64,000 nucleotides of DNA. Source: Truepera sp. bin119. GTDB lineage: Bacteria > Deinococcota > Deinococci > Deinococcales > Trueperaceae. Location: positions 1 to 64,000 of the forward strand of contig MPNL01000008.1 of assembly GCA_002239005.1 (NCBI GenBank), given 5' to 3'. Below are positions 1 through 64,000 of the stretch, piece by piece; within the stretch, counting starts at the first letter, position 1; each line of letters starts with the position of its first letter. A program made the translations under genes and the position numbers. The notes beneath the pieces are model-generated. The model had not been told where the DNA came from and searched no databases. It saw nothing but the letters and a program-made list of their open reading frames with translations.

Positions 1-330
1 CTAACCTCGCTGTTCCAGACCTGCAACTCGAAGCCCCGAAGAGGCCAAAGCCGGGGTCCCCCGTTGGGGGTACGGACTCTACGGGTCTTGTCAGCCCTTG
101 GGAAGAGTTCTTGGGCTCGCTTCTCCTGGGCGAATCCGCCCCTGGTAACAGAGCTGATCTGGTCCGCAGATCTTGCGGGGCTCGAGGTTGGGCCTGCCTG
201 GCTGTAGTTGAGCCCTCATGGTTGCTGGGGGTTAGGTCGGTTACTGGAGGTCGGTCCTAGCCAGCTGTGCAGGAGGTACCAGGACCGGTTTCCTCCCTTC
301 GGGGGGTAGGGATGATCTCGGGTTACGACC
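1..330. repeat. Dispersed inverted-repeat element, copy A (cut by window edge)
   Basis: This segment is close to the reverse complement of 13611-13920 (copy C). Shared stretches include the GGGGACCCCGGCTTTGG block and the region around 200-300. The right end at 301-330 carries the family terminal repeat, recognisable as GATGATCTCGGGTTACGA, which is a variant of the reverse complement of GTGAGATTATCTC. The left end lies outside the window. No transposase is encoded here, so it looks like a non-autonomous (MITE-like) element; that classification is inferred. Confidence 0.75.
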
Positions 331-416
331 GGACACCAAGAGGGGAATGAGATGGCTTCTAGTAAACCCATCATGCCACCTGAGCAGCTATTGCAGCGCA
401 TGATTAGACCCTAAAC

Positions 417-1835
417 TCAGTGCAGGATCAACATTTCGATCAACGCCGGCCCGGCACGGTAAATCTCCTCCGCGGCAATGACGCCGATGGTTACAGGACC
501 GGTGAGCCTGAGCAATTGATTCGAGAAGCTCTCCTCAGATTGGGTAAGTTGGGGAAGATCGGGCATAAACAGGCCAGCGGTGGTGAGGCGAACGCGGGTT
601 TCAGCAACCAACTGGGCAAGTGCATTGCGGATCTCCGCTTGGCTGGCCTGCAACTCGTCGCTACCAAGATGTATCTGGCGGCTACTGATCAACTGACCCC
701 GGTCAAACAGCTTGCTGTTCGGCAGGGCTTCCACCGACACTACAATGTCCTCTGAACGGAACTGGTTACGCGGGGACACGAGCAGGATCAGATCCACTCC
801 AGGGGTCTGCGTAATCCCAGTGACTAAGCCCTCGAACTGGTCCGCGCGAAGCCGCACCTCACCCGCACCCTTAAGGAGGGTCTCCTCACTGGCTGAGCGA
901 ATGAATTGCGAGAGTTCCTCTCGAGCGGAGGCAATGTCGGTCGCATAAAGCAGTCCGCTGTAAACGAGGGCGTCTCTAGTGTAGACCACCTGACCACCGG
1001 TCACCTGTTCAAACTGTTCTCGCGCACGAGCCAACTCAGCCGCCTGCCCTTCAAGAACCACTTGGAAACCATCGACTCTGGCCCTAAGCTCCCCCACTTG
1101 ATCGTTGGCCTCAACAATCTCCGTGCGGAGTTGATCGTTGAGCATCTCAAGGTTGGTGTTCTGTCTGCTTAGGGCTTGGCTGGCCTCGCTCAGTTGATCG
1201 TTGCGAACCTGCAGGGCTGCGTTCTCCAAACGCAGGATCTCGGCCTGACTGTTCAACTCGTCAAGGGCGGTCTCCGTCCCACTGAGCTGCGACTCAAGCT
1301 CGCCGAGTTGACCCATAGCCCCCTCTAGCTCCCACCGGACGGAATCAACTTCGGCCTGAAGCCAATCAACCTCGGCGCGGGTACGATCAACCTGCTCACG
1401 GGCCTCGTCGCGGTCGGTCCGAACTCTGGCGAGGTCCGCCTGAGCTGCGTCGAGGGCAACCTGGGCCCCACCCAACTGGCTGCTCATCTGCGCGAGTTGA
1501 TCCTCCAAACCCTGGATTTGCTTTTCGAAGTTCTGAATGTCGGCCTCCAGGGTTCTCCGCTCAGCGCGCAGGCGGTTGAGCTCCTCCCCCACCTGCTGCG
1601 CGTTGATGATGATCTGCGTGGCCCCGCGGAAGGCCAGCGCGAGGACTCCAAAGGTGGTAAGCATGATCAGGATCCCAGCAACGACACCTACGATCTGACC
1701 GGTGTGCCTAGGCCGGACGCCGAAGAGGCTGAGGCGGTGTCGCGCCACCAGCATGCCTAGACGGTCGCCAGCATAAGCGATGACCCCGGCCAGCAGGATC
1801 AACAGAGCCACCAAGCTAAGTATATTAGTCGTCAT
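417..1835 (-). CDS. DUF3084-type membrane-anchored coiled-coil protein
   Basis: This 472-residue protein has two N-terminal membrane helices (about residues 6-26 and 47-70). A long heptad-rich coiled coil of Leu, Glu, Gln and Arg follows (about 75-265), then a compact C-terminal domain to residue 472. The arrangement matches the DUF3084 family known from cyanobacteria and Deinococcus relatives, whose function is not established. It is the last gene of a minus-strand run after aceE, aceF and an LptB-like ATPase, 24 bp downstream of the ATPase. A role in envelope organisation is only a guess from the anchored coiled coil and the neighbouring ATPase. Confidence 0.8.
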   Translation of the reverse strand: MTTNILSLVALLILLAGVIAYAGDRLGMLVARHRLSLFGVRPRHTGQIVGVVAGILIMLTTFGVLALAFRGATQIIINAQQVGEELNRLRAERRTLEADIQNFEKQIQGLEDQLAQMSSQLGGAQVALDAAQADLARVRTDRDEAREQVDRTRAEVDWLQAEVDSVRWELEGAMGQLGELESQLSGTETALDELNSQAEILRLENAALQVRNDQLSEASQALSRQNTNLEMLNDQLRTEIVEANDQVGELRARVDGFQVVLEGQAAELARAREQFEQVTGGQVVYTRDALVYSGLLYATDIASAREELSQFIRSASEETLLKGAGEVRLRADQFEGLVTGITQTPGVDLILLVSPRNQFRSEDIVVSVEALPNSKLFDRGQLISSRQIHLGSDELQASQAEIRNALAQLVAETRVRLTTAGLFMPDLPQLTQSEESFSNQLLRLTGPVTIGVIAAEEIYRAGPALIEMLILH

Positions 1836-1859
1836 ATGTTCCCGCTCCCAAATCCAGAA

Positions 1860-2630
1860 TTAGATTTGGAAGTCGCTTCCCAGGTAGAAGGTGCGTACGT
1901 CATGATCTTCAGCGAACGCTTCGGGGGTGCCTTCAAAACGCACCTTGCCATCGAACATCAGGTAGACCCGATCGGCAATGGCCAGCGTCTCGCGAACGCT
2001 GTGATCGGTCAGCAACACACCGAGTCCACGGCGCTCACGGAGGCCAGCGATGAGCAGTTGGATCTCTTGAATCGATTTGGGATCTACCCCGGTAAAGGGC
2101 TCGTCAAGCAGGATGAATATGGGATCGGTGGTGAGGCTGCGGGCAATCTCAAGCCTCCGGCGCTCTCCTCCTGAGAGAGTATCCGCCTTCTGCAGCGCTA
2201 GGTGCTCCAAGTGGAACTCCTCAAGCAAGATAGCGGCCTGCCGCTCCCGCTCGGACCGACTGAGCTCCCGAAACTCCAGGATGGCCAGCAGGTTGTCGCG
2301 AACGCTCATCTTGCGAAAGGCGCTCGGCTCCTGTGCCAGGTACCCGAGCCCGGCCCGAGCACGCTGGTGCATAGGCCAGTTGGTGATATCCTGATCGCCG
2401 AGAAGGATGCGCCCATCATTGGGCCTTACGAACCCGACCATCATGTAGAAGCTAGTGGTCTTGCCAGCACCGTTGGATCCCAGGAGGGCAACAATCTCCC
2501 CAGCACTCAACTCGAGGTCCACCCCATCGACGACCTTGCGACCCTCATAGCGCTTGAGAAGACCACTCGCCCGCAGAGTCAATGCCTGCTCCGTCGCAAG
2601 TCTCCCCTCAGGCACCAAGCTAGCCGACAT
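1860..2630 (-). CDS. lptB: LptB-like ABC transporter ATP-binding protein
   Basis: This 256-residue single-domain ABC ATPase has Walker [10 protein letters not shown] at residues 51-59, an LSGGE signature at 152-156 (followed by [10 protein letters not shown]), Walker B IFILLDEP at 171-178, and an H-loop His near 209. The LSGGERRR signature and the length fit the LptB branch, which powers lipopolysaccharide extraction with LptF/LptG. Those partners are not in the window, so the substrate is unproven, and a branched-chain amino-acid type ATPase is the main alternative. It lies 80 bp after aceF on the same strand and 24 bp before the DUF3084 gene. Confidence 0.8.
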
Positions 2631-2710
2631 ACTGCGTCATGCTATCATGGGGGCCAACGAACACGGAGTGCAGCACCACCACAGTAGGACCAAGTATCAG
2701 AGGCCAGTAC

Positions 2711-4012
2711 TCAACCTTCCAGCACCATCAGGAACGGCTCCTCAATAGCCTGGCAGATCCAGCGAAGGAAACGGGCAGCACCGGCGCCATCGATAAGCCG
2801 ATGGTCGTAGCTGAGCGACAGGGGCATCACCAAGCGCGGGGTGAACTCCTCCGCCTCCTGATCGTAGACCGGTTCGAACTCACCCCGGGACACGCCAAGG
2901 ATAGCGACGTCGGGGGGCGTGACAATGGGCGTAAACCCGGTCCCACCGATCCCACCAAGATTCGACACGCTGAAGTTGCCTCCCTGCATCTCATCGGGGG
3001 TGAGTTTGCGAGTTCGGGCCCTCTCCGCAAGCCCCCCTAATTCTAAGGCTAACTCGATCACGTTCTTCTTATCGGCCTGTTTGATCACCGGGACTAACAG
3101 GCCGTGTTCAGTATCCACAGCCACCCCGATATTTACGTAGCGCTTGTACACAACCTCGTCCGCAGCAACATCGATACTGGCGTTGAACTCAGGAAAGCGC
3201 TTGAGAGCGGTGGCAACGATCTTGATAATCATGGCGGTCGGGGTCAACTTCGTCCCGACCGCCTCAGCCCTCGATCTATGGCGCTTCCGGAACACCTCGA
3301 ACGAGGTGATATCAGCCTTGTCAAAGTGGGTGACCATAGGCACGTTCGACCAAGCGGTGGTCATTGTTTGGAGCATAGCCTTGCGGATACCCGACATCGG
3401 AACCCGCTCGGTCTCTCCCCAACGACTGAAATCAGGAAGCCTAAGCGCTGACGCAGGGAGGTGCGCGGGTACAGGTCCGATCGGGGCAACACCCCCATGA
3501 TCGGCATAGCGAACCACGTCCTGGGCAGAGATGCGATCCAGGATACTGGAGCCTGCGACCTCATGGATGTCGACGCCCATCTCTCGCGCTAGCCGCCGGA
3601 CCGATGGAGCAGCGGGGATCAGCTTCTGGCGACCAGACACCTCTGCCGCTAGCGACCCGTTCCGGGTCTGAGTTGCCACCGGAGAGGGGTCCGCTCCCTC
3701 TTTGCGTAAAGCGACCTCAATGGTGGTCTCGCCCGGCACCACTTCGTCGGCTTGGGCAGCAGGCACCTCTCCCAAATCGTCGGCGAGGGTCAGGATAACC
3801 TGACCGACCCGAGCCTCTTGGTTGACCTCCACGTGCACATCCTCGACCAAGCCGGCCACCGAAGACGGAACCTCAATGACAGCCTTGTCGGTCTCAAGCT
3901 CCAGCACCGGTTGGTCGACCTCGACGCGGTCACCGACGGCGACCAGTAGGGCGACGACCGTTCCACCATCGATACCCTCGCCCACCTCAGGGAGTCTGAT
4001 CTCAGTTGCCAC
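2711..4012 (-). CDS. aceF: Pyruvate dehydrogenase E2 (dihydrolipoamide acetyltransferase)
   Basis: This 433-residue E2 transfers the acetyl group from E1 to CoA. It has one lipoyl domain with the lipoylated Lys about residue 43 in ETDKAVIEVPSS. A peripheral-subunit-binding domain (APSVRRLAREMG) lies around 134-152. The C-terminal acyltransferase domain has the HxxxDG active site HRLIDG at about 404-409. A single lipoyl domain is fewer than in the three-lipoyl E. coli enzyme. It sits 54 bp downstream of aceE and is surely co-transcribed with it. The E3 gene (lpd) is not in the window. Confidence 0.95.
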   Translation of the reverse strand: MATEIRLPEVGEGIDGGTVVALLVAVGDRVEVDQPVLELETDKAVIEVPSSVAGLVEDVHVEVNQEARVGQVILTLADDLGEVPAAQADEVVPGETTIEVALRKEGADPSPVATQTRNGSLAAEVSGRQKLIPAAPSVRRLAREMGVDIHEVAGSSILDRISAQDVVRYADHGGVAPIGPVPAHLPASALRLPDFSRWGETERVPMSGIRKAMLQTMTTAWSNVPMVTHFDKADITSFEVFRKRHRSRAEAVGTKLTPTAMIIKIVATALKRFPEFNASIDVAADEVVYKRYVNIGVAVDTEHGLLVPVIKQADKKNVIELALELGGLAERARTRKLTPDEMQGGNFSVSNLGGIGGTGFTPIVTPPDVAILGVSRGEFEPVYDQEAEEFTPRLVMPLSLSYDHRLIDGAGAARFLRWICQAIEEPFLMVLEG

Positions 4013-4066
4013 GTGCTCTTCCTTTCAGTATGGGCCAGCATGAGGGCCCATCCTCTCCGGCCCCGG

Positions 4067-6787
4067 TCATGCCTCGTAAGGACTCACTTTATCAGGATCG
4101 ACCCCGAGGTCCACTATCGCTTTCGAGACTACTCCGACCCCAATCTCCCCAGCATCCGCGAGTGCCTTGAGCGTGGCCAACACAATGTGCCGAGCATCCA
4201 CTTCGAAGAAGCTCCTCAATTCCTCGCGCCCCTCGCTACGGCCAAACCCGTCCGTACCAAGTGATACGAGAGGCCTCGGGATGTGCCGCGCGAGGGCGTC
4301 TGGAAGGATCTTCATGTAATCTGAGGCAGCTACCAGAACCCCTGGGGCATTGGCAAGCGCATCAGCAACAAACGACGTCCGCGGAGTGGTGGTGGGGTGC
4401 AACCGATTCCAGCGCTCGACCTCGAGTGCATCGCGGTGGAGCTCTTTATAACTGGTTACGCTCCACACGTCAGCAGCGACCCTGTAGCCCTCGAGCAGTT
4501 CCTGTGCCTTTAACACCTCGTTCATGATGGCGCCCGAACCGAGCAACTGCACCTGTGTCCGAAATCGGCGGCCGGAGGTGCGGAAGCGGTAGATGCCCCG
4601 GAGGATCCCCTCCTTGAGCGCCCTCCGGCCTAACCCTTCGGGTGCAGCAGGCTGTGCGTAGTTCGCGTTCTCAATAGTGAGGTAGTAGAGCAGGTCCTCC
4701 TGCTGCTCATACATCTTCCGCAGCCCCTCACGGATGATGATGGCCATCTCATACGCAAAGCTCGGGTCGTAGGCCTTTACGTTGGGGTAGGGATAGGCGA
4801 GCACATGGCTGTGCCCGTCCTGGTGCTGTAAACCCTCGCCATTTAGGGTGGTCCGACCAGCAGTCGCCCCTAGCATGAAACCTCTGGCACGCATGTCACC
4901 GGCGAGCCAGATCAGATCACCGATACGCTGGAAGCCAAACATGGAATAGTAGATGAAAAAGGGGACCGTGTTCACGCCGTGCGTGGCGTAGGCCGTGCCG
5001 GCAGCTATGAACGAGGCCATAGAGCCTGCTTCGGTGATACCCTCCTCGAGGATTTGTCCATCTTTCGATTCCCGGTAATAGAGCAGGTTATCCCGATCAA
5101 CCGGCTCGTAAAGCTGCCCCACCGAGGAGTAGATACCGATCTGACGGAAGAGTGCCTCCATACCGAAGGTGCGGGCCTCATCAGGAATAATGGGGACCGT
5201 GAGCTTGCCCCACACGGGGTCTCGCAGCAGCTTCCGGAGGATGGAAACAAACACCATCGTGGTCGACACCTCGCGGCTGCCGGTGCCCGCCATGAATTCC
5301 TCGAACAACCCCTCGACCGGCGCCTCGATCGGTTCGGCTTGGACGATCCGCTGAGGTAGAAAGCCGCCAAGGGACTCACGACGGGCGAGGAGGTAGCGGT
5401 ACTCTTCACTGTCCACATCAGGCCGGAAGAAGGGGTAGTACCCAATCTCATCGTCGCTGATGGGGATGTTGAAGCGATCACGGAAGGCCCGCATCTCTTC
5501 CTCGTTCAGCTTCTTCTGCTGGTGAGTAATATTCTTGCCCTCGGCTGACTCACCTAGACCATACCCCTTGATAGTCCGGGTAAGAACCACCGTGGGGGAA
5601 CCTAGGTGCTCCACTGCTCGCCGGTAAGCCGCATAGACCTTGATCGGATCGTGCCCGCCGCGATTCAACCGCCCAATATCCTCGTTACTCCAACCCTCAA
5701 TGAGTCTCTTTAACTCGGGGGTGTTAAAGAACCTCTCTCGCAGTTCGGGGGCACCGAAGGCTGCGTAGCGCTGCGACTCCCCGTCGACGAGTTTCTCAAA
5801 ACGCCGTACCAGGGCGCCGTCCTGATCCTTTGCAAGCAGTTCGTCCCACTTACTACCCCATGGGACCTTAATGACGTTCCAGCCCGCGCCCCGAAAGATA
5901 CCCTCGAACTCCTGAATGATCTGGCCGTTGCCGTGGACCGGACCATCAAGGCGTTGGAGGTTACAGTTGATGACCCAGATGAGGTTGTCGAGGCGCTCAC
6001 GGGCTGCAAATCTGATGGCACCGGTCGCCTCGGGCTCGTCGATCTCACCGTCGCCCAGGAAGGCCCACACCTTCCCCGACCCCGGCCCTTTCAGGCCACG
6101 GTCCTCAAGGTAGCGGTTGAATCGCGCCTGGTAGATCGACAGGATCGGCGCCAAGCCCATAGAGACAGAGGGAAACTGCCAGTAGTCAGGCATGAGCCAG
6201 GGGTGGGGATAACTCGACAGCCCCGGATCGCTTTGCAACTCCCGCCGAAAGTTGCGCAGGTGCTCCTTATCAAGGCGGCGCTCCAGGTAGCTGCGAGCGT
6301 AGATCCCAGGGCTCGCGTGGCCCTGGAAGTAGACCTGATCGGCGTCCAACCCCGCGCCTGGCCCGCGGAAGAAGTGATGGAAGCCAACCTCGTATAAGGT
6401 GGCGGCCGACGCGAAGGTGGAGATATGCCCGCCGATACCATCGGAATACTTATTGGCGCGCACAACCATTGCCATAGCGTTCCAGCGGATGAGGCGTGAG
6501 ATCCGCTTTTCCACCTCGATATCACCAGGGTATTCGGGTTCCTCAGACGGCGGAATGGTGTTGATATATGGGGTGGTAGCGGAGAAGGGGATCTTGATCC
6601 CTCGCTCACGGGCGTGCCCCTCGAGCCGCACGAGGATCTCCACAATCCGTTTCGGGCCTCCAGAGGCAAACACATAGTCCAACGACTCGAGCCACTCGCG
6701 CATCTCAATGTCGTTAAGCTGCTTCAGCTCAGCCGACTCGAGCTGAGACCGGTCAAGGTTCAGGATTTCGTCGAGGACATCAGCCAT
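4067..6787 (-). CDS. aceE: Pyruvate dehydrogenase E1, homodimeric type
   Basis: This 906-residue protein matches the length and order of AceE, the single-chain E1 that decarboxylates pyruvate with thiamine diphosphate. Visible marks are the ThDP motif starting [12 protein letters not shown] and the histidine-rich segment [18 protein letters not shown] in the central domain. The gene is full length and starts with ATG at 6787. It is followed by aceF, giving the aceEF order seen in Deinococcus and proteobacteria. ThDP supply may link it to the TPP-regulated thiB at 14.5 kb. Confidence 0.97.
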
Positions 6788-7097
6788 GTGGCACCTTCCT
6801 GAAGCGGGTCTCTAGTGGGCGTCGCGGATCTACAGTCTTCACTCAGCGCCCGTCGTAATTCTTGCCATGAGGGTGCAAACGATGATTTCCTAGTGTACTG
6901 TACTACTTCGGTCCCACAGTTCCTGACGCCTACAGTGCACGGAGACTGGGGCGTGTCGGGCCCGCTAGCAAAGGAACAGGCCAAGCCAGCCTTTATGTCA
7001 ACTTGTGTGCCGAGGTTGGTCGTAGGTAAGGTCGCTGCTTCGTTCGAGCATCACTGCCCACCCATTCGGTTCACCACACAGACAGACCCTAGACTTA
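6788..7097. other. Intergenic region upstream of aceE
   Basis: No gene is convincing here. It must hold the aceE promoter, but no clear -35/-10 pair stands out. The part nearest 7097 may continue the decayed transposase remnant in another frame. The stretch 7410-7657 on the other side of that remnant also shows nothing beyond short degenerate pieces of the dispersed repeat (around 7403-7437). Confidence 0.5.
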
Positions 7098-7409
7098 TCA
7101 CCCCGTTTGCTTTCCTGCGAAAGTCCAGCTCTCAAACAGTCCCTCTAGGTCGGTCAAGGTGTACGGTTTGAAGCCGAATACCATCTCCATGGTGCCAAAC
7201 CCCTTCGTGGCCTCTGGAAACTTCGACCAGAAGAAGCGTTTCCCCTTTGCTACCGGCAGTGGTTTGCTGTTGATCAGCTGGGTCCGGTTAGCTGGTAGTA
7301 CCGATAGAGCGAGCTTGGACAGTAGCCGCTCGGCATTCCGTAAGATCCGGTGATAGCGGGTGTAGTGAGGTAGCTTGGGGACCCGAAGCGAAAAGGCCCA
7401 AAACGGACT
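7098..7409 (-). pseudogene. DDE transposase fragment (IS982/IS4-like)
   Basis: The minus strand has an open stretch of about 104 codons between stops at 7410-7412 and 7098-7100. It reads LPHYTRYHRILRNAERLL, then INSKPLPVAKGKR and GFGTMEMVFGFK. These resemble the HYTRYHR...AERL and DSxPLPVxxxxR...YGFKLH blocks around the first catalytic Asp of IS982-like transposases. Here that Asp appears as Asn (INSKPLPV). No start codon, N terminus or C-terminal catalytic part remains, so this is a remnant. DNA just upstream (7383-7437) also occurs at 49026-49085, linking it to the dispersed repeat family. Confidence 0.6.
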
Positions 7410-7657
7410 CTACGGGTCTACGGGCCCAACGAAGCCATCTTTGTCTGATTCTGATAGGGCTTGAGCCAGTCGCCTAGGTAGACATGTGACCCGAAGAGTC
7501 CATCCGGAACGGCTCTGCTGCCTTATACCGGTGACGGGGATGGGCGGTCATGGAGATTACCATCCCCTTTTGCCTACAGATCCAGTGGCATACTCCTATC
7601 GAAGCTCTCAAACGTCCGTGGCCGCGCCCTTCACGATCGATCCCACAGAGTCCCTCT

Positions 7658-8590
7658 CTATTCGGGCGAGTCGTCGGACACCGTCAGTCTGTCGCACTCC
7701 ACAGGCGACTCCCTTGACCCACAGATATCGTTGAGCACCCCTTTCACACTGGAGAAATCGGGATTGGCCCGAACCTCCATCGGGGTAGGAAAGCTCTCGG
7801 TGTCCACCGCGAGCGATACGAACCGCGGATCCCCTCCTCTCTCCTTCCACACCCTCGGCCGAGCCGGAATCCCGAAGCCGAGGACGTGGGGTTCGAGACT
7901 GCGCGTCGCAAGGGCCATGGCACCCAACATGCTGTCGTCTGACAGGATGGTCCCAGCGAGCACGGTGGCGTGATAGGCTACCCGAACCCCTCTACCGATG
8001 ACTGTGCGCTTCAGCGTGACATCTGGGGCCTCTAGGATGTCGTGGGCGTGGGAGTAGATGTTGACGTAATCGGAAAGGCTCGCGCCGTCGTGGAGCTCCA
8101 CCCCGCCTATATCATCAATGAGGACATGCCGGTGGATAACCACATCGTCGCCAGCCTCAATGTTATATCCCACCGAGACCTCGACGTGCGGAAAGATCTT
8201 CAGGTTCCGTCCTGCTCTGCCAAACACTCGCCTCGCCAACATCCTCCTCAGGGGAATACCCGTTGAGAGGGACTGTCCCAGAGGTGTCAAGTCGACACAC
8301 CTCCACAACCACAGGAGCGGCTTAATCTGAGCAAAGCGGGCCTGATCGGTCGCGACGTAGTGCTCGGCTTCGAAGGTCGCGTTCTTGGGGTCGAGCGCAA
8401 ACGCCGCCAGCGGCTCCTGTGCCTCGAGCTCCTGGTAAGGGCGGGCGTACATGAGACGGGAGAGTATATTGCGGACGAGATCGTCTCGATCGGTCGCTAG
8501 ATCGTCTAGTTGCTCAGCGAGTTCACCGAGAAACCTCTGCAGCCACAGGTCCGATCCAGGATCTAGAGGACGATCGATGAGCCACGGCAC
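7658..8590 (-). CDS. Left-handed beta-helix (hexapeptide) acyltransferase-like protein
   Basis: This 310-residue protein has an alpha-helical N-terminal part (about 1-125). A hexapeptide-repeat region follows (about 130-240) with segments such as VGYNIEAGDDVVIHRHVLID, SLSDYVNIYSHAHD and TVIGRGVRVAYHATVLAGT. This is typical of trimeric acyltransferases of the maltose/galactoside acetyltransferase or serine acetyltransferase class, with a likely catalytic His in the YSHAHD loop. The substrate cannot be read from sequence. It stands alone on the minus strand between a transposase remnant and the divergently read PASTA gene. Confidence 0.75.
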   Translation of the reverse strand: MPWLIDRPLDPGSDLWLQRFLGELAEQLDDLATDRDDLVRNILSRLMYARPYQELEAQEPLAAFALDPKNATFEAEHYVATDQARFAQIKPLLWLWRCVDLTPLGQSLSTGIPLRRMLARRVFGRAGRNLKIFPHVEVSVGYNIEAGDDVVIHRHVLIDDIGGVELHDGASLSDYVNIYSHAHDILEAPDVTLKRTVIGRGVRVAYHATVLAGTILSDDSMLGAMALATRSLEPHVLGFGIPARPRVWKERGGDPRFVSLAVDTESFPTPMEVRANPDFSSVKGVLNDICGSRESPVECDRLTVSDDSPE

Positions 8591-8598
8591 AGCGAGCT

Positions 8599-8739
8599 TT
8601 ACTCCCCGGCCTGGTCGGTCGACGGCCCACTAGTTTCAGAGACTATAGGATAGACAATGCCCATCGGATCGACCGCAGGACTCGAGAAGAGAGCGAGAAC
8701 CTTGGGCAGGGACGGCACCGCACCTGCGATCTCGATCAT
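8599..8739 (-). CDS. Possible small protein upstream of the acyltransferase
   Basis: A 46-codon frame beginning MIEIAGAVPSLPKVLALF ends 8 bp before the acyltransferase start on the same strand. It has a mildly hydrophobic N-terminal half and a Ser/Thr-rich tail. No family is recognised. Spacing is compatible with translational coupling, but chance is equally possible. Confidence 0.2.
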   Translation of the reverse strand: MIEIAGAVPSLPKVLALFSSPAVDPMGIVYPIVSETSGPSTDQAGE

Positions 8740-8817
8740 AGTTCTGCATTCTAGCAGACGCAATGTAAGGGGCACCCGATTTCGCGAACCTTCAGTCGTC
8801 CGTGATAGACTTCCTGC

Positions 8818-10050
8818 GTGAATCCCGCCGTGGATCCAGGAGCCCGGCGACGCGGTCTCACGAAGCTGGCGCTGGTGGCGGTCCTCCTGCTCACTATAGT
8901 AGTTTTGGCTCTGCTCTCCATACATGAGTATTTCGAAGTCGAGGAGGTCGACCTACCCGACGTTGTCGGCCTCGACCTAGCGAACGCGATGCGCACCCTC
9001 CGGCTTGCTCGATTCGAGGTAAGCACCTACCCCGAATCGGTGGTGGGGGCCGGCCCGAACGAGGTGACCTCCCAAAGTCCTCTCCCAGGAACTGTGACCC
9101 GGCGCGGCAAACACATCAGCCTTGGGGTCAACACGCCTCCCGAAGTGGCACCCATCCCCCAACTGGTGGGGTTGGGCGAGGCCGAGGCCACCCAGACAGC
9201 GGCAACGCTCAATCTCTCCCTCATAGAGGTGGGCTACGCCTACAGTGATCAACTGATCGACCGCATTATCACTCAAGAGCCAGAGGCCGGGGCAGCTATA
9301 GAGGGGGTCCAGGGACTCACCCTAGTCGTGAGTCGCGGGCCTGAGCCGCCGCTGGCGTCGGTACCGGACCTCATCGGTATCGAACTTGAGGAGGCGTTGA
9401 ACCGCCTCCGGGTGCTGGGTTTCAGGCAGATAGACGCGTTCCCATCAAGCCTCAGTTCCGACCGTCCAGGGGTAGTAACACAGCAGCTACCGGAGTCGGG
9501 AGTGGCGGTGCCGGTGAGTACCCTGATCACACTCTCCTACACCCTCCCCAGTCACCTTGTTGTACCGATCCCAGACCTAAAAGGGGCCAGCCTCCAGAGG
9601 GCTCAGAGCCTCCTCCGGATGGCGGGGCTCAAGCTCGGTCGGGTGTCCTTCACCCAGACCGATGAATCCCCTACTGGGGTGATCGCCTTCGAGCCGGTCG
9701 GTTACACTCTCTCGGGTTCTCCGGTCACACTTGTGGTGAATAGCTCCGAGGCCGGGGCATTCCTCCTCACTCCCATAGACACCACCATGAGGCAGCCAGC
9801 GACGACAGAGAGCCCGTCCCCCTCCCGAACCAATGGGCGAGTCGTCCCCTTCACCTTCGACCCACACCAAGTCGGCATCACCCGAGAGTTCAACCTTCGC
9901 CTCGTCATCGTGGATAACGGTGGTGAACGCACAGTCCTAGACCGCAGGGTTGAGCCTGGACAAACCGTTTCGACTGCAATCACCATCTTCGGAGACGCTC
10001 AACTCCAGACCTTCATCGACAATCAACTCTACCAGGCATGGAGCCCTTGA
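8818..10050 (+). CDS. Membrane-anchored protein with four PASTA domains
   Basis: This 410-residue protein starts at GTG 8818. A basic cytoplasmic tail (RRRG) precedes one membrane helix at about 15-37. Four PASTA repeats then follow at about 38-104, 105-172, 173-243 and 244-309, each with a VPDLxGxxxxEA-like start. The C-terminal part (about 325-410) is unrecognised. PASTA domains sense or bind peptidoglycan, usually on Ser/Thr kinases or penicillin-binding proteins. Here no kinase or transpeptidase domain is present, so it is a stand-alone extracytoplasmic PASTA protein. Its 3' end overlaps the convergent rhodanese gene by 38 bp. Confidence 0.85.
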   Translation: MNPAVDPGARRRGLTKLALVAVLLLTIVVLALLSIHEYFEVEEVDLPDVVGLDLANAMRTLRLARFEVSTYPESVVGAGPNEVTSQSPLPGTVTRRGKHISLGVNTPPEVAPIPQLVGLGEAEATQTAATLNLSLIEVGYAYSDQLIDRIITQEPEAGAAIEGVQGLTLVVSRGPEPPLASVPDLIGIELEEALNRLRVLGFRQIDAFPSSLSSDRPGVVTQQLPESGVAVPVSTLITLSYTLPSHLVVPIPDLKGASLQRAQSLLRMAGLKLGRVSFTQTDESPTGVIAFEPVGYTLSGSPVTLVVNSSEAGAFLLTPIDTTMRQPATTESPSPSRTNGRVVPFTFDPHQVGITREFNLRLVIVDNGGERTVLDRRVEPGQTVSTAITIFGDAQLQTFIDNQLYQAWSP

Positions 10051-10354
10051 GGTGCCGGTACGTACGCCAGGCAAGGAGGCCACCGACCACATTATAGATC
10101 TCGCGGAAACCAGCCGCCTCAAGGTAGAGGCCTACTAGTTCGCTGTAGAGTCCCCGGTCGCAGATCAGGTATACGGGCTCATCCTTAGGGAGGTCGGGGA
10201 GGCAGCCTGCCTGTACAGCCTCCGGCGGGAGGGGGGGTAAGTCCGGGATCGGATCTCGTTCCGACGTACTTGCCGGCCGGGCGTCAAATGCCGTAGCCCC
10301 TCTTGATCGGACGCTCTCGAAGATCTTGGCACTCACCCGTTTCATAACTCCCAA
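10013..10354 (-). CDS. Rhodanese-like domain protein
   Basis: This 113-residue single rhodanese fold has the active loop CDRGLYSELV, with the catalytic Cys at about residue 69, and the ending GFREIYNVVGGLLAW typical of the family (VxGGxxAW). Such proteins carry persulfide sulfur between partners. The CxxG loop is short and the protein has no second domain. It converges on the PASTA gene with a 38-bp overlap at the 3' ends. Confidence 0.8.
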   Translation of the reverse strand: MGVMKRVSAKIFESVRSRGATAFDARPASTSERDPIPDLPPLPPEAVQAGCLPDLPKDEPVYLICDRGLYSELVGLYLEAAGFREIYNVVGGLLAWRTYRHLKGSMPGRVDCR

Positions 10355-10366
10355 CCTAACCTAGCC

Positions 10367-10624
10367 GGTGGTGTGAGATTATCCCGCGCCCCTCCAGATC
10401 CAGCGAATCCGTCCTCGGAGATGCGTACCAGACCTTGGCGGAGCCCGTGGTTTTGGAATCGGTGCCGGTAGGGGAAGTGTGAAGGGGCGGTTTTCCAATA
10501 GGTTTCACCAGGTTTTGCCCAGGTCAGGGGTGGAACGAATGATCGAGCAATCGCTTTCCAGACGGGGATGACTTGATTGGAGAGAATGAATTGAAGGGGG
10601 TATGAGATAATCTCACACTACGAC
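10367..10624. repeat. Dispersed inverted-repeat element, copy B
   Basis: This roughly 258-bp element is bounded by inverted copies of the family terminus: GTGTGAGATTATC at the left (about 10371-10383) and GAGATAATCTCACAC at the right (about 10605-10618). Inside, 10396-10416 has the module GATCCAGCGAATCCGTCC, also present in copies D and E. It has no coding capacity and fills the gap between the rhodanese and DUF309 genes. Confidence 0.75.
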
Positions 10625-10835
10625 CTCCCTTCCCGCTTCGAGGACATAGGAATGAGGTAGAACAGGTCTCGTAAGCAGCACAGCGACGGTAAAGGTCGCC
10701 CCGCCCTGACCGCGCTAGCTGATGACGAAAGCTGCGACACTCGCCCCCCTTCGACCGCCCACCCGAGGATTACCAGGCGGCGGGCGCTCCGCTAAGCGTA
10801 GCCCAGGCCCCCGGTCCGCTCCAGATCAACAGAAC

Positions 10836-11183
10836 TCACGAGTCAGGTCCAGGGGCAAGCCTAGGTATCCTCGGGATCGCTGATGTGTCCCGAAGGGCCA
10901 TATGGACACGGGCCTCAAGTTCCCTAATATCGATCCCAAAATATCGATTCGGAACTAGGGCTAGGTGCCGAAGCGCTTTGGCATAGTTACGGCGGCCACC
11001 CCGTTGGCTACCCATCCCCCTCGCCTTGTGCAGCGCGGCCGCCAAGAGGATCATGCCGCCGAAGAAGTGCCGCTGGGTCCCCTTGGACTGAATCCACAGA
11101 GGTTCCCAGGACTCATGACTTTCCCAGTAAGAACCGGCCTCGAATTCAGACACGCCCTGTTCCCAGGCCTTCTGACGATCCAT
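10836..11183 (-). CDS. DUF309 domain protein
   Basis: This 115-residue helical protein has the DUF309 signature GSYWESHESWEPLW near residues 17-30 and HFFGGMILLAAALHK further on. The conserved Glu/His pairs suggest a metal site, but no function is established for the family. It starts at ATG 11183 and is read divergently from ubiX, with about 50 bp between the starts. DUF309 genes are frequent in Deinococcota and Firmicutes. Confidence 0.85.
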   Translation of the reverse strand: MDRQKAWEQGVSEFEAGSYWESHESWEPLWIQSKGTQRHFFGGMILLAAALHKARGMGSQRGGRRNYAKALRHLALVPNRYFGIDIRELEARVHMALRDTSAIPRIPRLAPGPDS

Positions 11184-11232
11184 CCCCGAAAGTATACGGC
11201 CTCGGCAACGGGACCTGAGGTATGGTGAAAGC

Positions 11233-11820
11233 GTGACCGGCAGCCCAACTCCACCCTCCCGGCTCGTAGTTGGGATCTCCGGTGGCAGTGGAATGGTCTA
11301 CGCCCTCGACCTCCTCAAGACCTTAGTGCCGCTCCCGGTGGAGGTCCACCTAGTGGTCACAGCCGGGGCCAAACAGGTGATCCCTACTGAGCTCGATGAG
11401 ACGATCCATGAACTCGAAGAGAGGGCTGACAGGGTCTACAAGAACACCGACCTAGGTGCCGCCATAGCCTCTGGCTCGTATCTCTTTCAGGGCATGGCGG
11501 TGATCCCGTGCAGCGCTGGAACGCTGGCGAAGATCGCCCAAGGGCTCACCGACAACCTTCTAACCCGCGCGGCCCATGTCACACTCAAGGAGCGGCGACC
11601 CCTGATCCTTGTGATCCGAGAGGCACCATTTCCCCGGCCGATGTTGGTCAACATGCTCGCAGCGTACGACTCCGGTGCCACGATCCTTCCCGCCTCACCC
11701 AGCTTCTACCACCGACCCGAAGGAGTTGAGGAACTCATAGGGACCGTGACAGCCCGGACGCTTGACCGCCTCAGTATTGAGCACGACAGATCCCCACGGT
11801 GGAGGGGTACCGAAGATTAG
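11233..11820 (+). CDS. ubiX: Flavin prenyltransferase UbiX
   Basis: This 195-residue flavoprotein family member starts at GTG 11233. It has the N-terminal FMN/phosphate loop GISGGSGMVYALDLL, the mid-protein PCSAGTLAKIAQGLTDNLLTRAAHVTLKERRPLI region (residues about 97-125), and EAPFPRPMLVNM where the prenyl phosphate binds. UbiX makes prenylated FMN for UbiD-type decarboxylases; no ubiD is in the window. Its stop codon directly abuts the ispD start, so the isoprenoid-using and isoprenoid-making genes are co-transcribed. Confidence 0.92.
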   Translation: MTGSPTPPSRLVVGISGGSGMVYALDLLKTLVPLPVEVHLVVTAGAKQVIPTELDETIHELEERADRVYKNTDLGAAIASGSYLFQGMAVIPCSAGTLAKIAQGLTDNLLTRAAHVTLKERRPLILVIREAPFPRPMLVNMLAAYDSGATILPASPSFYHRPEGVEELIGTVTARTLDRLSIEHDRSPRWRGTED

Positions 11821-12486
11821 ATGGATCCCGGGACCGGCTTTTCCGCACTGATTCCGGCGGCCGGGAAGGGGCAGCGCCTAGGTCGGGGGCCGAAGGCATT
11901 TGTTAGGCTCGGTGCTCGAACGTTGATCCAGCATGTCGTCGATGCCTTCCGGCCCCACGCAGCGGAGATCCTGGTCGCAGTGCCTGAAGAGCAGTTGGAG
12001 GAAGCCGCCGCCCTCCTGCCCGGCGTGCAAGTCCTCGCAGGGGAGAATACGCGTCAGGGGACGGTAGCAACCCTACTCTCCCAAGCACATAGCGACATTG
12101 TTCTTATACACGACGCTGCCAGACCCTTTCTTAGCGGTGACATGATCCAGAGAACGACTGAGGCGGCAATCGAGAGGGGGGCCGCCACAGCTGTGGTGGC
12201 TATCTTTGACACCGTGATCGATATCGAGCGAAACCAGACCATAAATCGTTCACGGTTCAGGGCTGTCCAGACCCCACAAGGTTTCCATCGAGACCTGCTC
12301 CTGCGAGCCCACCGTCAGGCATCCGATCATGGGTACCGAGCCACTGATGACGCCGATCTGGTCCGTGCCCTCGGGTTGCCGGTAGCTCTCGTGGAAGGCA
12401 ACCCTCTGCTATTCAAGGTGACCACGCCAGAGGATCTCCTGTTGGCCCGTGCACTGGCGCAGAGCGGGACTAGTGAGCAGACCTAG
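11821..12486 (+). CDS. ispD: 2-C-methyl-D-erythritol 4-phosphate cytidylyltransferase
   Basis: This 221-residue protein catalyses the CTP-dependent third step of the MEP isoprenoid pathway. It has the nucleotidyltransferase loop PAAGKGQRLG near residues 12-21, ENTRQGTV, HDAARPF, and the closing QTPQGF and TDDADLV motifs, so all key residues are present. It begins immediately at the ubiX stop and overlaps the ispE start by 14 bp. Confidence 0.95.
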   Translation: MDPGTGFSALIPAAGKGQRLGRGPKAFVRLGARTLIQHVVDAFRPHAAEILVAVPEEQLEEAAALLPGVQVLAGENTRQGTVATLLSQAHSDIVLIHDAARPFLSGDMIQRTTEAAIERGAATAVVAIFDTVIDIERNQTINRSRFRAVQTPQGFHRDLLLRAHRQASDHGYRATDDADLVRALGLPVALVEGNPLLFKVTTPEDLLLARALAQSGTSEQT

Positions 12487-13385
12487 CCTGCACCTGAAGG
12501 CACCTGCGAAAATCAACCTCGGACTCGGGGTCCTGGCCAAGCGGGGAGATGGGTTTCACGAGATCGACACTCTCATGGTTAGGCTTGCCCTGCACGATGT
12601 CGTCACTCTCGAACCTACACTGGGGGATATCTCACTCATCACCAACGATTCCGGCCTCCCTGTGGACGATGGCAACCTTGCAGTCCGAGCAGCCCGCTTC
12701 TACCTGGAGGCCGCAGGCGCAAAGGCCGGTGTGAAGATTACCCTGGAGAAGCGGGTCCCCGTAGCGGCAGGCCTTGGGGGGGGGGCGGGGAGGAGGGGGG
12801 GTGGGGAGAAATATCCCGGGGGGAAGGGGGGTCCCCGTAGCGGCAGGCCTTGGGGGGGGCGCGAGCGACGCTGCAGCCGTCCTACTGGGTCTCGCCGAAC
12901 TACACCCTGGTAGGGTCAACCTGTTCAACCTTGCCCGGAATCTTGGAAGCGACGTACCTTTCTTCCTCCTGAAGAAGACCGCTGCTAGAGCACGTGGTCG
13001 TGGTGAGAAGTTGGAGCCGGTCGATCTCCCCTCTAGAGCACTGGTCCTCGTGAATCCTGGGATCAAGATTCGCGCCTCCGACGCTTACGCTGCCCTCCAG
13101 AGCTTCACCCCTCGCCTTCGTGTTAAGAGGATCGTATCAGGGCTCGAGGGCCTCGAGCCCTTACGGTATTTCAACGGCCTCCAAGCGGGCGTGACCCTTG
13201 CCCATCGCAGCGTTCGCGAGGTGCTGGTGGCCCTCCGCAATGCGGGGTTGCAAGGTGTGCTAATGAGCGGGTCGGGAACAACTTGCTTCGGCCTAGCAGC
13301 GGATCGGGATCACGCCCAGGAGGTGGCCTCCTCACTCCATAACACCTTTCCCTCGTGGTGGGTGAACGCGACCACATTCGCCTGA
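12473..13385 (+). pseudogene. ispE: ispE interrupted by a frameshifting 76-bp insertion
   Basis: IspE phosphorylates CDP-methylerythritol in the MEP pathway. The N-terminal half (VSRPSLHLKAPAKINLGLG, GTG at 12473 overlapping ispD) and the C-terminal half (GASDAAAVLLGL to the end) are both intact, but in different frames. They meet at the GHMP-kinase ATP loop PVAAGLGGGxSDAA, whose coding sequence occurs twice (12755 and 12831), separated by G-rich filler. Removing 76 bp restores one continuous kinase of usual length. Either the gene is broken or the insertion is a sequencing or assembly error in a poly-G tract. The pathway is essential where used, so the second reading is plausible. Confidence 0.85.
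12754..12860. repeat. Short duplication with poly-G filler inside ispE
   Basis: The stretch GTCCCCGTAGCGGCAGGCCT followed by a run of G appears at 12755 and again at 12831. Between them lies an almost pure G/A tract with a small AATATCCC core. The 76-bp offset is not a multiple of three. The first G run is ten long and the second eight. Confidence 0.85.
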
Positions 13386-13610
13386 ACTGCCAAGGCACGA
13401 ACGGCTCGGAACAGCGCTCGTACCGCCGATCGACCTTGCACCGCGTGGGGTCTCCTTCTCCCTCCTATTGCCACTGGTAGTCTCCAGTAGAGAAGGCCTG
13501 GCCACTCCCTCGAACTTACTGAGTGACCCGATACTCTTTTCGATTCGATGTCTTCGGAGACCTGCCCTGGTCAGTCCTAACTCAACAATAGCCACTAGCT
13601 ACCGCGTCGT

Positions 13611-14125
13611 GATCGTATCGTGAGCTCATCTCTACTCCCCGAAGGAAGGAAAGGTCCTGGTAGCACCAGCTGGCTAGACCGACCTCAACCGGTCTGGCCC
13701 CCAGCGCTCAACTGCAGGCAGGCAGGCCCAACCTCGAGGCCCGCAAGTTCTGCGGAGACCGGCTCTGTTACCAGGAGCGGATTCGCCCAAGCGAGTCCAA
13801 GAGCCCTTCCCAAGGGCGGACCAGACCCGTAGAGTCCCTACCCCCAACGGGGGACCCCGGCTTTGGCCCTCTTCGGGGCTTCGAGTTGCGGGTCTGGAAC
13901 AGCTGAGGTCAGAACAGCGGTAGCGCCCGGACCAGATCGGGAGCGGCTATCGGGGTTCTGGGGACATCGGACCATAGCTGGAGCTAGATTCACTCAAGCC
14001 TTTACCCAACCACAGGGTGGAAGCGGATCTGTCCTGCCGAATCTAGGGATGTTCGGGAATGGCCAAGACGGATTCGCTCACCTACCTATCCGGGTGGGGG
14101 GCAGAGGTGATCTCACGTTACGATC
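13611..14125. repeat. Dispersed inverted-repeat element, copy C
   Basis: This roughly 515-bp element has matching ends: GATCGTATCGTGAGCTCATC at 13611 and, inverted, GATCTCACGTTACGAT-like sequence ending at 14125. The left 310 bp is the reverse complement of copy A at 1-330. The right part shares GACGGATTCGCT and the preceding module with copy D. No plausible protein is encoded. The remaining DNA between ispE and the TPP riboswitch (13386-13610, 14126-14392) shows nothing recognisable. Confidence 0.75.
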
Positions 14126-14392
14126 CAGAGCCGCGTGCGGAGCAGTTATGAGATGGCTTCCTGCCCCGCGCTCCGCAGTGACGGGGAATCTGGGAAGGGC
14201 TTCACGGAGCACGGTCAGGGGGGGCTCCCACTACAGCCCTGCCGAGATGCACTCCCTAGTCCTCCAGTCGACACCGAGCCGGCGAAGACAGTCCCGGCAC
14301 CGGCCGACCCGAACCGGGAGGAGTGTTTCTTCCGGTGGCCGGGGCCGCTCCGAGTTTGACAACTACTTCCCGACACGGTACCGTTATGAGAA

Positions 14393-14498
14393 TCACCAGG
14401 GGTGCCCGCTTGCGAGTTCTGCATTGGGCAGAGCGCGCACTTGGGCTGAGAGCACACCCTCGAACCTGAACCCGCTAGTACGGGCGTAGGCAGTGTGA
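14393..14498 (+). promoter_or_regulatory. TPP riboswitch (thi box)
   Basis: The aptamer cores are clear. GGGGTGCCC lies at 14399-14407, GGCTGAGAGCACACCCT at 14444-14460, GAACCTGAACCCG at 14462-14474, and the closing GGGCGTAGGCAG at 14482-14493. The outer P1 stem can pair TCAC (14393-14396) with GTGA (14495-14498). It sits directly upstream of the thiamine-binding-protein gene, which agrees with its identity. Binding of thiamine pyrophosphate should shut the gene off. Confidence 0.92.
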
Positions 14499-14517
14499 CC
14501 GCCGGTCAGAACCCGAG

Positions 14518-14552
14518 CTTCCTTCCCTGGTGATGTGGAAGGGAGTCTTTTT
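14518..14552 (+). promoter_or_regulatory. Expression platform hairpin covering the thiB ribosome site
   Basis: CTTCCTTCC (14518-14526) can pair with GGAAGGGAG (14537-14545), giving a 9-bp stem (one G-U) with a 10-nt loop. The 3' arm is itself the only purine-rich ribosome site before the GTG at 14553, and TCTTTTT follows the stem. The hairpin could therefore block translation or act as an intrinsic terminator. Which one operates cannot be told from sequence. Confidence 0.65.
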
Positions 14553-15611
14553 GTGCGCACCACCCTCATTCTCCTCACCTTGCTACTCCTCGCCGAGAGC
14601 GCCACAGCCCAGAGGCTGAAAGTGCTCACTCACGACTCGTTTGCCGTCCCTGAAGCGGTCGTGGAGGCCTTTACCGCCCAAACCGGGATCGAGGTCGAGT
14701 TCCTCTCCGGGGGCGACGCTGGCGAGGCCGTGAACCGCGCCATCCTCACCCGAGCACGCCCTCTCGCCGACGTCCTCTTCGGGGTTGACAACAGCCTCAT
14801 AGCCCGGGCGATCCGGGAAGGGGTCTTTGAACCCTACCTGAGCCCGGCACTCGGTGGGGTGCCCGAGGCGTTGCGCTTCGACCCCAGCGGATCCGTAACC
14901 CCTGTCGACGTGGGATACGTGAACTTCAATCTGGACAGAGCCTTCTTCGAAACCAGCAGTCTTGAGCCCCCTACCGATCTTACCGACCTCACCAAGCCAG
15001 CCTTCCGGGGTCTAACGGCAGTCGAGAACCCCGCCACCAGCAGCCCCGGCCTCGCCTTCCTGCTGGCCACTGTCGTCCGTTTCGGTGAGGGGGGTAGTTA
15101 CGACTGGCTCGACTTCTGGGCCGACCTGCGCGCCAACGATGTACACGTCTCAGCGGGCTGGACTGAGGCCTACTACGGCGCCTTTAGCCGCTACGGCGGC
15201 GACCGTCCGGTAGTCCTCTCCTACGCCACCAGCCCGGCAGCGGAGGTCATCTTCTCCGAAGCGCCGCTCAACAGGGCCCCCACGATCAACCTGTTCTGCC
15301 AGGCCTGCGCCTACCGCCAGATCGAGGCGGTAGGTATCCTTGCCGGCACCGAGCGCCGAGCAGAGGCCGAGGCCTTTATCGACTTCATGCTCAGTCCCAC
15401 TTTCCAGGCCAGCATCCCCCTGAACATGTTCGTCTACCCCGCAGTGGCGAACATAGAACTCCCCGAAGCCTTCGACCTCTTCGCACCGATTCCCCAGGGC
15501 TCCGAGGTGGCCGAACTGCCGCCGGAGACCGTCGAGGCTCACCAGCAGCGCTGGCTCGAGCAGTGGACGAAGGTCGTCATGCAGGGAAGGGATCCGAGCG
15601 AGGTTCGCTGA
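14553..15611 (+). CDS. thiB: Thiamine ABC transporter substrate-binding protein
   Basis: This 352-residue periplasmic binding protein has a signal peptide (RTTLILLTLLLLAESATA). The mature part begins like ThiB/TbpA (LKVLTHDSFAVPEAVVEAF) and contains LADVLFGVDNSL and PVDVGYVNFNLD. Start GTG 14553 is chosen because GGAAGGGAG lies 7 bp before it and the protein then begins at the signal peptide. A GTG at 14535 lies within the hairpin. The upstream TPP riboswitch strongly supports thiamine uptake. The usual thiP permease and thiQ ATPase are not adjacent, so they must be elsewhere or replaced. Confidence 0.92.
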   Translation: MRTTLILLTLLLLAESATAQRLKVLTHDSFAVPEAVVEAFTAQTGIEVEFLSGGDAGEAVNRAILTRARPLADVLFGVDNSLIARAIREGVFEPYLSPALGGVPEALRFDPSGSVTPVDVGYVNFNLDRAFFETSSLEPPTDLTDLTKPAFRGLTAVENPATSSPGLAFLLATVVRFGEGGSYDWLDFWADLRANDVHVSAGWTEAYYGAFSRYGGDRPVVLSYATSPAAEVIFSEAPLNRAPTINLFCQACAYRQIEAVGILAGTERRAEAEAFIDFMLSPTFQASIPLNMFVYPAVANIELPEAFDLFAPIPQGSEVAELPPETVEAHQQRWLEQWTKVVMQGRDPSEVR

Positions 15612-15702
15612 GCTCCCGGCAGACGGGCCGTGGCAGGACGCTGCCGGAAGTCCTCAGAGACTTGCTCGACGGAATCGGCGCTAGCCCGCCCTCCGGCAGC
15701 GG

Positions 15703-16533
15703 TCAGAGGAGCGCAGTCCGGATGGCTGCGAACATCGTCTCGGTCGGCGCCGCGCGACCGAGCCAGATCTCGAACGCCTCCGCTCCCTGATATACCAGCA
15801 TCGGCAGACCGTTCTGGACAACGAGCCCTGCCAACTCCGACTCTCGCAGCAGTCGGGTCCGCTCAGGTCGGTAGATCAGGTCGACCACGACCCCCTGCCG
15901 GGGCACCAGCCCGCCTGGAAGGGGCGACGCCTCGGTATCGACGCCGTGCTCCATTCCGACGGTGGTGGCGTTCACCAGGAGCTGTGCCCAGCCTAGGCTG
16001 CCTTCCAGTCCGCCAGCGACCACCGGCTCGACCGGCCCGAGGTGGCTGAAGGTCTCCGCCAATTCCACCGCCCGAGCCGTCGTCCGGTTGTACACCGCAA
16101 GCCGTGACACCCCGGCTCGAAGCAGGGCGGCCGCCACTCCCTTGGCGGCCCCCCCGGCACCGAGCAGGAGCACCCTTGAGCCCTCAGGGTCGAAGCCGAT
16201 ATCGGCCAGCCCCCGGAGAAAGCCTGAACCATCGGTGTTGTGACCTGTGAGGTGACCGCCACAGTTGACCACGGTGTTGACCGCACCGACGGTGTCTGCC
16301 GACCCGCTGAGCTCATCCACAAGCTGTGCTACCACAACCTTGTGGGGTACGGAGACATTGGCACCGAGGAACTCCGGTCCCCTCAACTCCTCTACTGCCC
16401 CGGGCAGCCCCTCCGGGGGAACGTCGAGCGCCTCATACCGTGCTGGGATGTCGAGGTGGAGGAGGGCGGCATTGTGCATGGTGGGACTGAGGCTGTGCCC
16501 CGCCGGGTGGGCCAACAGGACGATCCGCTTCAC
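15703..16533 (-). CDS. aroE: Shikimate dehydrogenase
   Basis: This 276-residue NADPH-dependent enzyme reduces 3-dehydroshikimate in chorismate synthesis. The substrate site GHSLSPTMHNAAL lies at about 12-24, and NVSVPHK supplies the catalytic Lys about residue 65. NTDGSGF supplies the Asp, and LLGAGGAAKGVAAAL is the Rossmann loop. The end VYQGAEAFEIW is also family-typical. It overlaps the threonine aldolase gene by 4 bp and is the last gene of the 22.5-to-15.7 kb minus-strand run. It converges on thiB. Confidence 0.94.
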   Translation of the reverse strand: MKRIVLLAHPAGHSLSPTMHNAALLHLDIPARYEALDVPPEGLPGAVEELRGPEFLGANVSVPHKVVVAQLVDELSGSADTVGAVNTVVNCGGHLTGHNTDGSGFLRGLADIGFDPEGSRVLLLGAGGAAKGVAAALLRAGVSRLAVYNRTTARAVELAETFSHLGPVEPVVAGGLEGSLGWAQLLVNATTVGMEHGVDTEASPLPGGLVPRQGVVVDLIYRPERTRLLRESELAGLVVQNGLPMLVYQGAEAFEIWLGRAAPTETMFAAIRTALL

Positions 16534-17558
16534 ACCGTGGTGGTCCTCCCCTCCAGCACCCGAGTGACCGCGTCCGCCGCCATCTCGATCTCGCCGTCGC
16601 TGATCTGGTGGTGGGTGACGAAGCGGATCCGATCGGGGGCCATCGAGCCGGCCCGAACCCCCTCTCGCTCGAGGGCAGCGACGAGGCCGGGGGCGTCCGC
16701 CACAGTGGCGAAGACCATGTTGGTCTGCAGCTCAGCGAGGTTCACCTCAAAGCCTGGGAGTCCCATCAGCCGCTCACCGAGCCGGCGGGCTCGCCTGTGG
16801 TCGTCGACAAGGCGCTCTACCCCCTCGGTAACGGCCACGATCCCGGCAGCGGCGATCACGCCCGCCTGGCGCATGCCACCCCCAAGGATCTTCCGGTTCC
16901 GGTGCGCTCGCTCGATGAACTCACGGCTTCCGAGCAGGACCGTCCCAACCGGTGCGCCGAGGCCCTTGCTGAGGCAGAGTGAGGCCGAGTCGAAGGGGGC
17001 ACACACCTCCGCGATGTCGACCCTCAGCGCCACCGCAGCGTTGAAGGCGCGGGCGCCGTCGAGATGGATCGGTAACCCCTCGAAGCGGGCGAAATCCCCC
17101 AGCTGACGCTGCACCTCCAGCGGCACCACAGTGCCTCCGGCGCTATTGTGGGTGTTCTCCAGCACGATCGCCCCAGGCGGGGCGTAGTGAACACTGCGCC
17201 GCACCGCTCTCCTGACTACAGCAAGCTCCGGCACCCCTAACGGGGCCCTCACAGGTCGGGGCACTAGCCCGGCATAGACCGCCATCCCCCCCAACTCGCT
17301 ATCGTAGGTGTGAGCCCCCTCCGGAACGATGACCTCGAGGCCGCGGCCAGCGTGGGTTGACAGGGCCGTCAGGTTGCTCATGGTGCCCGAAGGCATGAGC
17401 AGGCCCGCTTCGAAACCGGTCCGTTCAGCCATCAGGTCCTGCAGCCGGTTGACGGTGGGGTCCTCTCCGTAGACGTCGTCGCCCACTTCGGCCGCAGCCA
17501 TCGCGCGACGCATTGAGGGTGTGGGCCGGGTAATGGTGTCGGATCGCAGGTCGATCAT
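16530..17558 (-). CDS. Threonine aldolase (low-specificity type)
   Basis: This 342-residue fold-type I PLP enzyme cleaves threonine to glycine and acetaldehyde. It shows LRSDTITRPTPSMRRAM at the start, DDVYGEDPTVNRL near residue 28, LENTHNSAGG, IHLDGARAFNAA, and the PLP-binding Lys in CLSKGLGAPVG. All are hallmarks of the LtaE/GLY1 family. It is followed by aroE with a 4-bp overlap and preceded by a threonine dehydratase, so two threonine-degrading enzymes are adjacent. Confidence 0.93.
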   Translation of the reverse strand: MIDLRSDTITRPTPSMRRAMAAAEVGDDVYGEDPTVNRLQDLMAERTGFEAGLLMPSGTMSNLTALSTHAGRGLEVIVPEGAHTYDSELGGMAVYAGLVPRPVRAPLGVPELAVVRRAVRRSVHYAPPGAIVLENTHNSAGGTVVPLEVQRQLGDFARFEGLPIHLDGARAFNAAVALRVDIAEVCAPFDSASLCLSKGLGAPVGTVLLGSREFIERAHRNRKILGGGMRQAGVIAAAGIVAVTEGVERLVDDHRRARRLGERLMGLPGFEVNLAELQTNMVFATVADAPGLVAALEREGVRAGSMAPDRIRFVTHHQISDGEIEMAADAVTRVLEGRTTTV

Positions 17559-17613
17559 GTCCTAGAGAATAGCGAACGACAGCCCGGCTGGTGGGCGATT
17601 GGGAGGCGCCGGA

Positions 17614-18570
17614 CTAGAGACCGAACCACTCCCGGTAGCTGCACAGATCGGCCAGCGAGACGTTGCCTCCACAGACCAGCAGGACGAGGTGATCGTCGGG
17701 GCCGAAGCGGGAGGCCAGGCGTCTAGCCGCAGCCAGGGTGCTCCCGGTCGCAAGCTCGGTGACTAGCTTGGCCCGCTCCAGGAACCACCCGACAGCCGCA
17801 AAGGCCTCGGCGTCCGAGATGGTGAGGACCTCCTCAACATGGTCGCGAACCTGCTCGAAGGCGAACTGCGAGGTGAAGGGGGCGCCCAGGGTGCGTGCCA
17901 GCGAGGTGGGGGTCATCTCCACCGGCTCGCCGGCGCGGAGCGACCGAGCCATCACGTCGGCCCCCTCGGTCTCGACCCCCCAGACCCGAACAGCTGGCTT
18001 GATCCCCTTGAGGGCGGTGACCACCCCGGAGATCAGGCCACCCCCACCGATGCTGACGATCACGTCGGTAGTCTCGGGGAGATCCTCGAGGATCTCGAGT
18101 CCCGCGGTGCCATTGCCCGCCATCATCTCGGGGTGGGCGAAGGGATCGATATAGCTCCAGCCCTCCCCCTCGAACCGGCGGGCCTGTTCGAACGCCTCGG
18201 CGATGGAGGGGCTGAAGAAGACCTCAGCACCGTAGCTGCGGGTCGCCTCGACATAGTTGACGGGGGTCCCCTCGGCCATGCAGATTCGGACCGGTATCCC
18301 CAACTCGCGGCCCGCGTAGGAGGCCCCCTGGGCGAAGTTGCCCCCGCTCACGCCGACGACTCCGCTCCGGCGCTCCGCTTCGTCCAGGACGAGGATCTGG
18401 TTTATTGCGCCCCGCGACTTGAAGGAGCCGGTCTTCTGGAACAGCTCGAGCTTGAGGTAGATGCTGGTGCCGAACCGGTCGCTCAAAGTGCTGTTCCGCT
18501 CCAGCCGGGTACGGCGCACATAGGGGGCGATGCGGCTCTGGGCAGACCTCACCATCTCCAGGGTGAGCAC
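17614..18570 (-). CDS. Threonine/serine dehydratase (PLP fold type II)
   Basis: This 318-residue catalytic domain has the Schiff-base Lys in TGSFKSRGA near residue 51. The phosphate-binding glycine loop is SIGGGGLISG around 170-180, and VCGGNVS lies near the end. It lacks the C-terminal ACT-like regulatory domain of biosynthetic IlvA, so it resembles the catabolic TdcB class that converts threonine to 2-oxobutyrate. Serine or threo-hydroxyaspartate are possible alternative substrates. It lies 29 bp after trmFO and 55 bp before the threonine aldolase. Confidence 0.88.
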   Translation of the reverse strand: MLTLEMVRSAQSRIAPYVRRTRLERNSTLSDRFGTSIYLKLELFQKTGSFKSRGAINQILVLDEAERRSGVVGVSGGNFAQGASYAGRELGIPVRICMAEGTPVNYVEATRSYGAEVFFSPSIAEAFEQARRFEGEGWSYIDPFAHPEMMAGNGTAGLEILEDLPETTDVIVSIGGGGLISGVVTALKGIKPAVRVWGVETEGADVMARSLRAGEPVEMTPTSLARTLGAPFTSQFAFEQVRDHVEEVLTISDAEAFAAVGWFLERAKLVTELATGSTLAAARRLASRFGPDDHLVLLVCGGNVSLADLCSYREWFGL

Positions 18571-18599
18571 GGTCTTCCTCCCTCAGTTGGCGTTCCAGG

Positions 18600-19973
18600 T
18601 CAGGATACCCCCAGGGGCCGGGCCACGCTACCGACAGCAGGTTCGTCCCACGCTCGGAGGCCAGCGACCCTGAGCCACGCTTCGAACGCCTCGAGCCCCC
18701 GCCGGTACATCTCCATCCGGCGCTCCTTGCGGCTGCTACCTCTAGCCTTCGGGACGGCCGGAACCAAGCCCCAGTTGGCGTTCATAGGCTGGAAGTTATC
18801 GGCCTTCGCCGTGGTCAGGAATCGTACCAGGCCACCGAGCATACTCTCCTCGGGAGGGAGGAGCAGAGGCTTTTTGAGGGCATGCCGGGCCGCATTGACT
18901 CCGGCCAACCAGCCGGTCGCACTCGACTCCAGGTAGCCCTCGGTGCCGGCGAGCACTCCGGCAACGAACAGTCTCGGGTGGGCCCGGAGGTTCAGCTCGG
19001 GGCTTAGCAGGGTGGGGGCGTTGAGGTAGGTGTTCCGGTGCATCACACCGTAGCGGACGATCTCGGCCTGCTCGAGGCCGGGCACCAGGCGAAGCACCCC
19101 CCTCTGATCCCCCCACTTGAGCCCGGTCTGAAAGCCCACCAGACTCCAGAGCCTCCCGTCCACATCCTCCTGGCGGAGCTGCGCTACTGCGAAGAAACGC
19201 TCGCCGGTCTCCGGGTGCTCGAGGCCGACCGGCTTCATCGGCCCGAACCTCGGGGTGTCGTAGCCCCGACGGGCCAACTCCTCAATCGGCAGACAGCCTT
19301 CGAAGAACTCGAGCTTCTCCCAGTCGTGAGGCAAGTGCTTCCGAGCCTGGACCAGCGCCTCGAAGAAGCGGTCGTACTGCTCGCGACTGAAGGGGAGATT
19401 GAGGTAGTCGGCCGTCTGGCCGTAGCGGCCCTTACGGTAGGCGACGGCCAAGTCGATCGACTCTCCCTCGATCACCGGGGCAGCGGCGTCGTAGAAGCCT
19501 AGGAGATCCTGGCCGACCAATCCCTGGAGCGCCTCAGCTAGCGCGTCCGAGGTCAGTGGCCCCGAGGCGATCACCACGGTGCCGTCTGGAATGCGGGTCA
19601 GTTCACCGCGGTGAACAGCGATCTCCGGACGGCTCAGCAGGGTGTCTGTCACCCGCCGGCTGAAGAGTTCGCGATCCACCGCCAGCGCCCCACCTGCGGG
19701 CACCCGTGAGGTGTTGGCGCTGCCGATTACGAGCCCCCCCGCTGCCAGCATCTCAGCCTGCAGGAGCCCCTTGGCATTGGCTCGACCCGCACCGCCGAAG
19801 CTGTTCGAGCAGACCAGCTCGGCGAAGCGGTCGGTGCGGTGTGCCGGGGTCATCCGCCGGGGCCGCATTTCGTAGAGGTCCACTCCGACCCCGAGGTTGG
19901 CCGCCGCGAGGGCCGCGTCCGAGCCTGCCATCCCAGCACCGATCACGGCGATGCGGGGTGCGGATCCGGTCAT
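18600..19973 (-). CDS. trmFO: tRNA m5U54 methyltransferase, folate/FAD-dependent
   Basis: TrmFO methylates U54 of tRNA using methylenetetrahydrofolate and FAD. The 457-residue protein begins MTGSAPRIAVIGAGMAGS, a dinucleotide-binding motif. It carries the family-specific stretches YEMRPRRMTPAH and ELVCSNSFGG, and TGLKWGDQRGVL-type motifs. Start ATG 19973 is preferred over an upstream in-frame codon because the FAD loop then lies at the usual distance. trmFO is found mainly in Firmicutes, Deinococcota and some proteobacteria, a useful taxonomic hint. It lies 56 bp after an uncharacterised NTPase. Confidence 0.95.
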   Translation of the reverse strand: MTGSAPRIAVIGAGMAGSDAALAAANLGVGVDLYEMRPRRMTPAHRTDRFAELVCSNSFGGAGRANAKGLLQAEMLAAGGLVIGSANTSRVPAGGALAVDRELFSRRVTDTLLSRPEIAVHRGELTRIPDGTVVIASGPLTSDALAEALQGLVGQDLLGFYDAAAPVIEGESIDLAVAYRKGRYGQTADYLNLPFSREQYDRFFEALVQARKHLPHDWEKLEFFEGCLPIEELARRGYDTPRFGPMKPVGLEHPETGERFFAVAQLRQEDVDGRLWSLVGFQTGLKWGDQRGVLRLVPGLEQAEIVRYGVMHRNTYLNAPTLLSPELNLRAHPRLFVAGVLAGTEGYLESSATGWLAGVNAARHALKKPLLLPPEESMLGGLVRFLTTAKADNFQPMNANWGLVPAVPKARGSSRKERRMEMYRRGLEAFEAWLRVAGLRAWDEPAVGSVARPLGVS

Positions 19974-20029
19974 GGCAACAGTGTAGCAGGTGGCCCTCAC
20001 GCCAGCTTCCAGCGGGGTACCTCCCCCCC

Positions 20030-20887
20030 TCAGATCTCAAACCAGTTCTCGACCTCGCGCTCGACCTCCTCCGGGGTGTAGTTGCGCTCGAGATAGGCCA
20101 GGGTGTCAGCCACCTCCTGCGGGGAGGCGACGAGCTCCCCTGCGATCCCGGTCAGATCGTAGACCGACCCCTTCGCCTGAAAGAGCTCATCGACCTCAAG
20201 GATCTCGACATTGCGGTGCCGAAGGAGGTGGCGATACACCCCCGCATAGACCTCGGGGGTGTAAGGCGCTTCCCCTCCCACCGCAGCCTGGGCAAGACCC
20301 AGGGTTTCGCCGAGCCGGTGAAGCTCTCGGCTCAGCATCTGGATCACCCCAGGCGGTGCGTCGGCCGCCTCACGCTCATGGCGCGGGCTGGCGATGGTCC
20401 CTGCCCGAACATCTTCGATCTCGCTGCGAATCCGCCGCGACGGTACCACGACGACAACCAGCGTCTCCTCACCGGCGAGGAGAGGCTCGGCCTCATCTGC
20501 CCGCACCTGGGCAAGCTCCACCAACCGGTTGCCGACCAGGGGGATCTCGCCGATCAGGATAGCGTCGTCGGCCTGGCGGAGATGCCAGGCGGCAACGGCC
20601 CCCCGTGCCCACAGGCCGACGCCCTTGCGAATCGCCGCATGGGTCACCCCACCAGTCTCCGGGTAGCGGGCGAGAAGATCCGGGGTCTCGAAGGCGCCGC
20701 GAGTTACGTCCCACTGGAACAGGTGCACGTCACGGCCGGCCTCCCCGGCCAGCAGCGCCAACTGCTTAAGCAGCAGGCTCTTGCCGACCCCCGGCAGACC
20801 GGCAAACAGCACAATGCGCCGCCAGACCAGCGCCGCCAGAGCGGAATAGACCGAGCTGTCGGGCGGGACGATCTCTTCGCTCGGCAT
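20030..20887 (-). CDS. Uncharacterised P-loop NTPase/kinase-like protein
   Basis: This 285-residue protein has Walker A GLPGVGKSLLLKQ around residue 34 and an acidic Walker B-like strand AILIGEIPLVGNRLVELA around 115-130. That segment resembles nucleoside-kinase-like P-loop proteins. No other domain is recognised, and substrate and role are unknown. ATG 20887 is chosen because GAGGAG lies 5 bp upstream; an in-frame start 12 bp further out has no such site. It begins 14 bp after the acetolactate-synthase-like gene, so the two are probably translated from one message. Confidence 0.7.
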   Translation of the reverse strand: MPSEEIVPPDSSVYSALAALVWRRIVLFAGLPGVGKSLLLKQLALLAGEAGRDVHLFQWDVTRGAFETPDLLARYPETGGVTHAAIRKGVGLWARGAVAAWHLRQADDAILIGEIPLVGNRLVELAQVRADEAEPLLAGEETLVVVVVPSRRIRSEIEDVRAGTIASPRHEREAADAPPGVIQMLSRELHRLGETLGLAQAAVGGEAPYTPEVYAGVYRHLLRHRNVEILEVDELFQAKGSVYDLTGIAGELVASPQEVADTLAYLERNYTPEEVEREVENWFEI

Positions 20888-20901
20888 ACAACTCCTCACT
20901 T

Positions 20902-22509
20902 TCAGCGGAATCGGTCGATGCTTGGCATCTCCCCCACCGGGACCTCGATCAGGGTAGGGCCGTCGGCGCTCAGCCCCCGACGAAGCGCCTGCCGCAGGTC
21001 GGCGGGTGCCTCTGCCCGGATCCCCAGAGCCCCGAAGGCTGCAGCCAATTCGACGAAGTCGGGGTTATGGAGATCGGTGGCGATCACCCTATTCTCGTAG
21101 AGGCCCTTCTGCATCATCTGCACGTTGCCGTATCGGTTGTCGTTGAAGAGGATCGTGACCACCGGCACACCCTGCTGCACCGCCGTCGCCAGCTCCTGAA
21201 CTCCGAACAGGAAGCCGCCGTCACCCGCGACCGACACTACCGGCACCTCGGGCCGCGCGAGCTTCACACCGATGGCGGTGGGGAAGCCGTAGCCCAGTGT
21301 CCCCAGGTAACCGGTCGAGATGAAGGTCTTGGGTCGGTACACGGGAAAGGCGATCCGGCTTGCGTAGCCGACCTGCGTGAGTTCGTCCACGAAGATCCCG
21401 TCCTCCCCCAACTCCTCGCGAATGACCTTCAGGAAAGAGAGCTGCGGCTCGAGTCCAGCCACCTCCCGAGCCCACCAAGCCCTCAGCTCGAGCAACTCCT
21501 CTTCGCGCGAGGGCCGGGTCCGGTTGTAGCGCTCGAGGGCGCCGAGCAGGACCGGGAGCGCCTCTTCTGCCCGGGCGGTGATAGCGATATCGGGGAGCGT
21601 CAGGAGCTGATGGCTGGCGGGATCGACATCGATACGGACCAGCCGTGGTCGCTGGTCACGGACCCACCGCTGGAGCGGCACCCGCATGGTAGTGCCGACG
21701 GCCAGCACCACGTCGGAGCGCTGCCAGTACCTCCGTGCCGGCGGCTGGTACAGGCTGAGGTAGTGGCGACTGTCCACCACTCCCCGGCCGGTACGGTAGC
21801 CCACGACCGGAGCCTGAAGGGCCTCGGCCAACTCCGTCACCTCAACCCCGACCCCCTGAGCGCCGCCGCCGACGAAGATCATGGGGGCCTCGGCCTGGCC
21901 CAGCAGCTTCGCAGCCTCCTCGACCGCCCCCCCATCCACCGGCGGAGCGCGGTGAGGGAGGACGGGGGGACCTGAGACGACAGCGGTTCGCCGCTCGAGC
22001 ACGTCCATGGGAATCTCCAAGCCGACGGGGCGGGGACGGCCCGAGTGGAGCTGCCAGAACGCCTCCGCCACCCTCGTAGCAGCCTCCGAAGGGTCGACGA
22101 CGCGCTCCGCCCACTTGGTCAGCGAACGCAGCATACTCAGCTGGTCGGGGATCTCGTGCAGGATCCCGAGACCCCGTCCGATCGAAGTCGACGGGATCTG
22201 GCCGACCAGGAGCAGCACCTTGGCGTTCAACCCATAGGCGGTTGCCAGGGCGGCCGAGGCGTTGAGGAAACCGGGGCCCGGCACCACGCTACAGACGCCC
22301 ACCCCACCCCCCGCCTGGGCGTAGCCGAGCGCCATATAGGCCGCCCCCTGCTCGTGGCGGGAGTGGACGACCCGGATGGCGTCGCCGGCGTCGAAGAGGG
22401 CGTTGTAGAGCCAGTCGTTCTGGATCCCGGGGAGGCCGAAGAGGGTGTCCACGCCGTGGGCGAGGAGCCCCCGGACCACGGCCTCACCACCGGTCAGCAT
22501 CTCCACCAC
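20902..22509 (-). CDS. Acetolactate synthase-like ThDP-dependent enzyme
   Basis: This 535-residue protein has the three-domain layout of the acetohydroxyacid synthase/oxalyl-CoA decarboxylase superfamily. The N-terminal PYR domain has HSRHEQGAAYMALGYA, with the ThDP-activating Glu near residue 54. A central domain follows (about 190-330). The C-terminal PP domain has GDGGFLFGVQELATA and NDNRYGN, the metal/ThDP motif. It lacks a neighbouring regulatory ilvN subunit and sits with threonine-degrading genes, so a catabolic ThDP lyase is as likely as true acetolactate synthase. Confidence 0.85.
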   Translation of the reverse strand: MVEMLTGGEAVVRGLLAHGVDTLFGLPGIQNDWLYNALFDAGDAIRVVHSRHEQGAAYMALGYAQAGGGVGVCSVVPGPGFLNASAALATAYGLNAKVLLLVGQIPSTSIGRGLGILHEIPDQLSMLRSLTKWAERVVDPSEAATRVAEAFWQLHSGRPRPVGLEIPMDVLERRTAVVSGPPVLPHRAPPVDGGAVEEAAKLLGQAEAPMIFVGGGAQGVGVEVTELAEALQAPVVGYRTGRGVVDSRHYLSLYQPPARRYWQRSDVVLAVGTTMRVPLQRWVRDQRPRLVRIDVDPASHQLLTLPDIAITARAEEALPVLLGALERYNRTRPSREEELLELRAWWAREVAGLEPQLSFLKVIREELGEDGIFVDELTQVGYASRIAFPVYRPKTFISTGYLGTLGYGFPTAIGVKLARPEVPVVSVAGDGGFLFGVQELATAVQQGVPVVTILFNDNRYGNVQMMQKGLYENRVIATDLHNPDFVELAAAFGALGIRAEAPADLRQALRRGLSADGPTLIEVPVGEMPSIDRFR

Positions 22510-22705
22510 CCTCTCACCCCCATTCGAGCCTGCTCACGGCGGTTCGGAGGTAGCCGAGCGGGCCGCTGCCAGCACCGACCGGAGTCGTCCCCGGGGGTAT
22601 CGGTACCCGTGGCGACCGGCAAGGGGCCGGGATCCCCGGCAGCGGAACGGAGTTCGGTCACTCCCTACCTCCGGGGAAAGAGGGCGCAGCAGAGGATGGG
22701 GGGCC

Positions 22706-24184
22706 TCACCCCCCAACGTAGGGGACATCTCCCACCTCCTGCTGAAGCCGGTGAAGCTCGGCGGTGAGGTCTGCGGCGAGCGCGGAGTAGGCGGGGTCGT
22801 GGTAGAGGTTGCGAAGCTCCCCCGGGTCGGCCGAGAGGTCGAAGAGTTCCCACTCCGGCTCCTCAGGTTCGCCCACCGAGCCTGCCGTGCCCAGCGGATC
22901 GGCGTAGTAGTAGATCAGCTTGTGGCGGTGGGTCCGCAGGCCGTAGTGGGCCCAGACATTGTGGTGCGCCCCGTGCATCCAGTAGCGGTAGTACAGGGCC
23001 TCACGCCAGTCTGCAGGGCGCTCACCCTGCAGGAGCGGCCGGAACGACCGGCCCTGCATGTCAGCCGGCGCCTCCACCCCGGCGAGGTCGAGGAAGGTCT
23101 CCGGGAAGTCGACGTTGAGGATCATCCCCTCGTGCACCGAGCCCGGTTCGATCTCGCGGGGGTAGCGTATGACGAACGGCATGCGTAGCGACTCCTCGTA
23201 CATGAAGCGCTTGTCGTACCAGCCGTGATCGCCGAGGAAGAAGCCCTGGTCTGAGGTGTAGACCACGACCGTCTCCTCTACGATCCCCTCCTCCTCCAGA
23301 AAGTCGAGTAGCCGCCCTACACCGTCGTTGACCGAGGCGACGCAGCGCAGATAGTCCTTGATGTAACGCTGGTACAACCAGCGCTTGCGCTCGGCGGGTG
23401 AGTCGAATTCGATCGCCCCCCCAACGATCGGGGTCAGGGACGAACGCTCCCCCTGGGGCGGGATCAGCCGGGCGTTCGGCGCTGTGGAGTCGGGCGGGAC
23501 GACCTTGACATCTTCAGCGATGAGGTCGCGCTCGATACGCATCATGGCCGCCGCTGCGGCCCCGGCGCGCCCCCGATAGTCGTCGTCGAACGTCGCCGGG
23601 TAGGGGATCTCCTCATCCCGGTAGAGCTGGGCATAGGCCACACTAGGCTCCCAGGGTCGGTGTGGGGCCTTGTGATGGCACATCAGCAAGAAGGGTCGGT
23701 CTGGATCACGGTCCTGCAGCCACTGCCGCGAGATATCGGTGATCCGGTCGGTCGCGTAACCGGAGACGACCTGCTCACGCTCCTGCTCGATCATGACCGG
23801 ATCGTGGTAGCGGCCCTGGCCGGGCAGGATATTCCAGTAGTCGAAGCCGGTGGGCCAGTGCTCCGGCCCCTGACCGAGGTGCCACTTCCCGACGATCGCC
23901 GTCTGGTAGCCGGCCTGCCTGAGCAGCTTCGGGAAGGTCTGAAGCCTATTGTCCATCGGTGTGTCCAGCGTGGTGACGCCGTTGACGTGGCTATAGGTCC
24001 CGGCAAGGATCGTGGCCCGACTAGGGGTGCAGATCGAGTTGGTACAGAAGCAGTTGTCGAACCGCATCCCCCCCGTGGCGATCCGGTCGATCTGGGGGGT
24101 GCGGTTGATGCGACTGCCGTAGCAGCCCAGCGCGTGGGCGGCGTGATCGTCGGACATGATGAACAGGATGTTGGGCCGGGTCAA
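22706..24184 (-). CDS. Type I sulfatase (arylsulfatase/glucosamine sulfatase class)
   Basis: This 492-residue sulfatase has the metal-binding start NILFIMSDDHAAHALGCYG and the formylglycine motif CTPSRATILAG, in which Cys becomes the catalytic aldehyde. Further marks are GKWHLGQGPEHWP and SDQGFFLGDHGWYDKRFMYE with the second metal site. TTG 24184 is preferred as start because GAGGAGG lies 5 bp upstream; an in-frame GTG at 24202 overlaps the previous stop. No signal peptide is seen and no formylglycine-generating enzyme is nearby. Likely substrates are sulfated glycans. It directly follows a related, broken sulfatase. Confidence 0.88.
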   Translation of the reverse strand: MTRPNILFIMSDDHAAHALGCYGSRINRTPQIDRIATGGMRFDNCFCTNSICTPSRATILAGTYSHVNGVTTLDTPMDNRLQTFPKLLRQAGYQTAIVGKWHLGQGPEHWPTGFDYWNILPGQGRYHDPVMIEQEREQVVSGYATDRITDISRQWLQDRDPDRPFLLMCHHKAPHRPWEPSVAYAQLYRDEEIPYPATFDDDYRGRAGAAAAAMMRIERDLIAEDVKVVPPDSTAPNARLIPPQGERSSLTPIVGGAIEFDSPAERKRWLYQRYIKDYLRCVASVNDGVGRLLDFLEEEGIVEETVVVYTSDQGFFLGDHGWYDKRFMYEESLRMPFVIRYPREIEPGSVHEGMILNVDFPETFLDLAGVEAPADMQGRSFRPLLQGERPADWREALYYRYWMHGAHHNVWAHYGLRTHRHKLIYYYADPLGTAGSVGEPEEPEWELFDLSADPGELRNLYHDPAYSALAADLTAELHRLQQEVGDVPYVGG

Positions 24185-24194
24185 AGGTTCCTCC

Positions 24195-25722
24195 TCAGGC
24201 ACTTGCGATCCGCGGCATCCGGGTGGGTTCGGCTGCCAGGGTGGCCTGCAGGAAGCGGTGCAGGAGTTCCTGCTTCACCGCCTCCGCATCGGGATCCTGC
24301 CACAGGTTGGTGACCTCGCCAGGATCGTTCACGAGGTCGAACAGCTCCCCGTCGTCCCCCTCTCAGTAGACCGTGATCTTATAGCGTTCGTCCACATAAG
24401 TGCGGAGGTGGGGCCTAACCGGGTTGTGGCGATTCTCGCACAGGATATGGTCGCGAGCCTTCACTTCCAGGCCCTGCCATACGGCGAGCTGGTTGACCCC
24501 CTGCATCAGCCCCGGAACCGGCTGCCGCGCAGCGCTCAGGAAGGTCGGGGCCAGGTCGACCAAGCTCTGCAGGGCGCCGGCGACGCGGCCCTCGGGGACC
24601 CTCCCGGGCCAGCGGACGACGAAGGGAAGGCGCAAGCATATCCTCGTAGTGGAAGGGGCCCTTGGCGATGAGGCCGTGCTGGCCGATGAAGTGACCGTGA
24701 TCGGTGGTAAAGACCACCAGGGTATCGGCGGCGAGCCCTCGCTGATCGAGAGCGTCAAGGATGCGCCCTATATGGTGATCCATGAGGCTGATCATGCCGT
24801 AGTAGCTGGCGATATCCCGCCTGAGTTCCCCTTCGTCGTGCAGGTGACTGTGGCAACCGTGAGCGGCGTATGGCCGGTGCCAGTCTCCGAAGTCTGGCTC
24901 CCGCTGCTGAGTTTTGGCAAAGTGGGGCGGGTTGCGATCGTGCTCTCCGGGCGTCAACCTGCCCGGAACCAGCTCGGCAGGCTCGTACATCGAGACCCAT
25001 GGCTCCGGCACCAGGTAGACCGGGTGCGGATCCTGGAAGCTGGTCCAGACGAAGAAGGGCTCCCCTCCCCCAGCGGCATTGCGATCGATGAACTCGATAG
25101 TCTTATCGGCCGTCCATTTCGAGTAGTGGAAACCCTCGGGAAGCTCCCATCGGTGTCGCCGCCTCCCCGGATCCCCGGGGGCGAGGAAGTAGTCACGCCA
25201 GTCGGTCAGACCCTGCTCCTCGAGCCAGATGGCGTAGTGCTGGCCCGAATGCGACTCGTCGGTGTGATTGCGCGCTAGCTCGATGGAGTCAAACCCATAC
25301 CAGGGGCCCCGGAACTCGCGCCAGAAGTCGAGATCCCGCAGGGTGGGCTGGCTCTCGAGGGATTCCGAGTCCGGCCGCGAGGCCAGCGGCTGGAAGTGTG
25401 CCTTGCCGACCAGCGCGGTCTGGTAACCGGCCTCACTCAGCTGCCCCCCCACAGTGGGAGCATCCTCGGGGAGCTTCACCCCGATGGTCCAGGCGCCGTG
25501 CACCGAGGGGTAGAGGCCGGTGATTATGCTCGCCCGCGAGGGGGTGCACACGGGGTTGGGACAGTATGCCCGGTCGAAGCGAGTCCCTTCGCGGCAGAGT
25601 CGGTCGAGGGCTGGGGTCTGGATGCGCGGATTGGTGACCCCGAGGGTGTCGTAGTGCTGCTGATCGCTGGTGATCAGCAGGATGTTGGGGGGGCGGTCGG
25701 TCCTGACAGCAGGGGTACTCAT
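24195..25722 (-). pseudogene. Second sulfatase, broken by a frameshift and a stop codon
   Basis: The reading frame from ATG 25722 begins PPNILLITSDQQHYDTLG and contains the formylglycine motif CTPSRASIITG, so it was a type I sulfatase. After GPFHYEDML (near 24636) one extra base shifts the frame; the rest (RLPFVVRWPGRVPEG onward) is in the next frame. That frame meets an in-frame TGA at 24363-24365 inside a conserved C-terminal stretch (RYKITVY, then GELFDLVNDPGEVTNLW) and would end at 24195. Two independent lesions argue for real decay rather than a single sequencing slip. It is the upstream member of the tandem pair. Confidence 0.85.
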
Positions 25723-25909
25723 GACGCCACCGTAACCCCCTCCTTGTCGTCGGAGTCCTCACCAGCAGCTCCAGGATCACTTCTGGAGCACTATCTCCGG
25801 TCCTGGACCGATACCGAATAATCCGTCCTTGGCTGCTCCCACCTGCACACGATCTGTGAGACCTCGACAGCGACCACTAGCTGGCGCTTGCGGCCCCTTA
25901 TGCCGCTTG

Positions 25910-27898
25910 TCAATGGCTGCTCTGGCGCCGGCGCAGCACGCGAAACTTGAACGACGATGTGGGGTGGGGGGTGGGTGTCTGTTTGACTTTCAGTTTGTAG
26001 CCAGGCGAGGCTAGTCTGAGTTCCAGATCATGGACGATCGTCAAGAGTGTGAGTGCAATCTGTACCTCGGCAAAATTGCTGCCCAGGCAGCGATGCGTTC
26101 CCAAGCCAAAGGGGGCAAAGGCTCCCGGTTGCTTATGCTCGGCCCGTTCCGCCGTGTAGCGATCGATATCGAAGCGCTGAGGATTCGGAAACCACTCGGA
26201 GAGGTGATGCGTTACAGTGTTGCCGACGATAACCTTCGTCCTTGCTGGCACGTTGTAGCCGGCAAACTCGAATGAGTTGGCTACGGTGCGCGGGAGACCG
26301 GAGATAACCGGATACATGCGCAGCGTTTCCAGAACGGTGCGATGCGTGACATCTAGCTCGCGCAAGCTTTCAGGCGCCAACGTTTCTTGATCGAAGAAGG
26401 CATCTGCCTCGGCAGTTATGCGCTCAAGCAACTCGGGATGCTTCAAGATCGCGTAGATCATGAAGGCACAGGTAGTGGCCGCAGTCTCGATCCCGGCGAA
26501 GAATGGACCCAGCACGGCTAACTGCAAATCCGTCTCGGGAAAGAATTGCGGGTCGGTCCGGTGCAGTTCGAGAAAGTCGTCGATCAGATCGCGGTTCGCA
26601 CGGTCCTCGCGTTCGTGGTGAGCCAACACCATCGTGTGCAGTTCTTCTACTCGCTTGCGGGCGCGCCGCAGCCGCGGTAGGCGCAGAATCCAGCCGGGGC
26701 GCTGCCGCATCACGTGGACCCTGAGCAAACCATTGAGAGTGGTGATCAAGTCATCAATGCTATCCTCTACGGAGATACCGGTAGTCAGTATGGCGATTTG
26801 CTCAGCTATGATGTTTTGCATGGCGTATTGGGTGACGACGGGCCGGTTCTGTGGCCATTCGGCGATCATGCGACGCGTGATGTCAACGACCTCATCCAAG
26901 CGGTGTTCGATAGACTTCTGGGAGTATGCGCTCCTTTGTACCTTGCGCATGCGAATGTGAGCGGGCCCGTCCATAGCTGTGAGCGCGTCCTTGGCTCCCA
27001 TTGCCATATTGAAACCCTGCCATGTCTCGTGCGAACGCAGGAAGCTTCTTCCCTGTTTCTGCACAAAGCGATTGGCCTCCAGACCAACGAGGGCGATATA
27101 GCGGCGGTTGAGTGCGCGGATCTGAAAAATCGGGCCGTGTTTGCGGTATTGCCTAGTGAGAAAGGAGCGGAGGTCTCCAGCCATGTCGAAGGCGCTGCCG
27201 ACAAGAGGCCACCCCGATACCTGCGGTATCTCTTCGGGAGGACGAACGGAAGGGGCAGGGGGAGGAGGTCCCATCGACCGCAGGGCACGAGCGACCGATT
27301 GGCCTATGAGGTCCATCTTGCTGATGAGGTCGATCCGTTCCTGCACTTCTGCCAGCTCGTCGCGGGACAGGATGCATTCAAACACGTCACAGGCCGCTGC
27401 AAGACTGATAATGACGATATCGCGCGGGTCTGGAATATCATCACTGAACAGCAATCTCATTATGCGGGACTGGACTTCCTCCGTAGCCTCGCCGTCAATG
27501 ACGGGGTAGCGCTTGGAACGTGACACGTTGCTGGAGAGGAAAAACAGAGTTGAGCCCTCGGACTCGAGAATGCCGCGTTGGACCAGCCTGGAGAGCGCCT
27601 GCTCGCGGATCTCATCACCATGCATCGCTACATGTCCCAGCCAGTGTCCGACCGGGTAAGCGCGAGCGTCTTGTGCGATCACAGCCAAGGTCGGATCGAG
27701 CAATTCATCTCCGACAGGCGTTGGATCGATGAGCATCAGCCGTTCAAGATCGGTGTCAATGCGGTTTTCCAGCGCCAGATCCATCAACACGGCGCCAGCG
27801 AGCACGGTATTGAGCGAGTGCGGCGGCAGGGAGGGGGCGATATCGCCGTCCTCACCGCTTAGGAGCAGTAGGAGAATCTCTTCAACGAATCTAAGCAT
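25910..27898 (-). CDS. GPP34 domain fused to cytochrome P450
   Basis: This 662-residue protein has two parts. Residues about 1-225 match the GPP34 (GOLPH3/Vps74-like) family: VEEILLLLLSGEDGDI, LNTVLAGAVLMDLALENRI, DPTPVGDELLD, and a REQALSRLVQRGIL helix. Residues about 240-655 are a complete P450. It has the Pro-rich hinge PPPPAPSVRPPEE, the I-helix AGIETAAT, the ExxR motif ETLRMYP, and the haem loop FAPFGLGTHRCLG with the Cys ligand. GPP34 proteins bind phosphoinositide-containing membranes in eukaryotes; here the domain may tether the oxygenase to a membrane, which is inference. It ends the operon after the MFS pump (17-bp gap). Confidence 0.85.
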   Translation of the reverse strand: MLRFVEEILLLLLSGEDGDIAPSLPPHSLNTVLAGAVLMDLALENRIDTDLERLMLIDPTPVGDELLDPTLAVIAQDARAYPVGHWLGHVAMHGDEIREQALSRLVQRGILESEGSTLFFLSSNVSRSKRYPVIDGEATEEVQSRIMRLLFSDDIPDPRDIVIISLAAACDVFECILSRDELAEVQERIDLISKMDLIGQSVARALRSMGPPPPAPSVRPPEEIPQVSGWPLVGSAFDMAGDLRSFLTRQYRKHGPIFQIRALNRRYIALVGLEANRFVQKQGRSFLRSHETWQGFNMAMGAKDALTAMDGPAHIRMRKVQRSAYSQKSIEHRLDEVVDITRRMIAEWPQNRPVVTQYAMQNIIAEQIAILTTGISVEDSIDDLITTLNGLLRVHVMRQRPGWILRLPRLRRARKRVEELHTMVLAHHEREDRANRDLIDDFLELHRTDPQFFPETDLQLAVLGPFFAGIETAATTCAFMIYAILKHPELLERITAEADAFFDQETLAPESLRELDVTHRTVLETLRMYPVISGLPRTVANSFEFAGYNVPARTKVIVGNTVTHHLSEWFPNPQRFDIDRYTAERAEHKQPGAFAPFGLGTHRCLGSNFAEVQIALTLLTIVHDLELRLASPGYKLKVKQTPTPHPTSSFKFRVLRRRQSSH

Positions 27899-27915
27899 GG
27901 TGCACCAAGCCTCTG

Positions 27916-46593: not shown

Positions 46594-46776
46594 CTACAGC
46601 ACCCAGAGCACCAAGAGCGCTCCCAGCAGCGCTACCCACCCTGTCACCATTGCAAGGCGCTGCGCTGCGGGAGTATCGAGTTCGTTGCGGAGTGGTGGGA
46701 AGTAGCGCACCGCTAGAGTGAAGAACCACAGGACGATCAAAGGGACCCACACAAAGGGCTTGGCTGAGTCAGGCAC
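46594..46776 (-). CDS. Small two-helix membrane protein
   Basis: A 60-residue frame starts at GTG 46776. It has two hydrophobic helices (PFVWVPLIVLWFFTLAVRYF and LAMVTGWVALLGALLVLWVL) joined by a charged loop. The composition is that of a genuine small membrane protein, but no family is recognised. It is on the same strand as hppA, about 320 bp upstream of it. Confidence 0.5.
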   Translation of the reverse strand: MPDSAKPFVWVPLIVLWFFTLAVRYFPPLRNELDTPAAQRLAMVTGWVALLGALLVLWVL

Positions 46777-46960
46777 AACCCATTGTACTCCCGGTCATCC
46801 CTCCCGCCACTCTGGCCAAGAGATGATGGGTCCGTAGCCGGTATGGAGCTGCGAGAGCGGTGCCACCGGTCCAGAGCGGACTTCGAGGCGATGGGCGTCT
46901 CATCTAGCCGACTCAGACTCGGCAGACTCTTCCCCTCTGTGAGACCCGGTAGACTGGCGC

Positions 46961-48094
46961 ATGCACGTCGAAACCCCCACAGACGCCGCCGCGCTGGGCA
47001 GGAACCTCTCAGCCCGTATCGGCGCCCGAGCTGCAGAGGCCGACGCCCGCGGTTCGCTGCCCGACGAGGATGTCCTCGACCTGGTAGCAGCAGGTTACCC
47101 AGGCCTCTCCGCTCCACGCGATCTGGGCGGCCAAGGGGCCTCCCTGGCTGCCTGCGTAGCGGCGAACCTCGAACTCGCCAAGGGCAGCCCCTCCACCGCC
47201 CTAGTCGCCGCCATGACGGTACACGTGGTCGGCTACCAGCGGGAGGTGCGCACCTGGCCCGCCGACATCTTCGATCGGCTCTCGCGCGCAGCCGCCGAGG
47301 GCCAACTGCTCAACTCTGCCGCCAGCGAACCCAAGTTGGGCAGCCCGTCACGGGGAGGCCTACCCCAGACGCAGGCCGTCCTTAGGGGCGATCAGGTCGT
47401 GGTCTCTGGACACAAAACCTGGGTGACAGGCGGGCACCACCTCAGCCACCTGCTGGTCCGGGCGACCATGGACGACGAGAGGGTGGACATCTGGGTGCCA
47501 GCCCACACGGACGGGGTGCGCTGGGAGACGACCTGGGGCGACAGCCTTGCGCTGCGAGCCAGCGACAGCAACGACCTCTTCCTCGAGGGAGTTGCGGTAC
47601 CGGCGGATCATCTCCTCTCCGGAAAGGCGGCGCAAAATCCGGTTCCGAACATCTGGTTTCCCCTGCTGACGGCGGCCACCTATCTAGGCCCAGCGCTCGC
47701 CGCTCGCGACGAGGCTGTGCGCTACGCCCTCGAGCGAACCCCCACCGCCCTCGGCAAGCCCATCGCTACCCTGCCCAAGATCCAGCGCCAGGTCGGCGAG
47801 ATCGACGTCGCCCTCATCGCAGCCAGGACCGTCCTGCTCGATACGGCAGGGCGCTGGGACGGCGATCCCAAACAGGCGACCGCCTTCCTTCCGCTCGCGG
47901 CCGCCGCCAAACACCTCGCGGTCGAGACAGCGCTTGAGGTGACCGACCAAGCGCTGCGTCTGGTGGGGGCCGCCGCTATGGGTCGGCAGCTACCCTTAGA
48001 ACGTCACTTCCGCGACGTTCGCGCCGGGCTGATGCACCCACCCTCGGGGGATGCCGCGCTGGAGATGGTAGGTCGAGGAGCACTTGGGCTTTGA
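46961..48094 (+). CDS. Acyl-CoA dehydrogenase family flavoprotein
   Basis: This 377-residue protein has the three-part acyl-CoA dehydrogenase fold: N-terminal helices (PDEDVLDLVAAGYPGLSAPRDLGGQG), the central FAD-binding beta domain (SGHKTWVTGG, residues about 150-159), and a C-terminal helical domain with LVGAAAMGRQLPLERHFRDVRAGL. The typical catalytic Glu is not obvious, so it may belong to the DszC/hydroxylase-like side of the family. It stands alone on the plus strand and starts at ATG 46961. Confidence 0.85.
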   Translation: MHVETPTDAAALGRNLSARIGARAAEADARGSLPDEDVLDLVAAGYPGLSAPRDLGGQGASLAACVAANLELAKGSPSTALVAAMTVHVVGYQREVRTWPADIFDRLSRAAAEGQLLNSAASEPKLGSPSRGGLPQTQAVLRGDQVVVSGHKTWVTGGHHLSHLLVRATMDDERVDIWVPAHTDGVRWETTWGDSLALRASDSNDLFLEGVAVPADHLLSGKAAQNPVPNIWFPLLTAATYLGPALAARDEAVRYALERTPTALGKPIATLPKIQRQVGEIDVALIAARTVLLDTAGRWDGDPKQATAFLPLAAAAKHLAVETALEVTDQALRLVGAAAMGRQLPLERHFRDVRAGLMHPPSGDAALEMVGRGALGL

Positions 48095-48457
48095 ACTGTA
48101 TCTAGGCAAGGACCCAGCCTCAGCTACCAGCCACTAGAACCGAGAAGCTCCCCACCACTACCAGGGTGAAGACTGTCGACCGAACCAGGGGGTCCCACCG
48201 AGTTGGCGCAACTGAGAACTCGACCCAGAAGAGATGTGGAAGAACGAGTCGGGGGGCGTACCGGGAACAACTACGACTTCGATATTCCTGGGTCGACAGT
48301 CGGCTACTCCACCTTGATCTGGAGTGTCAGGAGGAACTCGAGCAGGGCCGACATGTGCGCTACGTTCGAACGATGTAATACCGGAGTGCGCGGAACAGTA
48401 CGAGGGCTTCCGCACTTTCCCTCAGGAGGTTACGAAACCGCTGCTAGGCACCCTTGA
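48095..48457. other. Intergenic region after the acyl-CoA dehydrogenase
   Basis: About 360 bp with overlapping short frames but no protein I can recognise. It marks the left edge of a decayed accessory zone. Confidence 0.4.
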
Positions 48458-48460
48458 CCT

Positions 48461-48466
48461 TATAAT
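48461..48466 (+). promoter_or_regulatory. -10 box TATAAT upstream of the truncated TM-macro gene
   Basis: A consensus TATAAT lies 17 bp before the ATG at 48484, in a locally AT-rich patch. No good -35 hexamer is seen at 17 bp spacing, so the promoter is only suggested. Confidence 0.35.
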
Positions 48467-48483
48467 GATTAGGAAATCGAGTT

Positions 48484-48744
48484 ATGTACGTACGCTGGCG
48501 CCATGTTCAGGACTTTCTACTCGGCGGGTTTGCTACCTACGGAGCACTCTGGCTGGCTGTCGAGTCAATCAGCGCTTTCTTCGTATCTCTGAAGCCGGGG
48601 GGATTGGCCGGATATAGTGCTCTCTTGTCCTTGGCTGCCATTGGGGGACTTTTGCGTGCTTGGCCGAAAAAATGGGTTGAGTTCCCAATTCCGGCATCGG
48701 ACTCGCCGTTCGAAATCCGGTTCAGTAACATTTTCGGGTCGTAA
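48484..48744 (+). pseudogene. Truncated TM-macro-like (DUF6430, Thoeris-type effector?) protein
   Basis: An 86-codon frame encodes two membrane helices (LLGGFATYGALWLAVES and GYSALLSLAAIGGLL). They are followed by RAWPKKWVEFPIPASDSPFEIRFSNIFG, which resembles the start of the macro-like domain in two-TM DUF6430 proteins (pattern ALPK...VSF...P.TDT..EI..GDIF). The frame ends at a TAA that lies inside the terminal repeat of element copy E (48738 onward). The insertion therefore appears to have cut the gene right where the macro domain starts. TM-macro proteins are effectors of type II Thoeris defence; that link is an inference. Confidence 0.45.
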
Positions 48745-49197
48745 CGTGAGATTATCTCTGCCCCCCCAAGGGGGGAGGCCCGTCCTGGTGCATCCTGCAC
48801 CAGGTGAGAAATAGAAACAGACCTCCAATAGCAAGTCTAGCCTGCGTCAATCATGAGTGCCCCAGCTACGGCCAAGCGGGCCAAGGCAACCTCAAGCAAG
48901 GACGGGTTCGCTGGACCCGTAAGGTCTACGGACCAGACCAGATCCGTTACTTACGCTGCCGAACTTGCCAGAGCGAGTTCAGCGAACGTAAGAACACCCC
49001 ATAAGGACGGACAAGACCCATAGAGTCTGTCCTTGGGGCTTCGTTGGACCCGTAGAGTCCGTCTTTGACCGTTTTCGCTTCGGGTGTGGAACAGCAAGAT
49101 CAGCGAGAGCAAAGCCATCACTATTGCTGATCCAGCGAATCCGTCCTTGAGTCTATGAGAGACGTTCCCCAGCGATGGCTGCAGGGCTGATCCAGGC
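48738..49197. repeat. Dispersed inverted-repeat element, copy E (right end lost)
   Basis: The left terminus GTCGTAACGTGAGATTATCT is the clearest family copy (48738-48766 with the following C run). 49075-49157 nearly repeats 30860-30945 of copy D, and 49157-49197 matches 31040-31082 after a gap. 49026-49085 matches the transposase remnant area 7383-7437. A terminal repeat on the right was not found, so it is truncated. It carries a short zinc-ribbon frame. Confidence 0.7.
48804..49004 (+). pseudogene. Transposase N-terminal zinc-ribbon fragment
   Basis: A 66-codon frame from GTG 48804 contains CVNHECPSYGQAGQGN and then YLRCRTCQSEFSERKNTP, a Cx4C...Cx2C zinc ribbon. The CPxYGxxGxGN...RCRxCxxxFSE pattern is common at the N terminus of several transposases. 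A stop follows directly where the helix-turn-helix and DDE parts would begin. It is embedded in repeat copy E, whose decay it may explain. Confidence 0.6.
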
Positions 49198-49313
49198 ATG
49201 AGGCCTGTGGGATTGTCATCGAAACTGCCCCGGAGAGCTGGGCATACACAAACCGATGTACCACCCCAAAGGTCGCTTCCGTCCAAGTCCCTAGGGGACG
49301 CAGGTGCTCATCC

Positions 49314-49541
49314 TCACGGCCTTTCCCCGAATTCCGAACGGGACACGCCGGATTGGCGGATGATCGACATCAGCGTGCCGGTCCGCAGCTCTCGGTGATC
49401 CGGCACCGGAACGGTAATCGTGCCGTCGGCATCGGTCTTCTGCATCGCGATGTGGCTGCCGCGCCGCCTGACCTCGACGAAACCGTTGGCGGCGAGGATG
49501 CGGCAGACCTCGCGGCCGGACAAGACGCGAAGTCTAGCCAA
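49314..49541 (-). CDS. hicA: HicA-family toxin
   Basis: This 75-residue toxin has the HicA pattern LSGREVCRILAANGFVEVRRRGSH, with the catalytic His near residue 30, then VPVPDHRELRTGTLMSIIRQSG. HicA is a small mRNA-cleaving RNase. TTG 49541, overlapping the hicB stop with GAGGT 5 bp before it, is preferred; another TTG 12 bp upstream also fits. Together with hicB it forms a type II toxin-antitoxin pair in a degraded region. Confidence 0.85.
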   Translation of the reverse strand: MARLRVLSGREVCRILAANGFVEVRRRGSHIAMQKTDADGTITVPVPDHRELRTGTLMSIIRQSGVSRSEFGERP

Positions 49542-49755
49542 TTGCGACCTCAATCTGGGTCACATAGACTTCGCCGCGCAGGCGTCGGTCGACTTCGTCG
49601 GCGGGCGCGGTCTCGAAAAACAGGGTGAGGGCTTCGGCAAGGTTGTCGCGCGCCTCGACGACAGTCTCGCCCTGGCTCGCGATATCCACCTCAGGGCAGA
49701 GTGCCACATAGCCATCGCCGTCACGTTCGACGATCGCGGTCAAGCGTCTGTTCAT
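49534..49755 (-). CDS. hicB: HicB-family antitoxin
   Basis: This 73-residue antitoxin has the RNase H-like HicB fold VERDGDGYVALCPEVDIASQG and the helix EARDNLAEALTLFFE. There is no C-terminal DNA-binding (ribbon-helix-helix or HTH) part, so this is the short form that neutralises HicA but may not autoregulate by itself. It precedes hicA with overlapping ends, the antitoxin-first order. Confidence 0.85.
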   Translation of the reverse strand: MNRRLTAIVERDGDGYVALCPEVDIASQGETVVEARDNLAEALTLFFETAPADEVDRRLRGEVYVTQIEVAIG

Positions 49756-50045
49756 ACTACGTCTCCCGTTCCAAGACTGTCTGGCCCCGGCATTCCGGTG
49801 GCCTCATGCGATGAATCGTCCGTAAAGACTCTTACCAGTAATGTCCCGGCTTCTCCTGTACAAAGTCACGACCCGAACTTAGGCTGATCTAGTAGGTCAC
49901 GAAATAAATTGACGCGCCTGTCTCTCCGACTCGTTGGATCTGTGCCACCATATACCAGTTCTGCTTCCGGAATTCCAGCGGACAGGTCCCCACTTGCTTT
50001 AGCCTTCAAGCGGTATGCTTTGGGTCAACTGTTCCGCCACTGGTC

Positions 50046-50282
50046 TTACGCCATCGAACCATTCCCGGAAGTAAGCACGCTCGTCCGGGCGGTAATACTC
50101 CATGAACGCTGGTCGTCCGATATCAGGTCATATTGGCGACAAGCGAGGCTCCTCCGAAACTCCGTCGCTGAGAACAGCACCTCCGGCTGCCGCGCCGAGA
50201 AGGTCAGCCCCCTCTCGCCCTGCCCGTTGCGGTAGAACAACTCCCGCCTGCTATGGGAGGTGCGGAGAACAAGCCAATTCAC
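50046..50282 (-). pseudogene. Remnant of a TolB/WD40-like beta-propeller protein
   Basis: The minus-strand frame reads RRELFYRNGQGERGLTFSAR, then QPEVLFSATEF and RQYDLISDDQRS. This resembles the GRELFYRNG...GxPxVLFxxxF...YDVSPDGQRF end of TolB-like propellers that often follow Ser/Thr kinase domains. Upstream the frame has no start or earlier blades, and a different frame continues downstream. It is a decayed fragment. The rest of 49756-50045 shows nothing recognisable. Confidence 0.4.
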
Positions 50283-50549
50283 ATATAGAACAATAACAGC
50301 CGTTATCCTAACGTTAGCACTGTGATGTCGATGGCAGGATGGGGATTCAGATGAACGACTCCTTCCGGGGCGCTGGCGTCACTGGGACGCGGGGTGAGAA
50401 AAATCGTATGGATCGCTGGAACAAAGCCTTGACATCCGATGTGTTTCTGACGCGCTTATCAGCGTCTAGCTATAGCCTAGCCCATTTGCCGCGCCCGACG
50501 GGCCGCGGCGCTCCAACACTCCCGACCGGCCGCACCGTGCGGTCGGACC

Positions 50550-50714
50550 ATGGCGACGCCGTGGCCCCGAATCCTCCTGGGCGCTCCGGACTCCTCGGTC
50601 ACGACGCTGAAGCGCGACGAACTGATCTACGAGGGGCGCGGCAAAGAGATAGAGAAGCTGGTCATGGCCGTCCGGGAATTGCAGAACTCGCTTCAGGAAG
50701 GCGGGTCGGAATGA
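50550..50714 (+). CDS. Unrecognised 54-residue frame in the decayed island
   Basis: The frame MATPWPRILLGAPDSSVTTL, then KRDELIYEGRGKEIEKLV and ELQNSLQEGGSE, has balanced protein-like composition unlike the surrounding frames. It ends in an ATGA with a following short frame (50711 on). It looks like the C-terminal tail of a lost larger protein. No family is recognised. Confidence 0.25.
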   Translation: MATPWPRILLGAPDSSVTTLKRDELIYEGRGKEIEKLVMAVRELQNSLQEGGSE

Positions 50715-51597
50715 ATGCGGTCCCCGCCGACCTGTCGCGAACCGCAGCGCAACGGCAAGCGTTGACAACCCGTCTGACCCACTCGCCCCCCGCTCGCATC
50801 GAATCCGGGACTGCGGCTTTCCCGCATGCTCCGCGATACTGATCTCGAAACGTTTGTCGAGCTCGTTCGACGTGCCGAGCGCGACGCCGCGAGGCCGCCC
50901 TGGTCGACTCGGTTCGCTACATGATGCACGTTTCCTGGTTCGACCTCAGGCAATTGCTGTACGCCCTCCACCGGAGATACTCAGTCACTAGCGGTGTGTC
51001 GATCTTGAGCCATCTCACGTTCAGTACCCGCGACTTCTGGACCGAAGTCGCATTCGCCGACCGGAAAGGGCTCACCAAGCGAAAGTGGCGCCCGCCTTCC
51101 GGCCGACAGCACGATTCCTGATTGGCTCTTCACTCAACTCTCCAACCACTATGCTGAGGCCGAATCGGACCGCGACCTCCCAGAATCGCGGCAGACGTCA
51201 TGCAGCGCTGATCACGCCGCCCGCGAAGCGCCCACCACCAAGGAGGTATTGGTGTTGGTTCCGCGGGCTTTGGGAACGGGGATCAAGCACTTCGGTATTA
51301 CCCACGGGTACCGTCGGGAGAGACGACCGGATCTCAAGCAGTACAACCGGACTCTTCGGATCCCGGTGGACCTTATGGTCAGCAGTGACTAAGGCGGCCT
51401 CGCCTTCTTCGACGCTGCCCGTGGCAACGAGAGGGATAAGGACCGCTCTACCGGGCTCATCCGGCGCTATCAGGAACTCGTGAATGTCGAGGCGCCGGAC
51501 TGATGACACCCTGATACTTGGCACGCCCATTCCATATAGGATTGCGTCCAGCCACTCAATCCTCTCGAGGTTCTCAGATAGGCTTGGCCTCGCTAAC
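50715..51597. other. Decayed region without an identifiable intact gene
   Basis: Plus-strand pieces at 50823-51121 (including MMHVSWFDLRQLLYALHRR) read like fragments of a protein interrupted by frameshifts. On the minus strand 51198-51530 encodes a 110-codon frame with VRRLDIHEFLIAPDEPG and VATGSVEEGEAALVTADHK. That frame also has protein-like composition but matches nothing I recognise. I treat the stretch as gene debris between hicBA and coaA. Confidence 0.4.
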
Positions 51598-52560
51598 TTA
51601 CAGCCTCTGAAGCTTCACCCTGATTACCTCGTGTCCTACACCCTTCTCCAGAATCAGCCTCGCCCGTTCCCGGGTCGGCAATATGTTCTCGCGCAAGTTG
51701 ATTAGGTTGATCCCGCGCCACAGTTCGCGCGCCTGGCTGCGGGCCCCCTCATCGGAGAGACTGCCGAAGCGGCGGAAGTACGAGGCGCTGTCCTGGAACA
51801 CGGTGTCGCGGAGGGTGAGGAAGCGCTCGACATACCAGCGCTCGAGCTCCACCTCATCTGCGTCCAGGTAGATGGAGAAGTCGATAAAGTCCGAGATGAA
51901 GGTGGTGGGCACCCGGCCCGGCACTCCGTCGCCGGTCTGGAGGATGTTGAGACCCTCCAGAATGACGATGTCGGGCCGGCGCACGGTCCGGGTCCGGCTG
52001 GGCACGATGTCATAGGAGAGGTGGGAGTAGACGGGTGCGGTCACCTCCTCCTCACCAGCCTTTAAGTCGAGGACGAACCGCAGCAGCTTCCGCTGATCGT
52101 AGCTCTCGGGGAAGCCCTTGCGATTCATCAGCGAGCGGGTCTCGAGGGTCCGGTTGGGAAAGAGGAAGCCGTCGGTGGTGATAAGTTCTACCCGCGGGTG
52201 GTTCGGCCAGCGGGCCAGCAACTCGCGCAGCACCCTGGCGGTGGTGCTCTTGCCCGCCGCCACGCTGCCAGCGATGCCGATGACGTAGGGCACCACCTTC
52301 GAAGCGGGCTTGCCGAGGAAGGTGTCGGTGGCATGATGCAGGTCCTGGGTGGCGGCCACGTAGAGGTTCAGGAGCCGCGAGAGCGGGAGATAGATCGCCT
52401 CGACCTCGGCCAGCGAGACCTTGTCGTTGAGGCTGCGGAGCGCCTCGAGATCGGCCTCGGTAAGGGTCAGAGGGGTCGCGGCCCGCAGGCGCTGCCACTC
52501 CGCCCTATCGAAGAGCAGGTAGCGGGAGGGTTCGGACCTACCGACCCGGGCCATCATCAC
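51598..52560 (-). CDS. coaA: Pantothenate kinase, type I
   Basis: This 320-residue enzyme phosphorylates pantothenate, the first step of CoA synthesis. The P-loop [17 protein letters not shown] is at about 97-113, TTDGFLFPN near 131, and [13 protein letters not shown] and [12 protein letters not shown] further on, all CoaA signatures. Its start overlaps the ALDH16 stop by 4 bp, making it the last gene of a deoC-GNAT-ALDH16-coaA unit. A CoaA-type enzyme rather than type III is informative, since many deep bacteria use type III. Confidence 0.95.
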
Positions 52561-54953
52561 TCTCCGTACGGCACCCAGACATTCTTCACCTGGGTAGCAC
52601 GGCGCAGGTACTCGTGCCCCTGCCCCTGCTCAGCGTCGAACCAGTCGCGCCGCTTCCCACCGTTGACCCAGGTGGCCTTGAGGTTACCGGTCGACTCGCG
52701 TTCGACCGCCGCGCTGCCCGCTGCCGAGCCGACGTACCAGAGAGTGGCAACCCCGTCGTGCCGGGCCAGCACCGTGGCCAATTCGTCGCGGTCGCCGGTG
52801 AGAATGTTGATGACTCCCCCCGGCAGGTCGCTGGTATCCAGCACCTGGTAGAGGTCGGTGGCGGCGAACGGCCAGCGGGGTGAGGGGACTGCCACCACCC
52901 GATTGCCCAGCGCCACCAGCGGAATCACCAGCGAGACGAACGCGAGCAGCGGTGCCTCATCCGGGCAGGCCACCGCAGCAACCCCCCACGGTTCGGGGAT
53001 CGCCAGGGTGACGTTGCGGATCGGGGTCGCGTGCACCTGCCCGTCGTACTTGTCGGCGAGGGCGGCGTAGTGGAAGAGGCGTTCGACAGCGGCCGCGAAC
53101 TCCCGACCAGCCTGCTGCTTCCCGGCCCCTGAGAGAGCCGAGAGGCACCGCTCGAACTCGGTCTCCCGGGCAACCAAATTCTCAGCCAGGTAGTAGAGGA
53201 CCTGGGCTCGGTTGTGGGCAGTGGTCCGGCTCCAACCGGAGGCCTTGGCGGCGGCCTCGACGGCGTTGCGAACATCCTTGCGGTTGCCCAGTGCGGCCTC
53301 CCCAAGGTGACCGCCGTCTGCGCCGAGTACCGGATAGCTGTAGCCACCGTCGGGCCGCAGCTGCCTGCCGCCGATATACAGCTTGGGGGTGCGGTCGACC
53401 CCCGCAGCCCCGTCCGAACCGGCAACCCCTGGGCCGGGCGGTGCGACCGAGGCCAGCTCCCCACCATCGTAGCTGGGGAGGCTCTTCTCCCAAAGCGGCT
53501 CGAGGTATTCGAACATACCCTCGAGGCCACCTTCGCGACCGAAGCCGCTCTCGCGGTAGCCGCCGAACCCGGAGGCGGCGTCGAATAGATTGGTCGAATT
53601 GACCCACACCACGCCGGCCTTGAGCTTGAGAGCGACATCCAGGGCCAGGTTCACACTCTCCGTCCAGACGCTGGCGGCCAGCCCATAGCGGGTATGGTTG
53701 GCCAGCGCCACCGCCTCGTCAGGGGTGCGGAAGCTCAGCGCCACGATGACAGGGCCAAAGATCTCCACCTGAGCGATGGTCGACGAGGGGGACAGGTCGG
53801 TGAAGAGGGTAGGCGGGTAGAAGTATCCTTCCTCCGGGACCGCCCACGAGGGTTGGTGACAGGTCGCGCCCTCGGAGATCCCCTGCTCGACCAGGCTGCG
53901 GATCTTCTCGAGCTGCACGGGCGCCACGATGGCGCCTAAATCGACGGCCTTGTCCAGCGGCGGCCCCACCCGAAGCACCTCCATACGGGCCCGGACCCGG
54001 TCCATCATTGCCTCGTAAACGCTCTCCTGGACCAGGAGCCTGCTCCCGGCGCAGCAGACCTGCCCCTGATTGAACCAGATCGCGTCGACCACCCCCTCGA
54101 CCGCACCGTCGAGGTCGGCGTCGTCGAAGACCACGAAGGGGGATTTCCCGCCCAGCTCGAGGCTGAGCCTCTTGCCGCTACCGGCGCTGGCCCTGCGAAT
54201 CAGCCGCCCGACCTCGGTCGAGCCGGTGAAGGCCAACTTGTCTACGCCGGGGTGCTCCACCAGGAGCGCTCCCGTCTCCCCGTCCCCGGTGACGATATTC
54301 ACCACCCCGGGGGGCAGACCCACCTCGAGGGTCAGCTCAGCAAAGAGCAGGGCCGTGAGCGGCGTGAACTCGGCCGGCTTGAGCACCACGGTGTTGCCCG
54401 CTGCCAGGGCCGGAGCGATCTTCCAGGCCAGCATCAGCAGCGGGAAGTTCCAGGGGATGATCTGCCCACACACGCCCACGGGCCCGTAGCCCTCGAAGCT
54501 GCTATCCATGAGCTGCGCCCAGCCGGCGTGGTGGTAGAAGTGGCGGGCCACCAGTGGGATGTCGATATCGCGTGTCTCGCGAATCGGCTTACCGTTATCC
54601 AGCGATTCGAGCACCGCCAGCAGCCGGCTGTGCTTCTGCACATGACGGGCGACAGCGTAGAGATAGCGGGCGCGCTGATGTGGCGTCAGCGCAGCCCAAT
54701 CGGGCTGCGCCTCCCGGGCCGCCCTGACCGCTCGGTCGACATCCCGCTCTCCCCCCTGGGCCACCCGCGCCAGCGGAGTGCCGTCGGCGGGGTTCACGGT
54801 CTCGAACGAGGCGCTGTCGGCGGACTCGACGAAGTGGCCGCCGATGAAGTGGGCGAAGGCCCGCTGGTGGCGGTCGAGCCAGGCGAGGGCCGGCGCAGGG
54901 TCCTCCGGTGCCGGGCCGTACTCCATGCTCTCAAAGAGCTCCCTTACAGTCAT
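52557..54953 (-). CDS. Two-domain aldehyde dehydrogenase, ALDH16 type
   Basis: The 798-residue protein contains a complete aldehyde dehydrogenase (about residues 40-500) with [38 protein letters not shown] (catalytic Glu) and the catalytic Cys in [10 protein letters not shown] second, ALDH-like domain (about 520-798, [15 protein letters not shown] onward) lacks a catalytic Cys motif. This layout matches ALDH16, where the second domain is structural. ATG 54953 overlaps the GNAT stop (ATGA) and is preferred to one 15 bp upstream. Next to deoC it probably oxidises the acetaldehyde released there. Confidence 0.88.
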
Positions 54954-55483
54954 GCCCCTCCCCGCCAATCCTCCCTGATAAGGCTATAGACCACCCGCTC
55001 CTGAGCGCTGCCGGGCTGGGCCAGGACTTCCCCCTCCCGGAAGCCGAGCCGAGTGGGAACCGCCCTGCTGCGCGCGTTGTCCGGGTGGCAACGGATCTCG
55101 ACCCGGCGGAGCCCATACTCGCCAAAGAGTAGCTGGCAGGTCGCCGCCACCGACCGCACCATGATACCCCGCCCCTCGAAACCGGAGCCGAGCCAGTAGC
55201 CGACCTCGGTCGCACCCACGACCCTGTCGAGGTAGTGCAGGCCGATCCCGCCCGCCAACTCGCCTCCCAACCAGATACCCGCCTGGAAACCGTCGCCCCG
55301 GGCAAACTGCTCGAGTCCGCGCTCGATAAAGTCACTCTGGCTCTCCAGACTCGCCTCCCAGGCCCACGGCAGCCAGCGGCCGAGGCGTTCGCGATTGGCC
55401 AGGACCAAGCGGTAGAGCGGATCGGCGTGGTGGCGCTCCAGCAGGGCAATTCGCAGTTCGGTGTCGACGTCGAAGGCGAACAA
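54950..55483 (-). CDS. GNAT acetyltransferase, RimJ/RimL-like
   Basis: This 177-residue GNAT-fold protein has the family start LRIALLERHHADPLYRLVLANRERLGRWLPWA, the acceptor-side GYWLGSGFEGRGIM (acetyl-CoA loop, residues about 100-113) and VEIRCHPDNARSRAVPTRLGF. TTG 55483 is proposed because it lies 5 bp past the deoC stop and no in-frame ATG occurs at the right place; longer frames overlap deoC. Substrate may be a protein N terminus or a small amine. Confidence 0.8.
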   Translation of the reverse strand: MFAFDVDTELRIALLERHHADPLYRLVLANRERLGRWLPWAWEASLESQSDFIERGLEQFARGDGFQAGIWLGGELAGGIGLHYLDRVVGATEVGYWLGSGFEGRGIMVRSVAATCQLLFGEYGLRRVEIRCHPDNARSRAVPTRLGFREGEVLAQPGSAQERVVYSLIREDWRGGA

Positions 55484-55487
55484 CGGC

Positions 55488-56477
55488 TCACCCCAGCGGG
55501 TGGCGGAAGGCCGCCGAGTAGCGCCCCGTGACGTAGTGCTCGAGCTGCCGCTCGATGTCGGCGAGCAGGCTCGAAGCGCCGAAGCGGAACAGTTCGGGCT
55601 CGAGCCAATCCCGCCCCAACTCCTCCTTGACGAGGACCAGCCAGTCGAGCGCCTGCTTGGCGCTGCGGATGCCGCCAGCCGGCTTGAAGCCGACTCGAAC
55701 ACCGGTCCGCGCCAGGTAGTCGCGGATGGCCCGGATCATTACCAGACTTACCTCCAAAGTGGCGTTGACCGACTCCTTGCCGGTCGAGGTCTTGATGAAG
55801 TCGGCACCCGCCTGCATCGCCACAACCGAGGCCTTATAGACGTTGCGGAGCGTGCCCAGTTCGCCGGTGGCCAAGATCGCCTTGAGGTGCGCGTCCCCGC
55901 AGGCCTCCCGGAGAGACCGCAGCTCCCGGTAGAGAGCGGACCAGTCGCCGGTAAGGACAAACCTGCGGCTGATCACGATGTCGATCTCGCGGGCTCCCGC
56001 TTCGACCGAGGCGGAGATCTCGGCCAGTCGCTGCCGATACGGCGAGAGGCCCGCCGGGAACCCGGCTGAGACCGCCGCGACCGGCACCCCCGACCCGCGG
56101 AGCGCCGCCACCGCCGGGGGTACCATCGCGTGGTAGACGCAGACCGCCGCCGTGGTGAGCCCGGCGTCGGCCATCCTCAGCGCCTTGAGAAGGTCGCTAC
56201 GGACCGGCTGTCTAGCCTTCGCCGCCAGCCGGCGGACGTTGCCGGCCGTATCGTCGCCGGCAAGGGTGGTGAGATCGATCAGGGTGATCGCCCTGAGGAG
56301 CCACGCCGCCTGGTGTGCCTTCTTCACGCTCCGGCGGGTGGTGAGGGTGGTGACGCGCCGCTCTACCGCACTCAGGTTCACCCGGGCGTTCTCGAACCAT
56401 TCAGGCTCGAACGGGGTACCGGGGTTGCGGGCTTCGGAAGGCACCGGTTCTACAGAGCGTCGTTCCGCTACGGCCAT
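55488..56477 (-). CDS. deoC: Deoxyribose-phosphate aldolase
   Basis: This 329-residue aldolase cleaves 2-deoxyribose 5-phosphate to glyceraldehyde 3-phosphate and acetaldehyde. It has IDLTTLAGDDT near the start of the barrel and the Schiff-base Lys in ADFIKTSTGKES. GFKPAGGIRSAKQAL carries the second Lys. Length exceeds the 220-260 residues of short bacterial DeoC and fits the longer, eukaryote-like subtype. It starts the operon that continues with GNAT, ALDH16 and coaA. Confidence 0.93.
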   Translation of the reverse strand: MAVAERRSVEPVPSEARNPGTPFEPEWFENARVNLSAVERRVTTLTTRRSVKKAHQAAWLLRAITLIDLTTLAGDDTAGNVRRLAAKARQPVRSDLLKALRMADAGLTTAAVCVYHAMVPPAVAALRGSGVPVAAVSAGFPAGLSPYRQRLAEISASVEAGAREIDIVISRRFVLTGDWSALYRELRSLREACGDAHLKAILATGELGTLRNVYKASVVAMQAGADFIKTSTGKESVNATLEVSLVMIRAIRDYLARTGVRVGFKPAGGIRSAKQALDWLVLVKEELGRDWLEPELFRFGASSLLADIERQLEHYVTGRYSAAFRHPLG

Positions 56478-56641
56478 GATTCAGCCTGCCCTTCGTGATG
56501 GCAACTCCTTTCCCAGTCTACATGCCCGCGTCCGAACCAGACCGACCGGCACCCTCCGCTAGTGGGCGCGCTATGATGGCGCCCGGTTGCAGTCTCGCCG
56601 CGAACGAGCGCCGAGGCGCGCGGACCCGGCAAGGAGGTCCT

Positions 56642-57640
56642 ATGCATCTCGCCCGCTTCCCACGGCGACGCTACACCCCCTACCTCACCCCGATCGAACG
56701 GCTCGATCACCTCTCCTCCTATCTCGGGGGGGCCAATCTCTATGTGAAGCGCGACGATCTCTTGGGGCTCGCCGGCGGCGGCAATAAGACCCGCAAGCTC
56801 GAGTTCCTAGTGGCCGACGCCCTGGATCAGGGCGCAGACACGCTGATCACGAATGGAGCGGTGCAGTCGAATCACTGTCGACTGACGCTGGCAGCCGCCG
56901 TGAAAGAGGGGCTTCGTTGCCGCCTCGTGCTCGAGAAGCGGGTGCCGGGCAGTTACGATCCCTCAGCCAGCGGCAACTACTTCCTGCTCAAGTTGCTGGG
57001 GGTCGAGAAGATCACCGTGACTGAGGCTGGCGCCGACCTGAACGCAATTATGGAGGAGATCGCGGCTGAACTAGCTGCGGAAGGTCGCCAAGGCTACATC
57101 ATTCCTGGGGGAGGATCCAACCCGCTCGGTGCGCTCGGTTATATCGCCTGTGCTGAGGAGACCTTGCAGCAGACCTTCGATCTGGGGCTGGCCGTCGACC
57201 GCATCGTCACCACGAGTGGCAGTGGTGGCACCCACGCTGGGCTCGTGGCCGGCTTGCACGGCAACAGCGCGGGGATCGAGGTCACCGGGATCAGTGTGAG
57301 GGCAGCCAAGGGACCCCAAGAGGAGAAGATCCACCAACTCGCTGCCGCCACCGCAGAGCTGGCGGGGGTTACCACCCCCCTCCCCCGTGACCGGATAGTC
57401 GTGACCGACGACTACGTCGGTCCGGGCTACGGCCTGCCCACCGAGGGAATGATCGAGGCGGCGAGGCTGTTCGCTCGGCTCGAGGGTATCCTGCTCGACC
57501 CGGTCTATACCGGCAAGACCGCCGCCGGACTGATCGACCTGGTCCGCAAGGGAGAGATCGGCCCGGACGAGATGGTGCTGTTCGTACACACGGGCGGCTC
57601 CCCGGCGCTGTACGCCTCTCAGGAGACCCTGCTGGACTGA
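56642..57640 (+). CDS. dcyD: D-cysteine desulfhydrase / ACC deaminase-like PLP enzyme
   Basis: This 332-residue fold-type II PLP enzyme has the Schiff-base Lys in GGGNKTRKLEF (about residue 51) and NGAVQSNHCRLTLAAA. A glycine-rich phosphate loop TTSGSGGTHAGL lies near 200. These match D-cysteine desulfhydrase; ACC deaminase is the close alternative. ATG 56642 has an ideal AAGGAGG 5 bp upstream, so the longer frame from 56495 is rejected. It is read divergently from deoC. Confidence 0.88.
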   Translation: MHLARFPRRRYTPYLTPIERLDHLSSYLGGANLYVKRDDLLGLAGGGNKTRKLEFLVADALDQGADTLITNGAVQSNHCRLTLAAAVKEGLRCRLVLEKRVPGSYDPSASGNYFLLKLLGVEKITVTEAGADLNAIMEEIAAELAAEGRQGYIIPGGGSNPLGALGYIACAEETLQQTFDLGLAVDRIVTTSGSGGTHAGLVAGLHGNSAGIEVTGISVRAAKGPQEEKIHQLAAATAELAGVTTPLPRDRIVVTDDYVGPGYGLPTEGMIEAARLFARLEGILLDPVYTGKTAAGLIDLVRKGEIGPDEMVLFVHTGGSPALYASQETLLD

Positions 57641-57936
57641 TCGGCACGGATGGCTCCGGGCATGTCCAGGGGCTCTGGCCCTGCCCCTCCGAAACCGGGC
57701 TTCATAGCCAAGAACGCCTCGACCCGAATGCGGGCAGTGGTTCCGAAAGGACAGGCTCACCCCTCAAGCCATGGCCGCTTCGCTACGAACTCTGCGGCCT
57801 TCGTGGGAAGCCGCGCCCGCCCCATAGCGCTTCAGACCGAGCCCCCTGGTGTAAGAAAATCAGGGCAATCACCCGCCCCTGCCCGACACTATCCCGGTCG
57901 AAACCTCCTGCCAACAGAATCTGGCTGGCCTGCCAC
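57641..57936. other. Intergenic region
   Basis: About 300 bp between the convergent desulfhydrase and ABC-F genes. No gene, repeat or obvious terminator was recognised. Confidence 0.45.
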
Positions 57937-59823
57937 TCAACAACCGGCCTCGCCGAGGGCGGTCGTGGTCGCCTCCCAGTGGCCCATCGCCTCGAGCAGC
58001 GCCTCCTCCACCCCGGTATATTCACGACCGAGTTCGGCAATCTGATCGGGGTCGAGCAGGTCGGGCTGGGCCAGCGTTCTGTTCAACTCACCCAGGCGAA
58101 CCTCAAGCCCGGTGATCCTCTGCTCCAGCGCCTCCAGGTCACGCTCAAGCCTCCACCTCGAGGGACCGGTGCGGGTGCGAGTTACAGACCCGGGCCGCAC
58201 CCTCGCCCCGCCCGGGGGGGGTGCGGCCCGGGCCGAGCACTTGCGCTGGTAGAAGGCCCAGTCCCCCTCGAAAGCGGTGAAGGTCCCACCACGAACCTCC
58301 CAGATCGTGGTGCTCACCCGCTCGATGAAGCGGCGATCGTGCGACACGAGAAGGAGGGTCCCTTCGAAATCGAGGAGGGCGGCCTCCAGCGCCTCGATCA
58401 TCTCCAGGTCGAGGTGATTTGTCGGCTCATCCAAGACGAGGAAGTTCGCCCCCCTAAGGGTGAGCTTGAGGAGGGCCAGCCTGGCACGCTCCCCGCCCGA
58501 GAGGTCGGCGACCCGCTTGTACTGCGCTTCATAGGGGAACAGGAAGCGACCGAGGAGGTTGTGCGCCTCAACGTCGCCGACGAGACGGATCAGCTCCTCA
58601 ATAAGGGTGGCGGCGGGATCCACCTCGCTGAGCCCCTGATCGTAGTAGCCGACCCGAACCCGGGCACCGAAGCGCACCTGGCCTCGCGGATCGTCGCTCG
58701 GCAGTTCGCCGAGGAGCAGCCGCAGGAAGGTGGTCTTCCCTGCACCGTTCGGACCGACGAGGGCGATCCTCTCCCCCTGTCGCACCGCGAGGTTCACATC
58801 TGCAAAGAGCGGCTCGGGGAAGCCCTTACTCAGATGCTCAGCCTGCACGACGAACGCTCCGCTGGGACCGCTCGGAAAGCGGAAGCGGGTCTTTCGCTCG
58901 TCCCCCTCGGGAGCGTCGATCATAGCTGCTTCATAGCGCTCCAGTCGTCGCTCCATGGCCTTCGCCCTCCGGTGGAGCTTTGCATTCTGCCGAGCCCAGC
59001 GCTTCAGCTGCTCTGTCGCAGCGGAGAGGCGTGCCTGCTCCCGCTCCTGGTTCGCCCTCGTCACCCCCTCGATCCGCCTCTGTTCGAGCTGGGCCTCACG
59101 GTAGGTGGTCGGATTTCCGTCGGCCACCCGGAGAACGCCCCGGGCGATCTCGGCAGTCCGGTCGCAGGCACGATCGAGGAAGGCGCGATCGTGGGAGACG
59201 ATGAGGGCGGCACCCGGGTAGCGTGCCAGGTGCCCCTCCAACCAGCCCCTCATCTCAATATCGAGGTGATTGGTCGGCTCGTCGAGGAGGAGGAGATCGG
59301 GCTGGCGCATGAGCAGACAGGCCAGGCCGAGTCGGGTCTGCTCCCCGCCCGAGAGGCGGGCAACAGGCTCCAGCTCCCTCCCCTGGAAGCCGAGTGCGCG
59401 GAAGACGGCGTCCCTGCGCGAGCGGCGCTCGTAGCCCCCGCGCCGCTCGAAGCGGGCGTGGAGCCCCTCCCACACCCCGTAGCGCTCGGGATCGTCAAGG
59501 CCGGCGGTCTCGAGTTCGCTGAGCCTCCGCTCGAGTCGGGCCAACTCGGCGAACGCCCTCGCGGCCAACTCCTCGAGGGTGACCTCCGGGGCGAGGGCGG
59601 GATCTTGCTCGAGCAGACTGATGAGGGTGTCATCGCGGGCGAAGACGGTGCCGCCATCGCTCTCCTCTACACCCGCGAGCAGCCTTAGGATGGTGGTCTT
59701 GCCAGCGCCGTTGCGCCCGATGAGGGCGGTGCGACTCTCGCTCCTGAGTTCCAGTGTCGCAGCGTCGAGCACAGTCTGACCGCCGTAGAATTTGTCGACA
59801 TCTTTGAGGGCAGCGAGAAGCAT
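57937..59823 (-). CDS. ABC-F family ATPase
   Basis: This 628-residue soluble protein has two ABC domains in tandem. The first has GRNGAGKTTILRLL, LSGGEQTRLGLACLL and LLLLDEPTNHLD. The second (from about residue 330) has GPNGAGKTTFLRLL, LSGGERARLALLKLT and FLVLDEPTNHLD. A charged helical linker lies between and a coiled-coil tail at the C terminus. No membrane segments are present. ABC-F proteins act on ribosomes (Uup/EttA-like) or give antibiotic resistance. ATG 59823 with GGTGAGG upstream is preferred to a start 27 bp earlier. Confidence 0.92.
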   Translation of the reverse strand: MLLAALKDVDKFYGGQTVLDAATLELRSESRTALIGRNGAGKTTILRLLAGVEESDGGTVFARDDTLISLLEQDPALAPEVTLEELAARAFAELARLERRLSELETAGLDDPERYGVWEGLHARFERRGGYERRSRRDAVFRALGFQGRELEPVARLSGGEQTRLGLACLLMRQPDLLLLDEPTNHLDIEMRGWLEGHLARYPGAALIVSHDRAFLDRACDRTAEIARGVLRVADGNPTTYREAQLEQRRIEGVTRANQEREQARLSAATEQLKRWARQNAKLHRRAKAMERRLERYEAAMIDAPEGDERKTRFRFPSGPSGAFVVQAEHLSKGFPEPLFADVNLAVRQGERIALVGPNGAGKTTFLRLLLGELPSDDPRGQVRFGARVRVGYYDQGLSEVDPAATLIEELIRLVGDVEAHNLLGRFLFPYEAQYKRVADLSGGERARLALLKLTLRGANFLVLDEPTNHLDLEMIEALEAALLDFEGTLLLVSHDRRFIERVSTTIWEVRGGTFTAFEGDWAFYQRKCSARAAPPPGGARVRPGSVTRTRTGPSRWRLERDLEALEQRITGLEVRLGELNRTLAQPDLLDPDQIAELGREYTGVEEALLEAMGHWEATTTALGEAGC

Positions 59824-59941
59824 GACCTCACCATCGTTGCGAGGCGGCAAGGGTTTGTCAAACGCCTGATCCTGTGAGAACCGTCCGGTGCGACCAAGTC
59901 CCGCCCGAGAGGGAGGGGGTTGGAGCGCCCCCTTTTAGTCC

Positions 59942-61039
<1,098 letters not shown>

Positions 61040-61593
61040 TTAAAACTCTCCTCCTAATACCGACTCGAGTTCAGGAACATTCAGAAAGCTGACTGAGTGT
61101 AGCATGGCCCTGCGAACGGCGACAAAGGTCTTCGTTCCGGGGAGAGTTGTGGGGTATTGAGAACCGAAGCCTTAGGACGCGTCTAATACGGCCCAATATC
61201 GGTCCTGAAAACCGAAGGGATTCTCGCCAACTCCAGGGCGGATTCGGAGGGACCAATCCCTCTGCACACCCTGTAGTTTGCTATGGGGCTTCGGGTGCCC
61301 GGCGTGGCTCGGGTGCATCCAGGCTCGAGACACCCGGTCTGCATAGCGCTCGCACCCAACCTGCTCGCCAATCTCGATGCCGGTGCCGGTTTGGGGCTGA
61401 GGTGCCTCGACTCCTCCCTTAGGATGATGACAATAGTCAAATTGGTTGATGACAATAGTCTGGTGACAACCCACTCTTGGTGCTCCTACACTTGACTCTA
61501 TCGAGGGGCCTAGCCCCAATACCGGGAGGCAGAGACCATGGCTGAGAGAGACGTCACCCAGCCAAGATTCCAGGAAGTAGTTGAAAGAGGGGC
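61040..61593. other. Intergenic region between two divergent ABC units
   Basis: About 550 bp with promoters for ugpC (left) and the ABC exporter (right) but no recognisable gene. A short direct repeat GATGACAATAGTC occurs at about 61424 and 61446, a possible regulator site. The exporter start has GAGGGG shortly upstream. Confidence 0.45.
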
Positions 61594-62541
61594 ATGAGCA
61601 TGGAACTTTCGGATGCTCTGGCGTTGCAGGTGGCGTCACTGCGAAAGGTGTACGGCGACGTGGTGGCGGTGGACGAGGTGAGCTTCGAGGTCGAGCGAGG
61701 GAGTATCTTCAGCATCATCGGCCCTAACGGCGCCGGCAAGACCACTACCATCGAGTGCATCGAAGGGCTGCGCCAACCGGATGGCGGCTCGATTCTCGTC
61801 GCCGGACTGGATCCCATAGCCGACCGCGCCAAGTTCGTCCACAAGATAGGCGTGCAGTTACAGGAAGTCGGAATTCCCCCGCGCATGAAGGCGCGGGAGG
61901 CACTACACCTGTTCGCCGCGCTCTACCGGACCTCCATCTCCTTGTCGGAACTGAGCGACGAGTTGGGGCTTGATGGCATCCTTGCCAAACCGTATGGCTC
62001 GCTCTCGGGCGGCCAGAAGCGGCGGGTCAACATCGCGCTCGCTCTGGTGGGTGACCCCGAGATCCTGTTCCTGGACGAACCCACCGCCGGCCTCGACCCA
62101 GAGTACCGCTTCCGATTCTGGGAGTACCTCAGGCGGCAAAACGCCCGGGGCATGACAATAGTGGCGACCACGCACTACCTGGAGGAGGCGCGCGAATACT
62201 GCGACGCGGTCCTGCTGATCAACGAGGGCAGGGTGGTGACCTCTGGACCGCCCGAGCGCCTGATTGCGGAGTCAGGGCTAGCGACGCGCGCCGTCTTGCC
62301 CCGGGCAGCACTCGGGACCGTCGGAGCGGACTCCCTGATGGGATTGCCAGGCGTTGCCCAAGTCCGCAGCACGGAGACGGCCTTCTGCCTGTATGGAGAT
62401 GGCAACGTTGCGGGCAACGTCGCCGACTACCTGAGCGAGAGAGGGGTTACGCCCGGCATAATTGAGGCGCGGCCTGCCAACCTGGACGACATCTTCTTTC
62501 TTGCCCTCGGGAATGAAGACCCGCGAGGAGGAGAGGAATGA
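61594..62541 (+). CDS. ABC-2 type exporter ATP-binding protein
   Basis: This 315-residue ATPase has Walker A GPNGAGKTTTIECIEGL near residue 47, signature LSGGQKRRVNIALAL and Walker B ILFLDEPTAGLDPEYR. A C-terminal extension of about 90 residues, typical of drug/multi-lipid exporters (CcmA-like), ends in ARPANLDDIFFLALG. It overlaps the permease gene by 4 bp (ATGA). The ATG at 61594 has a purine-rich site and a second in-frame ATG two codons later. Confidence 0.92.
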   Translation: MSMELSDALALQVASLRKVYGDVVAVDEVSFEVERGSIFSIIGPNGAGKTTTIECIEGLRQPDGGSILVAGLDPIADRAKFVHKIGVQLQEVGIPPRMKAREALHLFAALYRTSISLSELSDELGLDGILAKPYGSLSGGQKRRVNIALALVGDPEILFLDEPTAGLDPEYRFRFWEYLRRQNARGMTIVATTHYLEEAREYCDAVLLINEGRVVTSGPPERLIAESGLATRAVLPRAALGTVGADSLMGLPGVAQVRSTETAFCLYGDGNVAGNVADYLSERGVTPGIIEARPANLDDIFFLALGNEDPRGGEE

Positions 62542-63326
62542 ACGCCAAGGCAATTCGCCGGCTGATCCATACCGAACTGCTCTTGACCCTGCGTGAGCCT
62601 GCCGCCATGTTCATGGCGGTGATACTGCCTCTGGCAATCTTCCTCGCCTTGGGATTCTCGGTCGGCGACGCCGAGATTCCGGTGAACCGGGAGACGGGCA
62701 TCGTGGAGATGTTCCACGTAAGGGATGTCCTGCTCGCAGGCAACATCGCCTGGGTGGCCGCGATCTTCGGCCTCATCTCGTTACCACAGACGCTGGTGGA
62801 GTTTCGCCAATACGGGGTATTCCGACGTTACCGGGTTACGCCCATGCCCTCTTACCTGCTCATCATCGCGCCGCTGGTGGTGGGTGCGGCGGTCATCCTA
62901 CTGTCTCTGGCTCTCATGATCGTCGTGGGCTGGCTGGTATTCGACATCCGCTTCGCGGGCAACGCGGCGGCGGTGACGCTGGCGATATTGGTCTCGTATC
63001 TGGCCTTTGCCGCTCTGGGAGCGGCTATCACCACCCGAATCCGCAACGTTCGAACCGGGTTGGGATTGGGGCTTGCGCTGTTCGCGCCCATGTTCGTGCT
63101 GAGCGGGGCGTTCGGTCCCAGGGAGACATTCCCCGCCGCGCTCCGGGTGGTGGGCGACTGGCTACCGCTGACCCACTCCTATGACCTGCTCACCTTCCTC
63201 TGGCTGGGCGCAACCTGGGGGGTGGAAACGACTATCGGCACGCCCATCTGGGTCTCCTTTGCCTACCTCGGAGCGATAGCGGCGGTCTGCGTCGCCGCCA
63301 GCGGGTGGCTGTTCCGGTGGGACTAA
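62538..63326 (+). CDS. ABC-2 type exporter permease
   Basis: This 262-residue membrane protein has six predicted helices, starting with AIRRLIHTELLLTLREPAAMF and the hydrophobic block VILPLAIFLALGF. The conserved FRQYGVFRRYRVTPM segment precedes the central helices, and LSGAFGPRETFP lies near helix 5. With the coupled ATPase it forms a two-gene exporter of drugs, lipids or antibiotics; the substrate is unknown. Confidence 0.9.
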   Translation: MNAKAIRRLIHTELLLTLREPAAMFMAVILPLAIFLALGFSVGDAEIPVNRETGIVEMFHVRDVLLAGNIAWVAAIFGLISLPQTLVEFRQYGVFRRYRVTPMPSYLLIIAPLVVGAAVILLSLALMIVVGWLVFDIRFAGNAAAVTLAILVSYLAFAALGAAITTRIRNVRTGLGLGLALFAPMFVLSGAFGPRETFPAALRVVGDWLPLTHSYDLLTFLWLGATWGVETTIGTPIWVSFAYLGAIAAVCVAASGWLFRWD

Positions 63327-63384
63327 GCTGACGCAGACCGATGAGCCCATACCGAGTTCGTTGCATGCTACTCTGCCAGTTCTG

Positions 63385-64000
63385 ATGTCGATCTGGGGCG
63401 AGCGGCGCAACAGGATTAGTGACACCAAAATGCTTGACCGGCTCCCGCGGGAACTCAAGATCGGCGAGGAGCCATTTCGTGGCGCTGGACCGGTGCTAAA
63501 GTTGCTCGATTACTGGCGCTGGTCGGGTTCTAACCTCATGGATAACACGACCCGCGGGATGCTGGCAGAATTCCTTGTGGCGACGGCGCTCGGCCTGCAT
63601 GAAACTCCACGGATTGTTGAGTGGGAGAGCTACGATCTGCAAACACCATGCGGGACCACGGTTGAGGTCAAGAGTGCAGCGGCCATTCAATCGTGGAAAC
63701 AGCGCGGACCGAGCCCGATTGAGTTCGATATTGCGCCGAAATGGAGATGGGACGAAGAGACAGGGCAGTACAGCGATCAGGCTCGTCGATGGGCCGATCT
63801 CTATGTGTTCTGTGTTCTATGCGGTGCTGACCCGCTCAACGTGGATAAGTGGGAGTTCTACATCCTCCAGAGTGCCGTGCTCAACGACGCGTGCCCGAAA
63901 CAACAGCGTATTCGACTGAATCCGTTGCGCAAACTCTCGCCACGGCCGCTCCTGTGCTGCTACCGCGATCTAAAGCGCGCCATTGAGGAAGTTTCCGATA
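63385..64000 (+). CDS. Unrecognised protein with a nuclease-like ExK motif (partial)
   Basis: The frame from ATG 63385 stays open to the window edge, giving at least 205 residues. It contains GMLAEFLVATALGLHETP, then the DLQTPCGTTVEVKSAA segment. That hydrophobic strand with a VEVKS tail looks like the ExK part of a PD-(D/E)xK nuclease core. RWADLYVFCVLCGADP and WEFYILQSAVLN follow. Upstream in-frame stops support this start. I recognise the protein type as a hypothetical nuclease-like family but cannot assign a function. It lies 58 bp after the ABC exporter. Confidence 0.6.
   Translation, partial: MSIWGERRNRISDTKMLDRLPRELKIGEEPFRGAGPVLKLLDYWRWSGSNLMDNTTRGMLAEFLVATALGLHETPRIVEWESYDLQTPCGTTVEVKSAAAIQSWKQRGPSPIEFDIAPKWRWDEETGQYSDQARRWADLYVFCVLCGADPLNVDKWEFYILQSAVLNDACPKQQRIRLNPLRKLSPRPLLCCYRDLKRAIEEVSD

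Follow-up and report, generated by a model that had tools for sequence, protein, structure and literature searches.

The 64,000-nucleotide stretch of DNA analyzed here (the window; positions 1 to 64,000 of contig MPNL01000008.1; 62.9% GC) belongs to Truepera sp. bin119, whose genome comprises 91 contigs and 3,211,324 bases. In the available portion of its description, this member of the Trueperaceae was binned from Aplysina aerophoba, a sponge; the bin consists of 91 contigs, is 91.89% complete at 62.23% GC, and has an estimated size of 3.5 Mb (PMC5649159). The bacterium very probably lives in a marine sponge. On its minus strand, the window codes for three closely spaced genes, transcribed in the order EcKL-like kinase, MFS protein, and GPP34-P450 fusion, with 17 nt in each of the two intervals. 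The relevant features are as follows:

25910..27898, minus strand: GPP34-P450 fusion protein, 662 aa, one open reading frame (ORF) and the putative final gene of the operon
27272..27883, minus strand: GPP34 (GOLPH3/Vps74-fold) domain, residues 6-209 (Pfam PF05719; predicted model)
27215..27271, minus strand: Pro-rich linker, residues ~210-228 (sequence; pLDDT <50 at residues 212-220 in the model)
26006..27217, minus strand: P450 domain, residues 228-631, with Cys604, ExxR, and an AGIET I-helix (Pfam PF00067, motif columns, fold)
27916..29538, minus strand: MFS exporter (DHA2/EmrB-like), ending 17 nt before the fusion, with homologues near 5 other fusion loci
29556..30782, minus strand: EcKL (ecdysteroid kinase-like)/APH-fold kinase, ending 17 nt before the MFS gene, with homologues beside the fusion at 5 other loci
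34532..35548, minus strand: sterol-methyltransferase (SMT)-like protein lacking the C-terminal Sterol_MT_C part, 6.6 kb from the fusion

The union of a GPP34 domain with a P450, claimed by an earlier note made from the sequence, is borne out by the 662-aa ORF, which lies exactly at 25910-27898 on the minus strand and holds both Pfam domains in the same frame. The GPP34 profile, which the note had expected within residues 1-225, matches residues 6-209 (PF05719; E = 3.8e-37; 128.7 bits against a cut-off of 29.1), and the P450 profile matches residues 228-631 (PF00067; E = 8.7e-57; 193.3 bits against a cut-off of 22.8). The GPP34 blocks that it quoted, of which the first is VLAGAVLMDLAL, and its Pro-rich hinge, PPPPAPSVRPPEE, are likewise found in the sequence, and both the Pfam matches and the predicted models support two independent domains joined by a Pro-rich linker. 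In the P450 half, the heme ligand that it had proposed is Cys604, within FGLGTHRCLG; this is accompanied by the E524xxR527 motif and by AGIET at residues 468-472, which supplies the acid-Thr pair E471-T472. With the Cys loop, ExxR, and the I-helix acid-Thr pair all present, the protein is by its motifs a predicted member of the cytochrome P450 superfamily, and the other half belongs to the GPP34/GOLPH3 family by a profile match and a fold that extend over the whole domain.

Structure prediction with AlphaFold gave a mean pLDDT of 78.7 for the full protein and 88.9 for the GPP34 half modelled alone. Structure comparison of the latter recovered all five GOLPH3/Vps74 entries listed with Z scores of 16.9-19.5, the next fold scoring 3.9, and a profile built from 29 bacterial GPP34 domains reached Vps74 and GOLPH3 with E values of about 1e-12. 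The P450 half is tied between BM3, CYP51, CYP120A1, and CYP46A1 (Z of 34-35; ~20% identity), and its top sequence matches in the PDB are CYP51 and CYP120; as the fatty-acid P450 BM3 ties with the sterol P450s, the fold does not set the substrate. We rejected an identification of the protein as CYP51 itself, since AGIET departs from what we take to be the CYP51 I-helix signature, CYP51 being simply the nearest solved relative.

As for the neighboring genes, the kinase is a member of the EcKL family (PF02958; E = 3.2e-17; 63.3 bits against a cut-off of 22) and also matches the general APH fold; in the available text of PMC12117438, EcKL proteins are named for ecdysteroid phosphorylation. The models nearest to the MFS protein are those for drug efflux, all matched below their NCBIfam cut-offs. 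The SMT-like protein is closely related to an SMT from another locus, L109 (phmmer E = 5.5e-154; L and G numbers designate loci and genomes, respectively); it has the methyltransferase domain, while PF08498, contained in its full-length close relatives (L109, L168, and L169), was not found in it, so that it falls short of a sterol methyltransferase proper. It is very similar to its counterparts at L109 and L168, its end perhaps lost through frame loss, and it is probably related in function to the fusion, yet stands outside the operon. On the other side of the fusion, a sulfatase gene (24363-25722, minus strand) seems to be disrupted: the Pfam match ends prematurely within its 435-aa ORF, and what reads like the remainder is found in a different frame, in an ORF (24363-24758) that overlaps the first. 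Beside the operon, 31242-32816 on the plus strand codes for an ankyrin-repeat-like protein of ~524 aa (family judged by eye), a class enriched in sponge symbionts according to the available portion of PMC8163846.

The earlier note implied that the fusion was unique, which is wrong: such fusions form a family in many genomes. A scan of a genome collection with GPP34 alignments recovered at least 542 relatives, of which the best 80 were analyzed; these comprise 19 GPP34-P450 fusions, 3 GPP34-Rieske fusions, 1 broken fusion (L055), and 57 stand-alone GPP34 genes. By record, the 19 fusions come from Latescibacteria, Gemmatimonadota, SAR202, Acidobacteria (Bryobacterales and Holophagales), Gamma- and Alphaproteobacteria, and "Desulfurellaceae." This recurrence in 19 of the best 80 relatives argues against an assembly accident, and a chance or assembly join of GPP34 and P450 is rejected, as the fusion recurs across separate assemblies; the case that the note itself raised, of a sequencing error joining two genes, is excluded in practice by the separate assemblies sharing the fusion, with the P450 starting at the same place after a short linker. 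In the broken member, on an Arenicellales chromosome, the GPP34-P450 gene has an internal stop and the kinase and MFS neighbors persist.

Some of these loci also come from sponges. Bins 18, 65, and 87 among them are A. aerophoba bins in the available text of PMC5649159, and loci labelled RHO, COS, IRC, CAR, and APA look like the sponges covered in the accessible part of PMC8163846; the remaining loci, judging by isolate names, may likewise be of sponge origin. The 29 genomes behind 30 of the loci, which were picked mostly for their fusions, contain 1-9 GPP34 copies each. The window's own genome has a second, stand-alone GPP34 (L032; G000 C34:57654-58256, minus strand), whose identity to the fused domain is 53%. 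Among the 64 genomes of one phylum group, 25 have GPP34 and 17 have GPP34-matched frames of at least 650 aa; in a second, the respective counts are 43 and 24 of 400, the long frames having been counted by hand on frame length alone. Of 111 genomes from the window's own phylum, 6 have a GPP34 match over the cut-off and just one, the window's genome, has it full-length; a whole-protein search of 61 genomes of close relatives found no fusion outside that genome.

We rejected carriage of the fusion on plasmids or phages, as none was seen among the plasmid and phage records searched: none of the 598 matching plasmid records covers 80% of the fusion protein, the GPP34 half matched one plasmid record and no phage record, and viral contigs scanned with the GPP34 alignments contained no relative. 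The nearest plasmid-borne relative of the P450, 36% identical to that of the window, belongs to a Planktothrix cluster; on plasmid p2 of Planktothrix agardhii (L030), genes for squalene cyclase, squalene synthase, several P450s, and Rieske proteins are clustered.

In a quick tree of 114 GPP34 domains, all 41 P450-fused domains fall on one side of a branch with 98% SH-aLRT support. This single clade across phyla points to an apparently single origin of the fusion, followed by horizontal spread. In the P450 tree, the SAR202 member L044 joins the alphaproteobacterial L117 and L118 (99%), and the window P450 groups with members from Gemmatimonadota/Latescibacterota and L043 (85%, not starred); this tree, too, was built quickly, has long branches, and misplaces L014 (an 11%-filled row), and our conclusions are limited to its starred groups. 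The window's GPP34 domain is 37-67% identical to that of nearly all other fusions (30% for L170 and 36% for the incomplete L172), and its P450 is 29-60% identical to the others, the lowest value being that of the incomplete L188. The fusion, MFS, and kinase genes together have a GC content of 57.8% against 62.9% for the window, which fits transfer.

An alignment of 44 fusions including the window's (three of them, L171, L172, and L188, incomplete) reveals two kinds of P450. The heme loop is intact with its Cys in 42 of the 44, L171 ending earlier and L188 having masked bases. The I-helix has a D/E-Thr pair in 14, including the window's, which is thus of the first kind, and His-Thr in 6; the other 24 (one of them the masked L188) have a one-residue gap in this helix with neither an acid nor a Thr there, as in ASV-YLGD and AGH-YLGS (e.g., L154, L156-L158, and L160-L170). 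These gapped versions retain the heme Cys and ExxR and constitute a starred clade in both the GPP34 and the P450 trees; their activation of oxygen may depart from the usual course or be lacking.

One or more of seven steroid/triterpenoid-type families (MFS excluded) are found near the fusion at 40 of 45 loci and near none of the 57 stand-alone GPP34 genes, a control biased toward this result because the neighbor seeds were chosen from fusion loci, so that recurrence beyond a seed's own locus is what counts. The mean called span was 12.3 kb for the fusion loci and 11.2 kb for the stand-alone ones, and the neighbors come from simple ORF picking, whereby some are partial. Across the 45 fusion loci, we counted a KshA-type Rieske oxygenase at 18, a sulfotransferase at 12, an SMT at 11, a squalene-cyclase-family protein at 7, EcKL at 6, MFS at 6, a squalene-epoxidase-like protein at 4, and a 3beta-HSD-like SDR at 2, along with AcrB-type RND at 12 and MMPL at 6; every one of these families scored 0 of 57 at the stand-alone loci. 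Once near-duplicates are dropped, a steroid/isoprenoid-type neighbor persists at 32 of 36 fusion loci (KshA 15, SMT 10, sulfotransferase 8, cyclase 4, EcKL 5). Of the full 45, five (L040, L045, L115, L151, and L187) have none of the seven families. Pfam searches with representative neighbors confirmed Sterol_MT_C, KshA_C, squalene-hopene cyclase (SHC), squalene epoxidase, EcKL, and sterol-sensing MMPL. At L117, L118, and L153, the kinase and fusion genes share 4 nt of overlap; at several loci, KshA is on the same strand as the fusion, at a distance of 13-391 nt. Complete cyclases at L117, L118, L063, and L094 carry the SHC motif DxDDTA. At L170 (8167-11577), beside the fusion, a single ORF of 1136 aa combines a squalene-epoxidase-like start with the oxidosqualene-cyclase (OSC)-type VSDCTA.

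The GPP34 domain is mainly familiar from the animal and yeast Golgi and, to our knowledge, almost solely from Golgi sorting. The earlier note suggested that it may be a lipid-binding tether, which is plausible as a hypothesis. One specific version of this idea, a PI4P tether, was not kept: at the positions of the PI4P contacts of yeast Vps74, which we take to be W88, R97, K178, and R181, the window's domain has P, A, D, and R, thereby retaining only the Arg at 181. Among 114 aligned bacterial GPP34 domains, these residues are present in 0, 0, 5, and 83, respectively; as not one of the 114 has W88 or R97, binding of PI4P is unlikely, and the window's domain does not qualify as a PI4P-binding GOLPH3 by its residues. 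The putative membrane association of the fusion may come about by another membrane contact, or the domain may act as a protein dock.

The latter possibility is suggested by the other partners of GPP34. A C-terminal Rieske [2Fe-2S] domain is fused to GPP34 at L072, L114, and L119 (genomes G128, G136, and G138), as recognized by PF05719 and PF00355 in the first two and by sequence in L119. A further version, at L173, L175-L183, and L185, has a membrane tail with four invariant His residues (10 tails aligned); this tail has no Pfam match above the cut-off, and weak matches to DUF4079, cytochrome b561, and DUF4405 (E of 0.005 or higher) give only a hint that it might be a b-type cytochrome. In all 11 loci, the gene immediately downstream codes for a multiheme cytochrome c, an arrangement seen at 0 of the 57 stand-alone loci; it has 10 CxxCH motifs in 10 of the 11 and 7 in L180, which is clipped by the contig end. 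In the GPP34 tree, next to the single P450-fused clade, the three Rieske rows group with one stand-alone row (99%), and the membrane-tail rows lie together at the base, not starred as one group. More than one of these architectures occurs in some genomes, and the alphaproteobacterial MAG jk18x34bins.19 (G138) holds all three. The presence of GPP34 on P450s, Rieske ferredoxins, and membrane tails suggests a docking module for redox proteins, and such a role, alone or together with membrane contact, would explain the three architectures better than a plain lipid anchor.

Taking these findings together, we propose, with about even confidence, that the fusion is a P450 monooxygenase for a sterol or polycyclic triterpenoid, encoded by the last gene of a three-gene operon, whose GPP34 domain holds the P450 at the membrane surface and/or docks redox partners. 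In this scheme we infer the substrate class, the order of reactions, the export, and the docking or membrane role of GPP34: the P450 would add a hydroxyl to the sterol or triterpenoid, the EcKL-type kinase would phosphorylate a hydroxyl, and the MFS protein would export the product. A lipid-like substrate, already suggested by the earlier note, gains indirect support from the steroid/triterpenoid-type neighbors, and the recurrence of the same fused gene in many unrelated bacteria, usually beside steroid-related genes, makes this look like a widely shared modification of sterol-like molecules. Sterols are abundant in sponges, and the substrate would probably originate in the sponge or in other symbionts, because the genome of the window (96.84% completeness) shows no match to the squalene/oxidosqualene cyclase family (PF13243). 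In the available portions of the respective sources, SMTs of sponge symbionts show in vitro activity on sterols (PMC10070321), and the symbionts of Ircinia possess sterol gene clusters capable of transfer (PMC9531527). A tentative extension, which we regard as possible though doubtful, is that GPP34 is a shared docking tag, with matched tags bringing an oxygenase and its electron donors together on the membrane for the modification of sterol-like lipids, and with the set having passed by horizontal transfer between sponge symbionts from many phyla.

Other readings of the operon draw on parts of the same evidence. It is conceivable, though unlikely, that the P450, kinase, and MFS protein serve in detoxification, hydroxylating, conjugating, and expelling mixed toxic metabolites of the sponge or its symbionts, with sterols being incidental. 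The match of the EcKL protein to APH-type kinases, the drug-efflux-like DHA2 character of the MFS protein, the recurrence of the trio at L044, L055, L117, L118, and L153, and the sulfotransferases adjoining other fusions are all in keeping with this, whereas the SHC, squalene-epoxidase-like, SMT, KshA, and sterol-sensing MMPL genes of related loci point to one substrate class; at L117 and L118, the trio itself adjoins a squalene-hopene cyclase and a squalene-epoxidase-like gene. A second alternative is that the fusion decorates what a cyclase of its own cell produces, to yield membrane lipids or secreted molecules of saponin type. In favor of this are the squalene-cyclase-family genes at 7 of 45 loci, with the SHC motif in the complete ones, the OSC-type motif beside squalene-epoxidase-like sequence at L170, and, in the accessible text of PMC9531527, the occurrence of sterol gene clusters in Ircinia symbionts together with horizontal transfer. 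We hold such home-made substrates to be unlikely: PF13243 is unmatched in the window's genome, as noted above, and no cyclase lies within the analyzed flanks at 38 of 45 loci, where it could sit elsewhere in the genome. Finally, the P450 could start the degradation of host sterols as a carbon source, the ring being attacked by KshA. The KshA-type oxygenases near 18 of 45 fusions speak for such catabolism, as does the abundance of divergent KshA in sponge metagenomes and the isolation of sterol degraders from sponges, reported in the available part of PMC5790920. It is nevertheless quite improbable, as the methyltransferases, sulfotransferase, kinase, and exporters nearby build or export rather than degrade, and PF19298 (KshA) found no match in the window's genome, in a search whose control matched 1 of 14 genomes, below the cut-off.

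If the proposed oxidation of a sterol or triterpenoid by the fusion is right, it would provide a bacterial function for GPP34 and a P450 architecture for which we found no description in the open-access literature searched. Within the accessible portions of that literature, work naming GPP34 with cytochrome P450 concerns insects, and none of relevance links GPP34 or Golgi phosphoprotein with sponge symbionts. It would also explain part of the sterol modification by sponge symbionts and bear on which organisms make the unusual sterols of sponges that serve as molecular fossils, a matter of debate in the available text of PMC10070321 and PMC9531527. Moreover, tag-versus-tag comparison would offer a simple test of whether a P450 and its electron donor can be brought together by a domain of the GOLPH3 fold.

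Among known systems, the sterol clusters of sponge symbionts are likewise sponge-associated, distributed over many phyla, horizontally moved, and inclusive of SMT and a P450 (CYP51); they differ in consisting of ERG24-CYP51-ERG7 and SMTs, with no mention of GPP34 or the fusion in the available portions of PMC9531527 and PMC10070321. The CYP51-ferredoxin of Methylococcus is similarly a sterol P450 with an added domain, whereas the partner in the fusion is GPP34, placed at the N terminus, and the I-helix has AGIET instead of the CYP51 motif. Streptomyces SCO4440 is a bacterial protein of the same Pfam family, in this case a stand-alone GPP34, that the accessible text of PMC12402492 connects with peptidoglycan and wall-deficient-cell phenotypes rather than with oxidation, stating that GOLPH3-like proteins were previously undescribed in prokaryotes; relative to such stand-alone bacterial proteins, the fused domains form a clade of their own. 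With the GOLPH3/Vps74 proteins of eukaryotes, the GPP34 domain of the fusion shares its fold, the closest entry being GOLPH3 9qpq (Z of 19.5; 194 residues aligned at 2.8 A; the other four at 16.9-17.8). In contrast to them, the fusion has the Trp and Arg of the PI4P site replaced and begins at the domain itself, without the N-terminal extension for coat binding, and here the domain is joined to an enzyme, in a cell with no Golgi.
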